A DNA stretch of 64,000 bases, from NCBI RefSeq assembly GCF_003992725.1, contig NZ_RZNF01000012.1, positions 1,178,001 to 1,242,000 of the forward strand. Direction: 5' to 3'. Below the pieces are notes generated by a model that saw only the letters and a program-made list of their open reading frames with translations, was not told the origin of the DNA and searched no databases. Source of the DNA: Rhodomicrobium lacus. GTDB lineage: Bacteria > Pseudomonadota > Alphaproteobacteria > Rhizobiales > Rhodomicrobiaceae. Shown piece by piece: positions 1 through 64,000 of the stretch (positions within the stretch are counted from its first letter, which is position 1; every line of letters begins with the position of its first letter). The position numbers were made by a program, and so were the translations under genes.

Positions 1-588
1 GGTCGGAGGCGCTTTCCCGGCGGAGCTTGCCGGCTTGGCCGGTTCGGCCGCTTTCGAATTGGAGGCTTGCGGGTTCTCGACCACGGCGGCTGACGGAGCC
101 ACAGCATCCACGATGATCCCTTCAATGCGCCAGACGTTGCCTATTTTCAGGAACAGGAGGTCGTATTGGATCTGAAGCGGCTTGGTCGGGAAATCGCCGA
201 CGAGGCGAAGCTGGTTCTGCGGCGTGAGTTCGGGGTTCCTGGACAGATTAGGAGTGAGAACGAGCGCGGCGCTGAGGTTTACGCCGCGGTTCCGCAGGTT
301 GGAGAAGATCGCCGTGAGCTGGGCCTGATCGAAGCGCTCGCGGAATACCGGCGAACCGAGGTCGCGAAGCACGGAATAATTGCCTGTCTGGTTCGCGTGT
401 TGAAGCGCCGCGATGGTCGACTTGATGAGGATGACCACTTCGAGCGTATCGATCGTCATCTTGGGCTGCTCGGCCTTTACGGGCGGCTTTGCGGCGGGCG
501 CGGGGGCCTTGGTCTGCGCCGATGCGGCCGCGACAAAACCTGTGAGGCACGCAAGGCTCAGGCAGAGACGAAACAGGCTCACTCGCAT
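1..588 (-). CDS. Secreted protein of unknown function (partial, runs off left edge)
   Basis: This reading frame is open from an ATG at 588 to the left edge, so the C-terminus is missing; about 196 codons are visible. The N-terminus (MRVSLFRLCLSLACLTGFVAA..ASA-Q) is a clear Sec signal peptide. A Pro/Ala-rich stretch follows (PAPAAKPPVKAEQPK), then a globular region with LRDLGSPVFRERF and IQYDLLFLKIGNVWRIEGIIVD. That pattern resembles small periplasmic proteins with an NTF2-like fold, but I do not recognise a named family. The visible end is again Ala/Pro/Ser-rich. It lies downstream of the YadA-like gene on the same strand, but a strong terminator separates them, so it is probably its own transcription unit. 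Confidence 0.7.
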   Translation of the reverse strand, partial: MRVSLFRLCLSLACLTGFVAAASAQTKAPAPAAKPPVKAEQPKMTIDTLEVVILIKSTIAALQHANQTGNYSVLRDLGSPVFRERFDQAQLTAIFSNLRNRGVNLSAALVLTPNLSRNPELTPQNQLRLVGDFPTKPLQIQYDLLFLKIGNVWRIEGIIVDAVAPSAAVVENPQASNSKAAEPAKPASSAGKAPPT

Positions 589-605
589 GAGTTCCCTCAC
601 AAACA

Positions 606-636
606 TAAAAAGGTTGCCGCAACGCGCGGCAACCTT
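606..636 (-). terminator. Rho-independent terminator after the YadA-like gene
   Basis: A perfect 11-bp stem (AAGGTTGCCGC at 610-620, GCGGCAACCTT at 626-636) has a 5-nt loop. Read on the minus strand it is followed by TTTTT (606-610). It lies 28 nt beyond the stop of the YadA-like gene and just upstream of the next start at 588. Confidence 0.85.
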
Positions 637-663
637 AAACGGCTTTCGATCTTTGAAATCAAC

Positions 664-2421
664 CTACCAGGTGAATTGCACGCCCGCGCGACCGCCGACA
701 TTGCTGCGCTCGGTGCTGACGCCCACGCCGCCGGTCAGCGAAACGCGCTCGCCCGCGCCGAGAAGGTTGTTGCCGAGCACGCCCTGCAGGCCGACGCCGA
801 ACGCATTCGCGCCCTCGAAATTGCCCCAGTTCACGGACACGCCGAACTTTTCACCGGCGATGAGATCGGGCGTCTGGATCGCCAGCGCGATGGCAACGCC
901 GTCGCGCACGTCCTTGATGCGGTTGTTCAGGACCGCGTCGTTGTAATCGACGTAGGCCTTGTTGGCAGCGTCGGTGCCGACGACCGGCCCCGCGACGCCA
1001 TGGACGATGTTGTCGCCGAGGTCAACGTAGGTTCCGTTCGTGGCCGTGAACTTGCCATTCACATTCAATTGGCCATTGACGTTGGAAAACCCGTTGACGT
1101 TAGAGACGCCGTTCACGTTTGACACGCCGTTGACGTTCGCAAAGCCGTTGACGTTATCGATGCCATTAGTGTTCGAGACGCCGTTCACGTTCACGAAACC
1201 GTTGGTGTTCGAGGCGCCGTTCACCGTCAGAAGTCCGTTAACGCTGGAAACACCATTCACATTCGACCAACCGTTGGTGTTCGAAACGCCGTTGACGTTC
1301 GACAGGCCGTTCACATTCGCAACGCCGTTCACGTTGTCAAAGCCGTTCGTGTTCGAAACGCCGTTGACGTTCGACAGGCCATTCACATTCGCAACGCCGT
1401 TCACATTGTCAAAGCCGTTCGTGTTCGACACGCCGTTCACGTTCGACAGACCGTTCACGTTGGCGACGCCGTTCACGTTGCTGAGGCCGTTGGTGTTCGA
1501 AACGCCGTTGACGTTCGAAAGGCCGTTCACATTCGCAATGCCGTTCACATTGTCAAAGCCGTTCGTGTTCGACACGCCGTTCACGTTCGACAGACCGTTC
1601 ACGTTGGCGACGCCGTTCACGTTGCTGAGGCCGTTGGTGTTCGAAACGCCGTTGACGTTCGAAAGGCCGTTCACATTCGCAATGCCGTTCACGTTGTCAA
1701 AGCCGTTGGTGTTCGAAACGCCGTTGACGTTCGACAGGCCGTTCACATTCGCAACGCCGTTCACATTGTCAAAGCCGTTCGTGTTCGACACGCCGTTCAC
1801 GTTCGACAGACCGTTCACGTTGGCGACGCCGTTCACGTTGCTGAGGCCGTTGGTGTTCGAAACGCCGTTGACGTTCGAAAGGCCGTTCACATTCGCAATG
1901 CCGTTCACATTGTCAAAGCCGTTCGTGTTCGAGACGCCGTTCACGTTCGACAGACCGTTCACGTTGGCGACGCCGTTCACGTTGCTGAGGCCGTTGGTGT
2001 TCGAAACGCCGTTGACGTTCGAAAGGCCGTTCACATTCGCAATGCCGTTCACGTTGTCAAAGCCGTTCGTGTTCGACACGCCGTTGACGTTCGCGAGCCC
2101 TGTCGTCTGAGTGCCGCCGTCAAAAGTTGCAACATCGCCAACCTTCAAGGTGCCGGTGGTTGCGATGCCACTGCCTTTGATTGAGGTTGTCTCGACATTG
2201 CCGCCGCTTCCGCTGCTGAAGGTCAGGCCGGTAACCTTATCGGTACCACCACCGGAGAGCACATAAAGCTCTTCATTCGAGTTCGTTCCGACGGTACCAA
2301 CCGACCACGACGGCACGTTAACGCCATCCACCTTTACGCCATCCGCAAGCGCGGCACCGCTTAACAAAGCGGCCATGCTGACGCCAGCTACCAATGCGGT
2401 GAAACCACTTTTGTAAATCAT
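664..2421 (-). CDS. YadA-like surface protein with 58 tandem NVNG hexapeptides
   Basis: The protein has 585 residues. The start at 2421 is chosen because it follows GGGAGGGG and opens a classic signal peptide (MIYKSGFTALVAG..GAALA-DG). After about 75 ordinary residues come 58 consecutive hexapeptides of the type N-[VT]-N-G-x-[SAD]. The C-terminal ~110 residues (from YVDLGDNIVHGVAGP) include NKAYVDYND, a short neck-like helix (LNNRIKDVRDGVAIALAI) and Gly-rich beta-strands ending in FTW. This resembles a YadA-type membrane anchor. I infer an outer-membrane trimeric autotransporter-like protein whose passenger is a repeat stalk or beta-solenoid with Asn ladders. The repeats replace the usual YadA head motifs, so the passenger structure is unknown. 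It is followed by a terminator and appears monocistronic. Confidence 0.8.
   Translation of the reverse strand: MIYKSGFTALVAGVSMAALLSGAALADGVKVDGVNVPSWSVGTVGTNSNEELYVLSGGGTDKVTGLTFSSGSGGNVETTSIKGSGIATTGTLKVGDVATFDGGTQTTGLANVNGVSNTNGFDNVNGIANVNGLSNVNGVSNTNGLSNVNGVANVNGLSNVNGVSNTNGFDNVNGIANVNGLSNVNGVSNTNGLSNVNGVANVNGLSNVNGVSNTNGFDNVNGVANVNGLSNVNGVSNTNGFDNVNGIANVNGLSNVNGVSNTNGLSNVNGVANVNGLSNVNGVSNTNGFDNVNGIANVNGLSNVNGVSNTNGLSNVNGVANVNGLSNVNGVSNTNGFDNVNGVANVNGLSNVNGVSNTNGFDNVNGVANVNGLSNVNGVSNTNGWSNVNGVSSVNGLLTVNGASNTNGFVNVNGVSNTNGIDNVNGFANVNGVSNVNGVSNVNGFSNVNGQLNVNGKFTATNGTYVDLGDNIVHGVAGPVVGTDAANKAYVDYNDAVLNNRIKDVRDGVAIALAIQTPDLIAGEKFGVSVNWGNFEGANAFGVGLQGVLGNNLLGAGERVSLTGGVGVSTERSNVGGRAGVQFTW
1048..2091 (-). 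repeat. 58 x 18-bp in-frame tandem repeat with 72-bp and ~360-bp higher-order structure
   Basis: The block is 1044 bp, exactly 58 x 18. Each unit encodes N(V/T)NGxx. Units group into tetrads (72 bp) of the order VS, FD or LS, IA or VA, LS. The order of the first five tetrads equals that of tetrads six to ten, and the DNA around 1381-1740 is nearly identical to that around 1741-2100, at an offset of 360 bp. Degenerate units (NTNGWS, SVNGLL, TVNGAS and others) lie at the C-terminal end. Confidence 0.92.
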
Positions 2422-2717
2422 TGGGATGCCCCTCCCTGAAAAAACTCGAGAATATGGATGTCGACTCGAAACGTCCCAATCCAACCCAGAGACGACCTTG
2501 CGAAATAAGTCAGCCTTACGCAAGGTCGACAAAACGCCTTGCGATTGAATCAGTCATCATGATGCAATGCCGCAACATCCCTTCGGGTGAGGCGCGAACC
2601 CGGATCGCCGCCATTGCGATCTCGTCATTTGAACCGGACGCGCCGCGTTCTGTATGATCGGGCGATTCGCGCCGGCCCCTTCCCGCGCCGGCCCCCATCA
2701 GCGGAAGAGCGAGACAC

Positions 2718-5051
2718 ATGAAGTCCATCGAACAGCGGATTGCGGAAGAACTTGGCGTGCGCCCGGCGCAGGTGCAGGCGGCGGTCGATCTCCTCGACGG
2801 CGGCTCGACGGTGCCGTTCATCGCGCGCTACCGCAAGGAAGCGACCGGCATGCTCGACGACGCGCAACTCCGCACGCTGGAAGAACGGCTGCGCTATCTG
2901 CGCGAGATGGAAGACCGCCGCAAGGCCATCCTCGACAGCGTCCGGGAGCAGGGCAAGCTCGACGATGCGCTCGAAGCGCAGATCATGGCGGCAGATTCGA
3001 AGGCGCGGCTCGAAGACATCTACCTGCCTTACAAGCCGAAGCGACGCACCAAGGCCCAGATCGCGAAGGAGGCGGGGCTTGAGCCTTTGGCCGACGCGCT
3101 GCTGACCGATCCATCGAAGCTGCCGGACGCCATCGCGGCCACGTTCGTCAACGCCGAGAAAGGCGTGGCGGACGTGGCTGCGGCACTCGACGGCGCGCGC
3201 GCGATCCTCGTGGAGCGCTTCGCGGAAGACGCGGACCTGATCGGCGGCCTGCGCGAAGAGATGTGGGGGCGCGGACGCCTCGCAGCCAAGGCGAAGGACG
3301 ACAAGAAGGACACGCCCGAAGCCGCGAAGTTCGCGGATTACTTCGACAAGGCCGAGCCGCTCGCCAAGATGCCGTCGCATCGCATCCTCGCGATGTTCCG
3401 CGGCGAGAAGGAAGGCTTCCTCGAACTGAATTTCGAGCCGGAAGATCCGGCGCAGGCCGCGCCCTCCGGCCCGTCGCTCTACGAGGCGCGCATCGCGCGA
3501 CGCTTCAACATCGCCGACAAGGGGCGCCCCGCCGACAAGTGGCTTAACGACACGGTGCGCTGGGCGTGGCGCACGCGCATTCAGGGCCATCTGTCCGTGG
3601 ATCTTCGCATGCGGCTCTGGCAGGCGGCGGAGGACGAGGCGGTGAAGGTGTTCGCCGGAAATCTGCGCGACCTGCTTCTCGCCGCGCCCGCCGGAACGCG
3701 CGCCACAATGGGCCTCGATCCGGGATTTCGCACGGGCGTGAAGGTGGCCGTCGTGGATTCGACCGGCAAGGTTGCCGCGACGGCCACGATCTATCCGCAC
3801 GAGCCGAAACGGCAATGGACGGAGTCGCTCGCGATCCTCGGCCGCCTCTGCAAGGAGCACAAGGTCGACCTGATCGCCATCGGCAACGGCACCGCCTCGC
3901 GCGAGACGGACAAGCTCGCGGGCGAACTCGTGGCGCTCGCGCCCGAACTGAAGCTCACCAAGGTGATGGTGTCGGAGGCGGGCGCGTCCGTCTATTCCGC
4001 CAGCGCCTATGCGAGCGCGGAATTGCCCGACCTCGATGTGTCGCTTCGCGGCGCCGTGTCCATCGCGCGCCGCCTGCAGGACCCCCTTGCCGAACTCGTG
4101 AAAATCGACCCGAAGTCCATCGGCGTCGGCCAGTATCAGCACGACCTGTCGGAAACGAAGCTGTCGCGCTCGCTCGACGCTGTGGTGGAAGACTGCGTGA
4201 ACGGCGTGGGCGTGGATCTCAACACGGCGTCGGTGCCGCTTCTCGCGCGCGTGTCGGGCATCAGCGAGAGCCTTGCGAAGAACATCGTTGCTTATCGCGA
4301 TCAGAAGGGCGCGTTCAAGCGCCGCGCCGAGCTTCAGGAGGTGCCGCGCCTTGGCCCGAAAGCGTTCGAGCAGGCGGCGGGCTTCCTGCGCATTCCGAAT
4401 GGCGACGACCCGCTGGACGCGTCGTCCGTACACCCTGAATCCTATCCGGTGGTGCGCAAGATCGTGTCGGTGGCGAAGGTGGACATCAAGACGCTCATCG
4501 GCAACGCGCCGGTGCTGCGCGGACTTCAGCCGAAGCAGTTCGCGGATGAGAAATTCGGCCTGCCGACCGTGACCGACATCCTTCGCGAGCTTGAGAAGCC
4601 CGGCCGCGACCCGCGCCCCGCCTTCAAGACCGCGACCTTCCAGGAAGGCGTGGAGAAAATCTCCGACCTGAAGCCCGGAATGGTGCTTGAAGGCGTGGTG
4701 ACGAATGTGGCCGCGTTCGGCGCATTCATCGACATCGGCGTGCATCAGGACGGGCTGGCGCATGTCTCCGCGCTGTCGAAGACCTTCGTGAAAGACCCGC
4801 GCGACGTGGTGAAGCCGGGCGACGTCGTGCGCGTGAAGGTGCTGGAGGTGGATGCGCCGAGGAAGCGCATTTCTCTGACGCTGCGCCTCGACGATCCGAT
4901 CGGCGCCGAGACCGCGCGCCCGCAGGGCGGCGGGCAGCGCCCCCCCGCGCCGAAGAAGATGACCGCCGCGCCGAAGGGCGGGCGGCCAGAAGCGGGCGGC
5001 GGCGCGTTCGCGGATGCCTTCCGCAAGGCCGGACTTGCCGGGCGGAAGTAG
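2718..5051 (+). CDS. tex: Tex family S1 RNA-binding transcription accessory protein
   Basis: The 777-residue protein matches the usual length of Tex (about 770-780). Order of domains: N-terminal helical Tex_N ([22 protein letters not shown], then [14 protein letters not shown]), a YqgF/RNase H-like domain starting at [19 protein letters not shown] (about residue 332), helix-hairpin-helix segments ([44 protein letters not shown], about 500-560), and an S1 domain ([21 protein letters not shown] ... [10 protein letters not shown], about 655-725). A basic Pro/Gly-rich tail follows. Tex binds nucleic acids and influences transcription and stress tolerance; its molecular role is not fully settled. 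It appears monocistronic. Confidence 0.96.
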
Positions 5052-5156
5052 CGAATTCCGGCGTCATCGCGACGGATCGAAGACTGGTCCGGGCGGTGAC
5101 GCCAACGAAAGGCCCGACGCCACAATCGGCCTCGATCGAGCCCCCTTGGCGGGAAA

Positions 5157-6161
5157 TCAAGTCTGGCAGGCGCGCCTTGTTTGCGACCGGCGATACTGTC
5201 TCAACGAAACGGCCGACAAGCCGGGTGCCTGATCCCGCTGTATCGCCACTTTCCAGGACGTATTTCCCCTGATCTCCTCGCATGGCAAAAGGTACTTCTG
5301 CCAGTCGGACGCGTGCTTTTTTTGATAGAACCCGGTTGGCGTCGGGCAAGTGAGTATCTTTTCGCCGGTGCACAATTCTTTCACCAGCGCGCTCGGGGCG
5401 CCGACATCGATTGCGATCTCAAGCTGGGCGCGCATCCGATCCCGGCTGTTGATCCACGCGACGGTGACCTGACCCGTTTCGTCGACCAGCATCAGGCCCG
5501 GCGGCGATGGCAGGAGATAATGCTCGACCGCACCGATGCGCTCGGCGAACTTGCGGTACCAGTTCGCAATTGCCGGATCGTCGAGAAACGCCGTGTCCTC
5601 AAGCTTTGCGATAGGGTCCAGCGGCGCGGTGATGTCCTTGAAGTAGCGATGCTGAAGCTCTCCGATGATACGCCTCAGCTTCTCGGGCAGGTCTGGGTCT
5701 TGCTTGACCAAAAACAAGTTGATCAAGCCTTCGTTGAAGGCGGCGACCGCCGTCGAATCCCCGGTCTTGCCGGTAAGCAGCACCTTCTTGACCGGCAGGT
5801 GCTTGATCTTCCGGAGAAGTTCGACGCCTGTCATGCTCGGCATGGCAAAATCGACCACCACAACGGAAACACGTGAAAAGCGTGCGGGATCTCGGGCCAT
5901 TGCGGCGATGCGCGACGCGGGCAGGCGAATGACGGGATCGGCAATCTCCCCTTCGTCGACAGGGGCACGATTGGCTTCTTCGATCGTCAAGCCCGTCCGC
6001 TCCGCATCCTTCAGGAGGCGTTCGATGGCTTGCTCCAGACGATGCTCGGTTGCACACAACGTAACATCGGCATAATTGTAGTCGAAGCTGTCGAGATAGA
6101 GCCGATCATCATCGATGACCAGGCATGTCGTCGGGTGGTAGAGCGGCAGCAAGGTGCTCAT
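5157..6161 (-). CDS. LqsR-like response regulator of an alpha-hydroxyketone quorum-sensing locus
   Basis: The 334-residue protein has an N-terminal receiver-like domain: acidic pocket D17-D19 in CLVIDDDR, phospho-acceptor D104 in VVVDFAMPSMTGVELL, T130 and K132 in VLLTGK. The distance from the acidic pocket to the phospho-Asp is unusually long, so about 45 extra residues are inserted after the first beta-alpha unit. The C-terminal half (about 170-334) has no HTH or other DNA-binding motif that I can see. It diverges from the sensor kinase gene next door, which lies beside a CqsA/LqsA synthase gene. In Legionella the equivalent components are LqsA, LqsS and the unusual regulator LqsR. Assignment to LqsR is inferred from context and architecture, not alignment. 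Confidence 0.75.
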   Translation of the reverse strand: MSTLLPLYHPTTCLVIDDDRLYLDSFDYNYADVTLCATEHRLEQAIERLLKDAERTGLTIEEANRAPVDEGEIADPVIRLPASRIAAMARDPARFSRVSVVVVDFAMPSMTGVELLRKIKHLPVKKVLLTGKTGDSTAVAAFNEGLINLFLVKQDPDLPEKLRRIIGELQHRYFKDITAPLDPIAKLEDTAFLDDPAIANWYRKFAERIGAVEHYLLPSPPGLMLVDETGQVTVAWINSRDRMRAQLEIAIDVGAPSALVKELCTGEKILTCPTPTGFYQKKHASDWQKYLLPCEEIRGNTSWKVAIQRDQAPGLSAVSLRQYRRSQTRRACQT

Positions 6162-6204
6162 GAGTCCGGTCCTGATCCTGATGCCACGGCGCTCGCAATG
6201 TATT

Positions 6205-6233
6205 TTGCGCTGCTTGGAATAGGTCTTTATAAT
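6205..6233 (+). promoter_or_regulatory. Putative sigma-70-type promoter of the sensor kinase gene
   Basis: TTGCGC (6205-6210), a 17-nt spacer and a perfect TATAAT (6228-6233) lie in the divergent gap between the regulator (start 6161) and the kinase. The predicted RNA start near 6240 leaves room for the ATG at 6286 but almost none for the GTG at 6250. Confidence 0.4.
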
Positions 6234-6285
6234 TTCCGCTCGCTATATCGTGCAAGTGAAAGTTCATGCGGTGCGACCTGATATT

Positions 6286-7698
6286 ATGATTAAACGCCTG
6301 AGGGGGCGGGCATTGCTCGTCAAATTGCGCTACCTTGTGCGCCGTCTCCGTGTCGCGTATGTCGAGCATCATGCTGTCGCAGCGTACAAATTGCCCGCCA
6401 CCGGGTTGCTCGGTGCTATTGCCTTCCCTTTTTATTATTTTATGTGGACGTATGTTTTTCCTCAACCTTACGAGAGCTTGCCGTTGAGGGCAGCAGGGGT
6501 GGCGCTTTGCATACCAATGGCTCTCCGGAGCTATTGGCCGCATCGCTTTATATCATATTACCTCGCCTATTGTTATTGGGCAATATTATTGGCGGGACCT
6601 GCATTCTTCACGCTGATGTTGCTCTTGAACGGCGTCAACAGCGTCTGGTTGATGTCGTACACCGCGATAATCGTATTCACGTTTTTGCTTTACGATCTTG
6701 CCAACGGTGTCTTTGTCTCCATTGTAGGCGCGCTGATCGGGCTGATCGGCTACTGGCTAATGTCAGGAGGAACTGAAGTCCCCACCGAATATCTGCTCGT
6801 CCTGCCTGTTTACGGCTTCATCCTGAGCGCGGTGGTCTTCCTCTCTCACAATGAACGAGTCATCTCTCGTGACAAGCTCATAGCGGCACGCGCTCTTGCG
6901 AGCAGCATCGCGCATGAAATGCGCACGCCACTTCTCGGCATCCGGCTCGACGCAAACAAGACCAGCGACCACCTCGGGCGGCTGAGCGCGGTCAATCAAT
7001 GGGCGAAAGAGCGCGGCTGCGACGACAGCCTGAGTGATCGCGAGATCGCTGCACTGAGCGGCGCTCTGCAACGCATCGATAAACACGCCGTCGCCGCAAA
7101 CCTTGTCATCGATATGCTTCTCACGAACCTGAAGGATGAAAGCTATTCACAAGAACGCATGAAATTCTACGCCGTCGCCAGCACCATCGACGAGGCGATC
7201 AACCGCTTTCAGTTCCGTCCCGGGGAACGCGAAATGATCAATATCAGCATCTGCGACAATTTCACGTATCGCGGTGTCGAGGTGCTGATGGTCCACGTCA
7301 TCATCAACCTCATCAAGAATGCGCTCCGCGAGATCGCGTCAACAGGTGAAGGACAGATCTTCATAGAAACAAAAACGACGCCTGCCGGTCATCTGCTTTC
7401 GATCAGCGACAACGGCCGCGGTCTCGACCCATCGATATTGCCTTATATCTTCGTACCGTTCGTGACCGGCCACGCTGAAACCGGCGGCACCGGCATCGGC
7501 TTATCCTTCTGCCGCCGCGTCGTCGAAGGTTTCGACGGCAGCATCTTCTGTTTATCTGAGCCCGGCAAAGGCACCACCTTCGAAATCAGGCTTCCCATCG
7601 TCGAAGCAAAAGCACTGGACGCGGCATATGCCGCGTCCAGCTTGTCACGCTGCGGTCAGGCCGCGAGTGCGACGGAAGGACGGGCCCCGCGAGCCTGA
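6286..7698 (+). CDS. CqsS/LqsS-like membrane sensor histidine kinase
   Basis: The protein has 470 residues from the ATG at 6286 (a GTG at 6250 is possible). The first ~190 residues hold about six hydrophobic helices with no periplasmic domain, as in CqsS and LqsS, which sense alpha-hydroxyketones within the membrane. The H-box is SSIAHEMRTPL (H210). The ATPase domain shows N box NLIKNALREI, G1 ISDNGRGLDP, F box FVPF and G2 GGTGIGLSFC. There is no C-terminal receiver, so it is not a hybrid like Vibrio CqsS; the phosphate would go to a separate regulator, probably the divergent gene at 5157-6161. The 3' end overlaps the opposing synthase gene by 43 bp. Confidence 0.85.
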   Translation: MIKRLRGRALLVKLRYLVRRLRVAYVEHHAVAAYKLPATGLLGAIAFPFYYFMWTYVFPQPYESLPLRAAGVALCIPMALRSYWPHRFISYYLAYCYWAILLAGPAFFTLMLLLNGVNSVWLMSYTAIIVFTFLLYDLANGVFVSIVGALIGLIGYWLMSGGTEVPTEYLLVLPVYGFILSAVVFLSHNERVISRDKLIAARALASSIAHEMRTPLLGIRLDANKTSDHLGRLSAVNQWAKERGCDDSLSDREIAALSGALQRIDKHAVAANLVIDMLLTNLKDESYSQERMKFYAVASTIDEAINRFQFRPGEREMINISICDNFTYRGVEVLMVHVIINLIKNALREIASTGEGQIFIETKTTPAGHLLSISDNGRGLDPSILPYIFVPFVTGHAETGGTGIGLSFCRRVVEGFDGSIFCLSEPGKGTTFEIRLPIVEAKALDAAYAASSLSRCGQAASATEGRAPRA

Positions 7699-8915
7699 CG
7701 GCCCCGACGCCGTGTAGACGGCCACGATGCCAGCCCCACTTCATCCCTGATTTCCGCGCACACTTCCAATACGCGATCAAGCTCTCCTTGGGTGAGGCTG
7801 CAATTCACCGTGAAGCGGATGATGCAGCGCTTCGTGGGCGTGGCCGGCGGCAGGAAGATCGCACCGAAGACATCGCGCTTTTCCAAAGCATCGCGCAGCT
7901 TGACGGTCGGGAGGATCTCTCCCGCTTCAAGCGCTATGATCTGGGACTTCGACAGATCGACGTTGTAACCCAGGTCGTCGAGGCCCTGGATGAGGTAACG
8001 ATGATTGCTGTGAAGGAGACGCTGCCGCGAGGGTTCGTTGGCAAAAATGTCGAGGGCGGCATTATAGCCAGCCACCTCATGCGCCAGCACCTGGGTGCTG
8101 AAGATGACCGGTAGCGATTCGTAGCGCAGGAACTCGGCGTTGCGCTGCGAGCATATGACCAGGCCGCCGCGACTCGCCACGGCCTTGGACAAGCCAACAG
8201 TCCGAAAGTGAACGCGGTGGCTGAGACCGCGAGCCGCGACAAGACCGGCGCCGTCGGGTCCGTGCGTGCCGAAGGAATGCGTCTCGTCGACGATCAGCGC
8301 GCAGCCGCGCCGTTCGGCGACCTCGACGATGTCATCGAGCACGGCAATGTTGCCATCAATGCTGTAGAGAGCATCGATCGCGATGACGCCGGGGCCGACC
8401 TTTCTGATCAGGCGATCCAGATGCTCAGGATCGTTGTGGCGGAACGGCGTGGGCGTGGCCCCCGCGCTCTTCACCCCTTCCCAGAGCGACAAGTGCGCCT
8501 TGATGTCGAGATACACGGGCGTTTCCGGCCGGCAGATCGACTGGATCAGGCCGACATTGGCGCAATAGCCCGAATTCGCGAGAACCGCGGCTTCCGCCCC
8601 CATCAGCCGCGCCACGCGCTGTTCGAAGGCATTGAGACCGTCCGTTTCATGATGAACGAACGTTCGCGATACCGAGTCACCGTGACCGGCGGCTTGCAAG
8701 GCTCGGATTTCCGCCTCGATCACGCGGCGGTCGGAGGCGATGGACAGGTAGTCGTTGCTGCGCAGCTTGATCGCAGACCGCCCGGGGCTCATGCCCTTCA
8801 GCGGATGCACACCCTTCCAGGTCTCGCCGACCCGGTCTCGATAGTAGCATTCAACCCGATCGAACAAGAACTTGGGGTCCGACGGAAGCCGCGTTTGATG
8901 GAGATGAACCGTCAT
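7656..8915 (-). CDS. cqsA: Alpha-hydroxyketone autoinducer synthase (CqsA/LqsA family)
   Basis: The protein has 419 residues. It is a PLP-dependent alpha-oxoamine synthase that would join an acyl donor (acyl-CoA) to an amino acid and yield a CAI-1/LAI-1-type signal. Visible motifs: SNDYL (53-57); NSGYCANVGLIQSIC then YLDIKAHLSLWEG (about 114-147), highly characteristic of CqsA; IAIDALYSIDG; PLP-binding D210 and H213 in IVDETHSFGTHGPDGAG; Schiff-base lysine K244 in GLSKA. It differs from the true BioF of this window (28662-29795), which has [10 protein letters not shown] at the lysine. The ATG at 8915 is preceded by AAGGAA, which lies in one arm of a 10-bp inverted repeat. About 25 basic/Ala-rich residues extend the C-terminus and overlap the kinase gene. 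Confidence 0.9.
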   Translation of the reverse strand: MTVHLHQTRLPSDPKFLFDRVECYYRDRVGETWKGVHPLKGMSPGRSAIKLRSNDYLSIASDRRVIEAEIRALQAAGHGDSVSRTFVHHETDGLNAFEQRVARLMGAEAAVLANSGYCANVGLIQSICRPETPVYLDIKAHLSLWEGVKSAGATPTPFRHNDPEHLDRLIRKVGPGVIAIDALYSIDGNIAVLDDIVEVAERRGCALIVDETHSFGTHGPDGAGLVAARGLSHRVHFRTVGLSKAVASRGGLVICSQRNAEFLRYESLPVIFSTQVLAHEVAGYNAALDIFANEPSRQRLLHSNHRYLIQGLDDLGYNVDLSKSQIIALEAGEILPTVKLRDALEKRDVFGAIFLPPATPTKRCIIRFTVNCSLTQGELDRVLEVCAEIRDEVGLASWPSTRRRGRQARGARPSVALAA

Positions 8916-8920
8916 GTGTA

Positions 8921-8951
8921 TGTTCCTTGTAAGCGTTACAGACAAGGAACA
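8921..8951 (-). promoter_or_regulatory. 10-bp inverted repeat masking the cqsA ribosome-binding site
   Basis: TGTTCCTTGT (8921-8930) and ACAAGGAACA (8942-8951) are perfect reverse complements with an 11-nt spacer. In the cqsA mRNA the 3' arm contains the Shine-Dalgarno AAGGAA, 7 nt before the ATG. A second, overlapping dyad, TGTAA-GCG-TTACA (8928-8940), would compete with it. It could be an RNA switch at the start site or a DNA operator. Confidence 0.65.
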
Positions 8952-9352
8952 GAATAGCACTAAGCTGAGGTCAGGATTCGGCGGTCAATTCACATACCGA
9001 CAACATCCCATGACATATCAACCGGCGTATAATTTTCTTGACTGATCGAGAAAAAATCGGTTCGGCTTGGTCGATGGTCTACCACGGTAATTTATTCCTA
9101 ACTATTGCAGGGGCTTCAGAAAAAAATCACTGCGCGAACGAGTATGAAGCCGGTTGTGCAACTTCCCGGATCGACGTTCATCGGGGCTTCGCGCCGTTTC
9201 CGCCGATCTCGCGCGGCTATTAGCGGCCTCGGTGTCCACGCGGCTTCCGGCTCCGGCGCGTCCGCGCTTTTCTTTAACTCGCAAATTCGCTCTCGCTCTT
9301 TTGTATTACTTCAATTCCAGGATGGGAGCGGTTCGCTCGCCCCGGAATTGCT
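8952..9352. other. Intergenic region upstream of cqsA, no gene seen
   Basis: About 400 bp separate the cqsA leader from the end of the EamA transporter gene. Short open frames here have no convincing ribosome-binding site or composition. The part near 9000-9130 is A+T-rich (for example TATAATTTTCTTGACTGATC and GAAAAAATC) and probably carries the cqsA promoter, but I cannot place it confidently. Confidence 0.5.
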
Positions 9353-10255
9353 TCAGGAAGCGCCCGTCTTCGCCAAAGCCGGCGGCGCAGCGGGAGCAGC
9401 GCTCCGTGTCGTCAGCAGCAACCCCGCTCCGATAATCGCGGCGCCGACGAAGGCGCGCGGTTCGAGCGGCGAGCCAAGCGCGATATTCGACAGGATCACC
9501 ACCCAAAACGGGTTCAGCAGGTGATAGGACGCCGCGCTCGCCGCTCCGCTCCAGCGGATGAGGAGAAGCCAGAGCACCGTCCCGCCGATGCTCACGATGA
9601 CGGTGAGATAGAGGATCGCAAGCGCCGCGGAGATCGTGAAGGTCGGCGTCGGCACGCCTTTCACGGCAAGCACGGGCAGGAGCGCGAGCGCGCCCGCCGT
9701 CGATTGCCAGAAATTGAGCGGGAGCACGGGAAGACCCGTCGCACGTCCGCGAAACATCACGGTGGCAATCGCGAAAGCGGTCGTGCCGCCGACCGCGAGC
9801 GCGACGCCGACGGCATCGCCCGTACTGATGTCGAAGCCGATGATGACGATCACGCCCGCAAAGCCGATCAGCACGCCCAGCGTCTTGATCGGGTCGAACC
9901 GCTCCTGCCTGAGCGCCACAGCGAAAAGGATCGCGAGGAACGGGGCGCAACTCACGATCACGCCCACCACGGCGGCCGAAGTGAAGGCAAGGGCGGAGAA
10001 ATTCAGGCCGAGATAGACCGCGTTGTTCAGCAGACCGAAGATGAGCCCCGTCTTCACGATGCGGGTGTTCCACGCCACCCCGTTCACGAGGCAGAACGGC
10101 GCCATGATCGCGGCGCTTAGCGCGAAGCGGATCACCAGCGTCAGAACGGGGTCTACATCCCGCACGGCGATCTTGCCGGCCACGAAGGCGGAACTCCAGA
10201 TCAGGCTGAAAAGGAGCACGAAGGCGATGAGGGCAGGGCGCGATATCTGTGTCAT
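9353..10255 (-). CDS. EamA/DMT-superfamily exporter
   Basis: The 300-residue hydrophobic protein has about ten transmembrane helices arranged as two EamA repeats. The first begins ALIAFVLLFSLIWSSAFVAGK and the second lies around GVALAVGGTTAFAIATVMFRG. Typical signatures are WSSAFVAGK near the N-terminus and SYHLLNPFWVVILSNIALG in the second half. The family exports amino acids and other small metabolites; the substrate cannot be read from sequence. I chose the ATG at 10255 (MTQISRP) over an upstream TTG at 10276. The gene diverges from a LysR regulator, the standard arrangement for a regulator controlling its neighbouring exporter. Confidence 0.9.
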   Translation of the reverse strand: MTQISRPALIAFVLLFSLIWSSAFVAGKIAVRDVDPVLTLVIRFALSAAIMAPFCLVNGVAWNTRIVKTGLIFGLLNNAVYLGLNFSALAFTSAAVVGVIVSCAPFLAILFAVALRQERFDPIKTLGVLIGFAGVIVIIGFDISTGDAVGVALAVGGTTAFAIATVMFRGRATGLPVLPLNFWQSTAGALALLPVLAVKGVPTPTFTISAALAILYLTVIVSIGGTVLWLLLIRWSGAASAASYHLLNPFWVVILSNIALGSPLEPRAFVGAAIIGAGLLLTTRSAAPAAPPALAKTGAS

Positions 10256-10391
10256 GAGCGAAGGATCGCAGGCCAATCGCTCATTGCAAAATTAATAATG
10301 ACGACGCAATAATAAGCGCAATTGATATGCGCTCGCGGCGGTTGGCCTTGCTTGAGCCAAGCGCATCGGGAAACAGCGAAGGAATCGCACC

Positions 10392-11324
10392 TTGGCCAAT
10401 ATCGCCGATACCGCGGCAACCCTTACCGACCGCCGCATCACGCTCGAACAGCTGCGCGCCTTCGTGATGGTGGCGGAAGGCGGCAGCTTTGCCGGTGCGA
10501 GCCTCGATCTCGGGCGCACGCAATCCGCCGTGACGCAAAGCCTGAAGAAGCTGGAGCAGATCCTCGATTGCGTGCTTCTGGAGCGTCGCCAGGGGCATTT
10601 CGCCGGGCTTACGCTTGAGGGCGCGCGGTTCCTGCCGATGGCAAAGGAAATTCTCGCCCGCCTCTCCGACGCGGTCGGCTCGTTTCAGCGTCCGCCGCTG
10701 GCCGGGCGCATCAGGCTTGGCGTGCCCGACGATTTCGACGTGCTGGACATCCACGGCGTCCTCTCGCGCTGCCTCGACATGAACCCGGACCTTCGCATCG
10801 AGGTGACGTCCGCCATGTCCGCCGCCGTCGTCGACATGTTCAACGCGGGCGAAATCGACGTCGCGCTGCTCAACCGCGCGCGCGGCGAAAGCCCGAATGT
10901 CGGCGGCGCGCCGCGAAAGGTGCTGCGCAGCGAGCCGCTGTTCTGGGTCGGGCGCGAGAAGACGCCGCTCGGCCAGTTTTCAACGGTGCCGCTGGTCGGC
11001 TTCCCCGACGGCTGCACCTACCGCAAGACGATGGTGCTCGCGATGCAGCGCGCGGGCAAGCCGTGCTACCTCGCCTACACAAGCTCGTCTTACGAGAACA
11101 TCCGCAAGGCGGTTTCGGCGGGCCTCGGCATCGCGGTGCTGCCGCGCGGCTCGGTCGGTCGCGACCACGCGGTCCTCGGCGCGGAGGAGGGCTTTCCGCC
11201 GCTGCCGGAAGCGGAACTCGTCATGGTCGCGAACGCGCGCGACGAGCTTTACCGCAAGTTCGCGGCCTTCCTCGAACGCTCGCCGAGCGTCGCCGACGCG
11301 GTACGGCGGCGCGCTGTGGCTTGA
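10392..11324 (+). CDS. LysR-type transcriptional regulator
   Basis: The protein has 310 residues. The winged HTH occupies about residues 15-75 (ITLEQLRAFVMVAEGGSFAGAS ... TQSAVTQSLKKLEQIL). The substrate-binding domain follows from about 100 (GRIRLGVPDDFDVLDIHGVL). The start is TTG at 10392, supported by GAAGGAA about 8 nt upstream; no ATG is suitably placed. It is divergent from the EamA exporter and probably regulates it. The 136-bp gap contains ATTGC and GCAAT half-sites (10284 onward) that could serve as a LysR operator, although a clear T-N11-A box is not certain. The inducer is unknown. Confidence 0.9.
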   Translation: MANIADTAATLTDRRITLEQLRAFVMVAEGGSFAGASLDLGRTQSAVTQSLKKLEQILDCVLLERRQGHFAGLTLEGARFLPMAKEILARLSDAVGSFQRPPLAGRIRLGVPDDFDVLDIHGVLSRCLDMNPDLRIEVTSAMSAAVVDMFNAGEIDVALLNRARGESPNVGGAPRKVLRSEPLFWVGREKTPLGQFSTVPLVGFPDGCTYRKTMVLAMQRAGKPCYLAYTSSSYENIRKAVSAGLGIAVLPRGSVGRDHAVLGAEEGFPPLPEAELVMVANARDELYRKFAAFLERSPSVADAVRRRAVA

Positions 11325-11361
11325 GGGGGCGGCGCATGTTATGCGTATTTGGCTTGCATCA

Positions 11362-11673
11362 CTAATTACTGCGCCTACTCATCACCTCTAATCGAAGTCG
11401 TGCGAGGATCTCAGTCATATTGAACGAGAGAGACGCGTATTCGGGAGACACTTGCTCTTGGCTGGAGCTTGCTAAGAAAAGCAACGCCTCCCCGGCCTGC
11501 CTAGCAAGTTTCACGACTTCATCGCCCGGCTCCAACCGGTTAGCGTTTGCCCATCGCTGAATAGCCGCCTCCGAAAGGGCAAAAAGCACTTCGTTTGGCC
11601 AGATGAGACGGTTGATTTCTTTTAGAACAGCGCGCTGTGCGTCCATCCTATTAGCGAAGCTATCGTTGATCAT
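11362..11673 (-). CDS. Small helical protein, third gene of the pentapeptide/nucleotidyltransferase island
   Basis: The 103-residue, mostly helical protein (MINDSFANRMDAQRAVLKEIN ... LARLRLEVMSRRSN) has no family I recognise. Its start overlaps the end of the nucleotidyltransferase gene by 14 bp, so the two are probably translated together. The protein is rich in Ala, Leu and Glu and shows no signal peptide or TM segment. It could be a partner subunit of the nucleotidyltransferase, since many MNT proteins work with a small helical protein. However, I see no R-x4-6-H motif that would make it a HEPN toxin. Codon use is more A+T-rich than in flanking genes. Confidence 0.65.
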   Translation of the reverse strand: MINDSFANRMDAQRAVLKEINRLIWPNEVLFALSEAAIQRWANANRLEPGDEVVKLARQAGEALLFLASSSQEQVSPEYASLSFNMTEILARLRLEVMSRRSN

Positions 11674-12298
11674 TCTCTCGATCTTTCAGGCGAGACATCC
11701 AATTTTCTAGAGCTGGAAGCGCTTTAAGAGCCTCAGATATTTCCGCTTGATCCAGCGGCGCTCCATATCCTCGAGTACTTAAGAGGCGCGCGCGTTCGAG
11801 AATACGATATATATTTAACTCTATAGGAGGATGATCACCCATCAAATCCAAGGCCACGCCTCTCGAAAAATTGGGGCACCCGCGTCCCAACAAGTAACAG
11901 CTGGAAAAATTTCGCAGGGCGAGAAATACGGCGGATAAATCAAAAACGATACTCCGGCTATCTTTTTCAGCAGAGTTCCTCGCCTGCCTAAATATCTCCA
12001 AAAAACGTTCGCAATCTTTATGGGTGTTATTGTAGGTAGCGGGAGAGCCAAGCGTGAAGAAAAAATCACGATCGTCACTGCCATAGATGAGCTTCGCTTC
12101 GAGGTGAAGATGCCAAGCGAAGGGGTTTCCATCCGCCCAAATTCGCGCGATTTTGGCGTGGGAATAAATAGAAAACATCGCCCGCGACAGTTGATTTGCA
12201 CTGCCTGTGGTTACGGCGAGCAAATCAACATCCGATCCGGGTAATATTTCGCCACGGCAGATCGACCCAAATGCATAAACGTGCAGCATCTCATTCAT
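11660..12298 (-). CDS. MNT-type nucleotidyltransferase-fold protein
   Basis: The protein has 212 residues from the ATG at 12298, which overlaps the TGA of the upstream gene as ATGA. The longer frame to 12436 would overlap that gene by 142 bp and is unlikely. The nucleotidyltransferase signature is complete at the extreme N-terminus: G11-S12 in YAFGSICRGE and D23-x-D25 in GSDVDLLAV. The remaining ~170 residues are helical (KDCERFLEIFRQARNSAEKD; FDLSAVFLALRNFSSCYLLG) and could be a substrate or partner domain. Relatives include aminoglycoside nucleotidyltransferases and MNT antitoxins that AMPylate HEPN toxins. The substrate cannot be assigned. Confidence 0.75.
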   Translation of the reverse strand: MNEMLHVYAFGSICRGEILPGSDVDLLAVTTGSANQLSRAMFSIYSHAKIARIWADGNPFAWHLHLEAKLIYGSDDRDFFFTLGSPATYNNTHKDCERFLEIFRQARNSAEKDSRSIVFDLSAVFLALRNFSSCYLLGRGCPNFSRGVALDLMGDHPPIELNIYRILERARLLSTRGYGAPLDQAEISEALKALPALENWMSRLKDRENDQR

Positions 12299-13305
12299 CG
12301 ACGATTGAAGCGTTTGACGAGTATCGACATGAATAGGCCAAAAAATGTGAGCCTGAGAACGGTGATAGCAGTGAGCCACTCTAAGGAAATGTATGAGGGT
12401 GCGCCCACGCCAAAGAAGATCTGCGGGGCGCGCCAAAGGGCGTCAAAAAGGACGTTCAAAGACAGCTGCATTGCGGCAGTTGCAAGGTCCAAGATCGCAA
12501 TAGCTACGATAAGGACGAGGACCGCCCTCAAAAGAGCAGAAAGGCTTTCACCATTGCCCCAGAGATAGTCTAGAAATTTGAATTTCGCCCAGAGCGAAAA
12601 CTGTTTAACGCGAATAAATACACTTTTGTACTTTTTACGATAATAATAATCGTTTGAACTCCAAGATTTGTAGAGATGGATTTCAGCGGCATCAAGTTCG
12701 ACGCGCATCGCTCGGTTGACGGCTGCGGCATCGCCAATTTGCTGAAAATTAGTGCGCAGGCTTCTAGCAAAGCGCATCTTATGATTTTCGTAAGCCGGGC
12801 AATTATCGTCTAAAATTGTATCATCAATGATTGTACGCTCGAACGTCGCGTAGTCGAAGATGCAGCCAATAAATCTAGCGCCATGCAAATTCGTCGAAGA
12901 AAACCTAGATCCTGTAAAATTACAGCTATCAAACTGACAGTCACGTAAATAGCACAAATCGAAGGTCGTGTTGGAAAAGTTTATCTTTCTAAATTTCTTT
13001 TTAATCGCCACGAATCTAATCAATTGAAGGTTCGACCAATCGTCGTCACCTATATCGTTTCGTAAGGCCTTATCTTTGTATTCGATGCGTTGACTTTCGC
13101 CCAGAAATGCAGAAAGTTTTGTAGCTCGCTCACCCAGCAGATCCGCCGCAGCCGGCCCCGACACAAATTTAGATGGCGCATCAGGTTTCCAAAAGCGTGC
13201 ATCATGCACGCTGACCTCTTCTTCGGTTTGGTCAGGCATGTCCATTCCTGTAGGCAAGGCTAAGTTGTCAAAATCGACGGCATATAAAAAGCTAAGGCTA
13301 TTCAT
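12295..13305 (-). CDS. Pentapeptide-repeat protein with C-terminal membrane segments
   Basis: The protein has 336 residues. Residues about 105-165 are pentapeptide-type repeats (INFSNTTFDLCYLRDCQFDSCNF ... GARFIGCIFDYATFERT), which fold as a right-handed quadrilateral beta-helix. A helical linker follows (NEW segments such as DAAEIHLYKSW), then two hydrophobic segments: LLRAVLVLIVAIAILDL (about 258-275) and WLTAITVLRLTFFGLFMSILV (about 310-330). The C-terminal layout resembles pentapeptide proteins fused to a two-TM channel-like domain, but no K+-channel filter is visible. The start at 13305 has a weak RBS; MDMPDQ at 13239 has AGGA at good spacing and may be the real start. It is the first gene of a three-gene overlapping unit. 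Confidence 0.75.
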   Translation of the reverse strand: MNSLSFLYAVDFDNLALPTGMDMPDQTEEEVSVHDARFWKPDAPSKFVSGPAAADLLGERATKLSAFLGESQRIEYKDKALRNDIGDDDWSNLQLIRFVAIKKKFRKINFSNTTFDLCYLRDCQFDSCNFTGSRFSSTNLHGARFIGCIFDYATFERTIIDDTILDDNCPAYENHKMRFARSLRTNFQQIGDAAAVNRAMRVELDAAEIHLYKSWSSNDYYYRKKYKSVFIRVKQFSLWAKFKFLDYLWGNGESLSALLRAVLVLIVAIAILDLATAAMQLSLNVLFDALWRAPQIFFGVGAPSYISLEWLTAITVLRLTFFGLFMSILVKRFNRR

Positions 13306-13412
13306 ATCTCAGCCGATTCGGGCGAGTCTGCACGGCAGAATCAAAGGCTGTCTAAAACTAACTTGTGGCAAATTCAGACATCAGCTTTCCGCCACTGCCA
13401 CCCCCCGAGCGA

Positions 13413-13430
13413 AACGCCGCAAGCGGCGTT
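13413..13430. repeat. 8-bp hairpin between the island and ycjX
   Basis: AACGCCGC-AA-GCGGCGTT is a perfect dyad. No T-tract follows on either strand, so it is not a convincing terminator. It sits between two divergent genes and may be an operator or an RNA structure. Confidence 0.35.
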
Positions 13431-13490
13431 ATTCCCCTCCGCCGCGTCTCCTGTTAAAACAGCCGCTTCATCTCCCGAATTGCGAGAGGA

Positions 13491-14960
13491 ATGGCCTTGC
13501 TGGAACGCTGGTCGAGTTCAGCGCTGGAAACGTGGGCGCGCGCGCAGGACACCGCCGCCCAGATGTTCGCGCCGTCCGTGCGGCTCGGCGTGACCGGGCT
13601 GTCGCGCTCCGGCAAGACGGTGTTCATCACCTCGCTCGTGCATAATCTCATGGCGGGCAACGCGCTCCCGTTCTTCGAGCCGCTGGCGCAGAAGCGCATC
13701 CTGCGCACCTATCTCGAACCGCAGCCGGACGACGCGGTGCCGCGCTTCGATTACGAGGGCAATCTCGCGAAGCTCACCGCCGCCGAGCCGGAATGGCCGG
13801 AGGGCACGCGGCAGATCAGCGAACTTCGCCTCACCTTCGAATATGCCCCCGGCGCGATGATGCGGCGCGCGCTCGGCGCAACGCGGCTGATGCATCTCGA
13901 CATCGTGGATTATCCCGGCGAATGGCTGCTCGACCTGCCGCTGCTCGACCTCACTTTCGAGGAATGGTCGCGGCAATCCATCGCCATGGCGCGCGAGGCG
14001 AGCCGCGAACCGGCGGCGAAGGAGTGGCTCGCCTTCCTCGGCAACACGAACCCGCTTCAGAAGAAGAACGAGCAGACGGCGAAACAGGGCGCGGAGATTT
14101 TCACGCAATATCTGCGCAAATGCCGCGACGACGCGCTGTCCTTCTCCAGCCTCACGCCGGGCCGCTTCCTCATGCCGGGCGATCTTGCGGGCTCGCCCGC
14201 CTTCACCTTCTTCCCGCTCGAAGCGCCGGACGGCTCGACGCCGCCCGACAACAGCCTTTGGGCGATGATGGCGCGGCGCTTCCGCTCCTACAAGCGGCAC
14301 GTCATCCAGCCGTTCTACCGCGATCACTTCGCGCGGCTCGACCGCCAGATCGTGCTGGCCGACGTGCTGACGGTGGTCAACGCGGGCGCGGATGCCGTCG
14401 CCGACCTCGAACGCGCGATGACCGACATCCTCGGCTGCTTCCGTCACGGCCAGAACCCGTGGCATGCCATGTTCAGCGGGCGGCGGATCGACCGCATCGT
14501 GTTCGCCGCGACGAAGGCGGATCACCTGCACCACACGAACCACGACCGGCTCGAGGCGATCCTCGGCCTCATCGCGAAGAAAAGCGCTGCGCGGGCGAAT
14601 TTCAGCGGCGCGGAGGTGAAGGCGTTCGCGCTCGCGAGCGTCCGCGCGACGGGCGAGGCGGAAGCGCGGCAGGGCAACGACCGGCTGCCATGCATCGTCG
14701 GCGTGCCGCTGAAAGGCGAGCGCCTCGGCGCCCGCGTCTTCGACGGCAAGGAGCAACTTGCGATCTTTCCCGGCGACCTGCCGGAAGACCCGGCGCTCGC
14801 GCTGTCGCCCGAATGGCTGAAAATGGGACACTCGGCGGCGCATTTCGTGCGTTTCCGGCCGCAACGCCAGCGCGCGCTCGGCTTCGGTGAAAGCCCGGTG
14901 CTGTCCCACATCCGGCTCGACCGCGCGTTGAACTTCCTTATCGGCGATAAACTCTCATGA
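13491..14960 (+). CDS. ycjX: YcjX family P-loop protein
   Basis: The 489-residue protein is typical in length for the YcjX/DUF463 family. The Walker A motif is GLSRSGKTVFITSL (about residues 36-50). Family signatures include LMHLDIVDYPGEWLLDLPLL (about 142-162) and IVFAATKADHLHHTNHDRL (about 335-353), the latter resembling the NKxD base-recognition loop. It is a predicted nucleotide-binding protein; in Escherichia coli ycjX is co-regulated with ycjF under the phage-shock regulator PspF. The stop overlaps the downstream start (ATGA at 14957), so the two are translationally coupled. No psp genes are in the window. Confidence 0.93.
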   Translation: MALLERWSSSALETWARAQDTAAQMFAPSVRLGVTGLSRSGKTVFITSLVHNLMAGNALPFFEPLAQKRILRTYLEPQPDDAVPRFDYEGNLAKLTAAEPEWPEGTRQISELRLTFEYAPGAMMRRALGATRLMHLDIVDYPGEWLLDLPLLDLTFEEWSRQSIAMAREASREPAAKEWLAFLGNTNPLQKKNEQTAKQGAEIFTQYLRKCRDDALSFSSLTPGRFLMPGDLAGSPAFTFFPLEAPDGSTPPDNSLWAMMARRFRSYKRHVIQPFYRDHFARLDRQIVLADVLTVVNAGADAVADLERAMTDILGCFRHGQNPWHAMFSGRRIDRIVFAATKADHLHHTNHDRLEAILGLIAKKSAARANFSGAEVKAFALASVRATGEAEARQGNDRLPCIVGVPLKGERLGARVFDGKEQLAIFPGDLPEDPALALSPEWLKMGHSAAHFVRFRPQRQRALGFGESPVLSHIRLDRALNFLIGDKLS

Positions 14961-16153
14961 CCGGCGAACCGAAAGGCCGCGCGCCCGCGGCATTCAATCT
15001 CGACGATCCCAGGCTCTCGGCGGATCTGCCGCTGCGGGATGAAGCGCCCGCGCCCGGGCCGGATGCGCCAAAAGCGCCGCCAGCATCGTCTCGCGTGGAA
15101 CCCGAACAGAACCGGCCCGCTGCCGCCGCCTCGCAGGGCGCACAGCCGGGCGCGAAGCCGCGCGCTGCCGGGCCGCAGCCGAACGCGGCGGCGCCCGCCC
15201 CCGCGCCTTCGGATCAGCCCACCGCAACGACGGCAGAGCCGCCCGAAAAGGCGATCTCGCGTACGCGGAAATGGGGCGGCCTCTTCCTGTCGGCGGTGGG
15301 CGGGCTCGTCGTGCTCGCCGTCCTCATCTGGGTGCAGGACACATTCCTGACGCTTCTCGGACGCCAAGACTGGATCGGCTGGGCAGCAACGATCCTGCTG
15401 GCGGTCGCCGTCTTCTCCTTCGCCATGATCCTCGCGCGCGAAATCGGGGGACTTGCCCGGCTGTCGGCCATGACGACGGTCCGCAAGCGCGCCGACTCCG
15501 CGCTCATGGTCGAAGACACGAAGCAGGCGCGCGTCGCGGCAGGCGAAATCCGCGCGATCTTCGCCGAACGGCGCGAACTCGCCGACGGCCTCGCGCGGCT
15601 CAAGAAGCACGAGCGCGACATCATGGACGCGAAGCAGGTTCTGAGCCTGACGGAGCGCGAGCTGCTGGTGCCGCTCGACAAGCTCGCGCGCGTCACCATC
15701 GGCTCGTCCGGCCGCCGCGTGCTGACCGTGACGACGCTGTCGCCCGCCGCGATCATCTCGGTCGGTTTCGTCGCCTACGAAAATTTCCGCATGCTCCGAA
15801 ATCTCGCCTCGATCTATGGCGGTCGGCCCGGCTTCTTCGCGATCCTGAAGCTGATGCGGCTGATCGCGGGACACCTCGCGCTCACGGGCGGCATCGCCTT
15901 TACCGACGACATCCTGTCTCAGGTGCTCGGCCACGGACTGACCGCGCGCGTCTCGAAGCGCCTTGGTGAGGGTCTCATCAACGGCGGCTTCACCATGCGC
16001 ATCGGCCTCGCGGCGGTGGAGGTGCTGCGGCCGCTGCCCTATGTGGAGGCGAAGCAGCCGCGCTTCCGCGAGTTCGTGTCCGAGTTCCTGAAGGTCGGGC
16101 ACCGCTTCGCGGGGGAGATCACGCCGGAAGGGAAAGAACGAGGGCGAGGCTGA
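14957..16153 (+). CDS. TIGR01620 / YcjF-like inner-membrane protein (DUF697)
   Basis: The protein has 398 residues. An N-terminal ~100-residue Pro/Ala-rich cytoplasmic region is followed by two TM helices, [20 protein letters not shown] (about 110-130) and [18 protein letters not shown] (about 142-160). A helical stretch then leads to a DUF697-like region ending [19 protein letters not shown]. This matches the TIGR01620/YcjF family, which follows ycjX in many proteobacteria. Its start overlaps the ycjX stop by 4 bp. Its 3' end overlaps the convergent yeiH gene by 35 bp. The function is unknown beyond a presumed envelope-stress role shared with YcjX. Confidence 0.92.
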
Positions 16154-17198
16154 ATGCCGCGATGAAAACGCTCGCGCAGGCGGCCAAAGCCAGAGGACGC
16201 AGCCCCTTCGCCGCGAGCTTGCGGAAACTTGTTTCGAGCCCCATCGCGCCGAGCGCCATGGTAAGCAGCACCATCGTCAGCGTGCCGAAACCGCCCCGCA
16301 CCTCCGCCGGAATATCCACTACGCTGCTGAAGAGCGTGAGGGCCACGAAGCCGAGCACGAACCAGGGCATCGGCACCGAGGCACGCGCGCCATCTTCGCC
16401 CGCCGAGGCGCGCCGCGGGACGATGAAACCGAGCGTCAGCACGAGAGGAGCCAGCATCATCACGCGGCTCAGCTTGGCTATGGTTCCATACTCGCCCGCT
16501 TGCTGGCCGGCCTGGAACGTAGCGGCGACCACCTGGGCGATCTCGTGGATCGACGCGCCCGCCCATAGGCCATAGCTCTGCGGACCCAGGCCGAGCATCG
16601 CTGGCAGCATGGGATAGACGAACATTGCGATGGAGCCGAACAACGTGACGCAGGCGACCGCGTAGGCCACGTCTTCGTCATGCGCGTTCGTGACCGTGTT
16701 CGTGGCGATGACCGCCGAAGCGCCACAGATTGACGTGCCCGCTGCGATCAGTTCCGCGAGCTTCTGCTCCACGCCGAGCATGCGGCCAAGCCATTTCGTG
16801 AAGACAAACGTCGCGACGAGCGATGCTGCTATGATCGCGACACCGGCACCGCCAACTGCCGCGACCTGACCGACCGTGAGTTGAAGGCCGAGAAGCACGA
16901 TGCCCATGCGCAGCAGCTTGCGCATGGAAAACTGCACACCTTCCCTTGCCCGCGATGGCGTACCGAACAGATTGTGAAACGCCATACCGAGCACGATTGC
17001 GAGGATCAGCGGGCTGAAGGTTTTGACGCCCGGAATTTCCCACAGCGCGAAGGACGCGCCCGTGATCGTTCCGACGAGGAACAACCCCGGCCAGATGGTT
17101 TGACCGGCGTGATGCCGGAGGCTGCGGTGCAAGCGATGAAAGCGACGCGCTTTGCGCAAATCGCCTTCATCTTGAAATACAATTTCGGTATTCGCCAC
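16119..17198 (-). CDS. yeiH: YeiH family putative sulfate exporter
   Basis: The protein has 359 residues from a GTG at 17198, which is preceded by GAGG at good spacing; an in-frame ATG at 17246 is the alternative. About ten TM helices are visible. Diagnostic YeiH/UPF0324 segments are [17 protein letters not shown] (matching GAGSSICGAAAVLATEPV of E. coli YeiH), [13 protein letters not shown] and [14 protein letters not shown]. The family is annotated as a sulfate exporter on limited evidence. An apparent long ORF fuses it to the LysR gene upstream; this is an artefact of a frameshift there. In E. coli, yeiH lies next to the LysR gene yeiE, the same pairing as here. Confidence 0.88.
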
Positions 17199-17308
17199 GA
17201 TTGACCTCAGGAATTTCCTTAATGGTCGCCCATGCGAAATGATCATTCCAACAAATTGTTGATGTCGTTTTGATCTGAAAATGAGAATGATCAGTGGGAA
17301 AGGAGTTT

Positions 17309-18182
17309 CTACTCGACCAGATCCAGCAGCGCGCGTTCCGCCCGGCTGATACTCCGCTCCTTGTGCCGGGCGACGTAGAACGGGCGTTCCGGTAACGGCA
17401 GAGATACAAACGCGAGCGTACCTGCGCTCAGGAGCGGCTCCGCCACAAGGTCGGATATCGCCGCCGCCCCCCGCACCGGCACGGACTGCCGCACACACGG
17501 CTTCGTTCGATGGCAGTTCCATCGCCACCTTGAGAGACGTGGAGTCCACACCAAGCCCCCGCAAAGCATCCAGAAAGATCGCGCGCGTGCCGGAGCCCGG
17601 CTCACGCATCACCCACGGACCTTGCATCAGATCTTCCGGGGCCACGTTTCGACCACTCCATTCGTGCCGGGGACTGACGACGACCACCAGCCTGTCACCC
17701 TTCACAGCCTTCAGCCGCAAGGCCGGATTGTCGATGTTGCCTTCCGCAAAGCCGATATCGGCAAATCCCTCGCTCACAGCCGCAGCCACCTCTTCCGTGT
17801 TACCGATTGCAAGCTGGACCGAGACCCCTGGATACGCCACGCGAAAGCGGTGGAGTAACGGCGGCAGCCAGTAATTCGCAATGGTCTGGCTTGCAAACAA
17901 TGACAAGGTGCCCGCCATGCACCCTGCAAGATCGTGCAGCACGCGTTCTGCTGCGGCGCTTCGCGCGAGCACTGCGCGCGCCTCGGAGAGGAAAAGACGC
18001 CCCGCGTCCGTCAGTTCGATGCGCCGTCCGATGCGATGGAAAAGCCGGGTATCATAGCGGGCCTCCAGCGCCGCGATGGCCGCGCTTGCCGCAGACTGGG
18101 TGATATGAATCGCCTCGGCTGCGCGCGTCATGTGCTCCCGCTCGGCCACGGCGACGAAAATGCGTAATTGCTCAAGTGTCAT
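17309..18182 (-). pseudogene. YeiE-like LysR regulator with a one-base frameshift
   Basis: The N-terminal HTH ([22 protein letters not shown] ... [16 protein letters not shown]) and most of the effector domain are intact up to [18 protein letters not shown] (near 17470). There a run of six C (17467-17472) shifts the frame. Removing one C restores [26 protein letters not shown] ... LLDLVE, which matches the expected C-terminus, and gives 290 residues, close to E. coli YeiE (293). In the sequence as given the frame continues instead through the gap into yeiH. A homopolymer site makes a sequencing error plausible, so the gene may be intact in the organism. It is the likely regulator of yeiH. Confidence 0.85.
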
Positions 18183-18324
18183 GTCAATGCCGCCGCTTTC
18201 CGTTGCCGGGCCATTGTATGGTGCTCCCGGAAACAGATACAGCGGCAACGGGGAACGAGGCTGAACCCCGCCCGTTCACTCTCCAAAACGCCGCCCTGCG
18301 GTGCACACCGAGGAGAGATTCCAA

Positions 18325-18852
18325 ATGAAACGTTTTCTGATCGCCGTCGCGGCTTTGCTGGTCGCCGCTGGCTTTGCCGCCCCTTCCTTTGCGCAACTTG
18401 CGACGCCGAAGCTCACCGCCGACGAGGCATTCATCCGCGAACTGAGTGCGAGCGGCATTTTCGAGATTCAGGCCGCCTACATCGCCTTGCAGAAGTCGAA
18501 CAACGAGGAGGTGAGGCAGTTCGCGAAAAAAATGGCCGAGGACCACAGCGCCGCCGACGCCAAGCTCAAGGAAACGCTGGCTCAGGCCAATTTGAAGGAG
18601 CCTGAGATCAAGATCGATGGGCCGCGCTTGCAGAAGCTTGACTATCTGAAGGTGGCGGACCGCGATTTCGACCGCCAGTATATCCAGTCGGAGCGCGAAG
18701 CGCATCGAGACACGGTAAAGCTTCTGGAAAATTACATACAGCGTGGCGACAACGCGCAATTGAAGCAGTTTGCGACCAATCTGCTGCCGACGATCAAGCA
18801 TCATCTCGAAATGGCCGACACTCTGAGGCCCAGGGAGTCCGCGCGACGCTAG
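18325..18852 (+). CDS. Periplasmic DUF4142 family protein
   Basis: The protein has 175 residues from the ATG at 18325, with GGAGAG upstream; an upstream in-frame GTG at 18301 is rejected because it precedes the signal peptide (MKRFLIAVAALLVAAGFAAPSFA-QL). The mature part is the DUF4142 four-helix, ferritin-like fold: FIRELSASGIFEIQAAYIAL, EVRQFAKKMAEDHSAADAKLK and FATNLLPTIKHHLEMA. Such proteins are common in stress-related loci of rhizobia and other proteobacteria; biochemical function is unknown. It stands alone and is followed by a strong terminator. Confidence 0.88.
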   Translation: MKRFLIAVAALLVAAGFAAPSFAQLATPKLTADEAFIRELSASGIFEIQAAYIALQKSNNEEVRQFAKKMAEDHSAADAKLKETLAQANLKEPEIKIDGPRLQKLDYLKVADRDFDRQYIQSEREAHRDTVKLLENYIQRGDNAQLKQFATNLLPTIKHHLEMADTLRPRESARR

Positions 18853-18894
18853 AGCCGGCCGTTGCCGCGCGAAAGACGCCACGCCACGAACAGG

Positions 18895-18919
18895 AAAAAG
18901 CCGCTCTTGGCGGCTTTTT
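18895..18919 (+). terminator. Rho-independent terminator after the DUF4142 gene
   Basis: AAAAAGCCGC (18895-18904), a 5-nt loop and GCGGCTTTTT (18910-18919) form a GC stem flanked by A and T tracts. It lies 42 nt after the stop codon and could work in both directions. Confidence 0.88.
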
Positions 18920-19029
18920 CTATGCGCCGGAAGCCTTGCGTGCGATCAGTTGTTGAAAGCTGAAGCCGGATGTCTTGCCTTGGGGGGCGGGCATCGTGAG
19001 GGTAGCACTGACGGAAAGGGATTCGCGCC

Positions 19030-20373
19030 ATGACCTCGCATCCATCCTATCGCCAATCGATCGAAGGCAGTCTCTCCACGAAGATCGGAGACGCCGGGTT
19101 GAGCCGGGGGCGCCTTACGCAATGGCTGACGCTGCTCACGCCGCGCTTCAAGGCCCTTGAGGAAGCCGCGCAGGCCGACAGCTTCGCGCATTTCCGCATC
19201 CTGAAGGACACCGCCGACATCGAGGAAACCCGCGCGGCCTACGACAAACTCGCTGCGGGCGCGGAAACCGTCGTCATTCTCGGCACGGGCGGTTCGAGCC
19301 TCGGCGGCCAGGCGCTTGCGCAGGTCGGCGGCTGGGGCATCCCCGGCGACGGTGGCGATGCGGCGGGCAAGCTGCCCGAACTTCGTTTCTGCGACAACCT
19401 CGACTCGCGCTCCTTCACCCGCGGCCTTCTGAGCCTCGACATTCCGAAGACACGCTTCATCGCCATTTCGAAATCAGGCACCACGGGCGAGACGCTGTCG
19501 CAGGTGCTGACCGCGTTCAAATTCATCGAGGATGCGGGCCACGGCGCGCTCATCCCGCAGATCTTCCTTGGCGTGACGGAGCCCGCGAAGCCGGGCGTCG
19601 CGAATGGCCTGCGCGAGCTTTTCTCCGCGCGCGGCATCCCCCTTCTGCCGCACCCGACCGACATCGGCGGGCGCTATTCGGCGTTCTCGGTCGTCGGCCT
19701 TCTGCCCGCGCTCGCGCGTGGTCTCGACGTGGCTGCCTTCCGCGCCGGTGCGCTCGACGTCGTGAAACAGCTCTCCGCCGCCACCATGCCGGAAGACCAT
19801 CCCGCCGCTGTCGGCGCGGCGCTGTCCATCGGCCTCGCGAAGGATCTCGGCGTCACGAACTCCGTGCTCATGCCGTATTCGGACCGGCTTGAACGTTTCA
19901 GCGCGTGGTATGTGCAGCTCTGGGCCGAAAGCCTCGGCAAGAAGGGAGAGGGCACGACCCCCATCGGCACGCTCGGCCCGGTGGATCAGCATAGCCAGCT
20001 TCAGCTCTTCATGGACGGCCCAGCGACGCACCTCATGACCATCGTGCGCGTAGCCGAGGCGGAAGGCACGGATCGCGGCCTCACCATCCCGGCGGCACTC
20101 GCTGCCGAGGCGGGCGCGCCCTATCTCGCGGAAAAGAGCATCGGCGATCTCGTTGCCGCGCAGCAGAAGGCCATCGTCGACGCGCTCATCGAGGCAAAGC
20201 GCCCCGTGCGCACCATCGACGTGCCGAAGCTCGACGAGCGGGCGCTCGGCGCGCTGATGATGCACTTCTTCATCGAGACGATCCTCGCGGGCGACCTCCT
20301 CGGCGTCGATCCGTTCGACCAGCCCGCCGTGGAACTCGCCAAGAAGCTCACGCGGCAATATCTCGCCGCCTGA
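19030..20373 (+). CDS. pgi: Glucose-6-phosphate isomerase
   Basis: The 447-residue protein interconverts glucose 6-phosphate and fructose 6-phosphate. Phosphate-binding and SIS signatures are present: VVILGTGGSSLGGQAL (about residues 78-93) and FIAISKSGTTGETLSQVL (about 144-161). Later motifs include LMPYSDRLERFSAWYVQLWAESLGK (about 279-303) and the catalytic region PVDQHSQLQLFMDG (about 317-330). It is shorter than the ~550-residue E. coli enzyme and resembles the compact PGIs of some bacteria. The ATG at 19030 follows GGAAAGGG. The next gene, mutL, starts only 25 nt downstream, so they may share a transcript. Confidence 0.95.
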   Translation: MTSHPSYRQSIEGSLSTKIGDAGLSRGRLTQWLTLLTPRFKALEEAAQADSFAHFRILKDTADIEETRAAYDKLAAGAETVVILGTGGSSLGGQALAQVGGWGIPGDGGDAAGKLPELRFCDNLDSRSFTRGLLSLDIPKTRFIAISKSGTTGETLSQVLTAFKFIEDAGHGALIPQIFLGVTEPAKPGVANGLRELFSARGIPLLPHPTDIGGRYSAFSVVGLLPALARGLDVAAFRAGALDVVKQLSAATMPEDHPAAVGAALSIGLAKDLGVTNSVLMPYSDRLERFSAWYVQLWAESLGKKGEGTTPIGTLGPVDQHSQLQLFMDGPATHLMTIVRVAEAEGTDRGLTIPAALAAEAGAPYLAEKSIGDLVAAQQKAIVDALIEAKRPVRTIDVPKLDERALGALMMHFFIETILAGDLLGVDPFDQPAVELAKKLTRQYLAA

Positions 20374-20398
20374 CAGGTCCGACGCACGGGGACGAAGG

Positions 20399-22219
20399 GT
20401 GACGATCCGCGAACTGAGCCAGGTCGAAATCAATCGCATCGCCGCGGGCGAGGTGATCGAGCGGCCGGCCAGCGCGGTGAAGGAGCTTGTCGAGAACGCC
20501 ATCGACGCGGGCGCGACCGCCATCGAGGTGATCGCCGAGAATGGCGGTCTGTCGCTGATCCGCGTCTCCGACGACGGTGTCGGCATGGACGAGGCGGACC
20601 TCGCGCTGTGTGTTCGGCGCCACGCCACGTCGAAGCTGCCGACCGGCGATCTCATGGCGATCCGCACGCTCGGCTTTCGCGGCGAGGCGCTGCCGTCGCT
20701 CGGTTCGGTCGGCACGCTCTCCATCGTGACGCGCCCGCGCCCATCGACGCGCGGGCATGAAATCGAGGTGCGCGGCGGGGAGACCTCGCCCGTACGCCCC
20801 GCCGCCGCACGCCCCGGCACTTGCGTCGAGGTGCGCGACCTGTTCGCAGCCACACCCGCGCGCCTCAAATTCATGAAGTCGGAGCGCGCCGAAAACGCCG
20901 CCATCTCCGATGTCGTGAAGCGGCTCGCGCTCGCCTGCCCGCATGTCGGCTTTTCGCTGACGGTGGGCGAACGCGCTTCGCTTCAGCTCGCGCGCGCCGC
21001 CGAAGGGGACGAAAACGCGGTCCGCGCCCGTCTCGCGCGCATCATGGGCCGCGAATTCGGCGAAGACGCCGAGCCGGTGCACCTCGAACGCGACGGGCTG
21101 GCGCTGACGGGCTACGCCGGGCGGCCGACGCTCAACCGGCCCGACGCATCGCTGCAATATGTGTTCGTGAACGGCAGGCCGGTGAAGGACCGGCTGCTGT
21201 TTTCGGCCATTCGCGGCGCTTATGTGGATGTGGTGCCGCGCGGACGCTTTCCGCTGGCGGTGCTGTTCCTCACCGTGCGCGTCGAGGATGTCGACGTGAA
21301 CGTGCATCCGGCAAAGGCGGAGGTGCGATTTCGCGAGGCGAGCCTCGTGCGCGCGCTCGTCGTCTCGGCGCTGCACGACGCGCTGCGGCGCGCGGGCGCC
21401 ATGGCGGCGCGGCCAACCGGCGTGCTGACACCCGCTTCCTCTGCGCCGGAGCCGGTGCAATATCGCGCGCCGCTGCGCACCTGGCCGCAAACGCCGTTCT
21501 CCCCGGCATATCAGCAGCCGATAGCGGCGCCTCGGGGTGGCCTGGCTGAAGCCGCACTTGCGTTCGATGCCGAGGAGGCAAGCCAGTCATTCGCTGACGG
21601 AGCCGCGCGCGAAGCCTCGAACCCCGAACCCGACAATGCGAATTACGAACGCCTCGGCGTGGCGCGGGCGCAACTCCATAACACCTACATCCTCTCCGAG
21701 ACGCCGCAGGGCGTGATCCTCATAGACCAGCACGCGGCGCATGAGCGTATCGTCTATGAGAAGCTCAAGGCGGCGCTTCTCGGCGGCCGGATCGCGCGGC
21801 AATTGCTGCTCATCCCCGAGATCGTGGAGATGTCTGAAGACGATGCCGCGCTCGTCGCCGAGCACGCGGAGGCGATCGCGGGAAGCGGCCTCGCGCTGGA
21901 GAGCTTCGGGCCGGGCGCGGTCATCGTTCGCGAAGTACCCGCGCTTCTCGGGCAATGCGATTTGCAGACGCTTGTCCGGGACCTCGCTCACGAACTCAAG
22001 GACAACGCGAACACGGTCGAGACGCGGCTGCACGCGATCTGCGCGACCATGGCCTGTCACGGAAGCGTCCGTGCCGGCCGCCCGATGCGGCTCGACGAGA
22101 TGAATGCGCTTCTGCGCGAGATGGAAACCACGCCGAACGCCGCGCAGTGCAATCACGGTCGCCCGACCTATGTCGAGCTGTCGCGCGGCGACCTCGAACG
22201 GCTGTTCGAGCGGCGTTAG
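20399..22219 (+). CDS. mutL: DNA mismatch repair protein MutL
   Basis: The protein has 606 residues and a GTG start at 20399. GHKL ATPase motifs: ELVENAIDAGAT (about 30-41), VSDDGVGMDEADL and TLGFRGEALPSLGSVG (about 90-105). The transducer domain has VFVNGRPVKDRLL and VDVNVHPAKAEVRF. The C-terminal dimerisation domain carries DQHAAHERIVYE, which fits the metal-binding endonuclease motif DQHA-x2-E-x4-E, together with CATMACHGSVRAG and CNHGRPTYVEL. I therefore infer a nicking-competent MutL, as expected in bacteria without MutH. It lies just downstream of pgi. Confidence 0.96.
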   Translation: MTIRELSQVEINRIAAGEVIERPASAVKELVENAIDAGATAIEVIAENGGLSLIRVSDDGVGMDEADLALCVRRHATSKLPTGDLMAIRTLGFRGEALPSLGSVGTLSIVTRPRPSTRGHEIEVRGGETSPVRPAAARPGTCVEVRDLFAATPARLKFMKSERAENAAISDVVKRLALACPHVGFSLTVGERASLQLARAAEGDENAVRARLARIMGREFGEDAEPVHLERDGLALTGYAGRPTLNRPDASLQYVFVNGRPVKDRLLFSAIRGAYVDVVPRGRFPLAVLFLTVRVEDVDVNVHPAKAEVRFREASLVRALVVSALHDALRRAGAMAARPTGVLTPASSAPEPVQYRAPLRTWPQTPFSPAYQQPIAAPRGGLAEAALAFDAEEASQSFADGAAREASNPEPDNANYERLGVARAQLHNTYILSETPQGVILIDQHAAHERIVYEKLKAALLGGRIARQLLLIPEIVEMSEDDAALVAEHAEAIAGSGLALESFGPGAVIVREVPALLGQCDLQTLVRDLAHELKDNANTVETRLHAICATMACHGSVRAGRPMRLDEMNALLREMETTPNAAQCNHGRPTYVELSRGDLERLFERR

Positions 22220-22418
22220 CGCCCGTCAAGTCTGATCGAATCGCAGGTCCGGCTGCAAAGAGACCGTCGCGCTTTGCGGGCCGCGATCAGCACGCGATTT
22301 GCCTCTTCGTTTGGCCGTTTTCGAACACGACCCGATTGAAGCTTCTCCACACGCAATCAAATCGACGGGAAACGCGGTCGCCGGCGCTTCGAGTGTGTTC
22401 TATAGCCGCGCGTGGCAT

Positions 22419-22447
22419 TTGACGAAGGGCCAGCGTGACCTTAGATT
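22419..22447 (+). promoter_or_regulatory. Putative housekeeping-type promoter of hrcA
   Basis: TTGACG (22419-22424), a 17-nt spacer and TAGATT (22442-22447) lie about 30 nt upstream of the hrcA start. No CIRCE inverted repeat (TTAGCACTC-N9-GAGTGCTAA) is visible here. Confidence 0.4.
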
Positions 22448-22475
22448 TAGCAGGTTTGGAACAAGGACGCGAAGC

Positions 22476-23579
22476 ATGTCGAAGCGGCAAGAGTTGCGCG
22501 CGCCCGCCCTCGAATTGAGTCAGGCAAACGGGCTGCGCGAATTGAATGAGCGCTACCGGGAAATCTTCCGGAGCATCGTTGAAACCTATCTCGAAACGGG
22601 CGAGCCTGTCGGATCGCGCCATCTGTCGCGCCAGCTGCCGATGACGCTGTCGCCCGCATCCGTGCGCAACGTGATGTCGGATCTTGAGGCTCAGGGGCTG
22701 ATTTACGCGCCGCATGTCAGCGCGGGCCGCATTCCGACGCAGACGGGCCTGCGCCTGTTCGTCGACGGCCTGCTCGAAGTCGGCAGCATCGAGGAAACCG
22801 AGCGCGAGCAGCTCGAACGGCAGCTCTTGCGCGACTATCATCGTGAGCACGCGGTGACCTCTGAAGTTCTGGCCGAGGCGGGCGATCTGCTCTCGGGCCT
22901 TTCGCGCTGCGCGGGCGTGGTCCTTGCCGAGAAGCAGGTGAGCCGCCTCAAGCACATCGAATTTGTCAGCCTCGATTCAAAACGCGCGCTGCTTGTGCTG
23001 GCGGGCGACGACGGGAGCGTCGAAAACCGCGTGCTGAATTTGCCCGAGGGTCTGCCGCCGCAAGCGCTGGTCGAGGCGACAAACTATCTCAACGCGAAGA
23101 TCCGCGGCGTGACGCTGCCCGAGGCGCGCCAAAAGATCGAAGGCGAACTCAAGGCGAGACAGGCGGAACTCGACGCACTGACCGCGAAGCTGGTCCGGTC
23201 CGGCCTCGCGCAATGGTCTGGCGGACGCGAGGACAATCGCAGCCTGATCGTGCGCGGCCAGTCACGCCTCCTGAACGATCTCAAGGCGGTGGAAGACCTC
23301 GAACGCATCCGCCTTCTTTTCGAGGATCTCGAATCGCAAAAGGCGCTGATCCACCTGCTCGACCTTGCGGAAGAAGCCGATGGCGTCCGCATTTTTATCG
23401 GTTCCGAGAATAATTTGTTCTCCCTGTCCGGATCTTCCCTGATCGTCGCACCGTTCCAGGATCATGAGCGCAAGATCGTGGGCGTTCTCGGCGTCATCGG
23501 TCCCACGCGGCTCAATTACGGCCGCATTATCCCCATGGTTGACTTTACAGCCAAGCTCGTCAGCCGCGTGCTCGCTTGA
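22476..23579 (+). CDS. hrcA: Heat-inducible transcription repressor HrcA
   Basis: The protein has 367 residues from the ATG at 22476 (MSKRQELR), with AAGGA about 8 nt upstream; the longer frame from 22299 covers untranslated DNA. The N-terminal winged helix is typical: [25 protein letters not shown] then [19 protein letters not shown] (about 20-75), followed by the family signature [20 protein letters not shown]. The C-terminal GAF-like domain ends [23 protein letters not shown]. HrcA binds CIRCE operators of groE/dnaK operons. It is followed by grpE 97 nt later, the usual alphaproteobacterial order. Confidence 0.96.
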
Positions 23580-23676
23580 TTATCCCGGCGAAACCGCCGA
23601 TATAGCTTCAAAAATCGGCGCATCGCAGGTCGAGGATTGCGGCTGATCCTCATCGTAACGGAAACGGCAAAATATC

Positions 23677-24543
23677 ATGAACGATACCCCGGACGGGCCC
23701 TCGGACGCGAACGGGCCGGAAAATAACGATTCTCTTGGCCGCGACCAGAACCCGCAAGCCACCGAAGAGCAAGTGAAGGCGCTGGCGCAGATGCTGGCCG
23801 AGGCGAGGGCCGAAAACGCGGATCTGCGCGACCGCCACCTGCGCGTCGTCGCCGAGATGGAAAACTATCGCAGGCGCAGCGAGCGCGAAAAGGCGGAAAC
23901 CGCGAAATACGCCTCGTCCGAGTTTGGCAAGGATGCCATCGTCATCGCCGACAATCTTCGCCGGGCGATCGAAGCCGCGCAAAAGGAAGCGACGGACCAG
24001 ACTCCGGCTCTCAACACGCTGCTTCAGGGCGTGGAAGTGACGGAACGCGAGCTTCTCAAGGTTTTCGAGCGCCACGGCATCACGCGCTTCGAGCCGCTCG
24101 GCGAAAAATTCGATCCGCATACATCGGAGGCGATGATCAAGGTGGACGTGCCCAACGTGCCCGCCGACGTTGTCGTGCAGGTGCTGCAAGCAGGCTACAA
24201 GATCGGGGAGCGCGTGTTGCGCCCTGCCGCCGTGATCGTCGCCAAGGGCGGCACCCCGGTCAAGCCGGAGCCTCCCCAGACCGAACATTCGGCTGAACCT
24301 GCCGGCGAGGCGCCTTCAGCCGTGCATGCGGGGGCGCATCATGACCATCACGCCGTCGAGCCCGCGCACGAACACGATCCCGATGTTTTCCGCGATCCCA
24401 CCGGCGCGCCCCTGCGGCGCGACAGGCACGGCGGCGAGAAGCGCTCGTCGTCCGTTACCCAACCCGTGACGGAGAACAGCGGCCCGGCGGGCGTGGACGA
24501 CCTGATTTCGTCCTTCGGAAAGCGCCTCGAAAACGGAAACTGA
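23677..24543 (+). CDS. grpE: GrpE co-chaperone with a long His-rich C-terminal tail
   Basis: The protein has 288 residues; GrpE is usually about 190-210. The long N-terminal coiled coil (QVKALAQMLAEARAENADLRDRHLRVVAEMENYRRRSEREKAE) and the beta-domain signature (GVEVTERELLKVFERHGITRFEPLGEKFDPHTSEAM ... VVVQVLQAGYKIGERVLRPAAVIVAK) are complete by about residue 190. The extra ~95 residues are disordered-looking and include a His cluster (HAGAHHDHHAVEPAHEHDPD). The tail ends with VDDLISSFGKRLENGN. GrpE is the nucleotide-exchange factor of DnaK; dnaK is not in the window. A terminator follows immediately. Confidence 0.95.
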   Translation: MNDTPDGPSDANGPENNDSLGRDQNPQATEEQVKALAQMLAEARAENADLRDRHLRVVAEMENYRRRSEREKAETAKYASSEFGKDAIVIADNLRRAIEAAQKEATDQTPALNTLLQGVEVTERELLKVFERHGITRFEPLGEKFDPHTSEAMIKVDVPNVPADVVVQVLQAGYKIGERVLRPAAVIVAKGGTPVKPEPPQTEHSAEPAGEAPSAVHAGAHHDHHAVEPAHEHDPDVFRDPTGAPLRRDRHGGEKRSSSVTQPVTENSGPAGVDDLISSFGKRLENGN

Positions 24544-24578
24544 CACCGCGAGGCGCTGCCTCGCCCCGACGAACCGGC

Positions 24579-24606
24579 AAGGCGCGGCGATCAATCCGCG
24601 CCTTTT
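24579..24606 (+). terminator. Terminator between convergent grpE and murQ
   Basis: AAGGCGCGG (24579-24587), an 8-nt loop and CCGCGCCTT (24596-24604) are followed by a TTTT run. The hairpin overlaps the last codons of the convergent murQ. The A-run on the other side of the stem lets it act in both directions. Confidence 0.7.
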
Positions 24607-25493
24607 CCTTGCGCGGCGACCGCCAGAGCATCGCGCAGACGGCCGCCCGAGCGTTCGAGCAGCGCGCGGGCCTCGTCGAGCGCGCATCCTTGAAGGACAA
24701 GCACCGCAAGCTTGATGTTGCCGCCCGTTTGCGAAAGCGCTCCGCGCACGGCGCCCAGATCCTTGCCGGTCAGATGCACGAGCATCTTTTCGCGACGCCC
24801 GACAAGCTTCGCATTCACGGCCTGTACCTCGACCATCAGCCCTTCGTAAACGCGGCCGAGCCGGATCATCACCAGCGACGAAAGCATCGCGAGCGTGACG
24901 CGTTGCGCGGTGCCCGCGTTCATGCGTGTCGACCCGGCGATGGGCTCCGACCCGGTTTCAAGACAAATCGGGCAATCGGCTTCGGCCAGCAGCGGCGTGC
25001 CGGGGTTGTTCGCGATACCCACCGCAAGCGCGCCGAGCTTTTTCGCCTCGCGCAGCGCCGACAGCGTGAACGGCGTCTTGCCGCTGGCGGCAACCGCGAC
25101 CAGCACATCGTTCGCGCAAATGCCATGCTCGACGCGGATGAGTTCGGCGGCGCGGTGGGTCTCGTCCTCCGCCCCTTCCACGGCCTGCACCATGGCCTCG
25201 TCGCCGCCCGCGAGCAGCAACACGAGCCGGTCTTTCGGCCAACTGAAGGTTGGCATGAGTTCCGCGCCGTCCTGCACGGCGAGGCGGCCGGACGTGCCCG
25301 CGCCCGCATAAACGAGCCGCCCTCCGCTGGCGAGGCGTTTCTCCATCGCAAGCACCGCGTGGAGGATGTCGCGGCGCGCCGCGCGCACGGCGGCGACCGC
25401 GGCAAGCTGGCCCTCGATCATCGCGTCGAGCGCATCGAGCGGCTCCCAGACATCGATACCGGAGAAGCGGGGGGATGGCCGTTCAGTATCCAT
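24591..25493 (-). CDS. murQ: N-acetylmuramic acid 6-phosphate etherase
   Basis: The 300-residue protein is the usual MurQ length. It cleaves the lactyl ether of MurNAc 6-phosphate to give GlcNAc 6-phosphate during peptidoglycan recycling. The SIS domain shows GGRLVYAGAGTSGRLAVQDG (about residues 54-73) with the GTSGRL phosphate loop, VAASGKTPFTLSAL, and the MurQ signature GSEPIAGSTRMNAGTAQRV (about 185-203). The C-terminal helical part is GNIKLAVLVLQGCALDEARALLERSGGRLRDAL. I chose the ATG at 25493 over a TTG at 25514. It diverges from the kinase-deaminase-nagA operon that uses its product. Confidence 0.95.
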   Translation of the reverse strand: MDTERPSPRFSGIDVWEPLDALDAMIEGQLAAVAAVRAARRDILHAVLAMEKRLASGGRLVYAGAGTSGRLAVQDGAELMPTFSWPKDRLVLLLAGGDEAMVQAVEGAEDETHRAAELIRVEHGICANDVLVAVAASGKTPFTLSALREAKKLGALAVGIANNPGTPLLAEADCPICLETGSEPIAGSTRMNAGTAQRVTLAMLSSLVMIRLGRVYEGLMVEVQAVNAKLVGRREKMLVHLTGKDLGAVRGALSQTGGNIKLAVLVLQGCALDEARALLERSGGRLRDALAVAAQGKGAD

Positions 25494-25574
25494 AACAACC
25501 GAAAACGCGTTCAAGTGGCGCTGGACTTTGCATCATGCAACCTTAAATAAGCATGCGTAACAAGGGCATAAAGA

Positions 25575-26468
25575 GTGAACGTCGAAGTGTTGTTTCTCGC
25601 GGTGGACGGCGGCGGCACGAAATGTCTGGCGCGCCTCGCCGATGCGAAAGGCCAGACGCTGGGCGAAGGGCGCTCCGGTCCGGCAAATGTCCGGCGTGGC
25701 CTTCCGCAGGCATTCGCGGCCGTCATGGAGGCCACGGCTCAATGTTTCGAGCAAGCGGCGCTCGCGCCCGATTACCGCCGCGTCGTCGCCTGTCTCGCGC
25801 TTGCGGGAGCGGGCGAGCCGGACATGCAGGCCGAACTGTCCCGCTTCGCTCACCCCTTCAAGGCCGCGATTTTTACCACGGATTCGCATGCGGCTTGCGT
25901 CGGTGCACATCGTGGCGAGGATGGGGGGGTCATCATCGCCGGAACCGGCAGCATCGGTGAGGCCATCGTGCGCGGCGGGCGTCATCGCGTCGGCGGCTGG
26001 GGTTTCCCGGTCTCCGACGAGGGCAGCGGCGCATGGCTCGGCCTCGAAACCGTGCGGCGCACGCTTTGGGCGCTGGATGGGCGGGCGTCGGCATCACCCC
26101 TGCTCGATGAGGCGGCGAACCGCTTCGGCCATGACCCGAACGCCATCACGCGTTGGGCAAGCGAGGCCGCGCCCGCCGATTTCGGGACGTTCGCGCCGCT
26201 CGTATTCCGGCATGCCGGAGAGGGAGACACGGTCGCACGGAAACTTGTTACCTCGGCGGCAGGCCACGTGGAACGAATTGCCGAGGCGCTGCTTGTTTCA
26301 GGTGCGAAGAGGCTCGCACTCATGGGCGGTCTCGCGCAGCCCTTCGAGCCGTGGCTGTCTGAGAACATGAAGCGATCGCTGGTTCGCCCCGCCGGCGACG
26401 CACTGGACGGCGGGCTGCAACTCGCTCGAAATTCGGTTTCGGGCAGGAGGATTCATGAAACATCCTGA
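25575..26468 (+). CDS. BadF/BcrA-type amino-sugar kinase (probable GlcNAc kinase)
   Basis: The protein has 297 residues and a GTG start at 25575 preceded by AAGGG. It is an ASKHA-fold ATPase: phosphate-1 loop FLAVDGGGTKCLARLAD (about 6-22), GGVIIAGTGSIG (about 115-126, phosphate 2) and GGWGFPVSDEGSGAWLGLE (about 138-156), the signature of the GlcNAc kinase/BadF family. The adenosine motif is LALMGGLAQPF. From its position with nagB-II, nagA and murQ, I infer phosphorylation of GlcNAc (or GlcN) to feed the pathway. It overlaps the next gene by 14 bp. Confidence 0.85.
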   Translation: MNVEVLFLAVDGGGTKCLARLADAKGQTLGEGRSGPANVRRGLPQAFAAVMEATAQCFEQAALAPDYRRVVACLALAGAGEPDMQAELSRFAHPFKAAIFTTDSHAACVGAHRGEDGGVIIAGTGSIGEAIVRGGRHRVGGWGFPVSDEGSGAWLGLETVRRTLWALDGRASASPLLDEAANRFGHDPNAITRWASEAAPADFGTFAPLVFRHAGEGDTVARKLVTSAAGHVERIAEALLVSGAKRLALMGGLAQPFEPWLSENMKRSLVRPAGDALDGGLQLARNSVSGRRIHETS

Positions 26469-27489
26469 GGTGCCCGACGTGTGCATGGCGCAGGAAATCC
26501 GGGAAGCACCGCATGCGGTGAGCCGCCAGCGCGATGCGCTCGCCCGGCCCGTAGAGGAGCTTGCCGCGCGGCTGAGGCGGAAGCCGCCTCGGGTGATCGT
26601 CACCTGCGCGCGCGGCAGTTCAGCCCACGCCGCCACCTTCGGCAAGCACCTTTTCGAGCGGTATCTGGGCATTCCCGTAGCTGCCGCCGCGCCGAGCATC
26701 GCGAGCGTCTACGGCGGCGAACTGAAGCTGAAGGATCAGCTCTTCCTCGCGATCTCGCAATCGGGAAGCAGCGCCGACATCGTCGCCATGACCGAGGCGG
26801 CGCAACGCTCAGGCGCGCTGGCGGTAGCAATCGTCAACGATACCGAGAGCGCGCTCGCCCGCGTAAGCGACATCGTGCTCCCCATGAGCGCCGGGCCGGA
26901 ACTCTCGGTCGCCGCAACGAAAACCTTTGTCACGACGCTGGCGGCATTGGTTCGTCTTGCGGCGGCATGGAACGGGCATTCGGCGCTCGATGCGGCCGTC
27001 GCCCGTCTGCCGGAACGTCTCGCCGCCGCTTCCGATCTGGACTGGAGCGCGGCGCTTCCCGCGCTGGCAGGCGCGCCAAGCCTCGTCACCATCGGGCGCG
27101 GGCCGACGCTTGCCATCGCCCGCGAGGCCGCGCTGAAGCTCAAGGAAACGGCCAACCTTCACGCCGAAGCCTTCAGCGGCGCCGAATTTCTGCACGGGCC
27201 GGTGGCGCTCGTCTCGCCTGAATATCCGATCCTGATGTTCAACCCGACGGATGAAGCCGCCCCCGGAATGGAAAAGCTCGCCGCCGACCTGCGCGGCAAG
27301 GGCACCGCGCTTTTCGCAACCGGCACCGCGGATGACGAAAATTTAATCACCCTGCCGCCGGATCAACCCGAGACCGACGCGGTTTGCCTCATCCAGAGCT
27401 TCTACATGATGGCCGTCCGGCTCGCGGAGCGGATCGGAACCGACGTGGACCGCCCCCGCCATCTCCGCAAAATCACAAGCACACGATAA
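26455..27489 (+). CDS. SIS-domain glucosamine-6-phosphate deaminase (NagB-II type)
   Basis: The 344-residue protein has two SIS domains as in the isomerase half of GlmS, without a glutaminase domain. Motifs: TCARGSSAHAATFGKHLFE (about residues 48-66), LAISQSGSSADIVAM (about 98-112), AATKTFVTTLAAL (about 152-164) and REAALKLKETANLHAEAFSGAEFLHGP (about 222-248). Such proteins convert GlcN6P to fructose 6-phosphate in organisms lacking classical NagB. Context is strong: kinase upstream (14-bp overlap), nagA downstream (TAATG overlap). A GlmS-like role is unlikely because the amidotransferase domain is absent. Confidence 0.88.
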   Translation: MKHPEVPDVCMAQEIREAPHAVSRQRDALARPVEELAARLRRKPPRVIVTCARGSSAHAATFGKHLFERYLGIPVAAAAPSIASVYGGELKLKDQLFLAISQSGSSADIVAMTEAAQRSGALAVAIVNDTESALARVSDIVLPMSAGPELSVAATKTFVTTLAALVRLAAAWNGHSALDAAVARLPERLAAASDLDWSAALPALAGAPSLVTIGRGPTLAIAREAALKLKETANLHAEAFSGAEFLHGPVALVSPEYPILMFNPTDEAAPGMEKLAADLRGKGTALFATGTADDENLITLPPDQPETDAVCLIQSFYMMAVRLAERIGTDVDRPRHLRKITSTR

Positions 27490-28658
27490 TGCTTCGCAAA
27501 CGATACGCCATAGCTGCTTCCGTCATCTTCGATGGCACGGAAGTTCACAAGGATCGCGCGGTCTTCATGCGAGGCGGGCGCATCCTGGACATCATGCACC
27601 CCGGAAATCTGCCCCACGGGGTGCCCGTGCGGGCTCTGCCGGAAGGTGCCTGGCTTGCTCCGGGCTTCATCGATTCGCAGGTGAACGGTGGCGGAGACGT
27701 GCTCCTGAACGACGAGCCGGGCGCCGGGGCAATGGCCGCCATCGCGGCGGCGCACCGGAAATACGGGACGACGGGCGTCATGCCGACGCTCATCACGGAC
27801 GCCCGCCAGAAGATGGTCGATGCGCTCGAAGCCGTAGACCGCGCGGCCACGCTCAATCCGGGGGTGCTTGGGCTTCACCTCGAAGGACCGTTCATCTCGC
27901 CGGAAAAGCCGGGCATCCACTGCCGCGACTACATTCGCGAGCCGACGGCTGAGGATCTGGAACTCCTTATCGCGCCGCGCGAGACGGCGACGCTCGTCAC
28001 ACTCGCTCCGGAGCGCGTCGGGGCCGGGGTGATCGCGCGGCTCGCCGACGCGGGCGTGCGTGTCTCGCTCGGCCATTCGATGGCGACCTACGAGCAAACG
28101 AAGGCGGCGCTGGATGAAGGGCTGTCCGGCTTCACCCATCTTTTCAACGCGATGCGCCCTCTCGGCGCCCGCGATCCCGGCCCCGTGGCTGCGGCGCTCG
28201 AAGCGCCGAACGCATTTTTCGGCATTATCGCGGACGGCGAGCACGTCGCGCCTGCCATGCTGCGGCTCGCGCTTCGCGGTGCCGCGCATCCGATGCTCGT
28301 CACCGACGCTATGCCGCCCGTGGGTGGAAAAGAGACGAGTTTCTCGCTGAACGGACAGGACATCAAGCTCAAGGACGGTCGCCTCACCAATGCGGCGGGC
28401 ACGCTGGCGGGATCGGCGCTCGATATGGCGTCGGCGGTGCGGAACGCGGTGGAGATGCTCGGTACGCCTCTGACGGATGCGCTTCGCTTTGCGTCGACCG
28501 AACCGGCTGCATTCCTCGGCTTCGGCGACCGGTTGGGGCGCATTTCGCCCGACTTCCGCGCCGATCTCGTCGCGTTCGATCCGAACGACATGAGAATCCA
28601 TGAGACGTGGGTGGATGGCCGCTCGACGGACATGCCGACACCCAACCCCGCAGCGTGA
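27489..28658 (+). CDS. nagA: N-acetylglucosamine-6-phosphate deacetylase
   Basis: The protein has 389 residues from the ATG at 27489, whose A is the last base of the upstream TAA stop. It is an amidohydrolase-fold enzyme: APGFIDSQVNGGGDVLLND (about 57-75), LGLHLEGPFISPEKPGIH (about 125-142; metal Glu in LEGPF), SLGHSMATYEQTKAAL (metal His), GFTHLFNAMRPLGARDPG (metal His) and MLVTDAMPPVGG with catalytic Asp. It converts GlcNAc6P to GlcN6P, the substrate of the SIS deaminase encoded just upstream. It is the last gene of the operon and converges with bioF only 3 bp away. Confidence 0.96.
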   Translation: MLRKRYAIAASVIFDGTEVHKDRAVFMRGGRILDIMHPGNLPHGVPVRALPEGAWLAPGFIDSQVNGGGDVLLNDEPGAGAMAAIAAAHRKYGTTGVMPTLITDARQKMVDALEAVDRAATLNPGVLGLHLEGPFISPEKPGIHCRDYIREPTAEDLELLIAPRETATLVTLAPERVGAGVIARLADAGVRVSLGHSMATYEQTKAALDEGLSGFTHLFNAMRPLGARDPGPVAAALEAPNAFFGIIADGEHVAPAMLRLALRGAAHPMLVTDAMPPVGGKETSFSLNGQDIKLKDGRLTNAAGTLAGSALDMASAVRNAVEMLGTPLTDALRFASTEPAAFLGFGDRLGRISPDFRADLVAFDPNDMRIHETWVDGRSTDMPTPNPAA

Positions 28659-28661
28659 CTT

Positions 28662-29795
28662 CTATTCGCTGACGCGGGGAAGCTCGTGCGCCAAGGCGTC
28701 CAGCATGTCGCTGACGGTGGCCTCGCTCGTGTTGAGGGTGAGCGAGATTCGCAGCCGTGCGGTCTTTTCCGGCACCGTCGGAGGCCGGATGGCACGGATG
28801 TCGTAGCCGTAGCTGCGCATGGCTGCCGCAAGCGCCGTTGCGCGCGTGTCCGCCCCGACGATGACGGGCACGATCTGCGAGCCGCTGCCCTCAATCCCGC
28901 AGCGCTCCTTGATGGCGGCGTTTGCGAAGGCGATCAGCCGTGTCAGCTTCTCCCGCCGCTCCGGCTCTTCCTTGCACAGGCGCAGCGCGGCGCGAACGGC
29001 GGCGGCGATCAGCGGCGACGGCGCGGTGGAGAAAATGAATGGACGCGAGCAGTTGACCAGATAATTGCGGAGCGTGCGCGACAGGCACACGAGCGCGCCA
29101 GCCGAGCCGAGCGCCTTGCCGCAGGTGTGGAGCGAAACGACGTTCTCCCGGCCTTCGAGATGCGCGCCGAGGCCGGCACCGTCCGGCCCGAAGACGCCTG
29201 TCGCGTGCGCCTCATCGATCACGAGCACGCCTTCGTTGCGGTCCGCGATAGCGGCGAGGTTGTCGAGCGGCGCGCGGTCGCCATCCATGCTGTAGAGGCT
29301 TTCGACCGCGATCCAGGCGCGCCCTTTGCCGCCCCCCGCCCGCCACGCGCGGATGCGATCTTCCACCGCGTTCGCGTCGTTATGCGCGGCTTTTGCGATT
29401 TCAGCCTTGCCCGCACGCATGCCGTCATGCGCGCTTGCATGGATCAGCGCATCGTAAACCACAAGGTCGCCGCGTTTGGGCAGCGCCGCGAAGATCGCGT
29501 AATTCGCCTGAAAGCCGTTCGAGAAGAACAGCGCGCTTTCCGCGCCGAAGAACTTCGCCGCGTCGGCTTCGAGACTCTCATGTTCGGAGTAATTGCCGCG
29601 GAGAAGCCGCGACCCGCCCGCGCCGATGGCAATGCCGCGTTCGAGCGCGGCAAGCACGGCATCCTTCAGTTCATGCGATTCAGCCAGGCCCAGATAGTCG
29701 TTTGACGTGAAGTCGTAGCCGGACGGAAGGGTGAGCTGGCGAAGCCGCCCCCGCTCCTCCAACCGTGCCAGCGCGTCTTCATAGGGCCGCAGCAT
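28662..29795 (-). CDS. bioF: 8-amino-7-oxononanoate synthase
   Basis: The protein has 377 residues. This PLP-dependent alpha-oxoamine synthase makes 8-amino-7-oxononanoate from pimeloyl-ACP/CoA and alanine in biotin synthesis. Motifs: [15 protein letters not shown] (about 29-43), [19 protein letters not shown] (about 58-76), [42 protein letters not shown] (PLP Asp and His) and [12 protein letters not shown] with the Schiff-base lysine. Its start lies 17 bp inside the end of bioB, so the two are coupled. It is the BioF counterpart to the CqsA-type paralogue at 7656-8915. No other bio genes are present. Confidence 0.94.
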
Positions 29796-30798
29796 GAACC
29801 GTTTCCCGGCCAGCGCACGTTTCGGTGCGATCCTCTCGTTTCAGTTCCATCGGCGACAGGCCGAGCTTTGCAAACAGTTGCGCGTCCGAGCCTTCTTCCG
29901 TGTTCTCCGTGGTAAGCAGCGTGTCGCCCATGAAGATCGAGTTCGCGCCCGCAAAGAAGCACAGCGCCTGCGTTTCGTCGCTCATTTCCGCGCGGCCAGC
30001 CGAAAGCCGGACCATGGAGCGAGGCATCATGATGCGCGCGAGCGCTATCGTGCGAACGAAGGCGATCGGATCGACGGGCGGCACGTTTTCGAGCGGCGTT
30101 CCCTCGACGGGCACGAGCTGATTGATCGGCACGCTCTCCGGGGCCTGCGGCAGGTTCGCAAGCGTAACGAGCATGTCGAAGCGGTCTTCCGGTTCCTCGC
30201 CCATGCCGAGAATGCCGCCGCAGCAGATCTTGATGCCCGCCGCGCGCACGCGGTCCAGCGTCTCCAGCCGATCCGCGAAGGTGCGCGTCGTTATGATTTC
30301 CTTGTAATAGCGCTCGGACGTATCGATGTTGTGGTTGTAATAGTCGAGCCCGACCGCGGCGAGGCGCTTCGCATGCGCGTCCGACAACATGCCGAGCGTC
30401 ATGCAGGTTTCGATGCCGAGCGCCTTCACGCCCGTCACCATGGCGCAGATCATGTCGAGATCGCGCTCCTTCGGACTGCGGAAAGCCGCGCCCATGCAGT
30501 AGCGCGACGCACCCGCCGCTTTCGCCTTGCGCGCCTCTTCGATGACGCGCTCGACCTCCATGAGCTTCTCTGCCGAAAGCCCGGTCTTGTGATGCGCCGA
30601 CTGGTTGCAGTAAGCGCAATCCTCCGGGCATCCGCCCGTCTTGATCGACAGAAGGCGGCTTATCTGGACCTTGTTCGGCTCGAAATAGCGGCGGTGCAGG
30701 CTGTGAGCCTGAAAGATGAGATCGTTGAACGGCTGGTCGTAAATTTCCTGCGCTTGCGAGCGCGTCCAATCGTGCCGTTCGTCACTGGTGCGGGACAC
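29779..30798 (-). CDS. bioB: Biotin synthase
   Basis: The 339-residue radical-SAM enzyme inserts sulfur into dethiobiotin. The radical-SAM cluster motif is C-x3-C-x2-C in [18 protein letters not shown] (about residues 53-70). Other signatures are [51 protein letters not shown] (about 155-171), [18 protein letters not shown] with the [2Fe-2S] cysteine, and [29 protein letters not shown]. The start is GTG at 30798. The protein has a short extra tail after LKREDRTE compared with many homologues. It is the first gene of a bioB-bioF pair. Confidence 0.96.
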
Positions 30799-30885
30799 TT
30801 GAGGCGAACCCCCTTTTTTGAATTCCCGGCGTTTGTAGCCCTCCTGACCGTCCCGCGCAACAAACCGGGATGACGCGCCGCGCGA

Positions 30886-32787
30886 TCAGGACGCGATCTT
30901 GACGGGAACCGTCTCGGCGAAGCGTTGCTTCGACACGCGCTTGTCGAAAACGACGCGCTTGGCGGGAAAGCGAATGGATACCTCGGTACCTTCGCCGGGC
31001 GTGCTGTCGACCGTGAGCGTGCCGCCGTGCAGTTCGGTCAGCCGAACCGCGAGCGGAAGGCCGAGCCCCGCTCCCTCATAGCGGCGAGACAGTCCGTTTT
31101 CCACTTGCCGGAACAGTTCAAGCGCCTGCCGGATTTCGTCGCAGCTCATACCGATGCCGGTGTCGCGGATCTTGATGCAAAGGCCTCCATCCCATTCGGG
31201 TGTCGCGGAAACCACGACGCGGCCGCCCTGAGCGGTAAACTTGATGGCGTTTGAAAGGAGGTTGACGAGGATCTGCTTCAGCTTGCCCTTGTCGCCCCTC
31301 AGCACGACGCCCAGATTGCGGGCGGGCGCGGCAAGGAGGACGCCTCCCGCCAGCGCCTGATTTTGCACCGCCAGAAGGCTGCGGTGAATGAGCGTGTCAA
31401 GGTTGATCTCATCCTCGTGCAGTTCGAGCTTGCCCGCCTCGATGCGGGTCACGTCGAGAATGTCGTTGACGATGTTGAGAAGGTGCGTGCCCGACTTGTG
31501 GATGTCGGCAGCATAGGACGCGTAGCGGTCGATATCGTTGCCGATCATCTTGTCGCGAATGATCTCCGAGAAGCCGAGGATGGCGTTCAGCGGCGTTCGC
31601 AGCTCGTGGCTCATATTCGCGAGGAAGGCCGATTTCGCTTCGTTCGCCTGTTCCGCGCGCCTTTTCGCGGCGACGAGTTCCGCGTTGGTCCTGCGGAGCT
31701 TCACGCGTTCGTTCGCCAGTTCCTCGCTGATGGAAAGAAGCGCGGCGTGCTCCATCCGCACCTTGTCGCTTTCGCGGTCGAGGGCGCCTTCCTGGGCGAC
31801 GCGCTTGTTGATCTCACGATTGAGCATGATCGCCATGAAGAACGGGAGGCACAGCGCCGCAAGGCCGAGGCCGACGAAAGTAAGCTCCTGCCGGCGCGCC
31901 GGCGCCAGAACCTCATCGCGGCCGACCCCGGATACTATGGTCAGCGGAAGATCCGGAAACTTGCGAAAATGCTGGATGCGAACGATACCGTCAGGGGAGC
32001 CGTTTCCCATAAAGTAACCGGTCCGCGCGTCCGCCGAATGGGAAATAACATCAAGCGTCTCGGGACTGAGCGAGGGAAAGGAAATGTCGAGCCCACCGGC
32101 TTTCGTATATCGCGCCAAACGCACGCCGTCGGCGCGGATAAGGCTTATGGCCGTCGTTTCGCCCATATGGATCTTGCGATGCAGCGTTGTGAGAAGACTA
32201 GGTGTCAGAGACGCAACCACCACGCCCGCGAATTTGCCGTTCTTCTCAAGCCGCAGCGATAACGGGATGACGGCTCTTTCAGACAGTCTGCCGCGGACTG
32301 GGGCACCGATATAAAGGTCCGCATCGCCGTCTTTCTGCACTCGAAAATAGTCGCGGTCTGCCAAACTCGGCTCGGCCTGACTGCGGGGAACGGTCGTCGA
32401 CACGATGTTGCCCTCGGCATCCGTGACGGTGAGGTCGATCGAAGGCGCGCCGTAAACGGGCGCGGCGGACCTTGTTTTTTCGAGATCGAGGGGGGTGCCC
32501 CCTTCAAAACTGCGCTTGACCTCGACTGCGGCATTCGCCGCGGCCTCGAAATTGGTGCGGATCTGCTCTTCGAAGCTCGCCGACATATTGGCGGCATCGA
32601 CCTTGGCGCGCTTCAGCGCGTCATGTCGTTCATTGATGATCGCCTCGCCGACGAGCACGCAGATCGCCACCATGATCGCAAGGCTGAAGGCTACGATCCG
32701 ATGCTTGGCCTTTCTTGCCGCAGCCCAGCGAGACGCTTCACGCGGCGTAATGGGGCCCGGGTCTTTGGGAATTGATCGCCATATCAC
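30886..32787 (-). CDS. Membrane sensor histidine kinase with a periplasmic dCache-like domain
   Basis: The protein has 633 residues from a GTG at 32787 with AGGGA upstream; an upstream TTG at 32889 is possible. TM1 is IVAFSLAIMVAICVLVGEAII (about 30-50) and TM2 is LTFVGLGLAALCLPFFMAIML (about 305-325). The ~250-residue loop between them has SLADRDYFRVQKDGDADLYIGAPVRG, typical of dCache sensors. A coiled coil leads to the H-box AFLANMSHELRTPLNAILGFSEII (about 385-408), then N box LVNLLSNAIKFT, G1 IRDTGIGM and G2 GAGLGLPLAVRLTELHGG. No cognate regulator is adjacent, so it is an orphan here. The signal sensed is unknown. Confidence 0.9.
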   Translation of the reverse strand: MIWRSIPKDPGPITPREASRWAAARKAKHRIVAFSLAIMVAICVLVGEAIINERHDALKRAKVDAANMSASFEEQIRTNFEAAANAAVEVKRSFEGGTPLDLEKTRSAAPVYGAPSIDLTVTDAEGNIVSTTVPRSQAEPSLADRDYFRVQKDGDADLYIGAPVRGRLSERAVIPLSLRLEKNGKFAGVVVASLTPSLLTTLHRKIHMGETTAISLIRADGVRLARYTKAGGLDISFPSLSPETLDVISHSADARTGYFMGNGSPDGIVRIQHFRKFPDLPLTIVSGVGRDEVLAPARRQELTFVGLGLAALCLPFFMAIMLNREINKRVAQEGALDRESDKVRMEHAALLSISEELANERVKLRRTNAELVAAKRRAEQANEAKSAFLANMSHELRTPLNAILGFSEIIRDKMIGNDIDRYASYAADIHKSGTHLLNIVNDILDVTRIEAGKLELHEDEINLDTLIHRSLLAVQNQALAGGVLLAAPARNLGVVLRGDKGKLKQILVNLLSNAIKFTAQGGRVVVSATPEWDGGLCIKIRDTGIGMSCDEIRQALELFRQVENGLSRRYEGAGLGLPLAVRLTELHGGTLTVDSTPGEGTEVSIRFPAKRVVFDKRVSKQRFAETVPVKIAS

Positions 32788-33004
32788 GAAAGACGTCCCT
32801 AAACTGCCATAAAAATGGGTTAAGTCCGGTAATAGTTTCTCACGCGACAGGTATAGATCATAAAATACAACTTCGATGCGCAAAATCAATCAAGCCATTA
32901 CCACAAAGTAAATAGCATATCTTGTCATTTAGACAAATAATACAGATCTCTGCCCTTGACCTCAAAGCTGCCGGTCCACGAAAACTGCTTTGATGGAAAC
33001 AATT

Positions 33005-33030
33005 GAGGCGCGCCTGGTCTTGCGCGCCTC
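33005..33030 (-). terminator. Probable terminator of the 33039-33539 gene
   Basis: GAGGCGCGC (33005-33013), an 8-nt loop and GCGCGCCTC (33022-33030) form a perfect 9-bp stem directly after the stop codon of the minus-strand gene. On that strand it is followed by AATTGTTT, an imperfect T-tract. Confidence 0.55.
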
Positions 33031-33038
33031 CTTAAAGG

Positions 33039-33539
33039 TTACGCAGCGAGCTTGAGCGCCCCGGAGATCTCGGACAGCGTTGCCTTTTCGGCGTCGCTCA
33101 CCTTCACCCCTCCGAAGCCGAGAAAGTTGCCGCCTTCGGAGGCCGCATCAGCGACTTTCTGGCTTATATGATAAAGCCACTCCTTCACCGCCGGAGCATC
33201 CTGCGGCGCTTTCGCTTCTAGGATCGCCGCGACTTCCCGAAGCGTCTCGATGGATTTCGCCTTGAGGACAGAGGCGTCGACGTTTGCGCCGAGCCGCGCC
33301 TTGAGAGCTTCCCGCGCGTCGGTGCGACCTTGCGAAGTTTCGAAGTCCTCGACAATCGAGCGGATCAATTCGTTCGGCCCCCGCCGCCCCTCGATCAGGG
33401 CCTGACTGGCGGCGAAGCTCTCCTTGACCAGGCCGATAATGCCGTTCGGTTCGGCAGCCGTGACCGCCAGCCCCGAGAGGACGGCGCCATCGAGCAGAGT
33501 TTTCCATTCTTCCGGCGTGAAGTCATTTTTCGTGGCCAT
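33039..33539 (-). CDS. Conserved-looking cytoplasmic protein of unknown function
   Basis: The protein has 166 residues from the ATG at 33539 (MATKNDFTPEEWKTLLDGAVL), with a purine-rich GAAAGAGAG upstream; the frame extends to 33650 but the upstream part looks non-coding. It is mainly helical with no signal peptide. Readable features are LSGLAVTAAEPNGIIGLVKESF near the N-terminus, LREVAAILEAKAPQDAPAVKEWLYHISQKVADAASEGG, and a C-terminal LGFGGVKVSDAEKATLSEISGAL. I do not recognise a named family. A hairpin follows it, so it is probably monocistronic. Confidence 0.7.
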   Translation of the reverse strand: MATKNDFTPEEWKTLLDGAVLSGLAVTAAEPNGIIGLVKESFAASQALIEGRRGPNELIRSIVEDFETSQGRTDAREALKARLGANVDASVLKAKSIETLREVAAILEAKAPQDAPAVKEWLYHISQKVADAASEGGNFLGFGGVKVSDAEKATLSEISGALKLAA

Positions 33540-33756
33540 GTCCGGTCTCTCTTTCCTGAGCGAATAGCGGGATTGGCGAGACGAGAACACGTATTCTCTC
33601 GTCCCTCCGGTTATTTCAGGAAACGAGCTTAGCAAAAACAGACGCAGCATAAATAGCGCAGGATTAGTTCGTTTAATATTCGGTATATTATTGCATACCG
33701 GTATAACTTATTTGATTGCGCTTTTGGATACAATAAGAGGGCAAGTCTTCGATCGA

Positions 33757-34428
33757 TCAGGAGCTGCGCCTCTTGTCGATAAGCCCGGCCTCGATCGCCA
33801 CCCGGATCAAGTCGGCGGTGGTTCTGACGTTGAGCCGTTTGAGCGCTCTCGCCCGATGTGCTTCCACGGTTTTCGTGCTGAGGCCAAGAATACGCGCCAC
33901 ACCCTTGTTGGGCTGACCGGAAGCCAGAAGCCCGACGACCTCCCGTTCTCTCGCTGAAAGTTGATCCACGAGCGCCGTGGTCTGGGCCGCGCCCGCCTGC
34001 CTGGGAGGCTCCGGGCTCATCGCCCCGCCGGTCCGGATGATTTCGTCCGAAATTCGCCTCAGGCGCAGACTCCCTGCCAGTTTCTTTTCGGAATCATCAT
34101 GGGAGGGATAGCAATAGATCGTGTAAAGTCTCGATTCCGCATCCCAGGAAATCAGCAGCGACGATTTCTCAACCGGCGAAGCGTCGGTGACGACCGACAC
34201 CGACGGAAGCGTCAGCTTGCCCGCCGCTTTTTTCTGGAGGGCGGCGATCTTGGGAGCCAGCCCCCTGAATGGAGAGAAGGTGTCGCAAACGGCCGTTCCT
34301 GCGGGTAGGCAACTCGCGAGCTTCCCCGTGGAGAAGATCACCGCCTGCCCCGCATCGGCGAGGGCCAATCCAAACCCGCTCTGCTCGAACATGGCCAACG
34401 TCGCCGTATCCGTATCGATTTCGGTCAT
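33757..34428 (-). CDS. LuxR-type regulator of the small-GTPase module
   Basis: The protein has 223 residues. The C-terminal GerE/LuxR HTH is complete (about 157-215): LSAREREVVGLLASGQPNKGVARILGLSTKTVEAHRARALKRLNV. The N-terminal ~145 residues resemble a PAS-like or related sensing fold (MFEQSGFGLALADAGQAVIFSTG; SSLLISWDAESRLYTIYCYPSHDD) but lack a receiver-domain phospho-Asp. Its ATG at 34426-34428 overlaps the stop of the GTPase gene as ATGA, so it is translationally coupled to the GTPase. It may control the module itself or the divergent OmpA-domain operon. Confidence 0.85.
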   Translation of the reverse strand: MTEIDTDTATLAMFEQSGFGLALADAGQAVIFSTGKLASCLPAGTAVCDTFSPFRGLAPKIAALQKKAAGKLTLPSVSVVTDASPVEKSSLLISWDAESRLYTIYCYPSHDDSEKKLAGSLRLRRISDEIIRTGGAMSPEPPRQAGAAQTTALVDQLSAREREVVGLLASGQPNKGVARILGLSTKTVEAHRARALKRLNVRTTADLIRVAIEAGLIDKRRSS

Positions 34429-34940
34429 AAGGCAAGCCCCCGCTCAACGCAGTGCCGCGCGATTTCGGCGAACGCGTCAAGCACCAGATATCCCGTCTTC
34501 GCGCTGGTCCAGACAAAATCGACGCCGATAGCCGCCGGCATCAGCGTGCTGGCTGGGCTTGTCAGAAGATCGGCCTTGTTCATGACGATCTTGGCAGGAC
34601 GTCCCGGAAACTCGCGCTCGAAGCCGCCCCAGAGATCTACCGCAGCCTTCTGGGTCAAGGGGCGCGACACGTCGGACACGATGAGCGCACCGGTGGCGCC
34701 TTCAGAATAGATGTGGCGATAGATATCCTGCGAATAGTCGCCGTCTATATCCCAGATCAGGAGGTTGACGTCCACGAGCAGGCCGGAGACACGGGCCTTG
34801 AGGGTAAAATCGAAAATGTCGACTCCGATTGTCGCTTTGTAGCTTGAATCGAAGGTTCCAAACACGAGGCGCCTCGCGAGCGACGTTTTGCCAACCCCGA
34901 CTTCGCCCAGCAGTAACAGCTTTATCGCCTTATTCTTCAT
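34425..34940 (-). CDS. Rab/Roc-like small GTPase
   Basis: The 171-residue protein is a stand-alone Ras-superfamily GTPase. All five G motifs are visible: G1 GEVGVGKTS (12-20), G2 Thr37 in YKATIGVDIF, G3 DIDG (64-67) in LIWDIDGDYS, G4 NKAD (121-124) and G5 TSAK (145-148). The residue after the G3 glycine is Asp (D68) where Ras and Rab have catalytic Gln, so intrinsic hydrolysis may be weak or need a partner. There is no C-terminal prenylation motif. It is joined by ATGA overlaps to the gene before (34937-35188) and after it (LuxR). The function is unknown. Confidence 0.88.
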   Translation of the reverse strand: MKNKAIKLLLLGEVGVGKTSLARRLVFGTFDSSYKATIGVDIFDFTLKARVSGLLVDVNLLIWDIDGDYSQDIYRHIYSEGATGALIVSDVSRPLTQKAAVDLWGGFEREFPGRPAKIVMNKADLLTSPASTLMPAAIGVDFVWTSAKTGYLVLDAFAEIARHCVERGLAL

Positions 34941-35188
34941 GAGGCATGCTCGCGTTTAATTTTCCGATCGCGCATACCACTTGGCGCGCCCTGAGGTGGA
35001 ACCCTCACCGAACCCTTCATAAGATCGTTTAAAGTCAAGCAAGCGTTCAACATAATCCTTTGATTTTCTATGATGTTCCACAACCCTTCCCCTAACGCCC
35101 CTAATGTGACATCTAGGGAATTCTCCTTAGTCGACTTGGTAGTGACGGCATGCTCTTTAGGGGTTTCCTTTTGCAGGAGCCCAGTCAT
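34937..35188 (-). CDS. Small leader protein coupled to the GTPase gene
   Basis: The frame allows up to 83 residues from an ATG at 35188, but that start would overlap the divergent gene's ATG at 35187. An internal start is therefore possible: TTG in GEGLWNII after AGGGGAAGGG, or ATG in MLNACLTLNDLMKG. The best evidence that it is translated is its stop, which overlaps the GTPase ATG as ATGA. The core ENQRIMLNACLTLNDLMKGSVRVPPQG is helical then extended, with a basic tail. No family is recognised. Confidence 0.45.
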   Translation of the reverse strand: MTGLLQKETPKEHAVTTKSTKENSLDVTLGALGEGLWNIIENQRIMLNACLTLNDLMKGSVRVPPQGAPSGMRDRKIKREHAS

Positions 35189-35423
35189 GCGCAATAATAC
35201 GCCGAGCTATATCGTGCTAGCAGAATATCTTGTCGAAGACGAATATTCACGAATTTCTGCCGTGAAGCTGGCTCGGCTGCTTTCGTTTGCTATGGCAGAT
35301 TTCGAGCAGCTCGGCATGGCGGATTGGAACGAAAAGATCGAGGAGTGCATCAGAGCCTTGATGCTTAGATATAAGCTCAGCCCCGAGGAGCTTTTCCGCG
35401 ACGCGCGCGATTCGCTTCAATAG
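35187..35423 (+). CDS. Small acidic protein, first gene of the OmpA-domain arm
   Basis: The protein has 78 residues from the ATG at 35187 with a strong AGGAG 7 nt upstream. It is helical and acidic: YIVLAEYLVEDEYSRISAVKL, LLSFAMADFEQLGMADWNEKIEECI and ALMLRYKLSPEELFRDARDSL. No domain is recognised. It starts back-to-back with the minus-strand arm of the GTPase module and is followed, 112 nt later, by the coiled-coil and OmpA-domain genes. The good RBS and the protein-like composition make it likely real. Confidence 0.65.
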   Translation: MRNNTPSYIVLAEYLVEDEYSRISAVKLARLLSFAMADFEQLGMADWNEKIEECIRALMLRYKLSPEELFRDARDSLQ

Positions 35424-35535
35424 CGACCGATCCAAGCGCCCACAGCGACGGTAAGGTAAACAAACGATCTTTTTTTGACCCACGATTTTATGTGGTATTG
35501 AATCATATTGCATAGATGCCGGGCAGGTGGGTGAC

Positions 35536-35838
35536 ATGCTCTCAGATTCGACCGAGACCGCCGACGACGGGTCGGCGCCGGAAATACTTATCATAAAAGA
35601 CATCATATTACGCGATCTACGCCGCGCGCACGAAGCGCGCATGGCGGGCATCGAAGAGCGCCTTTCGATGTTTGAGCAGGAGTGCCGCGCTCGGTTCCAG
35701 TCCATCGAAAAGCGGATCGACAGCCTTGCGGCGGCGTCCGAGCACTCGCAGAAAGAGGCCCTTTCCGATCTCAGCAAGGCAATCGGCGACATTGCCGGCC
35801 GCTTGCGGCTTGAGCGGGCGGCGGACGATGTCGGTTAA
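35536..35838 (+). CDS. Small coiled-coil protein upstream of the OmpA-domain gene
   Basis: The protein has 100 residues from the ATG at 35536 (AGGTGGG upstream; a GTG at 35527 is the alternative). After an acidic N-terminus (MLSDSTETADDGSAPE) it is one long predicted coiled coil: IIKDIILRDLRRAHEARMAGIEERLSMFEQECRARFQSIEKRIDSLAAASEHSQKE. Its end overlaps the OmpA-domain gene by 11 bp, which points to coupled translation and a shared complex. Unknown function; a scaffold between the membrane protein and the GTPase is one possibility. Confidence 0.75.
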   Translation: MLSDSTETADDGSAPEILIIKDIILRDLRRAHEARMAGIEERLSMFEQECRARFQSIEKRIDSLAAASEHSQKEALSDLSKAIGDIAGRLRLERAADDVG

Positions 35839-37534
35839 GAATGACTACCTCGCGCTCAAGGACGTCCTTTTCGGGCGGGAAAGCGCTGTCCTTGAAGACG
35901 TGCGAGCGCTCGTCGCTGCGCACGATCAGAGCATAGGCTCGCCCGAGCAACTTCGCGAAAGCGTTGCAGAAGTCCTGGCGGGTGCCATGCGCTCCGCCGG
36001 CATCAGGGACCGTACGGGTCTCGCCACCTCGATGGCGCCTGTCATCATCGACGGCATCCGCAGCGAAATCCGCAACTCCCGCAACGAAATCGTCGACGCG
36101 CTTTATCCCATCCTCGGGCGGCTGACGTCTGCCTATGTGATGAGCGCCTTCCGCGATTTCATGGAGCAGACGAACCAGCGCCTGGAAGGAGGGCTGTCGG
36201 GCCGTTTCATCTGGCTTCGGCTGTATTGCCTCGTCACCGGCAAGTCTTATGCGAAAGCGCTTCTGCGGCGGCGCACTGCTTTCCGCGTGCAAGAAATCCT
36301 GCTGATCGATGCCGAAACCGGCGCGCTCGTCGACTCATGGCAGGCGCCCAATCTCGCCGTAAGCGAGCCTATCGCCAATGACGGACCGCGCGTCACCGGC
36401 ATGCTCGCCGCCGTGAACAAGTTCGCGTCCGAGGCGCTGAAGGCGAAACGCCAGTCTCTGAAGTCCATCGATCTCGGCGAAGAGCAGCTCTATCTGCGCA
36501 TGACGGCCAAGATGCTGTTTGTGCTCCGATGCGAGGGATATGCGAGGGCTTCGCTGCTGGATGTCTTGGACAAGACGATCGTCGATGTTCTCGACGTTCA
36601 AGAATCGCGCCTCAGCTCGCCCGACCCGTATACCGCCGCGCATTCCGCCCGTGAGACGCTCGCCGCGCTTGCGGACAAGGTGCAGGAAACCCTGACCCGG
36701 CGACGGCGCAGGCCGGTATTCGCCATCGCGCTTTATAGCGCGCTCATCCTCGCGATCCTCGCATTTGCGGGCGTTCGATATTGGCAAAGCGAGCGCATGG
36801 AAGCGATCCGCGACAGAGCCGCAAGCATCGCGAGCGCGTTTCCGGGCGTGGCGGGCTTCCCCGTGGACGTACGCTTCGACGGCGACGGAAAATCCCTGAT
36901 TTTGTCGGGTCTGGTGCCGAGCTACGCCATCAAGGAGGGGATCGAAAATCAGGTTTCGAGCCGTGTCACAGAACTGCCCATCAAAAGCCGGCTTCTGGTT
37001 CTCCCCGATGCGCACAAGGTCGACGATCTTCAGAACGCGGTCTCAACCGTCATGGACAAACTGGCTGCCATCGAGGCGCGGATCGAAGTCGGAAATGCGA
37101 GCCTCGCCGACCTGAAAGCGAGCGTTGCCGAGCAGGGCGAGTCGCTGAAGACGGTGAGCGCTCAGGTGTTTTCGCCGCAGCAGCGCTTCACGGAATGGGC
37201 GCGCAGGAACGCCATCTTCTTCGGGGAAGGCACGAAATTCCGAAACCCGGAGATAGCGGGCAGGAAGATAGCGGAACTGGTCCGCATCATGGCCAATTCG
37301 GATATCCGCCTGCTTGTCATAGGTTTTACGGACTCTCTTGGCCAGAGCGAACGAAACCAGGAACTCGGCATGGAGCGCGCAAAGGCGGTTGTCGACGAAT
37401 TGGTCAAGCTCGGTATTGCCGAAGACCGTCTCGCCACTGTAAGCCGCAGAACGGAAACAATCGTCACGAGCGAGACGGGCACCACGAGCAAAAATCGCCG
37501 CGTGGAATTCCAGCTCGCTCTCGATGGCGAGTGA
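35828..37534 (+). CDS. Inner-membrane protein with large cytoplasmic region and periplasmic OmpA domain
   Basis: The protein has 568 residues from the ATG at 35828; the longer frame from 35672 overlaps the coiled-coil gene. About 295 cytoplasmic residues precede a single TM helix (FAIALYSALILAILAFAGVRYW, about 296-319). The periplasmic part has a BON-like segment (FPVDVRFDGDGKSLILSGLVPSY), a short coiled coil and an OmpA/MotB peptidoglycan-binding domain (about 460-565) with IRLLVIGFTDSLGQSERNQELGMERAKAV and NRRVEFQL. It thus spans from cytoplasm to cell wall. With the neighbouring small GTPase it suggests a GTP-controlled envelope complex. Confidence 0.85.
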   Translation: MSVKNDYLALKDVLFGRESAVLEDVRALVAAHDQSIGSPEQLRESVAEVLAGAMRSAGIRDRTGLATSMAPVIIDGIRSEIRNSRNEIVDALYPILGRLTSAYVMSAFRDFMEQTNQRLEGGLSGRFIWLRLYCLVTGKSYAKALLRRRTAFRVQEILLIDAETGALVDSWQAPNLAVSEPIANDGPRVTGMLAAVNKFASEALKAKRQSLKSIDLGEEQLYLRMTAKMLFVLRCEGYARASLLDVLDKTIVDVLDVQESRLSSPDPYTAAHSARETLAALADKVQETLTRRRRRPVFAIALYSALILAILAFAGVRYWQSERMEAIRDRAASIASAFPGVAGFPVDVRFDGDGKSLILSGLVPSYAIKEGIENQVSSRVTELPIKSRLLVLPDAHKVDDLQNAVSTVMDKLAAIEARIEVGNASLADLKASVAEQGESLKTVSAQVFSPQQRFTEWARRNAIFFGEGTKFRNPEIAGRKIAELVRIMANSDIRLLVIGFTDSLGQSERNQELGMERAKAVVDELVKLGIAEDRLATVSRRTETIVTSETGTTSKNRRVEFQLALDGE

Positions 37535-37669
37535 AGCACACGGCGTCTTGTTCTGGGCCGCCCTCCTGCCTCTGCCAGATCCTGTCGAGCGAAGAAGGCG
37601 CGACACGCTCGCCTGTCAAGCCACGCGCCAACCTCGGTTTTCAGTCGCCGGACCTCGCGCGCGGCAGCG

Positions 37670-38494
37670 TCACCCCTTGATGAAGGCGAGCAGGTCGGCG
37701 TTGATTGTCTCGGCCTCGGTAGTGGGCATGCCGTGCGGAAAGCCCTGATAGGTCTTCAGCGTGCCGTTCTTCAGCAACTTAGCCGAAAGCGGACCCGCGT
37801 CGGCATAGGGGACGATCTGGTCGTCCTCGCTGTGCATCACCAGAACCGGCACGGTAATCCTTTTCAGATCCTCGGTGAAATCGGTCTGCGAAAAGGCGAC
37901 GACACCGTCATAATGTGCCTTCGACCCGCCCATCATGCCTTGCCGCCACCAGTTCCAGATTACACCCTGCAAAGGTTTCGCGCCTGGGCGATTGTAGCCG
38001 TAGAACGGTCCCGCCGGGATATCATGGTAGAATTGCGCGCGATTGGCGGCGATCTGCGCCTGAAAACCGTCGAAGACTTCCTTCGGAAGACCGCCCGGAT
38101 TGGCTTCCGTCTTCACCATGAGGGGCGGCACGGCGCTGATGAGCGCGGCCTTCGAGGCGCGGCTTTCGCCGTGGCGCGCAAGGTAGCGGACCACCTCGCC
38201 GCCCCCGGTGGAGTGCCCCACGTGGATGGCATCGCGCAGATCGAGATGCTCGGTCAACGCCGCGAGATCGTCGGCGTAATGATCCATGTCGTGACCTTCG
38301 CTCGTCTGGCTTGAACGGCCGTGGCCGCGTCTGTCGTGAGCGATCACCCGGAAGCCCTTGCCGAGAAAGAACAGCAACTGCGCGTCCCAGTCATCCGCAG
38401 AAAGCGGCCAGCCATGGCTGAAAACGATGGGCTGACCGGAACCCCAATCCTTGTAATAGATCTCGATGCCGTCTTTTGTTGTGATGGCAGGCAT
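37670..38494 (-). CDS. Alpha/beta hydrolase, non-haem chloroperoxidase-like
   Basis: The protein has 274 residues from the ATG at 38494 ([22 protein letters not shown]). The fold signature is complete: oxyanion [24 protein letters not shown], nucleophile Ser95 in [10 protein letters not shown], acid Asp in [15 protein letters not shown] (about 225) and His in [13 protein letters not shown] (about 253). This pattern is that of cofactor-free haloperoxidases/esterases (chloroperoxidase family); the haloperoxidase activity is usually a side reaction of an esterase or perhydrolase. It stands alone, convergent with the OmpA-domain gene, and no partner is evident. Confidence 0.92.
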
Positions 38495-38780
38495 GTGCTT
38501 TGATCCCGATTGTGGACGTCCACCGGAGATCACACAGCCCGACTTTAAGTTCCCGCCGCTTGAACCTTGAAGCGAAGAAGGGGCCCAAGCAGCGCTTCAA
38601 AATCCGGTGGCCGCCTGCCTTCCCCGGTTGAGCCGGCCGTCGGAACGAGATGAGAGCGGCGACATGAACCTTGAGCCGGGCTCCCCTTGCTCGGGGTGAA
38701 GATACAACCATTTTCTATTCCTGGTTGACGCCGCGTTAATTTCGCGCTTCCCTTGGCATACCTTGGGAAGGGCATGAGAC

Positions 38781-38972
38781 ATGGATTTTGTAGAAAAGTG
38801 CAAACTGCGCCAGGCCGCGCTACGAGATGCCGTGAAGGAAATGGATCAAATTCCCCTATTCGGCGGCGACGAGTTGCAGGCCGCCCGTTTCAAGCAAAAC
38901 GCGTTGAAGACGATCTCGCTCTACGAGAAGATCATCCACCTCTCCAAGGGCGACACGATCGGTCACGCCTGA
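38781..38972 (+). CDS. Possible small protein
   Basis: The 63-codon frame (MDFVEKCKLRQAALRDAVKEMDQIPLFGGDELQAARFKQNALKT...) starts with ATG preceded by GAAGGGC at workable spacing. The product is helical and amphipathic, without a signal peptide. No family is recognised. The amino-acid composition is protein-like and no competing gene covers the interval, but the evidence is limited. Confidence 0.45.
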   Translation: MDFVEKCKLRQAALRDAVKEMDQIPLFGGDELQAARFKQNALKTISLYEKIIHLSKGDTIGHA

Positions 38973-39203
38973 CGACTGCGACGCGGACGGTGGCGTCACA
39001 GCACCGCGCTCGCCGTCAGTTCGACCTCGGATCAGCCTGCGTCAAAGTCGGCATCGATTCGACGCAAGGACAATCGGATCGGCAGCACAATTTTGCAGCG
39101 TCGTCAGATCAGGCATGACACGTCAGACTGGCTTTGGCGGTTTGCACCACGACGGTCGGCTTATCCGGGGCGGCACTCCCATCGAGCGTTTCTGACAGGA
39201 GTC

Positions 39204-39971
39204 TCAAAGACCCGCCTTGTCGAGGGCGGAAATCAGCCGTTCCCGATGCTGCGCCACGGCGAACAGGATGGTGGCGACAAGCACCGGCCATCCCACAAAG
39301 GGCACATACCTCGCAGCGGTCGCGCTGAGGATGCCTCGGGTAGCCTCCGGGCCGATCGCCTCCTGGATGGCGGGGACCGCTTGCCAGACCGCCGCGAGCC
39401 GGGACAGGAGCGTTCTCAATACCTGCGCTGCCAAGGCCCACTCGCCCGAACGGATCAGCGAACCAAGTTGTACGAGTACGTCTTTAAGCGAAAACTGTGC
39501 TGCGAGGCTTGCAAGACCGGCTTCATTGATGTCCCGAAGCCCGAATGCGGTCTTGATCACCGCAGCCACGGCCGCGCTGAGGTCATCGCCGGGGGCATCG
39601 GAGTTGACGAGGGGGACGACGCCACTTGCCGAGGCTGGCACCAGCGGGATTCCCCGCTCGTTGATTTGCGTGGCGAGGACCGCCTGAGCGGGCTCGACGT
39701 AGACTTCCGCCTCGGCCGCGGGAACACCTCCCAACAGGGCGAGCGAGGCGAAAATTCGCTCGTTCAGCCCTTCCAGAACCGACGCGTTCTCCGGCGATAA
39801 TTTGGCGTATAACGCGAGCGACAGGAGGTTTTCCGCTGCTGCCTTCGCGTCGGCCACGGACAGGATGACGTCTCGACTACGGTCGGAAGACTGCGCTCCC
39901 GCCTTGCCTGACAAGATCGGCAGGGTGCTCAGGGCGACACCGATACCAAGCACAGACCGACGATGGAGCAT
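39204..39971 (-). CDS. Exported protein with Tat-like signal, unknown function
   Basis: The protein has 255 residues. The N-terminus HRRSVLGIGVALSTLPILSGKAGA-Q has twin arginines and a hydrophobic core, suggesting Tat export. The mature part is helical and Ala/Leu-rich (LSVADAKAAAENLLSLALYAKLSPENASVLEGLNERI; LAAQVLRTLLSRLAAVWQAVPAIQEAI). A hydrophobic stretch near the C-terminus, FVGWPVLVATILFAVAQHRERL (about 225-245), could anchor it in the membrane. I do not recognise a family. It precedes the EPS sugar-transferase gene on the opposite end of a 77-bp gap, with no sign of co-transcription. Confidence 0.75.
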   Translation of the reverse strand: MLHRRSVLGIGVALSTLPILSGKAGAQSSDRSRDVILSVADAKAAAENLLSLALYAKLSPENASVLEGLNERIFASLALLGGVPAAEAEVYVEPAQAVLATQINERGIPLVPASASGVVPLVNSDAPGDDLSAAVAAVIKTAFGLRDINEAGLASLAAQFSLKDVLVQLGSLIRSGEWALAAQVLRTLLSRLAAVWQAVPAIQEAIGPEATRGILSATAARYVPFVGWPVLVATILFAVAQHRERLISALDKAGL

Positions 39972-40048
39972 GAATTACCTCCTGCATGCTTCATGAGCCA
40001 GCGCACCATGGCAACGGCATGCAGGCAAGGCAAGCCTCAACAGAGGCG

Positions 40049-41611
40049 TTAACCAGCCTGCGCGGTGAACCCGGCCATCTGTGTCTTGATACTCGCTCCG
40101 GCCGGCCGACGCGCAATTCCGCTCTGACCAAGATCGCACCAGGCTTTTTCGATATCGCGCGCGGAAATCCGCTCCCCAAAAAAGACCATGACAATCGTCC
40201 GCAGCACGATTTCGATATCGAGACGTAAATTCGCGTTTTGCACGTACCAGACATCCAGCGCCGCCTTGTCGTCCGACGATATATCGCGCCCGCCGATGAC
40301 CTGAGCCCATCCGGTAAGACCTGGCCTGACCATCAGTCTGGCGCTCTGTGCCTCTGTTTGCTCCCAGTGCAATAGCGGCCTCGGCCCGACGATAGCCATG
40401 TCTCCCCGAATGATGTTGAACAATTGCGGAAACTCGTCGAAGCGCAGGCGCCGCATCAAGCTTCCGAGACGCGACACCCGTTCAGCGTCTGACAGCCGAG
40501 TGCCGTCTGGATCGTGAGCGGCCTTCATGGTCCGAAATTTGTAGAGCCTTAGAGGCTTGCCGCCGAGACCGGGCCGCTGCTGCCAGAAAAGGACCGGGAA
40601 TCCGATGCTTGCCGCCACGCACGCAGCCGATACGAGCAGAAAGGGAGAGAGGATAATGAGCGCCGAAAGGGCGAGAAGAAAATCGACGCCGCGCTTGAAT
40701 TTCCAGTATCTGCGTCTGGCGATCTTCTCCAGCGTCTCCGGGGCGATATGGAAACTGACATTCTGGGAGCCCGAATCCGAGGGGCGCGGCGCCCGGTTCT
40801 TTTTGCCATGCGAAACCGCGCCAGGCTTTTCGAGACTGAAGCCGAGATCCTGGACGAGAAATTGCAGCCGAATGCTGCGAGACTGTTCAATGCGAAGCAG
40901 CGTTTCGCGTTCCGGGTTGCGCAGAGACTGGACGGGGGAGGCAACCACGATACGGTCGATGGTTATGCCGTGAACTTCCAGATCATCGAGGATGCTCTCC
41001 AGTTCCTCCGTTTCTCCCAGTACAGGGTGCGATGCCACGAGCCGACCTACATGCCGATCGGTGCTTCCCACGAGGCCGACGACCCTTACGCGCCCCGGAG
41101 CGAGTTCCGACACCGCCTGCAGGTATGCCTCCGTCAGTTTGGAAATTCCCACGACCAGCAACGCGATCTGCGGCGACGGTGAAGCCGGTTGAAGAAAAGC
41201 GCCAAAAGCCTTGCGATGCTGCCGAAAGTCATGGCTGATTTTATGCAAGGCACGCGCGCCCACGAGCAACGCTACTCCGAAGATCAGTTGAATGAAGGGC
41301 AGTGACCGTGACGTTCCTTCAAGACGATTCCACGCAAAGGTCAAGGCAGTCGCGCCAACGACCGCGGCCGCGACAACCGTCATCACGCGCAGATAGTCCG
41401 GACCGCTACTGAACCGCCAGATGGTTCGGTTGACGCCACTGACGGAAAAGGCAACCAGGGACGCGATCGTCGTGGCAAGGAGATAGGGAACGAATTCAAG
41501 GAAACGCGGCACGGTAATCTCGAAATTCTCCCTCAGGATGAAAGCAAAAGCGGTCGAAATGCAGAGAAGGCTGACATCCAGAATGAGCAAAAATGGGCGG
41601 CACATCGACAT
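40049..41611 (-). CDS. Exopolysaccharide-initiating undecaprenyl-phosphate sugar transferase
   Basis: The protein has 520 residues from the ATG at 41611 (a frame to 41701 exists; GTGGAG upstream also fits MCRPF at 41605). The N-terminal half has about four TM helices and a CoA-binding-like domain (IALLVVGISKLTEAYLQAVSEL). After a fifth TM segment (LLALSALIILSPFLLVSAACV) comes the WbaP/ExoY catalytic domain: LYKFRTMKAAHDPDG, RLRFDEFPQLFNIIRGDMAIVGPRPLL, RPGLTGWAQVIGGRD and DVWYVQNANLRLDIEI. It transfers a sugar-1-phosphate to the lipid carrier and starts EPS repeat-unit synthesis. It is the last gene of the minus-strand arm. Confidence 0.92.
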   Translation of the reverse strand: MSMCRPFLLILDVSLLCISTAFAFILRENFEITVPRFLEFVPYLLATTIASLVAFSVSGVNRTIWRFSSGPDYLRVMTVVAAAVVGATALTFAWNRLEGTSRSLPFIQLIFGVALLVGARALHKISHDFRQHRKAFGAFLQPASPSPQIALLVVGISKLTEAYLQAVSELAPGRVRVVGLVGSTDRHVGRLVASHPVLGETEELESILDDLEVHGITIDRIVVASPVQSLRNPERETLLRIEQSRSIRLQFLVQDLGFSLEKPGAVSHGKKNRAPRPSDSGSQNVSFHIAPETLEKIARRRYWKFKRGVDFLLALSALIILSPFLLVSAACVAASIGFPVLFWQQRPGLGGKPLRLYKFRTMKAAHDPDGTRLSDAERVSRLGSLMRRLRFDEFPQLFNIIRGDMAIVGPRPLLHWEQTEAQSARLMVRPGLTGWAQVIGGRDISSDDKAALDVWYVQNANLRLDIEIVLRTIVMVFFGERISARDIEKAWCDLGQSGIARRPAGASIKTQMAGFTAQAG

Positions 41612-41810
41612 AGCTCCACAGATAAACCAAGCGATCACAAGAGGCCGCAAACTACTGAAGCGAACTTGGAATTTGAGCCCTGGCTGCAGGCTCTCGCTCA
41701 AATATCAAATTCGAAAACCCCACCTGCCTTTAAAGACTTGCCCGTGGTCCCTGTTATTCCGACCTTTGCTCGCAGCGTGCGGCACCCTGGATGCGCATGT
41801 CGAAATCGGA

Positions 41811-43274
41811 TCACGAACTCGCCCCAGTCCTCCGCCAGTCTTCTGGCCAGGCAATCTCGCTGGCCCAAGCCTCTCGCTTCACCTCCCCGCGGGAATGGTG
41901 CCGCCCTCGCCGCGGCTTAGGCTTGGGCTGGACCTCGTACGTCGCCGGAACAGCAAGTATCCCGCAGAACAGCGCAAAGATGGCAGCCAGCGCTGTCGTT
42001 CTGAGGGGATAGTCCACAATCGAATGGGCTAGCAGCAAGGCGAGGATCACGACCGCAGTCCGGTTCAGCGCCGTCACATCCCGCGCCTCGCCAACCGGAG
42101 GCGCCTTCCAGACAGTCCAACTCCGGTTCGAGAACCAAGCCAGGAAAGCCAGGATAACGAATGCACCGATGACGCCGGTTTCAAGAAAGATTTCGGCGAA
42201 ATCATTATGGGCGCGATTGGCGTACCCCGGGTGGACGTCATCGCTCTTTTCGACCGCACTATACACCGGCACGAAAGAACCTAATCCCGTGCCGAAGGGC
42301 AGCGATTTGATCGCCGTTTGGAGCGTTGCACCGGCAAAACGGAGGCGAAGATCGTCGACGAAATCGCCTTCGAAGCGTGTCAGCAGGCGACCGATGCCGA
42401 ACTGGACTGCAAAAAGCATCGCAATGATTGCGACAGTGGCAACGGCCTGAGACGAGGCTCGATTCTCCCGACCGCCCATATCCTCCCGCGTTCGAGCAGC
42501 GAAAAAGATGGCCGCGCCGCCTCCGATCGCCAGCATGGCCAAAAAGAAGCCGGCGCGAGATCTCGCCAACATCACCCCGGTTACCAAAGCGACGAAAGTG
42601 AGCGCTATGACCGCCCAAATGAGGAGGCTGGAAGCTGGGGGCCGCGCTCCCACCCTTGGCATCGTCGACCAATAGCCGACAAGCACCAGACTCACCACTA
42701 TGAGGGCCGCGAAGTGATTGCGGTTCGCGAAGAAACCGACGGCCTCCGTCAGATTTGTGTAACTGTAAAATCGAAGCCCGCTGCCAGGCCCCTGGGCCAC
42801 TTGAAGGAAGCCAATCACGAGAGACAGGACGCCAAGCCCAAGCACGATCCAGCAGAGCAGGCGTCTTTGCTGAAAATCCAGGCGAACGACCGCGGAAAAT
42901 ACCGCGATTGGCACGAGGAGCGACACAGCGGCTGCCCAGGTTGCCTGCGGCGTCAGCGAAAATGTGTCCCAGGCTGTCGACGGCGCAATACCAGCTGTAC
43001 CGCTCCGACTGAGTAACTTTTCGCCGCCGGACCAGATATGGAACGGCAAAGGGAAAAGCTGCAGCGCGACAATCGCCAGGGCGGAAAGAAACACGACTGC
43101 AATCGCGCGGCGCTGCGCATCCCAGCCGGATCTCTCCATCAACGGCCAGAGCGCTATACACAGTAGCGGAACCGCCGCTGCTTGTGCGACCGCGTCCCCC
43201 AGAAAGCCGATACTCGTGCCGCCTCCAAAAAGAACCGCCAGCACCAAGACAGCGACGCAAGACCCGAACAACAT
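41811..43274 (-). CDS. O-antigen ligase/polymerase family membrane protein (EPS polymerase)
   Basis: The 487-residue polytopic protein has about ten to twelve TM helices. The Wzy_C-type central loop and its flanks are recognisable: FFANRNHFAALIVVSLVL (about 185-202), SRAGFFLAMLAIGG, then the conserved KSLPFGTGLGSFVPVYSAVE ... HPGYANRAHNDFAEIFLETGVIG (about 315-370). This pattern marks the O-antigen ligase/polymerase superfamily, and in an EPS locus polymerase is more likely than ligase. The C-terminus has a basic tail (KPKPRRGRHHSRGEVKRE). It lies between the FecR-like gene (20 bp upstream) and the sugar transferase. Confidence 0.88.
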   Translation of the reverse strand: MLFGSCVAVLVLAVLFGGGTSIGFLGDAVAQAAAVPLLCIALWPLMERSGWDAQRRAIAVVFLSALAIVALQLFPLPFHIWSGGEKLLSRSGTAGIAPSTAWDTFSLTPQATWAAAVSLLVPIAVFSAVVRLDFQQRRLLCWIVLGLGVLSLVIGFLQVAQGPGSGLRFYSYTNLTEAVGFFANRNHFAALIVVSLVLVGYWSTMPRVGARPPASSLLIWAVIALTFVALVTGVMLARSRAGFFLAMLAIGGGAAIFFAARTREDMGGRENRASSQAVATVAIIAMLFAVQFGIGRLLTRFEGDFVDDLRLRFAGATLQTAIKSLPFGTGLGSFVPVYSAVEKSDDVHPGYANRAHNDFAEIFLETGVIGAFVILAFLAWFSNRSWTVWKAPPVGEARDVTALNRTAVVILALLLAHSIVDYPLRTTALAAIFALFCGILAVPATYEVQPKPKPRRGRHHSRGEVKREAWASEIAWPEDWRRTGASS

Positions 43275-43294
43275 CGGAGCACTCCGACGACGGA

Positions 43295-43726
43295 TTACGG
43301 GCTGACCCCACCGATGAACTCGTTACCGCTATCGTTGGTCGCCAATGCGACACCGACACCGATGCCGACGCCGAGCGTGGCGCCGATCAGGGGCAGGTTA
43401 TTTGAAAAGCTTCCCTGTCCGGGAACACCGCCGGCGGGCTGCCCATTCGAAAGGACCGCAACGGTCTGAGATTGCGCAACCCTCTGGATCATGCCGCTGT
43501 CGTAGACAATGTCCGCACTGCCCGCGACGGCGCGAATGCGGTCACCCGCAACAACCGGCGACGTCACCGAGACCGGCTGGAACCCGCCTCCGCGATCAAC
43601 CATCACGGAGCCCTGGATATTCGTCAAAATGGTCGCATGAGCTGCCGTAACCATGAAGACAGTACCGGCAGTTACCACGGTTGACCATTCGACGAGCCTC
43701 TTCAGACCGCGCATTTGGCACTTCAT
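43295..43726 (-). CDS. Exported FecR-like/glycine-zipper protein of the EPS locus
   Basis: The protein has 143 residues from the ATG at 43726 (GGAGAA upstream); the longer frame adds non-coding sequence. The signal peptide runs VVTAGTVFMVTAAHA-T. A FecR-like beta domain follows: ILTNIQGSVMVDRGGGFQPV, VVAGDRIRAVAGSADIVYDSGMIQRV. The C-terminal portion has a small-residue hydrophobic segment (LIGATLGVGIGVGVALATND) like a glycine zipper. Similar small exported proteins occur in EPS operons, but the role is unclear. It is the first gene of the minus-strand arm, 340 bp from the divergent kinase gene. Confidence 0.75.
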   Translation of the reverse strand: MKCQMRGLKRLVEWSTVVTAGTVFMVTAAHATILTNIQGSVMVDRGGGFQPVSVTSPVVAGDRIRAVAGSADIVYDSGMIQRVAQSQTVAVLSNGQPAGGVPGQGSFSNNLPLIGATLGVGIGVGVALATNDSGNEFIGGVSP

Positions 43727-44065
43727 AGCATTCTCCAAGATATCGTTCGACGCACTGAAACACCGGAAATCATTATAATGATCATAGGATTTTGACAATT
43801 TTATAAATTAGTGGATAAGCTCTTTTTCCAATCGGTGCAGCCAATTAACCACAGATTGCGATTCGGACCGTGCGAGACAATTAAAGATTGTGGAAAACGC
43901 GCAATGTTGCACACCGCGTCGCTTGCATAGGTTACGCCGATTGATGCCATTCTCAGTTGCGATCGGCACGAGAGCGTCCGGGATTCAATGCAAGTCTTTT
44001 GAAGAACGTAGCGGTGGGTTCGATCCGCGAATGGCGACCGGCGAATTTGGGTAGCGAGTCAAACT
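43727..44065. other. Divergent EPS intergenic region, no gene seen
   Basis: The 339-bp gap is A+T-rich near 43760-43860. Besides the 14-bp palindrome it has ACAAT-taaag-ATTGT (43877-43891). The long leader on the kinase side suggests regulation. No protein-coding or tRNA-like sequence is seen. Confidence 0.55.
43769..43782. promoter_or_regulatory. Perfect 14-bp palindrome between the two EPS arms
   Basis: ATCATTATAATGAT is fully self-complementary. It lies 43 bp upstream of the FecR-like gene and contains TATAAT. On the minus strand a TTGTCA lies 15 nt before that hexamer. On the plus strand, TTGACA (43792-43797) with GATAAG (43814-43819) could start the kinase arm. The palindrome is well placed to be an operator for both directions. 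Confidence 0.5.
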
Positions 44066-46348
44066 ATGCAGGATAGCTTCCGGGGTGGAGCCGATGATCG
44101 TTCACGCGAGGCTCAAGCGCTCATCCGGGCCGATTCTCACGCAATAGCGACAGCAAGGCTCGGCTATGTGCCCGTTGGATACGGAGCCGAGCCGGAAGAA
44201 GAAGAGAAGCTGGCGGTGTCGCTGCGGCGTTACGTCCACCTCCTTCTCAAGCATAAGTTCCTCGTTCTGGGAACCGCTTTCGTATTCTGCGTTCTCGGCA
44301 CGATTCAGACCTTGATGAAGACGCCTCTTTACGCAGCAAATGTCAGTATTCAGATCGAGAGAGAGGGAGCCAAAATCGTCGAAAGCGGAACGACAAGCCC
44401 CACAGAAACGGGCAGCGTCGACTTCCTGCGCACGCAGCACGAGCTTTTGAAAAGCCGGTCCATGGCGGAACGAGTCGTATCCGCACTTAATCTTTACAAG
44501 GACGATACATTTTTCAAGCCTCGCGACGTTTCGGCGCTTGGACTTATTACGGGCTACTTCTCGAAAACTCAGACGCTCTCCCCGGCGTCGAAGATAGCGA
44601 AGGCCAGCGATATCCTGATCAGCAACGTCACGGTCATGCCGGTTCCCGGCTCACGCCTCGTCGATATCCGCTACCTTGATCCCGATCCGCACCGTGCTCA
44701 GATGATAGCGAATGGATATGCAGACGCCTATGTGGCCTCCAATCTGAACCGGCGATTCGAGGCGAACGCTTACGCGAAGACATTTCTTGATGATCAGATC
44801 AAGCAACTGCAGATAAGGCTACAGGAATCCGAGCAGGCTTTGATCGATTTCGCCGAGAAAGAGCGGATGGTCGAGGTCAACGATAAAACGTCCATCGCGG
44901 AAAACAGTCTCGCCGCCGCGAACGCTGCCGCGGGCCAGCTGATTTCCGAGCGCATCAAGAACGAACAGCTTTGGCGTCAAGTCGAAAGTTCGACTGCCAT
45001 CAATTTACCCCAGGTCCTTAGCAATCAGGTGATAGACACCCTGCGCGGTCAGCGGAAGGCCTTGGAAACCCAGTATCAGGAGAAGCTGGAGAACTTCAAG
45101 CCAAGCTATCCCGAGATGGTTCAAATCTCGAACAAGATCAAGGAGGTGGATCGGCAAATCAATGCCGAGATAAAAACGATTCGGAACTCCTTGAAAGCAG
45201 GCTATCAATCATCGCTCGCGCAGGAAAATGAGATGAGGGCGAGAATTGAGGAGCTCCGCACGGAAGTTCTCGATCTCCAGAAAAAAGGCATTCGCTACAA
45301 TATATTAAAAAGGGAAGTCGACACCAATCGCAATTTGTACAATAGCCTTCTTCAACGTCTCAAGGAGGTCGACATTGCCAGCGGCGTTGGAAGCAACAAC
45401 ATTTTCATCGTAGACAGAGCAATCGCCCCGACCTCTCCTTCCGAGCCGAACCTGAGCCGCGCACTGTTTCTCGCCCTTGGTCTGGGGCTCGTTACCGGCA
45501 TCGTAATTTCCTGTCTGCTCGAGATGATCGATGATCGCGTGCGGGCCCCCGAGGAGGTGGAACAAATTTCCGGGCTGCCGACCTTGGGCATCATTCCGCG
45601 CGATCAATCCGACATGGAATTGAGCGTCGTTATCAAAGACCACCGTTCCCATGTGGCGGAAGCCTACCGGTCCTTCGCGACGGCGCTACAATTCTCCACC
45701 GATAGCGGACTGCCGCGCTCGATCGCGGTGACGAGCGCGGGCGCGGGCGAGGGGAAGTCGACGACAGCACTTGCGATGGCCCGTCATTTCGCGCACATCG
45801 GTCTGAGAGTTCTGCTGATCGACGCGGATCTCAGGCGGCCATCTCTGCACATCAAGCTGAACCTCGATAATTCGATGGGCTTCAGCAACTATCTGACCGG
45901 CGCTTCCATGCCGCCGGATCTGGTGCAAAGGACCGATCACCCCAACCTCGCGTTCATGGCGTCGGGGCCGCTTCCGCCGAACGCCGCCGATCTCCTCAGC
46001 GGCCCCCGGGTTTATTCGCTGATATCGCTCGGGTCGGATGTGTTCAATGTCATCATTTTCGACTCGCCTCCGGTATTGGGGCTCGCGGACGCGCAGCTCC
46101 TGTCGGGCGCTGCGGCAGCAACCGTTTTCGTCGTGGGCGCTGGCGACAGCAGAAAAGGCGCGCTCCGCGCCGCACTGCGCCGAATGTACATGGCCCGCGT
46201 CACTTTACTCGGGACGCTGGTGACAAAGTTCGATCCGAAGACAGTGGGATACGCGTACGGACACGGATACGACTATCAGTACGGGTATCATATGGACACG
46301 GAAGACGCAGATCGCAGCACGCAAAAGCCGCAGCTAGCCCGGTATTGA
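44066..46348 (+). CDS. Polysaccharide co-polymerase/tyrosine autokinase (Wzc/ExoP type)
   Basis: The 760-residue protein is typical for a fused Wzz-BY-kinase. TM1 is FLVLGTAFVFCVLGTIQTL (about 63-82) and TM2 LFLALGLGLVTGIVISCLLEM (about 467-487). The periplasmic loop between them is a long coiled coil, and PSEPNLSR precedes TM2. The cytoplasmic kinase has Walker A SAGAGEGKSTTALAMA (about 557), Walker A' VLLIDADLRRPSLH (about 583) and Walker B VIIFDSPPVLGLADA (about 663). A C-terminal Tyr cluster GYAYGHGYDYQYGYHMD (about 727-744) would be autophosphorylated. It controls EPS chain length and export and is the first gene of the plus-strand arm. Confidence 0.94.
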   Translation: MQDSFRGGADDRSREAQALIRADSHAIATARLGYVPVGYGAEPEEEEKLAVSLRRYVHLLLKHKFLVLGTAFVFCVLGTIQTLMKTPLYAANVSIQIEREGAKIVESGTTSPTETGSVDFLRTQHELLKSRSMAERVVSALNLYKDDTFFKPRDVSALGLITGYFSKTQTLSPASKIAKASDILISNVTVMPVPGSRLVDIRYLDPDPHRAQMIANGYADAYVASNLNRRFEANAYAKTFLDDQIKQLQIRLQESEQALIDFAEKERMVEVNDKTSIAENSLAAANAAAGQLISERIKNEQLWRQVESSTAINLPQVLSNQVIDTLRGQRKALETQYQEKLENFKPSYPEMVQISNKIKEVDRQINAEIKTIRNSLKAGYQSSLAQENEMRARIEELRTEVLDLQKKGIRYNILKREVDTNRNLYNSLLQRLKEVDIASGVGSNNIFIVDRAIAPTSPSEPNLSRALFLALGLGLVTGIVISCLLEMIDDRVRAPEEVEQISGLPTLGIIPRDQSDMELSVVIKDHRSHVAEAYRSFATALQFSTDSGLPRSIAVTSAGAGEGKSTTALAMARHFAHIGLRVLLIDADLRRPSLHIKLNLDNSMGFSNYLTGASMPPDLVQRTDHPNLAFMASGPLPPNAADLLSGPRVYSLISLGSDVFNVIIFDSPPVLGLADAQLLSGAAAATVFVVGAGDSRKGALRAALRRMYMARVTLLGTLVTKFDPKTVGYAYGHGYDYQYGYHMDTEDADRSTQKPQLARY

Positions 46349-46351
46349 CCG

Positions 46352-46966
46352 ATGCGAAGTCCCGATGCCATCGCCGCTGCTCTTGGCATGCTGTCTTATC
46401 CACGCATGGCACATAAGGCGCGCCGGTTTCCCTTGCCGAAGGGCATCACGTTCCTTCTCGAAATTGCAGCTGCTGAGCCCGACGCCCTTCGGGAGGCGGT
46501 CTCCATCACCGGGCAGTCGGAACCCACGCTCAGGAAAGCAGCCGGTTTCTTCATCGAACAGGTCATGCTCGACGAAAAGGCCGATTACTACCGGATGCTC
46601 GGTGCGAGCCCTTCCGCCCCGAACGAAGACATCCGACGGCATATGGCGCTCATCATGCGCTGGCTTCATCCCGACCTGGTGATGGATCACGAGCGGGACG
46701 GCGGTTTCAACCGAAGTCTTTACGCGAACCGCGTCATCGCCGCTTGGGACGCCCTCAAGTCGCAATCCCGCCGTTCTGCCTATGATTCGACCCGCCTCAG
46801 GGGCGAGCCCGACACCGCACCGCCGAAGCCGAAAGATCGCCAGCCGAGCCTCCAACCTCAGTCGAGTGTCCCGACCGGTTGGCAAGCAATGCGCCCCGAT
46901 TCCCCGGCACGTCGACGTGCCGCCGGTTTGAGCCAAATTCTTAATCTGTTCGGATTTCGCCTATGA
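46352..46966 (+). CDS. J-domain protein of the EPS locus
   Basis: The protein has 204 residues and starts 3 bp after the kinase stop. A DnaJ domain lies at about 77-148: DYYRMLGASPSAPNEDIRRHMALIMRWLHPDLVMD ... NRVIAAWDALKSQSRRSAYD, with the essential HPD. The N-terminal ~75 residues (FLLEIAAAEPDALREAV; TLRKAAGFFIEQVMLD) are helical, and the C-terminus is Pro-rich and basic. There are no G/F or zinc-finger regions, so it is a class C J protein that would recruit DnaK to a specific client. In this operon the client is probably part of the polysaccharide machinery. It overlaps the next gene as ATGA. Confidence 0.85.
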   Translation: MRSPDAIAAALGMLSYPRMAHKARRFPLPKGITFLLEIAAAEPDALREAVSITGQSEPTLRKAAGFFIEQVMLDEKADYYRMLGASPSAPNEDIRRHMALIMRWLHPDLVMDHERDGGFNRSLYANRVIAAWDALKSQSRRSAYDSTRLRGEPDTAPPKPKDRQPSLQPQSSVPTGWQAMRPDSPARRRAAGLSQILNLFGFRL

Positions 46967-48471
46967 GTAGAAACGTCTCGAACTTCGGGCGCGCAAAGGT
47001 ATTTCGGGTTGCGATCAACAAACTGTCGCATGTCATCGCGAGTCCAGCCCGGTTTGCGTTTTTCAGCGCGCTCAGCCTTCTTCTCTTCTGGCTGATCGCC
47101 ACAAAAAGCCTTCCCTATGCCCTGGCACTTAATGATCCCGATCTGGCGTTGCGTCTCAATGCGTCGAACCCCGCTGCCCTCATCGCGAAAGCGGAACGGC
47201 TGCGAGTGCAGTTTCTCAACTTGAACCAGGGCAGCAAGACAGGCTCTCGCCTTCCCGAAGCGTCCGAAGATACCATAGGAAAGCTTCCGCCTGCGCGGCA
47301 GGCAGGAGCGCCGGAAAGCGTCGATCGTCGCGGCCTGCGTGAGGAAATCCGTTCGCTCGCCTTGCGCACTCTGGAAAATGATCCGCTGAACGCGACGGCA
47401 TACCGCTTGCTCGGTGAAATCGCCGATACGCCCGATCACGCTCGCATTCTGATGCGGGAGGCCGTTAGACGCTCGCAACGCGAGGCAATTGCACAATTCT
47501 GGCTCCTGAACGACAGTTTCCTGCGCAGCGATTTCAAAAGTGCTCTCGGTCACGCGGAAATACTTCTACAAACCCGTCCAGACCTGACCTTGTACGTCTT
47601 CAGCTATCTGACGCTTCTCGCTGACGAACCGGAAGGCAGGCGCTTCCTGACTGCCCGACTCGCGCGAAACCCGGCCTGGCGGCAAGGCTTCTTCGAAGCC
47701 CTGCCAAAAAACGTGCGCAAGATGGATACGCCGCTGCAGCTGGTGGTCGCCCTGAAGGGAACGGCGAAACCGCTCACCAATCGTGAGATTGCTCCCTATC
47801 TGGATGTGCTGATCGAGAAAAACCTCGTCGACGTTGCTTACAATGCCTGGCTTCAATTTCTGCCACAAGCCGAACAGGATACGATTGGCCTTATAACGCA
47901 TCCCAGTTTCGAGCGTGAGCCGAGTGGCGTTGCTTTCGACTGGATGATTACCCCAGGCACCAACGCGAGCGTCGAATTCGCGCCCCTGTCGCCCGATGCC
48001 GGGCACGCCTTGCATTTCAATATGGGAGAGGGGCGCATTCAATTTCCTGTAGTCAGGCAGTTCGTTCTGTTTTCCGCCGGCAGTTACCGGATCGACGGGA
48101 AACTCAGGGGCCACATTACCGGCAAACGTGGCCTGCGCTGGCAGATCCGCTGCGCCCACGGCAACCAGCGCATCCTTGGCGAAACGGAACAATTGCTGGG
48201 GCGGTCGGAGCAATGGCGGAACTTCGCCTTTTCTTTCGATGTCCCGCGAACGGATGAGTGCAAGGGGCAGATGCTGCGTCTCTACCACGATGCGCGATCC
48301 CCGTCCGAAGAGTTCGTATCGGGCGAGGTCTCGTTCGCGGAACTGCGGCTCACGCGTCTCGACGCCACGGAGAGCCTCAGCGCCGAGATGTTCCCCGAGG
48401 CTGGTTCACCTGAACCGACCGACGATACCTCGACGTTGCGATGGACCTCCACCGTTGCCGCGCCCAAGTAA
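46963..48471 (+). CDS. Membrane-anchored TPR-like protein of the EPS locus
   Basis: The protein has 502 residues and starts in an ATGA overlap with the J-domain gene. A TM anchor lies at about 26-48 (ARFAFFSALSLLLFWLIATK). The following region is helical and TPR-like (LRTLENDPLNATAYRLLGEIADTPDHARILMREAVRRSQREAIAQFWLLNDSFLRSDFKSALGHAEILLQ, about 125-205). The C-terminal ~180 residues look like a beta-sandwich (VAFDWMITPGTNASVEFAPLS; YRIDGKLRGHITGKRGLRWQIRC) comparable with carbohydrate-binding folds. I infer a periplasmic or inner-membrane accessory of EPS export. No named family is certain. Confidence 0.75.
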   Translation: MSRNVSNFGRAKVFRVAINKLSHVIASPARFAFFSALSLLLFWLIATKSLPYALALNDPDLALRLNASNPAALIAKAERLRVQFLNLNQGSKTGSRLPEASEDTIGKLPPARQAGAPESVDRRGLREEIRSLALRTLENDPLNATAYRLLGEIADTPDHARILMREAVRRSQREAIAQFWLLNDSFLRSDFKSALGHAEILLQTRPDLTLYVFSYLTLLADEPEGRRFLTARLARNPAWRQGFFEALPKNVRKMDTPLQLVVALKGTAKPLTNREIAPYLDVLIEKNLVDVAYNAWLQFLPQAEQDTIGLITHPSFEREPSGVAFDWMITPGTNASVEFAPLSPDAGHALHFNMGEGRIQFPVVRQFVLFSAGSYRIDGKLRGHITGKRGLRWQIRCAHGNQRILGETEQLLGRSEQWRNFAFSFDVPRTDECKGQMLRLYHDARSPSEEFVSGEVSFAELRLTRLDATESLSAEMFPEAGSPEPTDDTSTLRWTSTVAAPK

Positions 48472-48655
48472 ACGCCAGTGCAGCCCCGGTTTCTGCCGTC
48501 ACGCTGCCGTTCCCCTGCTCGGCGCGGTTTGCGCCGATGTCTTCGAGGAGTCTACCTGTACACGCGAAGGGCAAGCTTACCTGATCGCACCGTCCAGCGT
48601 CGCAAGGTCATCAAATCTCGTCAGCGGGTCAATCTGCGCCGCTCTCCCCTGCACG

Positions 48656-49171
48656 TCATTGCGCCGCCGGTGCCACGGGCGCGGGTAAAGCCGGAGCCGC
48701 GACGGCCTCAGCAGCAGGCGCGTTAGGCGGTGGCGCGGTGTTTTTCGTGCTCGCCCCTGGAGCCTCGGAGACGAGAGCCACCTTCGTAAACCCGGCGGTA
48801 CTGATCTGACCCATCACTTCGAGGACTGCCCTATAAGGAAGTTCCTTGTCCGCGCGGACGTGTATCCGGCGGTCGAGCTCGTTTTCGGCGTGGTTCTTCA
48901 GCGTGGAAGCAAGCAGGTCGGCGGGTATTTCCTCATTGCCGATGAAGTATTTGCCGCCGGCGTCGATGCTGACAGCGAGCGGCGGCTTCTGGTCGTTGAG
49001 CGGCTTCGCCTGCGTCTTGGGCAGATCCACCGGCACGCCGGATGTCATCAGCGGCGCGGCGATCATGAACACGATGAGCAGCACCAGCATGACGTCGACG
49101 AGCGGCGTCACATTGATGTCGGTCATCGGCGCGTCGTCGTCCTCGTCGTGGCTACGCAGCGAGGCGCCCAT
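48656..49171 (-). CDS. exbD: ExbD-type biopolymer transport protein (system 1)
   Basis: The protein has 171 residues. The single TM helix with essential Asp is in TDINVTPLVDVMLVLLIVFMIAAPL (about 17-41; D26). The periplasmic domain follows (VPVDLPKTQAKPLNDQKPPLAVSIDAGG ... RIHVRADKELPYRAVLEVMGQISTAGFTKVALVSE). A Pro/Ala-rich tail of about 30 residues is longer than usual. It couples the proton motive force to TonB with ExbB. The gene overlaps the end of exbB by 20 bp and is the last of a tonB-exbB-exbD series. Confidence 0.94.
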   Translation of the reverse strand: MGASLRSHDEDDDAPMTDINVTPLVDVMLVLLIVFMIAAPLMTSGVPVDLPKTQAKPLNDQKPPLAVSIDAGGKYFIGNEEIPADLLASTLKNHAENELDRRIHVRADKELPYRAVLEVMGQISTAGFTKVALVSEAPGASTKNTAPPPNAPAAEAVAAPALPAPVAPAAQ

Positions 49172-49892
49172 GAGGCTCTCCTTTCGAAAGCTGGCGGGAC
49201 AGTTCCACGCCGTAGACTTCGATGAATGTTTTCAGGCTTTTCCCGAACTGGGCTATGTTGCCGGTGATGCGGTTGTAGAAGACGACTGCCGGGATCGCCG
49301 CCACAAGGCCGAGCGCGGTCGCGAACAGCGCCTCCGCGATGCCCGGGGCGACGACGGCGAGGCTCGTGTTATTCGACGCCGCGATGCCCTGGAAGCTGTT
49401 CATGATGCCCCACACAGTGCCGAACAGCCCCACGAAGGGCGAAACGGACCCGATTGTCGCAAGGCTCTGGAGACCGCCCTTGAGCTGGTCCAGCGTGTTC
49501 GCGCTGGCGAGTTGACCCACGCGGTGCACACGGTCGAGCAGGCTTTCCTGCTGCGCCGGACTGTTTCGGATATCCGCGGATCGCCTGTTCTCGTCGACCA
49601 TCGCCTGGTATATGAGCCGCAGGGGATCGGACGGTTTCACACGCAGAAATGCCTCTGAAAGGTCTGAGAGGGGAACGCCATGCGCAAGGCTTCTCAGAAG
49701 GGTCTTCGCTCGCCTGTTGAGGATGGCAAGCTGGATGGTTTTCGCCGCGATGATGCCCCATCCCCAGGCCGAAGCCAGGATGAGCAGCCCCATTACCGCC
49801 TGAACGACGATGTCGGCCTGCTGGAAGAGTTCCAGCGGCGAGAGAAGATGAGCGGCGCTCGCGGCACCGCCGGAAATGGCTGTATCGGCCAT
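49152..49892 (-). CDS. exbB: MotA/TolQ/ExbB proton channel protein (system 1)
   Basis: The 246-residue protein has three TM segments: VVQAVMGLLILASAWGWGIIAA (about 30-51), SVSPFVGLFGTVWGIMNSFQGIA (about 148-170) and AEALFATALGLVAAIPAVVFYN (about 184-205). The conserved cytoplasmic signature is LASIGS-like LATIGSVSPFVGLFGTVWGI. It forms the pentameric proton channel with ExbD. It lies 33 bp downstream of tonB and overlaps exbD. Conventional architecture, in contrast with the fused ExbB at 57995-60064. Confidence 0.94.
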   Translation of the reverse strand: MADTAISGGAASAAHLLSPLELFQQADIVVQAVMGLLILASAWGWGIIAAKTIQLAILNRRAKTLLRSLAHGVPLSDLSEAFLRVKPSDPLRLIYQAMVDENRRSADIRNSPAQQESLLDRVHRVGQLASANTLDQLKGGLQSLATIGSVSPFVGLFGTVWGIMNSFQGIAASNNTSLAVVAPGIAEALFATALGLVAAIPAVVFYNRITGNIAQFGKSLKTFIEVYGVELSRQLSKGEPHGRLAA

Positions 49893-49925
49893 TCGGATTT
49901 CCTTCCATGGTTGCAGGTGGCGCGA

Positions 49926-50675
49926 TCACTGGGCTCTGTAGACGATTGCGCCTGAAATCTTGTATGTCCGCGAGCCAAGCGCAGGCGGTGTCGGGAACGG
50001 CGCGGAACGCGCCAGGGCTTCCGCTGCGGCGCGATCCATCACGGCGTTGCCGGAGCTTCCTACCGACTTGGAGATGAGTTCCCCGCCTGAGCCGATTACG
50101 ATTGAATAACTGATGCGAACCGACTGTCCGCGCGAGAGCGCCGACTTCGGGAAGCTTCCGCTCGCGACGCGATTGATCCGCTGGTACACCTTGTTGGCGT
50201 AGTCAGTCGGGATCGCGCCCGGCGTCGGCGTGGCGGACCGGGGCTTAGGTTTCGCGACGGGCTTCGGCGGTTCCACCGGCTTGGGCTTGATCTCCTCCTT
50301 GACCGGCTCAGGCGGCTTCTCGGGCTCGGGCAGAGGCTCAGGCAACGGCTCCGGCGTGGGTTCCGGAATGGGCTCCGGCTGGGGTTCCGGTTCTGGCGGC
50401 GGAGGGGGCTGCTCGGGTTCCTCCGGCGCTGCCGGTTCTTCATAGACCATGTCCACCGGCGCTTCGAGAACAGCGGGTGGCGAGCTGAAGTCGATCGTGA
50501 GAAGGGCGGTCAGGGCGGCCACGTAAACGCCAATACCGAGTATGGTCAGCGTTACCGGTGGTCGCCGCGTCCCGATGCCGAGCAGCACGGCTGGAACCGC
50601 AGGCGACAACTCCCCTTTCTCCGTAGCGCCAAGCGGCTGGCTATCGTACAGGCTGCCAGTAATTTCAACATTCAT
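49926..50675 (-). CDS. tonB: TonB energy transducer (system 1)
   Basis: The protein has 249 residues from the ATG at 50675; a longer frame to 50714 is unlikely. The N-terminal TM anchor is VTLTILGIGVYVAALTALLTI (about 41-61). It is followed by a Pro-Glu/Pro-Lys-rich periplasm-spanning region (PEPEPQPEPIPEPTPEPLPEP ... KPKPVEPPKPVAKPKP, about 80-155). The C-terminal domain is VRISYSIVIGSGGELISKSVGSSGNAVMDRAAAEAL ending in SGAIVYRAQ. It would energise outer-membrane TonB-dependent receptors, none of which is in the window. Order tonB-exbB-exbD. The gene upstream on the same strand is an arylsulfatase. Confidence 0.92.
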   Translation of the reverse strand: MNVEITGSLYDSQPLGATEKGELSPAVPAVLLGIGTRRPPVTLTILGIGVYVAALTALLTIDFSSPPAVLEAPVDMVYEEPAAPEEPEQPPPPPEPEPQPEPIPEPTPEPLPEPLPEPEKPPEPVKEEIKPKPVEPPKPVAKPKPRSATPTPGAIPTDYANKVYQRINRVASGSFPKSALSRGQSVRISYSIVIGSGGELISKSVGSSGNAVMDRAAAEALARSAPFPTPPALGSRTYKISGAIVYRAQ

Positions 50676-50797
50676 GCTCTGAACCCCGATCGGACGAGCC
50701 GACCGCTCACGCACGCATCCGCCCTGCGATGTGCCGCCATTTCGTCATCCCTTCCGAAGCACGGCGTGAGCGATCCAGCTTGCCATTTCGTCCGTCG

Positions 50798-53143
50798 CTA
50801 TTTGAGGTCGAGCGTGACTGTTTCGATCTTGCCGGTGAACTTGAACGGCACGCTGTAATTGTCGCTGATCGGGGTGCCGAGATCGGCCCCGACATCCAGC
50901 GTCTCATGATAATTCGTGAAAAGGTTCGAGATCTTCGCCTCGCCGACAGACGCCCCATTCACGGAAAGGCGAGCCGTTCCCGGCTGGGGGATGCGTCCGA
51001 ACCCTCGCGCCACCTTGATGAGCGGATTGGACTCGTCGCCATCGACATTGAAATCGAGCGTGACGGTCGCCTTCCCCGGCGGCACCGCGGCGGCCGAGAC
51101 GATCCGGCCGGTTACGCTTCCGTGTGCGTTCGTCTCGTAGACTGCTCGGCCCTGGTCGTCGAGATAGATGACATAACCGCCGAGATGGCCGCCTTCGGCA
51201 ATGATCACGCCCTTGGCGCCGGCTTGGGGAATGTCCACTTGCGCCGTGATCGTGTGCGAGCGCGAACCAGTTCTGGGACCGATCAGAACCGGGATGCGGT
51301 TTGTGCCCTCACGGAACACAAGCTGCTTCCTTTCGGTCGAGCCGGACGTCAGAAGCGCCGGCACCGGAGCGAGAGGATAGATGTTGGTGCGCTTCGCCTC
51401 CTGATCGAAGAGGGCCTGAAGCTCTTTCAGCTTCTCGGGGTTCTCCTTCGCGAGATCGCGCGCCTGGCTATAGTCCTTGTCGAGATTGTAAAGCTCCCAC
51501 GGATGTTCGCCGATGGGCGTGCCAAACCGCTCGAACGTCTTCCACGGAACGATGTGGCGCGCACCTGCCCACCAGCCATCCTTGTAGATGCCGCGATTGC
51601 CGACCGTCTCGAAGATCTGCGTGGTGTGTTTGCTTTTCGCCTTTCCGTCGCTGAAGCTGTCGACGAAGCTCTTGCCCTCAAGTGGCGTCTGCTTCTCCCC
51701 GTTCACCTCGTCGGGCGGCGTGATACCGGCGGCCTCATAGATCGTGGGTGCGATGTCCGTGACGTGCCGGAAACCGCCGCGGATCGCGCCCTTGTCGGTG
51801 ATCTTCGACGGCCATGACACGACCAGCGGATCACGCGTGCCGCCGAGATGCGAGGCGACCTGCTTCGTCCACTGGAACGGTGCGTTCAGGCCCCAGGCCC
51901 ATGCCGCCGAGTAGTGATTGTAGAAGGAATCGGTGCCCAGCTCGTCGGCCCTTTCAAGCCGTCCCTGGATGCTCACAGGGCTGCCGTCCGCATTGCGAGC
52001 GTCGAGCCCCTCGGGACCGCCCTCGGCGCTGGCTCCGTTGTCGCCCACGATGTAGAGAACGAGCGTGTTGTCGCCTTTGCCTTCCTCGCGAATGGCATCG
52101 AGCACGCGACCGACTTCGAAATCGGTTTGGGCAAGGAAGCCCGCATAAACCTCGGCCTGTCGTGCCAGCAGCTTTTTCTGCTCGGGCGAAAGGCTATCCC
52201 AGGCGGCGATTTCTGCCGGGCGCGGCGTCAATTCGGCGTCGGCCGGGATGATGCCCAGAGCTTTCTCGCGCGCGAAGGTTTCTTCCCGCAGCTTGTCCCA
52301 CCCCTGATCGAACTTGCCCTTGAACTTGTCGATCCATTCCTGGGAAACGTGGTGCGGTGCATGCGTCGCGCCGGTGGCGAAGTATACGAAGAACGGCTTG
52401 TCGGAGGCCGCCGCATCGTGCTGATGCAGCCAGTTGATCGCTTCGTTGGCAAGATCCGTGGTCAGATGGTAGCCCTGTTTCGGGGTGCCCCAAGGCTCCA
52501 CGGGCGTTGTACCGCGCCAGAGCTTCGGCTGCCACTGGTTGGTCTCGCCGCCCTGAAAGCCGTAGAAGTACTCGAAGCCGCGACTTGTCGGCCAGCGGTC
52601 GAACGGACCGGTCGGACCGGCTTCACCGATCGGCGTATTGTGCCATTTGCCAAAAGCGGCGGTCGAATAACCGTTGAGGCGAAGCACCTCGGCGATGGAA
52701 GCCGCGCTTTTCGGCCAGCGCGCATTGTAGCCCGGATAGTTGGCGGCAAGCTCCGCGACCGTTCCGAAGCCGACCTGATGATCGTTGCGCCCTGAGAGCA
52801 GCGCGGCGCGCGTCGGCGAGCAGAGCGCATTGACGTGGAACTGATTGTAGCGGAGCCCTTCGCTGGCGAGCTTGTCGAGCGCCGGCGTCGGAACGGGACC
52901 GCCCGTAACGGATGTCGCTCCAAATCCCACATCGTCGAGCAGAATGAGGACAATATTCGGCGCGCCTTTGGGCGCGGTGACATTTTTCGGCGCGTCGGGT
53001 TTCGACTTGTTTGCGTCAGCGTCGACGACCCCAGAAAAGGGTTGCTCGGGTTTCGGCAAAACTTCGGCCGCGATTACATGGCTGCTCATGCCCGCAAGAA
53101 GTGCCGCCCCGGCGACGAACCGCCAGGATCTGGATTGACTCAT
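50798..53143 (-). CDS. Secreted arylsulfatase
   Basis: The 781-residue type I sulfatase hydrolyses sulfate esters. A signal peptide (VAGAALLAGMSSHVIA-AE) puts it in the periplasm. Metal-binding Asp70-Asp71 lie in NIVLILLDDVGFGATSVTGG. The formylglycine motif is CSPTR (C108-R112) in NALCSPTRAALLSGR, a Cys-type site needing a formylglycine-generating enzyme. Further active-site motifs are FGKWHNTPIGE, YFATGATHAPHHV and YIVGDNGASAEGGPEG. The C-terminal ~150 residues form a beta-rich domain (LGGYVIYLDDQGRAVYE). It lies upstream of tonB-exbB-exbD on the same strand, which suggests a role in sulfur scavenging. Confidence 0.94.
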   Translation of the reverse strand: MSQSRSWRFVAGAALLAGMSSHVIAAEVLPKPEQPFSGVVDADANKSKPDAPKNVTAPKGAPNIVLILLDDVGFGATSVTGGPVPTPALDKLASEGLRYNQFHVNALCSPTRAALLSGRNDHQVGFGTVAELAANYPGYNARWPKSAASIAEVLRLNGYSTAAFGKWHNTPIGEAGPTGPFDRWPTSRGFEYFYGFQGGETNQWQPKLWRGTTPVEPWGTPKQGYHLTTDLANEAINWLHQHDAAASDKPFFVYFATGATHAPHHVSQEWIDKFKGKFDQGWDKLREETFAREKALGIIPADAELTPRPAEIAAWDSLSPEQKKLLARQAEVYAGFLAQTDFEVGRVLDAIREEGKGDNTLVLYIVGDNGASAEGGPEGLDARNADGSPVSIQGRLERADELGTDSFYNHYSAAWAWGLNAPFQWTKQVASHLGGTRDPLVVSWPSKITDKGAIRGGFRHVTDIAPTIYEAAGITPPDEVNGEKQTPLEGKSFVDSFSDGKAKSKHTTQIFETVGNRGIYKDGWWAGARHIVPWKTFERFGTPIGEHPWELYNLDKDYSQARDLAKENPEKLKELQALFDQEAKRTNIYPLAPVPALLTSGSTERKQLVFREGTNRIPVLIGPRTGSRSHTITAQVDIPQAGAKGVIIAEGGHLGGYVIYLDDQGRAVYETNAHGSVTGRIVSAAAVPPGKATVTLDFNVDGDESNPLIKVARGFGRIPQPGTARLSVNGASVGEAKISNLFTNYHETLDVGADLGTPISDNYSVPFKFTGKIETVTLDLK

Positions 53144-53234
53144 TTGTCTCTCCCAAAAGGACTTCGGAGTTATTCAGATCAAGGGGTATTGCGCCCGCAA
53201 TCGGTTGTCCGGCATTCCCCACCAGATGCCGCAA

Positions 53235-53295
53235 AGAGGGGCTTGAAGGCCCCTCTCGCGCTCCTGAAGAGTATGTCGACTATGTCGATAGTCAA
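53235..53295 (-). promoter_or_regulatory. Hairpin and palindrome upstream of the arylsulfatase gene
   Basis: Two dyads lie close together: AGAGGGGC-ttgaag-GCCCCTCT (53235-53256) and GACTAT-gtcg-ATAGTC (53278-53293). On the minus strand TTGACT (53295-53290) overlaps the second dyad and has TACTCT 16 nt downstream, a weak promoter candidate with an operator-like palindrome. The first hairpin may also terminate the upstream cytochrome transcript, although its T-tract is short. Confidence 0.35.
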
Positions 53296-53440
53296 AATAT
53301 TTTTTACGACTGGCGGCGCGCTGAGCGTGCGAAAAAGAAAATAGTTCTACCTGCTATCAATCGTTAAAAATCCCGGCCCTTCTCTGCAACTTGTGCGAGG
53401 CTTGAGCCCAAGCATTTTAGACAAAATTCGCACACGGATT

Positions 53441-55744
53441 TCAGCGGCCTTCCGGCCCTGCTTTCTGCTCCGTGCGGGAACCCGGGTTGTCGGGAGCAAG
53501 CTGCGCAAGCGAGCGCGCATGATCCGCCGCTTCCTCGGTGCGGCCGCTCTCCCGCGCGAAACTCACGAGCGCTTCGAGAAGCAGGCGATCCCCCGGATGG
53601 CGTCGGCTCGCCTCCCGCAGCACCGCCATGGCGCGAGCACGGTCGCCGTCTTCCCAGAGGGCAAGTCCGTAAGCGTAGTCGAACCGTGGCTCTTCGGGAC
53701 TGAGGGCCGCCGCGCGCTCAAGCTCGACGCGGGCTTCGGCGCGCCTGCCTTGCCGGATGAGCGTAAGCGCCAGCGCATAGCGCACATCGCCCGCCCCCGG
53801 AGCGGACGCGGCGCTTTTCCGGAGTACCCGCTCCGCTTCGCCGTTTCGCCCTTCCGCGCGATAGAGATCGGCCAGCGTAATCGCTCCGGCGGTGAACGAC
53901 GGATCTTCCTCGATCGCGAATCGCAATGTCGCTTCCGCTTTCTCCGCATCGCCGAGTTCGGCCCACAGAACGCCGAGGTTCAGCGCGCTTTCGGGTCGCT
54001 CGGATGCGAGTTGCTCCGCTTCGACCCACTCCTTGAGAGCGCTCCTGAACGGCTCGCTGCGTTCGGCGGGGCTGGCGGAAGCCAGAAGCCGCGCCGCTTC
54101 GATCCGCACAGCACGTGCCGGATCGCCGACGACGGGAAAGAGAAGCTCTGAAAGCGTCGCGGGGGGATAGGGCGCCAACCCCCGAACCGCGCCGAGACGT
54201 ACGAATGGCTCGCTGTCGGCAAGCCCCTTACGGAGCGCTGCAAGCGCCGGAGCACCGGGAAAGCGGGCGAGGAGTGAGAGCGCGGTCGCGCGCGCTATCG
54301 GCGGGTTGCCCGGATCTGACACCGTCTCGACAAGAAGCTTCTCCGCTCCGGGAAGCCGTTTGCGGCCAGCATCGAGCGCTTTCGCAAATTTCGAGCCTGT
54401 TCTATGGCCGCCACCGCCCCAGCGGTTCAACGCCTCTTCGGACCAATCTGCGCCGCGCTCCGCATGGCATGTGAGGCAGGGATCGGACGATCCCAGCGCC
54501 GCTGCTCGGGCCGGTGCGGGAAGCCTGAAGCTGTGATCGTGGCGGACATGAACGCCCATATAGGTGCGCCCCGGCATATGGCAGGTGACACACCGCGCGG
54601 CCTCTGACCCCTGCGTGTGACGGTGATGCGAGGAGGTGTCGAAGCGGCTGGCGTCATGGCATTGCGCGCACACGCCGTTGCCTTCCGCCTTGAGGCCGTC
54701 GCCATGCGCGCTGTGGCAGTCGGTGCAGACGACGCCCGCATGCGCCATGCGGCTTTGCAGGAATGAGCCGACCTCGAACACTTCATCTCGAAATTGTCCG
54801 TCCGCGAAATAGAGCGTGTCGTCCAGCAGCGCCGGGGAGTGGCTGTCGAGGAGAGGCTGGCCGGACGCCCACCCATCGGTCAGGGCTCGGCGTCTGGCAT
54901 GGCAGGGCGCGCATCGGTCGACCTCCCGATGCCTTGCCGGGCCGACGAAGCGGCGGATGCCTCGTTCGTCGAAATCGCCCCAATAGGCGCCGCGCGCGCC
55001 CGAGCCTTCCGGCGCCAACCCCTTGTGCGGGATGGCCGCCGGACGCCCGCTCTCCGCCCACGCGACGTGGCTCGCGCCGGCACCGTGGCACGCTTCGCAC
55101 GCCACATTGATGTCCGACCAGGTGGTGCTGTAGGTGCGCGTTGCGATGTCGTAGTTCTTGCGCAGGCCCGTGGAATGGCAATCGGCGCACATGCTGTTCC
55201 AGGTCTGGTTGCGGCTCGTCCAGTGAAGTGCGTCGCCCGGCTTGATGCCGGCTTCCGGATAAAGGCTGAACCAGCGCTGCCCGCCCTCCGAAGCTGGCCG
55301 ACTGTCCCACGCGAAGGGGAGAGCCTGATAGCGTCCGTTTCCGAAGGGAACCAGATATTGCTGAAGTGGGAAGACGCCGATGGTGAAAGCGATCGGAAAC
55401 TCGGCCTGCTTTCCGCTGGCGTCTTCGAGGCGCGCCAACGCCGAAGATTGACGCATGAACGCGACGAAGTCGCCGCCAACTGCTGCCGCGCCACCGAAAC
55501 CCGCGAGAAGCGTCGAGGGCGACGCCACCTGCAGCGATTTCGCATGAGACGAGCCGGCCCAGTCCCGGCCCTGCGGCTCGTGGCAGGCGACGCATCGCTC
55601 CTGCCCGACATATCCCGGCGGGTGCATGCGTGCGATGCCTTCGCCGGCATCGGTCGTCCCGGTCGACTCCAAAGCTACGCCACCGGCCAAAAAGACGGCG
55701 AAGATGACGACGATGAAACGGAGTGCCGGATGAAGGCGTTGCAT
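53441..55744 (-). CDS. Octahaem cytochrome c with HEAT-like and TPR repeats
   Basis: The protein has 767 residues from the ATG at 55744 (MQRLHPALRFIVVIFAVFLAGGVALE, signal or anchor). Eight CxxCH haem sites are visible: CVACH, CADCH, CEACH, CAPCH, CTDCH, CAQCH, CVTCH and CLTCH, all within about the first 420 residues. The C-terminal part has HEAT-like helical pairs (ARATALSLLARFPGAPALAALRKGLADS; RAVRIEAARLLASASP) and then TPRs (SALNLGVLWAELGDAEKAEATLRFAIEEDPSF and onward). It resembles uncharacterised multihaem cytochrome-TPR proteins, probably periplasmic electron carriers or reductases with a protein-binding tail. The enzyme activity is unknown. Confidence 0.9.
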   Translation of the reverse strand: MQRLHPALRFIVVIFAVFLAGGVALESTGTTDAGEGIARMHPPGYVGQERCVACHEPQGRDWAGSSHAKSLQVASPSTLLAGFGGAAAVGGDFVAFMRQSSALARLEDASGKQAEFPIAFTIGVFPLQQYLVPFGNGRYQALPFAWDSRPASEGGQRWFSLYPEAGIKPGDALHWTSRNQTWNSMCADCHSTGLRKNYDIATRTYSTTWSDINVACEACHGAGASHVAWAESGRPAAIPHKGLAPEGSGARGAYWGDFDERGIRRFVGPARHREVDRCAPCHARRRALTDGWASGQPLLDSHSPALLDDTLYFADGQFRDEVFEVGSFLQSRMAHAGVVCTDCHSAHGDGLKAEGNGVCAQCHDASRFDTSSHHRHTQGSEAARCVTCHMPGRTYMGVHVRHDHSFRLPAPARAAALGSSDPCLTCHAERGADWSEEALNRWGGGGHRTGSKFAKALDAGRKRLPGAEKLLVETVSDPGNPPIARATALSLLARFPGAPALAALRKGLADSEPFVRLGAVRGLAPYPPATLSELLFPVVGDPARAVRIEAARLLASASPAERSEPFRSALKEWVEAEQLASERPESALNLGVLWAELGDAEKAEATLRFAIEEDPSFTAGAITLADLYRAEGRNGEAERVLRKSAASAPGAGDVRYALALTLIRQGRRAEARVELERAAALSPEEPRFDYAYGLALWEDGDRARAMAVLREASRRHPGDRLLLEALVSFARESGRTEEAADHARSLAQLAPDNPGSRTEQKAGPEGR

Positions 55745-56252
55745 GGCTGCTTTCTTCGTTGGCAGATCGGGCAAAGCCGATCCACCTCATGCGGACGGTC
55801 ACCTATTGCCACGCTTGCGTCCGGCAGCTTTTTTGTCAATGAAATCGATATATGTCATCATCTATCCGTCAACGTTCCTCGCTCCCGAAACCGCCTGAAC
55901 GGTTTCATAACGGTCGGAATCCGCTCTAAGGTGTGGCGCCGACTGCCCGGTTTGTACGATTCCCCCACGAACGTTCCCGATCCGTTTGCCAGTCTGCATC
56001 CCCGACAACGCCAAAGTGCGCCTTCGGTCGGAGCCGATTATGCGGCGCAGCCATGTCGACGGGTAACGCCTGAACCCCAAGCGTCCGACTTCCGCAACGT
56101 GGCCTTCCTGCAACGGTCTTTCGCCGTGAGCTTGTGCTTTCACGAATTTCTGGCGGTCTCCGTCGCGCCCGCGGCTCTCAGAAGCGGAGACCCCATGCGA
56201 TGGGCATCGCAAGTGGGCGTTTCATCGTAGGGGCACTGGTTCTGGGGGCGTT
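55745..56252. other. 508-bp intergenic region with two inverted repeats
   Basis: No gene is convincing here. It holds GAAACCG-cctgaa-CGGTTTC (55887-55906) and TGCGATG-gg-CATCGCA (56196-56211). The latter lies 42 bp before the GTG of the TpsB-like gene, probably in its leader. It must contain divergent promoters for the cytochrome gene and the TpsB-ExbB operon. Confidence 0.55.
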
Positions 56253-57977
56253 GTGAGTTTTGGGCAAAAAAGGCGAGGGCGGAGCGCTCCGCCCCGAAAA
56301 GCTGCGTGCCTGATGGCCGCAGTCGCGATTGTTGGCGGGATGTCGCCGGAGTTGGGGATTGCCGCTGAAAAGGCGCAGCTTCCCGTCGGGAAAGGCGCAG
56401 GAAACACAGTTTCTCCTTCGGCGCCATCTGCCGAGCCGCAGAATTTCGATATCGATGAATTCCGCGTCGATGGGGCTGAAAAGCTTCAGCAAATCGAGGT
56501 CGAGGAAGCGATTTATCCGTTTCTTGGCCCCGATCGCACGCCGGCAGACGTCGAGAAGGCGCGCGCTGCTCTCGAAAAGCATTACCACGAGAAAGGCTTT
56601 CAGACCGTCAGCGTCAGCATTCCGCCGCAGAACGTTTCAACACGGATTGTGGTGCTCAAGGTTACCGAGGGCAAGGTGGGACGCCTCCGGGTCACCAACT
56701 CGAACTACCACGATATTGAGAAGATCAAGAAGAAGGCGCCGTCGCTGAAAGAAGGCACGCTGCCGAACTTCAGTGACGTCACGCAAGACATTATAGCGCT
56801 CAACCAGTGGCCGGATCGTCGCGTTACGCCTGTGCTAAGGGCGGGTGTCACGCCCGGTACAGTGGATGTCGATCTCAATGTCGAGGACAAGCTGCCGCTG
56901 CATGGCAACGTCGAGTTCAATAACCGAGCTTCCCCCAACACCACGCCAACCAGGATCAATACCACACTCAAATACGATAATCTTTGGCAACGCGGGCATT
57001 CGCTGAGCGTCACATATCAGGTAGCTCCCGAGCGTCCAGACGATGCGGAGGTCTTCTCCGGCTCCTATCTGGCGCGCGTTACAGACTGGACCAGCATCCT
57101 CGTTTACGGCGTCAAATCGAGCAGCAACATCTCCACGGTGGGTGGCATGACCGTCATTGGGCCCGGCGAAACCGTCGGCGCACGCGCCATTCTGACACTC
57201 CCACCGCGCGAGAATTACTTCCATTCCTTTTCAGCGGGCTTCGATTACAAGCACTTCGCGCAGATGACGTTGCTCGAAAAAGAGGGGTTCTCGTCACCGG
57301 TCTCGTATGTTCCGTTAAGCGCGACCTATAGCGGAACGCTGCAAACGGACGGCGGCCTGACTCAGTTCAGCATCGGAGCGGTGGGCAATCTCCGCGAATT
57401 GAGCAGCGATTGGGAGGAGTTCGCCAATCGGCGCGCATACTCGAATGCCAACTTCTTCCATTTGAACGCCGAACTCTCCCATACCCAAGACATATGGGAA
57501 GGGTTCCAGCTCTATGGTCGCGTCAAGGGGCAATATTCCGATAGCCCGATGGTTTCCAGCGAACAGTTCAGCATCGGCGGCGCCGACACCGTTCGCGGCT
57601 ATCTCGAAAGCCAGGCCATTGTCGACAACGGTGTGGTTGGCTCATTCGAGCTGAGAAGCCCCGACATCGGGGCGATCCTGCAAAGTTACATCAAGGACAG
57701 TGCAGGCAAGGATGAGGCTGGCAAAGACCAGCTTCCGTTCACGGTTTTCAACGAGTGGCGGCTGTTCGGTTTCGTCGATGGGGGCGCGGGGTACATCCAT
57801 AACCCGCTCGCCGAGCAGGAAGCCAACTTCGACCTGTGGAGCTACGGCGTAGGCTCGCGCTTCAAGATTTTCGATCATCTGACTGGCGTGGCGGCCCTCG
57901 CCGTGCCGATGACAAACCAGGGCGAAACGCGAAAGGACGGCAAGACCGTCCTCTTCAGCGTAAGCGGCGAATTCTAG
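56253..57977 (+). CDS. TpsB/FhaC/ShlB-like outer-membrane POTRA-barrel protein
   Basis: The protein has 574 residues and a GTG start at 56253 after GGGGG. A signal peptide (LMAAVAIVGGMSPELGIAA-E) is followed by one or two POTRA domains (FDIDEFRVDGAEKLQQIEVEEAIYPFLG ... FQTVSVSIPPQNVSTRIVVLKVTEGKVGRLRV, about 65-150). The 16-strand barrel carries the VRGY tetrad in ADTVRGYLESQ (about 447) and FVDGGAGYI (about 508). It is the transporter half of two-partner secretion, but no TpsA substrate gene is adjacent. Instead the next genes are ExbB, ExbD and TonB homologues 17 nt downstream, an unusual pairing. Confidence 0.88.
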   Translation: MSFGQKRRGRSAPPRKAACLMAAVAIVGGMSPELGIAAEKAQLPVGKGAGNTVSPSAPSAEPQNFDIDEFRVDGAEKLQQIEVEEAIYPFLGPDRTPADVEKARAALEKHYHEKGFQTVSVSIPPQNVSTRIVVLKVTEGKVGRLRVTNSNYHDIEKIKKKAPSLKEGTLPNFSDVTQDIIALNQWPDRRVTPVLRAGVTPGTVDVDLNVEDKLPLHGNVEFNNRASPNTTPTRINTTLKYDNLWQRGHSLSVTYQVAPERPDDAEVFSGSYLARVTDWTSILVYGVKSSSNISTVGGMTVIGPGETVGARAILTLPPRENYFHSFSAGFDYKHFAQMTLLEKEGFSSPVSYVPLSATYSGTLQTDGGLTQFSIGAVGNLRELSSDWEEFANRRAYSNANFFHLNAELSHTQDIWEGFQLYGRVKGQYSDSPMVSSEQFSIGGADTVRGYLESQAIVDNGVVGSFELRSPDIGAILQSYIKDSAGKDEAGKDQLPFTVFNEWRLFGFVDGGAGYIHNPLAEQEANFDLWSYGVGSRFKIFDHLTGVAALAVPMTNQGETRKDGKTVLFSVSGEF

Positions 57978-57994
57978 AACCGAGGAAAGTTTCC

Positions 57995-60064
57995 ATGTTT
58001 TGCAAGAGATTACTCGCGGCAGTTTCGCCAACTCACAAGGCTGGCCTGAGAATGCGCATCGCGCGCCTGAGCTTCGCTATCGCCGCAGCCACCTTGACGC
58101 TGACGAACCAGGCGGCAGCATGGTGGAACGACGAATGGACGATGCGCAAGCAGATCACCGTCGATACCAGTGCAAGCGGCGCGAACATTACGGATGCGAT
58201 CGGAACCAGCCCGGTCCTGATACGCCTCCATGCCGGCAACTTTCGCTTCGCCGCGTCAAAAGCGGATGGCAGCGACCTGCGTTTCGTTGCTGGCGACGAC
58301 AAGACGCCCCTCAAATATCACATTGAAAGATACGACTCGCTGCTTGGCGAAGGGTTGGTTTGGCTGAATCTTCCGAATGTTCAGCCGGGATCGAAAATTA
58401 ACGTCTGGCTCTATTATGGAAACCAGAAAGCCCTTGCCGCGCCGGATGCCAAAGGTACTTACGACGCCGATACGGTGCTCGTGTACCACTTCGCCGAGAG
58501 GGGCATACCCGCAACCGATTCCTCCGCATGGGCCAACAATTCCCAGGACGCGGGCCAAGCTGCCAACGGGTCTCTCATCGGCTCGGGATTGCGCCTCGAC
58601 GGCAAAGCAACGCTGACGCTTCCGGCTACGCCGTCGCTCGCGCTGGCGGAAGGCGCCTCCTTCTCCTGGTCTGCGTGGATCAAGCCCGCTGCGCTTCAGC
58701 GCAATGCAGCTATCTATAGCCGCAAGGACACCCGAAACGGCGTCGTTATCGGTCTGGATGATGGCGCGCCTTTCGTAGAAATCACGAAGGATGGAGTTGG
58801 GCAGCGTTCGTCGGCAGGCGTCCCTGTTGCGCCGGGCGGCTGGCATCACATCGGCGTCTCGGCAACGCCCGGTCTTATCACGCTTTATCTTGACGGCGCT
58901 CCTTATGCGACTTTGAACGCGTCTCTTCCCGCTTTGAACGTCGTTGCGAAACTCGGCGGCGATACGGCGATAGCCGTGCCGGCCGTAACGCCTGAGGTCG
59001 CGTCTGAACCGGCAGCGGCCGCTCCCGCTGCGGATGGAACGGCGGCAGAAGGAACCGCTACCGCCGAAGCGACTGCGGAAACCACCGCCCCGGCTGCTCC
59101 GGTCGTTCCTGCCCCCGTTGCTCCTGCTCCCGTGGCGGCAGCTGGATTCATCGGCGATATCGATGAACTGCAGATCTCCAAGAATGCGCGCGGCGCAGGC
59201 TTCATCAAATTCGCTGCCACTCAGCAGGGCCCAGCTCCTTCGAAGCTTCTTTCCTTCAGCGTCGACGAGGAAACGTCGAGCTGGCTGTCGGGCTACTTCG
59301 GCATTCTTCTGAAGGCTGTCACGCTCGATGGATGGGTCATCATCGGCTTCCTCGGCCTCATGGCGCTGTTGGGCTGGATCGTGATGATCGAAAAGCACGG
59401 CTACCTGAAGCGTCAGAGCCGCGCGAACGACATCTTCTCTCCGGCCTTCCGTAACCTCGGCGAAGACATCACCGCGATGGTCGAGAGGGAGGGGTTGGCC
59501 GTGTTGACGGGCGAGAACGCACGCGAGAATGTGAAAAAGCACGCAAAGGCTCGCGCCTACGTGCAAAAGAACTCGTCGCTTTGCAGGCTGTATGAAACCG
59601 GCGTCGCCGAAATCCGCAAGTTCGTCCCCGAGGGAGACAACGGGACAACCCTGAACGCGGAAGCGATTGCGTCTATTCGAGCCACGCTGGACGGCTGCGT
59701 CATCCGCGAAATGCAGGCGTTGAACCGGCAGATAGTCGTTCTTACGCTATCGATCGCGGGCGGCCCGTTCCTCGGCCTGCTCGGCACGGTCATCGGCGTG
59801 ATGATTACCTTCGCTTCAATCGCGATGACCGGTGATGTGAACATCAACGCGATAGCGCCTGGCATCGCGGGTGCGCTGATGGCGACGGTTGCAGGTCTCG
59901 CCGTCGCGATCCCAGCGCTGTTTGGCTACAATTGGCTGACGCTGCGCATCAAGAACCTGACCTCCGACATGCAAGCCTTCGTCGACGAGTTCGTCGCGAA
60001 AATCGCCGTGACATACGGCAAAGGCCGCCCGTCGCCGGTGGTCGCACGCATGGCGGCGGAGTAG
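57995..60064 (+). CDS. DUF2341-LamG-MotA/TolQ/ExbB fusion protein
   Basis: The protein has 689 residues from the ATG at 57995 (GAGGAAA upstream). After a signal peptide (FAIAAATLTLTNQAAA) comes DUF2341 (WWNDEWTMRKQITVDTS, DLRFVAGDDKTPLKYHIERYD, INVWLYYGN; about 43-145). A LamG/concanavalin-like domain follows (SFSWSAWIKPAALQRNAAIYSR, GGWHHIGVSATPGLITLYLDGAPYATL, GFIGDIDELQISKNARG; about 165-400), interrupted by an Ala/Pro/Glu-rich linker. Last comes an ExbB domain (about 440-680) with WVIIGFLGLMALLGWIVMIEK, GGPFLGLLGTVIGVMITFASIAM and IAPGIAGALMATVAGLAVAIPALFGYN. The proton channel thus carries a large periplasmic sugar- or protein-binding head. Confidence 0.92.
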   Translation: MFCKRLLAAVSPTHKAGLRMRIARLSFAIAAATLTLTNQAAAWWNDEWTMRKQITVDTSASGANITDAIGTSPVLIRLHAGNFRFAASKADGSDLRFVAGDDKTPLKYHIERYDSLLGEGLVWLNLPNVQPGSKINVWLYYGNQKALAAPDAKGTYDADTVLVYHFAERGIPATDSSAWANNSQDAGQAANGSLIGSGLRLDGKATLTLPATPSLALAEGASFSWSAWIKPAALQRNAAIYSRKDTRNGVVIGLDDGAPFVEITKDGVGQRSSAGVPVAPGGWHHIGVSATPGLITLYLDGAPYATLNASLPALNVVAKLGGDTAIAVPAVTPEVASEPAAAAPAADGTAAEGTATAEATAETTAPAAPVVPAPVAPAPVAAAGFIGDIDELQISKNARGAGFIKFAATQQGPAPSKLLSFSVDEETSSWLSGYFGILLKAVTLDGWVIIGFLGLMALLGWIVMIEKHGYLKRQSRANDIFSPAFRNLGEDITAMVEREGLAVLTGENARENVKKHAKARAYVQKNSSLCRLYETGVAEIRKFVPEGDNGTTLNAEAIASIRATLDGCVIREMQALNRQIVVLTLSIAGGPFLGLLGTVIGVMITFASIAMTGDVNINAIAPGIAGALMATVAGLAVAIPALFGYNWLTLRIKNLTSDMQAFVDEFVAKIAVTYGKGRPSPVVARMAAE

Positions 60065-60068
60065 CGCC

Positions 60069-60476
60069 ATGCAGGTTCAGGCCGACGACAACAAGCCCTA
60101 CGACGAGATCAACGTCACGCCGATGCTCGATCTCGCCTACGTGCTGCTCATCATCTTCATCGTGATGACCACGGCGACGGTGCAGGGAATGAAGGTCAAT
60201 CTTCCAAAGGCGTCCGCTGCTCCGAGCCTCGCTCAGCAGACCACGAAGGCGATCACCGTGGGAAACGACGGCAAGATCTTCCTCGACACCATTCCGGTGA
60301 CGCTGACGGAACTTGAACAGCGGCTCGTGCAACAGAAGGCTCTCACGCCCGATTTTCCGGTGGTTCTACGTGGCGACGCGCAGACCCAGTACCAGAACGT
60401 CATGGATGTGCTGGACCTGCTAGGCCGCCTCAGCATCACGCAGGTTGGTCTTGCAACGAAGCCGCTCGTGAAATGA
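60069..60476 (+). CDS. exbD: ExbD-type biopolymer transport protein (system 2)
   Basis: The protein has 135 residues and starts 4 bp after the ExbB-fusion stop. The TM helix with the proton-carrying Asp is EINVTPMLDLAYVLLIIFIVMTT (about 13-35; D21). The periplasmic domain includes VNLPKASAAPS, KAITVGNDGKIFLDTIPVTLTELEQRL and FPVVLRGDAQTQYQNVMDVLDLLGRLSITQVGLAT. It would complete the ion channel with the DUF2341-ExbB protein. Its stop overlaps the start of a tiny bridging ORF as ATGA. Confidence 0.94.
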   Translation: MQVQADDNKPYDEINVTPMLDLAYVLLIIFIVMTTATVQGMKVNLPKASAAPSLAQQTTKAITVGNDGKIFLDTIPVTLTELEQRLVQQKALTPDFPVVLRGDAQTQYQNVMDVLDLLGRLSITQVGLATKPLVK

Positions 60477-60529
60477 GGCTCGTCGTGACGATGTCAGAGA
60501 AACAGCGCCAGACGGGGGGGTTGTCATGA
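60473..60529 (+). CDS. 18-codon bridging ORF between exbD and tonB
   Basis: ATG at 60473 overlaps the exbD stop (ATGA) and its own stop overlaps the tonB ATG at 60526 (ATGA). The product would be MRLVVTMSEKQRQTGGLS. It contains the GGGGGGG that serves as the tonB ribosome-binding site. The perfect double overlap suggests a translational-coupling device more than a functional peptide. Confidence 0.4.
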   Translation: MRLVVTMSEKQRQTGGLS

Positions 60530-61317
60530 CCGATCCGCGCGATTTGCCCGACGAGAGCAAGGGCGTACACGGCGATCCCTACGGCCAGTTGACTGAAGCT
60601 GAAGAGAACGCGCTCGAAAGCGGCGAGCAGTCCTTCGCTCGCAGACATGGACCGGCAATAGCCGTGGGTCTCGGTGCGTTGCTCGTGGGTGCGACCGTGT
60701 TCGCGTTATTTCTCTCCGGAGATACGCCGCAAGCTCGAAAGGTGCAGGACTTCACGATCGTCGCCGTTGTGCCGCCTCCTCCGCCGCCTCCTCCGCCGCC
60801 CATGCAGCAGCTATCGCCGCCAGAGCAGGAGATGATCGAGCAGCCGAAAATGGTCGAGCCCGAGATCAAGCAGGAGGCGCAGGTTGAAGAACCGAAGGAC
60901 GCGCCGCCGGAAGCGAGCGACGCGCCGCCTGATGGACCGTTGGGACTGGACCAGGCCGCCGAAGGCCCGGGCGATGCTTTCAATCTCGCTGGCAAGCCGG
61001 GAGGCCGGGGCATTCTCGGCGGCGGTGGCGGCGGCAGCCGCTGGGGCTGGTATGCCACCATCGTGCAGCAACAGATCGAGGCCGCTCTCCGACAGAACCC
61101 GAAGACGCGCAACGTCATTCTGCAGGTTCAGGTCCGCCTTTGGGCTGACCGGAGCGGCCGCATAGACCGCGTCCAGCTCGTTTCTTCGACGGGCGACGTT
61201 GAGGTGGACGCGGCCATCCGCAGCGAAGTGCTACCGGGCATAGCTCTTCGCGAACCGCCACCGTCGGACATGCCGATGCCGATCGTGGCTCGAATTACGG
61301 CGCGCCGATCAGGCTGA
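60526..61317 (+). CDS. TonB-like energy transducer (system 2)
   Basis: The protein has 263 residues. A cytoplasmic N-terminus of about 42 residues precedes the TM anchor (IAVGLGALLVGATVFALFL, about 45-63). A Pro-run (VVPPPPPPPPPPMQQLSPPEQ, about 80-100) and an acidic Pro/Glu linker follow, then a Gly-rich stretch (GGRGILGGGGGGSRWGWYATIVQQQIEAALRQNP). The TonB C-terminal domain ends QVQVRLWADRSGRIDRVQLVSSTGDVEVDAAI ... IVARITARRSG. The poly-Gly hinge and long cytoplasmic tail differ from system 1. It belongs to the TpsB-ExbB-fusion operon and may couple to the TpsB-like pore or the porin. Confidence 0.88.
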   Translation: MTDPRDLPDESKGVHGDPYGQLTEAEENALESGEQSFARRHGPAIAVGLGALLVGATVFALFLSGDTPQARKVQDFTIVAVVPPPPPPPPPPMQQLSPPEQEMIEQPKMVEPEIKQEAQVEEPKDAPPEASDAPPDGPLGLDQAAEGPGDAFNLAGKPGGRGILGGGGGGSRWGWYATIVQQQIEAALRQNPKTRNVILQVQVRLWADRSGRIDRVQLVSSTGDVEVDAAIRSEVLPGIALREPPPSDMPMPIVARITARRSG

Positions 61318-61379
61318 CGGCGGCGCACAGACTACGGGGCAAACGAAATCTGACGGCACTTAATCGATGGGTGGGACTA

Positions 61380-63308
61380 ATGTTTGACGTGAACTCTTTC
61401 GCGGGCCGACTGCGAGCGCCGCTCGCAACGGTTTCAATGCTGGCGCTCTGCGTGGCAGGAATGGGACAGGCGCTGGCGCAGAGCTATGCGCCGGGCGGGA
61501 CCTCTGTCGTCAAGAAAACCGAAGAAAATCCGACAAGTGTATCGAAGAAAAAACCGACGTCATCGAGCGCAACCGTCAATCTGGTAAATGCGCTTGTTGC
61601 TCAGGGCGTGCTGAAGCCCGAGCAGGCGGAAGCCTTGATCAAGCAGGCTGAAGACGAGGCCTATGTGTCGCGCGAGGCGGCTAAGGGTGCCACGACGAAG
61701 GCCGACGAAGCCGCAAAGGCCGCTTCAGCCGCCGCGTCCGCAGCAAACCCTCCCGGCAGCCGGCGTGTCACCTACGTGCCCGAGGTGGTCAAGCGCGAGT
61801 TGCGCGAGGATGTACGCAAGGAAGTGATGGCGAAAGCCGAAAAAGAGGGTTGGGCGTCGCCCGGCAAATACCCGGAATGGGCTTCGCGCGTGCGCGTTTA
61901 TGGCGACATTCGAGGTCGCTATGAAGGACAGTTTTTTCCTGGAGGCTACAACTCCACCGGGCAGATCTTCGACTTCAACGCGATCAACACCGGTTCGCCT
62001 TATGACCTTTCCTCAGGCAACTCTTACTACGCACCGCTGCTGAACACGAGCAAGGACCGGGAGCGCTATCGCCTTCGGGCCCGCATCGGCGCGGAAGCCG
62101 ATCTCGGAGACGGCTTTACCACAAACATCCGCCTCGCGACGGGTTCGGACAACTCGCCCGTCTCCACCAATCAAACGCTCGGGGGCTCGGGAGGCAATTT
62201 TTCGAAATACGCAGTCTGGCTCGACCGCGCGTCGATAAGCTGGGAGCCCTTCAGGCACTCGCGTTTCGCGCCATACGCTGGATATGACCCGCTTGCGAGC
62301 CTGACCGGGACCGGAGACGGCTATTACGGTTACAAGGACAGCGCTCCGGAACGGCTGAGTTCGGTTGCGATCACACTCGGTCGTTTCGACAATCCATTCT
62401 GGTCCCCCACAGAGCTTGTCTGGGACAGCGACCTTGGTTTCGACGGCGCTTCGATCACGGCCCGCCGTGAAATCGTGCCGGATTTCACACCGTTCCTCGT
62501 GGCTGGTGCATTCCCGATCTTCAATACGAGCCTCGATTTTTCGTCGACGCAAACCACCAAGTACGACAGCCAAGACAAATACCTTTTCGGCGCGCAAACC
62601 GGCCTGACCTGGCAGGCTACGCAGACTGCCGGGTTGACGGTTGGAGCGGGCCTCTTCGACTTCAGCAACGTGCAGGGACGGCGGTCCAGCGCTTGCTACA
62701 TTGAAGAAACGAAGGATTGCGACACCGATCATTTGCGGCCTTCATTCGCGCAGAAGGGTAACACATACATAAAGCTGCGCAATGTTCAGCATTCTGATGC
62801 AACACTTACCACCGAGCCTCAATATTTCGGGCTCGCAAGCGAATACAGGCCAGCCGTCTTCGCCGGCAGGGTCGATTTCGGCTATTTCCATCCGATAAGC
62901 ATCCTGCTCGATGGCGAATTCGTCTGGAACACGGCGTTCGACCGTAAAGCTATGGATACGCTCGTCGCTGACGGACAAGTGCAGAACAACCTCAAGAACG
63001 GCAGGTACGACGGCGGCAACATCGGCTGGCTCACCCGCCTCACCGTCGGTCACAAGAAGCTCGAAGCCTTCGGGGACTGGAATGTGAATGTCGGTTACAA
63101 GTATCTCGAATCCGATGCGACGCTTGATGCTTTCGTCGACAGCGATTTCGGCCTCGGCGGAACAAATTTGAAGGGCTATTTCATCGGCGGCAATTTCGCA
63201 TTTACCAAAAGCGTCTCCGCCTCGGCGAAGTGGATGAGCGCGGATGCTGTCGGCGGCGCGCCCTATGCTGTCGACGTGGTTCAGGTCGATCTCAACGCGA
63301 AGTTCTGA
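61380..63308 (+). CDS. Large outer-membrane porin (putative porin/Porin_5-like)
   Basis: The protein has 642 residues from the ATG at 61380 (GGGTGGGA upstream). A signal peptide (LATVSMLALCVAGMGQALA-QS) is followed by a periplasmic helical region (LVNALVAQGVLKPEQAEALIKQAEDEAYVSREAAKGATTKADEAAKAASAA). The barrel then runs from WASRVRVYGDIRGRYEGQFF to the C-terminal VVQVDLNAKF with terminal Phe, and contains the repeated amphipathic strands typical of porins (ERYRLRARIGAEADLGDGFTTNIRLATGSDNSP). There is no plug domain or TonB box, so it is not a classical TonB-dependent receptor. It lies between tonB and the coiled-coil gene. Confidence 0.85.
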   Translation: MFDVNSFAGRLRAPLATVSMLALCVAGMGQALAQSYAPGGTSVVKKTEENPTSVSKKKPTSSSATVNLVNALVAQGVLKPEQAEALIKQAEDEAYVSREAAKGATTKADEAAKAASAAASAANPPGSRRVTYVPEVVKRELREDVRKEVMAKAEKEGWASPGKYPEWASRVRVYGDIRGRYEGQFFPGGYNSTGQIFDFNAINTGSPYDLSSGNSYYAPLLNTSKDRERYRLRARIGAEADLGDGFTTNIRLATGSDNSPVSTNQTLGGSGGNFSKYAVWLDRASISWEPFRHSRFAPYAGYDPLASLTGTGDGYYGYKDSAPERLSSVAITLGRFDNPFWSPTELVWDSDLGFDGASITARREIVPDFTPFLVAGAFPIFNTSLDFSSTQTTKYDSQDKYLFGAQTGLTWQATQTAGLTVGAGLFDFSNVQGRRSSACYIEETKDCDTDHLRPSFAQKGNTYIKLRNVQHSDATLTTEPQYFGLASEYRPAVFAGRVDFGYFHPISILLDGEFVWNTAFDRKAMDTLVADGQVQNNLKNGRYDGGNIGWLTRLTVGHKKLEAFGDWNVNVGYKYLESDATLDAFVDSDFGLGGTNLKGYFIGGNFAFTKSVSASAKWMSADAVGGAPYAVDVVQVDLNAKF

Positions 63309-63310
63309 CC

Positions 63311-63928
63311 ATGAAAAACTCCCCCGACCGTTCGAAAGCGCAGCTTCCGCTCGCTGTTGTTGCTCTTGCCACCGCAGCGCTCTCTCTGCCCGCGCACGCA
63401 GACTCTGAAGTTGATCGGCTGCGCGAGGCTTTGAGAACACTCACGACGCAGGTTCGCTCGCTTGAGGATCAGCGCACCTCAATGCAGGCGCAGCTTACGG
63501 AAACGACTCGCGCCCGCGACGCGCTCAAGGCCGATGTGGCCCGGGCCAAGGAAATCGCGAAGAAGGCGGAAGCCGATTATCGCACCGCCGTCAAGGAGTT
63601 CAATGAGCGCCTCGAAGAGAGAAACCAGACGCTCGAAAAGTGGAAGGAAGCCTACGCAGAAGCAGCAACGGTTGCGCGGACGAAGGATGCCGAACGCGCG
63701 AAATTCGAGACCGATGCAAACAGCTGCAAAGCGAGCATGAAAACCTGCACGCTAAAAAACAAGGAACTCGTAAAAATTGGACGCGAGCTTCTCTATCATT
63801 ATGAAGGTGTCACATTCGGTGATGTAGTTATCGCAAGAGAGCCGATAGTCGGCTATCGACGCGTTGAAATACAGAGCTTCCTCCAGGAGTTTGGGGACAA
63901 GGTTCTGAACCAGAAAGTCGATCCGTGA
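63311..63928 (+). CDS. Periplasmic coiled-coil protein
   Basis: The protein has 205 residues and starts 2 bp after the porin stop. The signal peptide is LPLAVVALATAALSLPAHA-DS. Residues about 32-150 form a long coiled coil (VDRLREALRTLTTQVRSLEDQRTSMQAQLTETTRARDALKADVARAKEIAKKAEADYRTAVKEFNERLEERNQTLEKWKEAY). Two Cys lie at CKASMKTCTLKN, and the C-terminal globular end reads HYEGVTFGDVVIAREPIVGYRRVEIQSFLQ. It could act as a periplasmic spacer between the TonB/ExbB complex and the outer membrane. Unknown function, but clearly part of the operon. Confidence 0.8.
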   Translation: MKNSPDRSKAQLPLAVVALATAALSLPAHADSEVDRLREALRTLTTQVRSLEDQRTSMQAQLTETTRARDALKADVARAKEIAKKAEADYRTAVKEFNERLEERNQTLEKWKEAYAEAATVARTKDAERAKFETDANSCKASMKTCTLKNKELVKIGRELLYHYEGVTFGDVVIAREPIVGYRRVEIQSFLQEFGDKVLNQKVDP

Positions 63929-63935
63929 GGTTACC

Positions 63936-64000
63936 ATGTCGTTTTTTTTACTGTATACACCGAAACGCGACGGGCGAAGCCGCACCGCAGCAATTACGAG
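63936..64000 (+). CDS. Start of the next operon gene (partial, runs off right edge)
   Basis: ATG at 63936 has GTGAGG 5 nt upstream and lies 7 nt after the coiled-coil gene's stop. The frame is open to the window end (MSFFLLYTPKRDGRSRTAAIT). Only 21 codons are visible, so no function can be proposed. Confidence 0.45.
   Translation, partial: MSFFLLYTPKRDGRSRTAAIT

What the first reader, a model, noticed from the sequence alone, without database searches (positions are those of the whole stretch)
56253..63928. TonB/ExbB/ExbD operon built around a TpsB-like pore and a DUF2341-LamG-ExbB fusion
Seen: seven consecutive plus-strand genes with gaps from overlap to about 60 bp encode an outer-membrane POTRA barrel, a proton channel with a large lectin-like periplasmic head, ExbD, TonB, a porin and a periplasmic coiled coil. 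Known: TpsB pores normally work without energy and beside a TpsA gene; TonB normally energises plug-containing receptors. Neither partner is present. Inference: this is a dedicated TonB-powered machine for secretion or for surface glycan/protein handling, with the LamG head sensing a ligand and gating the channel.
Basis: partly seen in the sequence, partly recalled or inferred. Interest (0 to 1): 0.82.

Follow-up and report, generated by a model that had tools for sequence, protein, structure and literature searches.

The report
Protein-export pore with its own motor
The genes make a known type of bacterial export system for a giant surface protein, fitted with its own proton-driven motor; the exported protein, which lies just past the window, ends in a short conserved tag that the motor may grip, which would be surprising because such export is thought to need no motor.

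Summary
The genes are real: TpsB, a DUF2341-LamG-ExbB fusion, ExbD, TonB, Porin_5 and a coiled coil (six genes, not seven). The premise "no TpsA" is a window-edge artefact. The operon continues (PpiC, YbjN, a soluble TonB-like domain, SLT, VreA-like STN-TonB, ECF sigma, FecR) into an intact 4381-aa TpsA, the only TPS-domain protein found in the genome, beside its only ShlB. This is the layout of P. aeruginosa PUMA3/pdtAB-exbB2-exbD2-tonB4, where the Ton genes are called uncharacterised. New here: (1) the motor is co-inherited with one passenger type, TpsA with DUF3739: 14 of 14 genomes with it and 0 of 127 other TPS genomes. (2) The six-gene order holds in 70 of 80 named loci; none of the ten exceptions shows a different system. 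(3) DUF3739 passengers end in an isolated motif, PS[IV][IF]xV[EQR]V[LI]G[FY]G, found in 41 of 43 and absent from 13 control passengers. It persists in a genome without VreA. (4) TonB, VreA and the soluble protein share a C-terminal domain. Best reading: a motor-equipped two-partner secretion subtype whose TonB probably handles the passenger's own C-terminus. The first part is well supported; the TonB-motif contact is inferred.

The parts
56253..57977 (+). TpsB (ShlB/FhaC-type two-POTRA outer-membrane transporter); the only ShlB-family protein found in the genome
57992..60064 (+). DUF2341-LamG-ExbB fusion: signal peptide, periplasmic lectin-like head, TolQ/ExbB-like channel
58265..58534 (+). 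DUF2341 domain of the fusion
58610..58921 (+). Laminin_G_3 (ConA-like lectin fold) domain of the fusion
59660..59974 (+). MotA/TolQ/ExbB channel domain; the two channel threonines (T599, T632 of the protein) are invariant in 16 relatives
60069..60476 (+). ExbD/TolR, channel Asp kept (NVTPMLD)
60526..61317 (+). TonB-like energy transducer (tonB4 type): one TM, proline-rich spacer, Gly run, C-terminal domain about 61048-61275
61371..63308 (+). Porin_5: predicted helical periplasmic stalk and 16-stranded barrel without plug; nearest solved fold OmpM1
63311..63928 (+). Secreted periplasmic coiled-coil protein, conserved at this place in relatives
63936..64000 (+). Start of the PpiC-type peptidyl-prolyl isomerase gene, cut by the window end (whole gene L003:7936-9003). 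The operon goes on outside the window, all on +: YbjN L003:9076-9636; soluble TonB-like domain 9633-10055; SLT 10063-10800; VreA-like STN-TonB 10946-11686; ECF sigma 11726-12268; FecR 12303-13301; TpsA L006:1357-14502 (4381 aa; TPS domain aa 140-364, DUF3739 aa 4169-4279, C-terminal motif STIIIVEVLGFGG aa 4313-4325). L003 position + 56000 = continued window numbering.

Best explanation
A complete PUMA3-type two-partner secretion (TPS) locus with its own Ton motor. TpsB exports one class of giant beta-helical passenger (TpsA with a C-terminal DUF3739). A dedicated proton-driven motor (ExbB with a periplasmic DUF2341-LamG head, ExbD, TonB), a stalked porin, a coiled coil and a PpiC isomerase travel with it. 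VreA/sigma/FecR control expression, one set per passenger in most lineages examined. Mechanism (inferred): after most of TpsA has left through TpsB, its unfolded tail stays in the periplasm. [quoted passage not shown] The soluble TonB-like protein and VreA would compete for or read out the same motif. Shown: gene content, co-inheritance, the motif, and the homology of the three C-terminal domains. Inferred: TonB-motif binding, and the direction and use of the force. Confidence is about 0.95 for what the locus is and about 0.4 for the motor acting on the passenger's tail; the figure below covers both.
For: TpsA next door with TPS domain and DUF3739, the only one found in the genome. Among 398 phylum genomes, 141 have a TPS domain and 14 have DUF3739. 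The same 14 have the DUF2341-ExbB, the 14th cut by a contig edge; no other genome has it (Fisher p about 1e-19 without phylogenetic correction). A class-level sample of 385 gives the same 5 of 5. The six-gene order is present in 70 of 80 named loci across alpha-, beta- and gammaproteobacteria and Verrucomicrobia. In three lineages tpsA sits directly before the fusion gene. One motor accompanies up to nine passengers in one genome; those whose tails were read share the motif but not the rest of the tail. Motif: 41 of 43 DUF3739 tails score 10.5-42 bits; 13 control passengers score at most -3.9 in the tail; six closed non-DUF3739 passengers from the motor genomes also lack it. It is an island, about 2.4-4.3 bits per column against about 1 to 1.5 in the flanks. 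A genome with no full VreA-like match, only its TonB, still has the motif. TonB domains homologous, E 5e-17 and 3e-20. Precedents: FusB binds its substrate directly (PMC7593965); Ton-dependent secretion of PopC (PMC6434023).
Against: No binding, complex model or phenotype is shown. The motif's likeness to a TonB box is judged by eye. Related sequences inflate the motif statistics, and two tails from one genome are weak or lack it (L046, L051). TonB C-terminal domains diverge strongly between the alpha- and betaproteobacterial members (24-33% identity). The SxxxH signature of TonB/TolA transmembrane helices is absent in all 73 relatives checked, so the motor may not run like E. coli Ton. In P. 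aeruginosa vreA was not needed for sigma-VreI activation (PMC4971064), and single tpsB or tonB-homologue mutants kept virulence in fish (PMC2729926).
Confidence: 0.55

Rival explanations
1. The Ton motor energises the stalked porin, a nutrient channel or anchor, and the passenger only shares the operon.
For: The porin directly follows TonB in nearly all loci. Full-length Porin_5 is in 15 of 15 motor genomes and at best one weak distant hit in 15 others. A conserved segment, PGSxxVxYVPE, lies just before the barrel and could serve as a contact.
Against: The model shows an open 16-stranded barrel with a helical stalk and no plug to pull; the nearest fold is the anchoring porin OmpM1. This does not explain the tie to DUF3739 passengers or their motif.
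Confidence: 0.2
2. The motor acts on TpsB, pulling out its plug helix to open the pore.
For: tpsB is immediately upstream of the fusion gene in 75 of 80 loci.
Against: The region before the first POTRA is not conserved and carries no motif. In two lineages with tpsB and tpsA adjacent, tpsA, not tpsB, precedes the fusion gene.
Confidence: 0.1
3. The Ton genes serve signalling: TonB feeds force or ligand state to VreA, which controls sigma/FecR.
For: VreA carries the same C-terminal domain as TonB, and most passengers have their own VreA-sigma-FecR set.
Against: A genome with motor, passenger and motif has no full VreA-like match. [quoted passage not shown] aeruginosa (PMC4971064, PMC7035377).
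Confidence: 0.1
4. The C-terminal motif is read by VreA or the soluble TonB-like protein as a stalled-export sensor, and the motor has another job.
For: All three domains are homologous.
Against: The motif persists in a genome where the search found neither.
Confidence: 0.1

Closest known systems
P. aeruginosa PUMA3 locus: vreAIR, pdtA, phdA, pdtB, exbB2, exbD2, tonB4, PA0696-PA0701 (PMC2729926, PMC4971064, PMC7035377)
   Same: TpsA, TpsB, ExbB, ExbD, TonB, putative porin, a further protein, YbjN and PpiC in one regulated locus; VreA with STN and TolA/TonB-like domains; sigma and FecR
   Different: P. aeruginosa has an Hxc type II system and phdA in the locus. Whether PA0693 bears the DUF2341-LamG head and PdtA the C-terminal motif was not tested here. 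Papers call the Ton genes uncharacterised, and no paper in the library mentions DUF3739.
Classical two-partner secretion (FhaB/FhaC, PMC5422565, PMC9355242)
   Same: TPS-domain passenger and two-POTRA TpsB
   Different: Classical systems have no motor and are described as working without external energy; control passengers here lack the motif, and their genomes lack DUF3739.
Ton and Tol motors (E. coli ExbBD-TonB, TolQRA)
   Same: Channel threonines, ExbD aspartate, TonB-type C-terminal domain; TolQ/ExbB fold
   Different: Lectin-like periplasmic head on ExbB, no SxxxH in the TonB helix, no plug-type receptor in the locus.
FusB and Oar/PopC (PMC7593965, PMC6434023)
   Same: Precedents for a TonB protein binding the transported protein directly, and for Ton-dependent secretion
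   Different: Both use plug-type TonB-dependent transporters, and FusB works in import.

Membership tests
Two-partner secretion (type Vb) | TpsB with POTRA domains and ShlB-type barrel | tested here: met
   POTRA_2 and ShlB over cut-off; the second POTRA is inferred from length and alignment
Two-partner secretion (type Vb) | TpsA with N-terminal TPS domain and signal sequence | tested here: met
   (signal sequence judged by eye)
Two-partner secretion (type Vb) | TpsA is secreted through this TpsB | not testable with these tools
   only TpsA and only TpsB found in the genome, same locus; no experiment
PUMA3 / pdtAB-exbB2D2-tonB4 type locus | tpsB-exbB-exbD-tonB-porin-next protein in one operon, with PpiC and YbjN | tested here: met
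   compared with the gene list in PMC7035377
PUMA3 / pdtAB-exbB2D2-tonB4 type locus | VreA (STN plus TonB-like domain), ECF sigma and FecR with the TPS genes | tested here: met
Ton/Tol motor | Conserved channel residues of ExbB and ExbD | tested here: met
   invariant T599 and T632; NVTPMLD; the ExbB glutamate before the second threonine (E. coli E176, from memory) is Gly/Ala here
Ton/Tol motor | SxxxH in the TonB/TolA transmembrane helix (from memory) | tested here: not met
   0 of 73 relatives
TonB-dependent transporter system | Plug-containing receptor in the locus | tested here: not met
   none among the locus genes; Porin_5 model has no plug
TonB box | Short strand-forming motif that binds the TonB C-terminal domain | not testable with these tools
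   motif found; binding not tested

The most novel reading that the evidence does not exclude
A motor-driven form of two-partner secretion: the passenger itself carries a C-terminal TonB-box-like tag, and a dedicated Ton motor pulls on it from inside to control the last step of export (tethering, release or clearance). That would be force applied to the substrate of a pathway held to be energy-free.
Probability: 0.38. Interest if true: 0.87.

Novelty: new variant of a known kind. Interest (0 to 1): 0.64.

Why it matters
Type Vb secretion is described as needing no external energy. A whole subtype, spread over several proteobacterial classes and Verrucomicrobia and including the P. aeruginosa PdtAB relative, never appears without its own proton-driven motor in the genomes sampled. 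The conserved passenger tag names a concrete contact to test and gives a function to test for exbB2-exbD2-tonB4, DUF3739 and the DUF2341-ExbB fusion. The fusion is otherwise listed only as an ExbB-type appendage of unknown role (PMC12505986).

Tried and rejected
TpsB without a partner: rejected, TpsA lies just outside the window. The one apparent exception to co-inheritance (G641): explained by a contig edge through the fusion gene. Other DUF2341 hits in four class genomes: weak matches, in the proteins read without the channel, not this system. A motif in TpsB, porin, ExbB, ExbD, TonB or the coiled coil: none scores. Structure of the TonB-motif complex: single chains only. No P. aeruginosa locus came up among the 80 kept, so PdtA's tail could not be read. 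No paper in the library mentions DUF3739.

Full report
Observation. The fusion is genuine: DUF2341, a laminin-G-like domain and a MotA/TolQ/ExbB channel in one reading frame, conserved as a fusion in the 16 sequences aligned.

What the window hid. Reading on past the window end gives PpiC, YbjN, a small secreted TonB-like protein, a lytic transglycosylase, a VreA-like STN protein, an ECF sigma factor and a FecR protein. Then comes an intact 4381-residue TpsA with a TPS domain and, near its end, DUF3739. It is the only TPS-domain protein found in the genome, and the operon's TpsB the only ShlB. The inference that rested on a missing partner falls.

What it is. The layout matches the P. aeruginosa PUMA3 regulon: vreAIR, pdtA, and a transcript phdA-pdtB-exbB2D2-tonB4-PA0696-PA0701 (PMC2729926, PMC4971064). 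In the gene table of PMC7035377 PA0696 is a putative porin, PA0698 a YbjN protein and PA0699 a peptidyl-prolyl isomerase. That paper calls pdtAB a functional two-partner system and the Ton genes a still uncharacterised putative TonB system. VreA's TolA/TonB-like half was also known (PMC2729926).

Co-inheritance. In 398 genomes of the phylum a TPS domain occurs in 141, DUF3739 in 14 and DUF2341 in 13, all among the 14. The fourteenth, G641, has the fusion gene cut by a contig edge. None of the other 127 TPS genomes has it. The class sample gives the same five genomes for DUF3739 over cut-off and strong DUF2341. Fisher p values are about 1e-19 and 1e-11 but ignore shared ancestry. Porin_5 follows the same pattern. 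One scan of named genomes found over 560 relatives. In the best 80, from Bradyrhizobium, Hyphomicrobium, Burkholderia, Pandoraea, Variovorax, Dyella, Solimonas, Verrucomicrobia and others, the order TpsB-fusion-ExbD-TonB-porin-coiled coil holds in 70. Seven of the other ten lack downstream genes, as expected of contigs that end there. The remaining three show split frames (L087, L096) or one swapped pair of labels (L100).

Passengers and motor. Genomes have up to nine DUF3739 passengers and usually one motor. Away from the motor, passengers have their own VreA-sigma-FecR set just upstream in most cases examined: six in G355 plus one more on the motor contig, and three each in G560 and G725. 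In G399, G707 and G087 the passenger gene sits directly before the fusion gene, and a VreA profile finds only the TonB gene and one weak partial hit in G399. So the motor goes with the passenger and the signalling set is optional.

The motif. DUF3739 passengers end in a variable Ala/Gln/Ser-rich linker, then PS[IV][IF]xV[EQR]V[LI]G[FY]G, then a variable charged tail. Leave-one-out scores are 10.5-42 bits in 41 of 43 tails. Thirteen passengers from genomes without DUF3739 reach at most -3.9 in the last 260 residues. Six closed non-DUF3739 passengers from the motor genomes themselves also lack it. Column information is about 2.4-4.3 bits inside and about 1 to 1.5 bits in the nearest flanks. A second, weaker copy (VQVLGxG) lies in many of the longer tails. 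Where the tail is short the motif is at or close to the C-terminus.

Candidate partners. TonB, the soluble protein and VreA share a homologous C-terminal domain (hhalign E 5e-17 and 3e-20). TpsB has no conserved segment before its first POTRA. The porin has a conserved segment before the barrel but no plug in its model, and resembles OmpM1. The head of the fusion is predicted as a lectin-like jelly roll on a TolQ/ExbB-like channel. Channel residues of ExbB and ExbD are kept. The SxxxH pattern of the TonB helix is not.

Reading. The identification as a PUMA3-type, motor-equipped TPS locus is secure. That the motor acts on the passenger's C-terminus is the best single account of the co-inheritance, the shared tag and the precedents (FusB, PMC7593965; PopC, PMC6434023), but no contact was shown. 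The porin as motor target is the main rival.

Noticed in passing
window 16119-18248 (-): One 709-aa frame joins a LysR regulator with a truncated substrate domain to a YeiH-type PF03601 transporter: a fusion or a deletion junction.
   Followed up: no
L006:14824-16262: Transposase-like gene split over two overlapping frames just downstream of tpsA.
   Followed up: no
L006:16812-18998: Large secreted frame downstream of the transposase that looks like a phosphatase-autotransporter (by eye).
   Followed up: no
window 49926-50714 (-): A second, ordinary TonB beside a sulfatase, on the other strand from the operon.
   Followed up: no
L003:9633-10055 and relatives: A free periplasmic TonB C-terminal domain without membrane anchor, conserved in many of these loci.
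   Followed up: partly
L194 (G517:C5): G517 carries two separate motor loci and the most divergent passenger tails, the only ones weak in the motif.
   Followed up: partly
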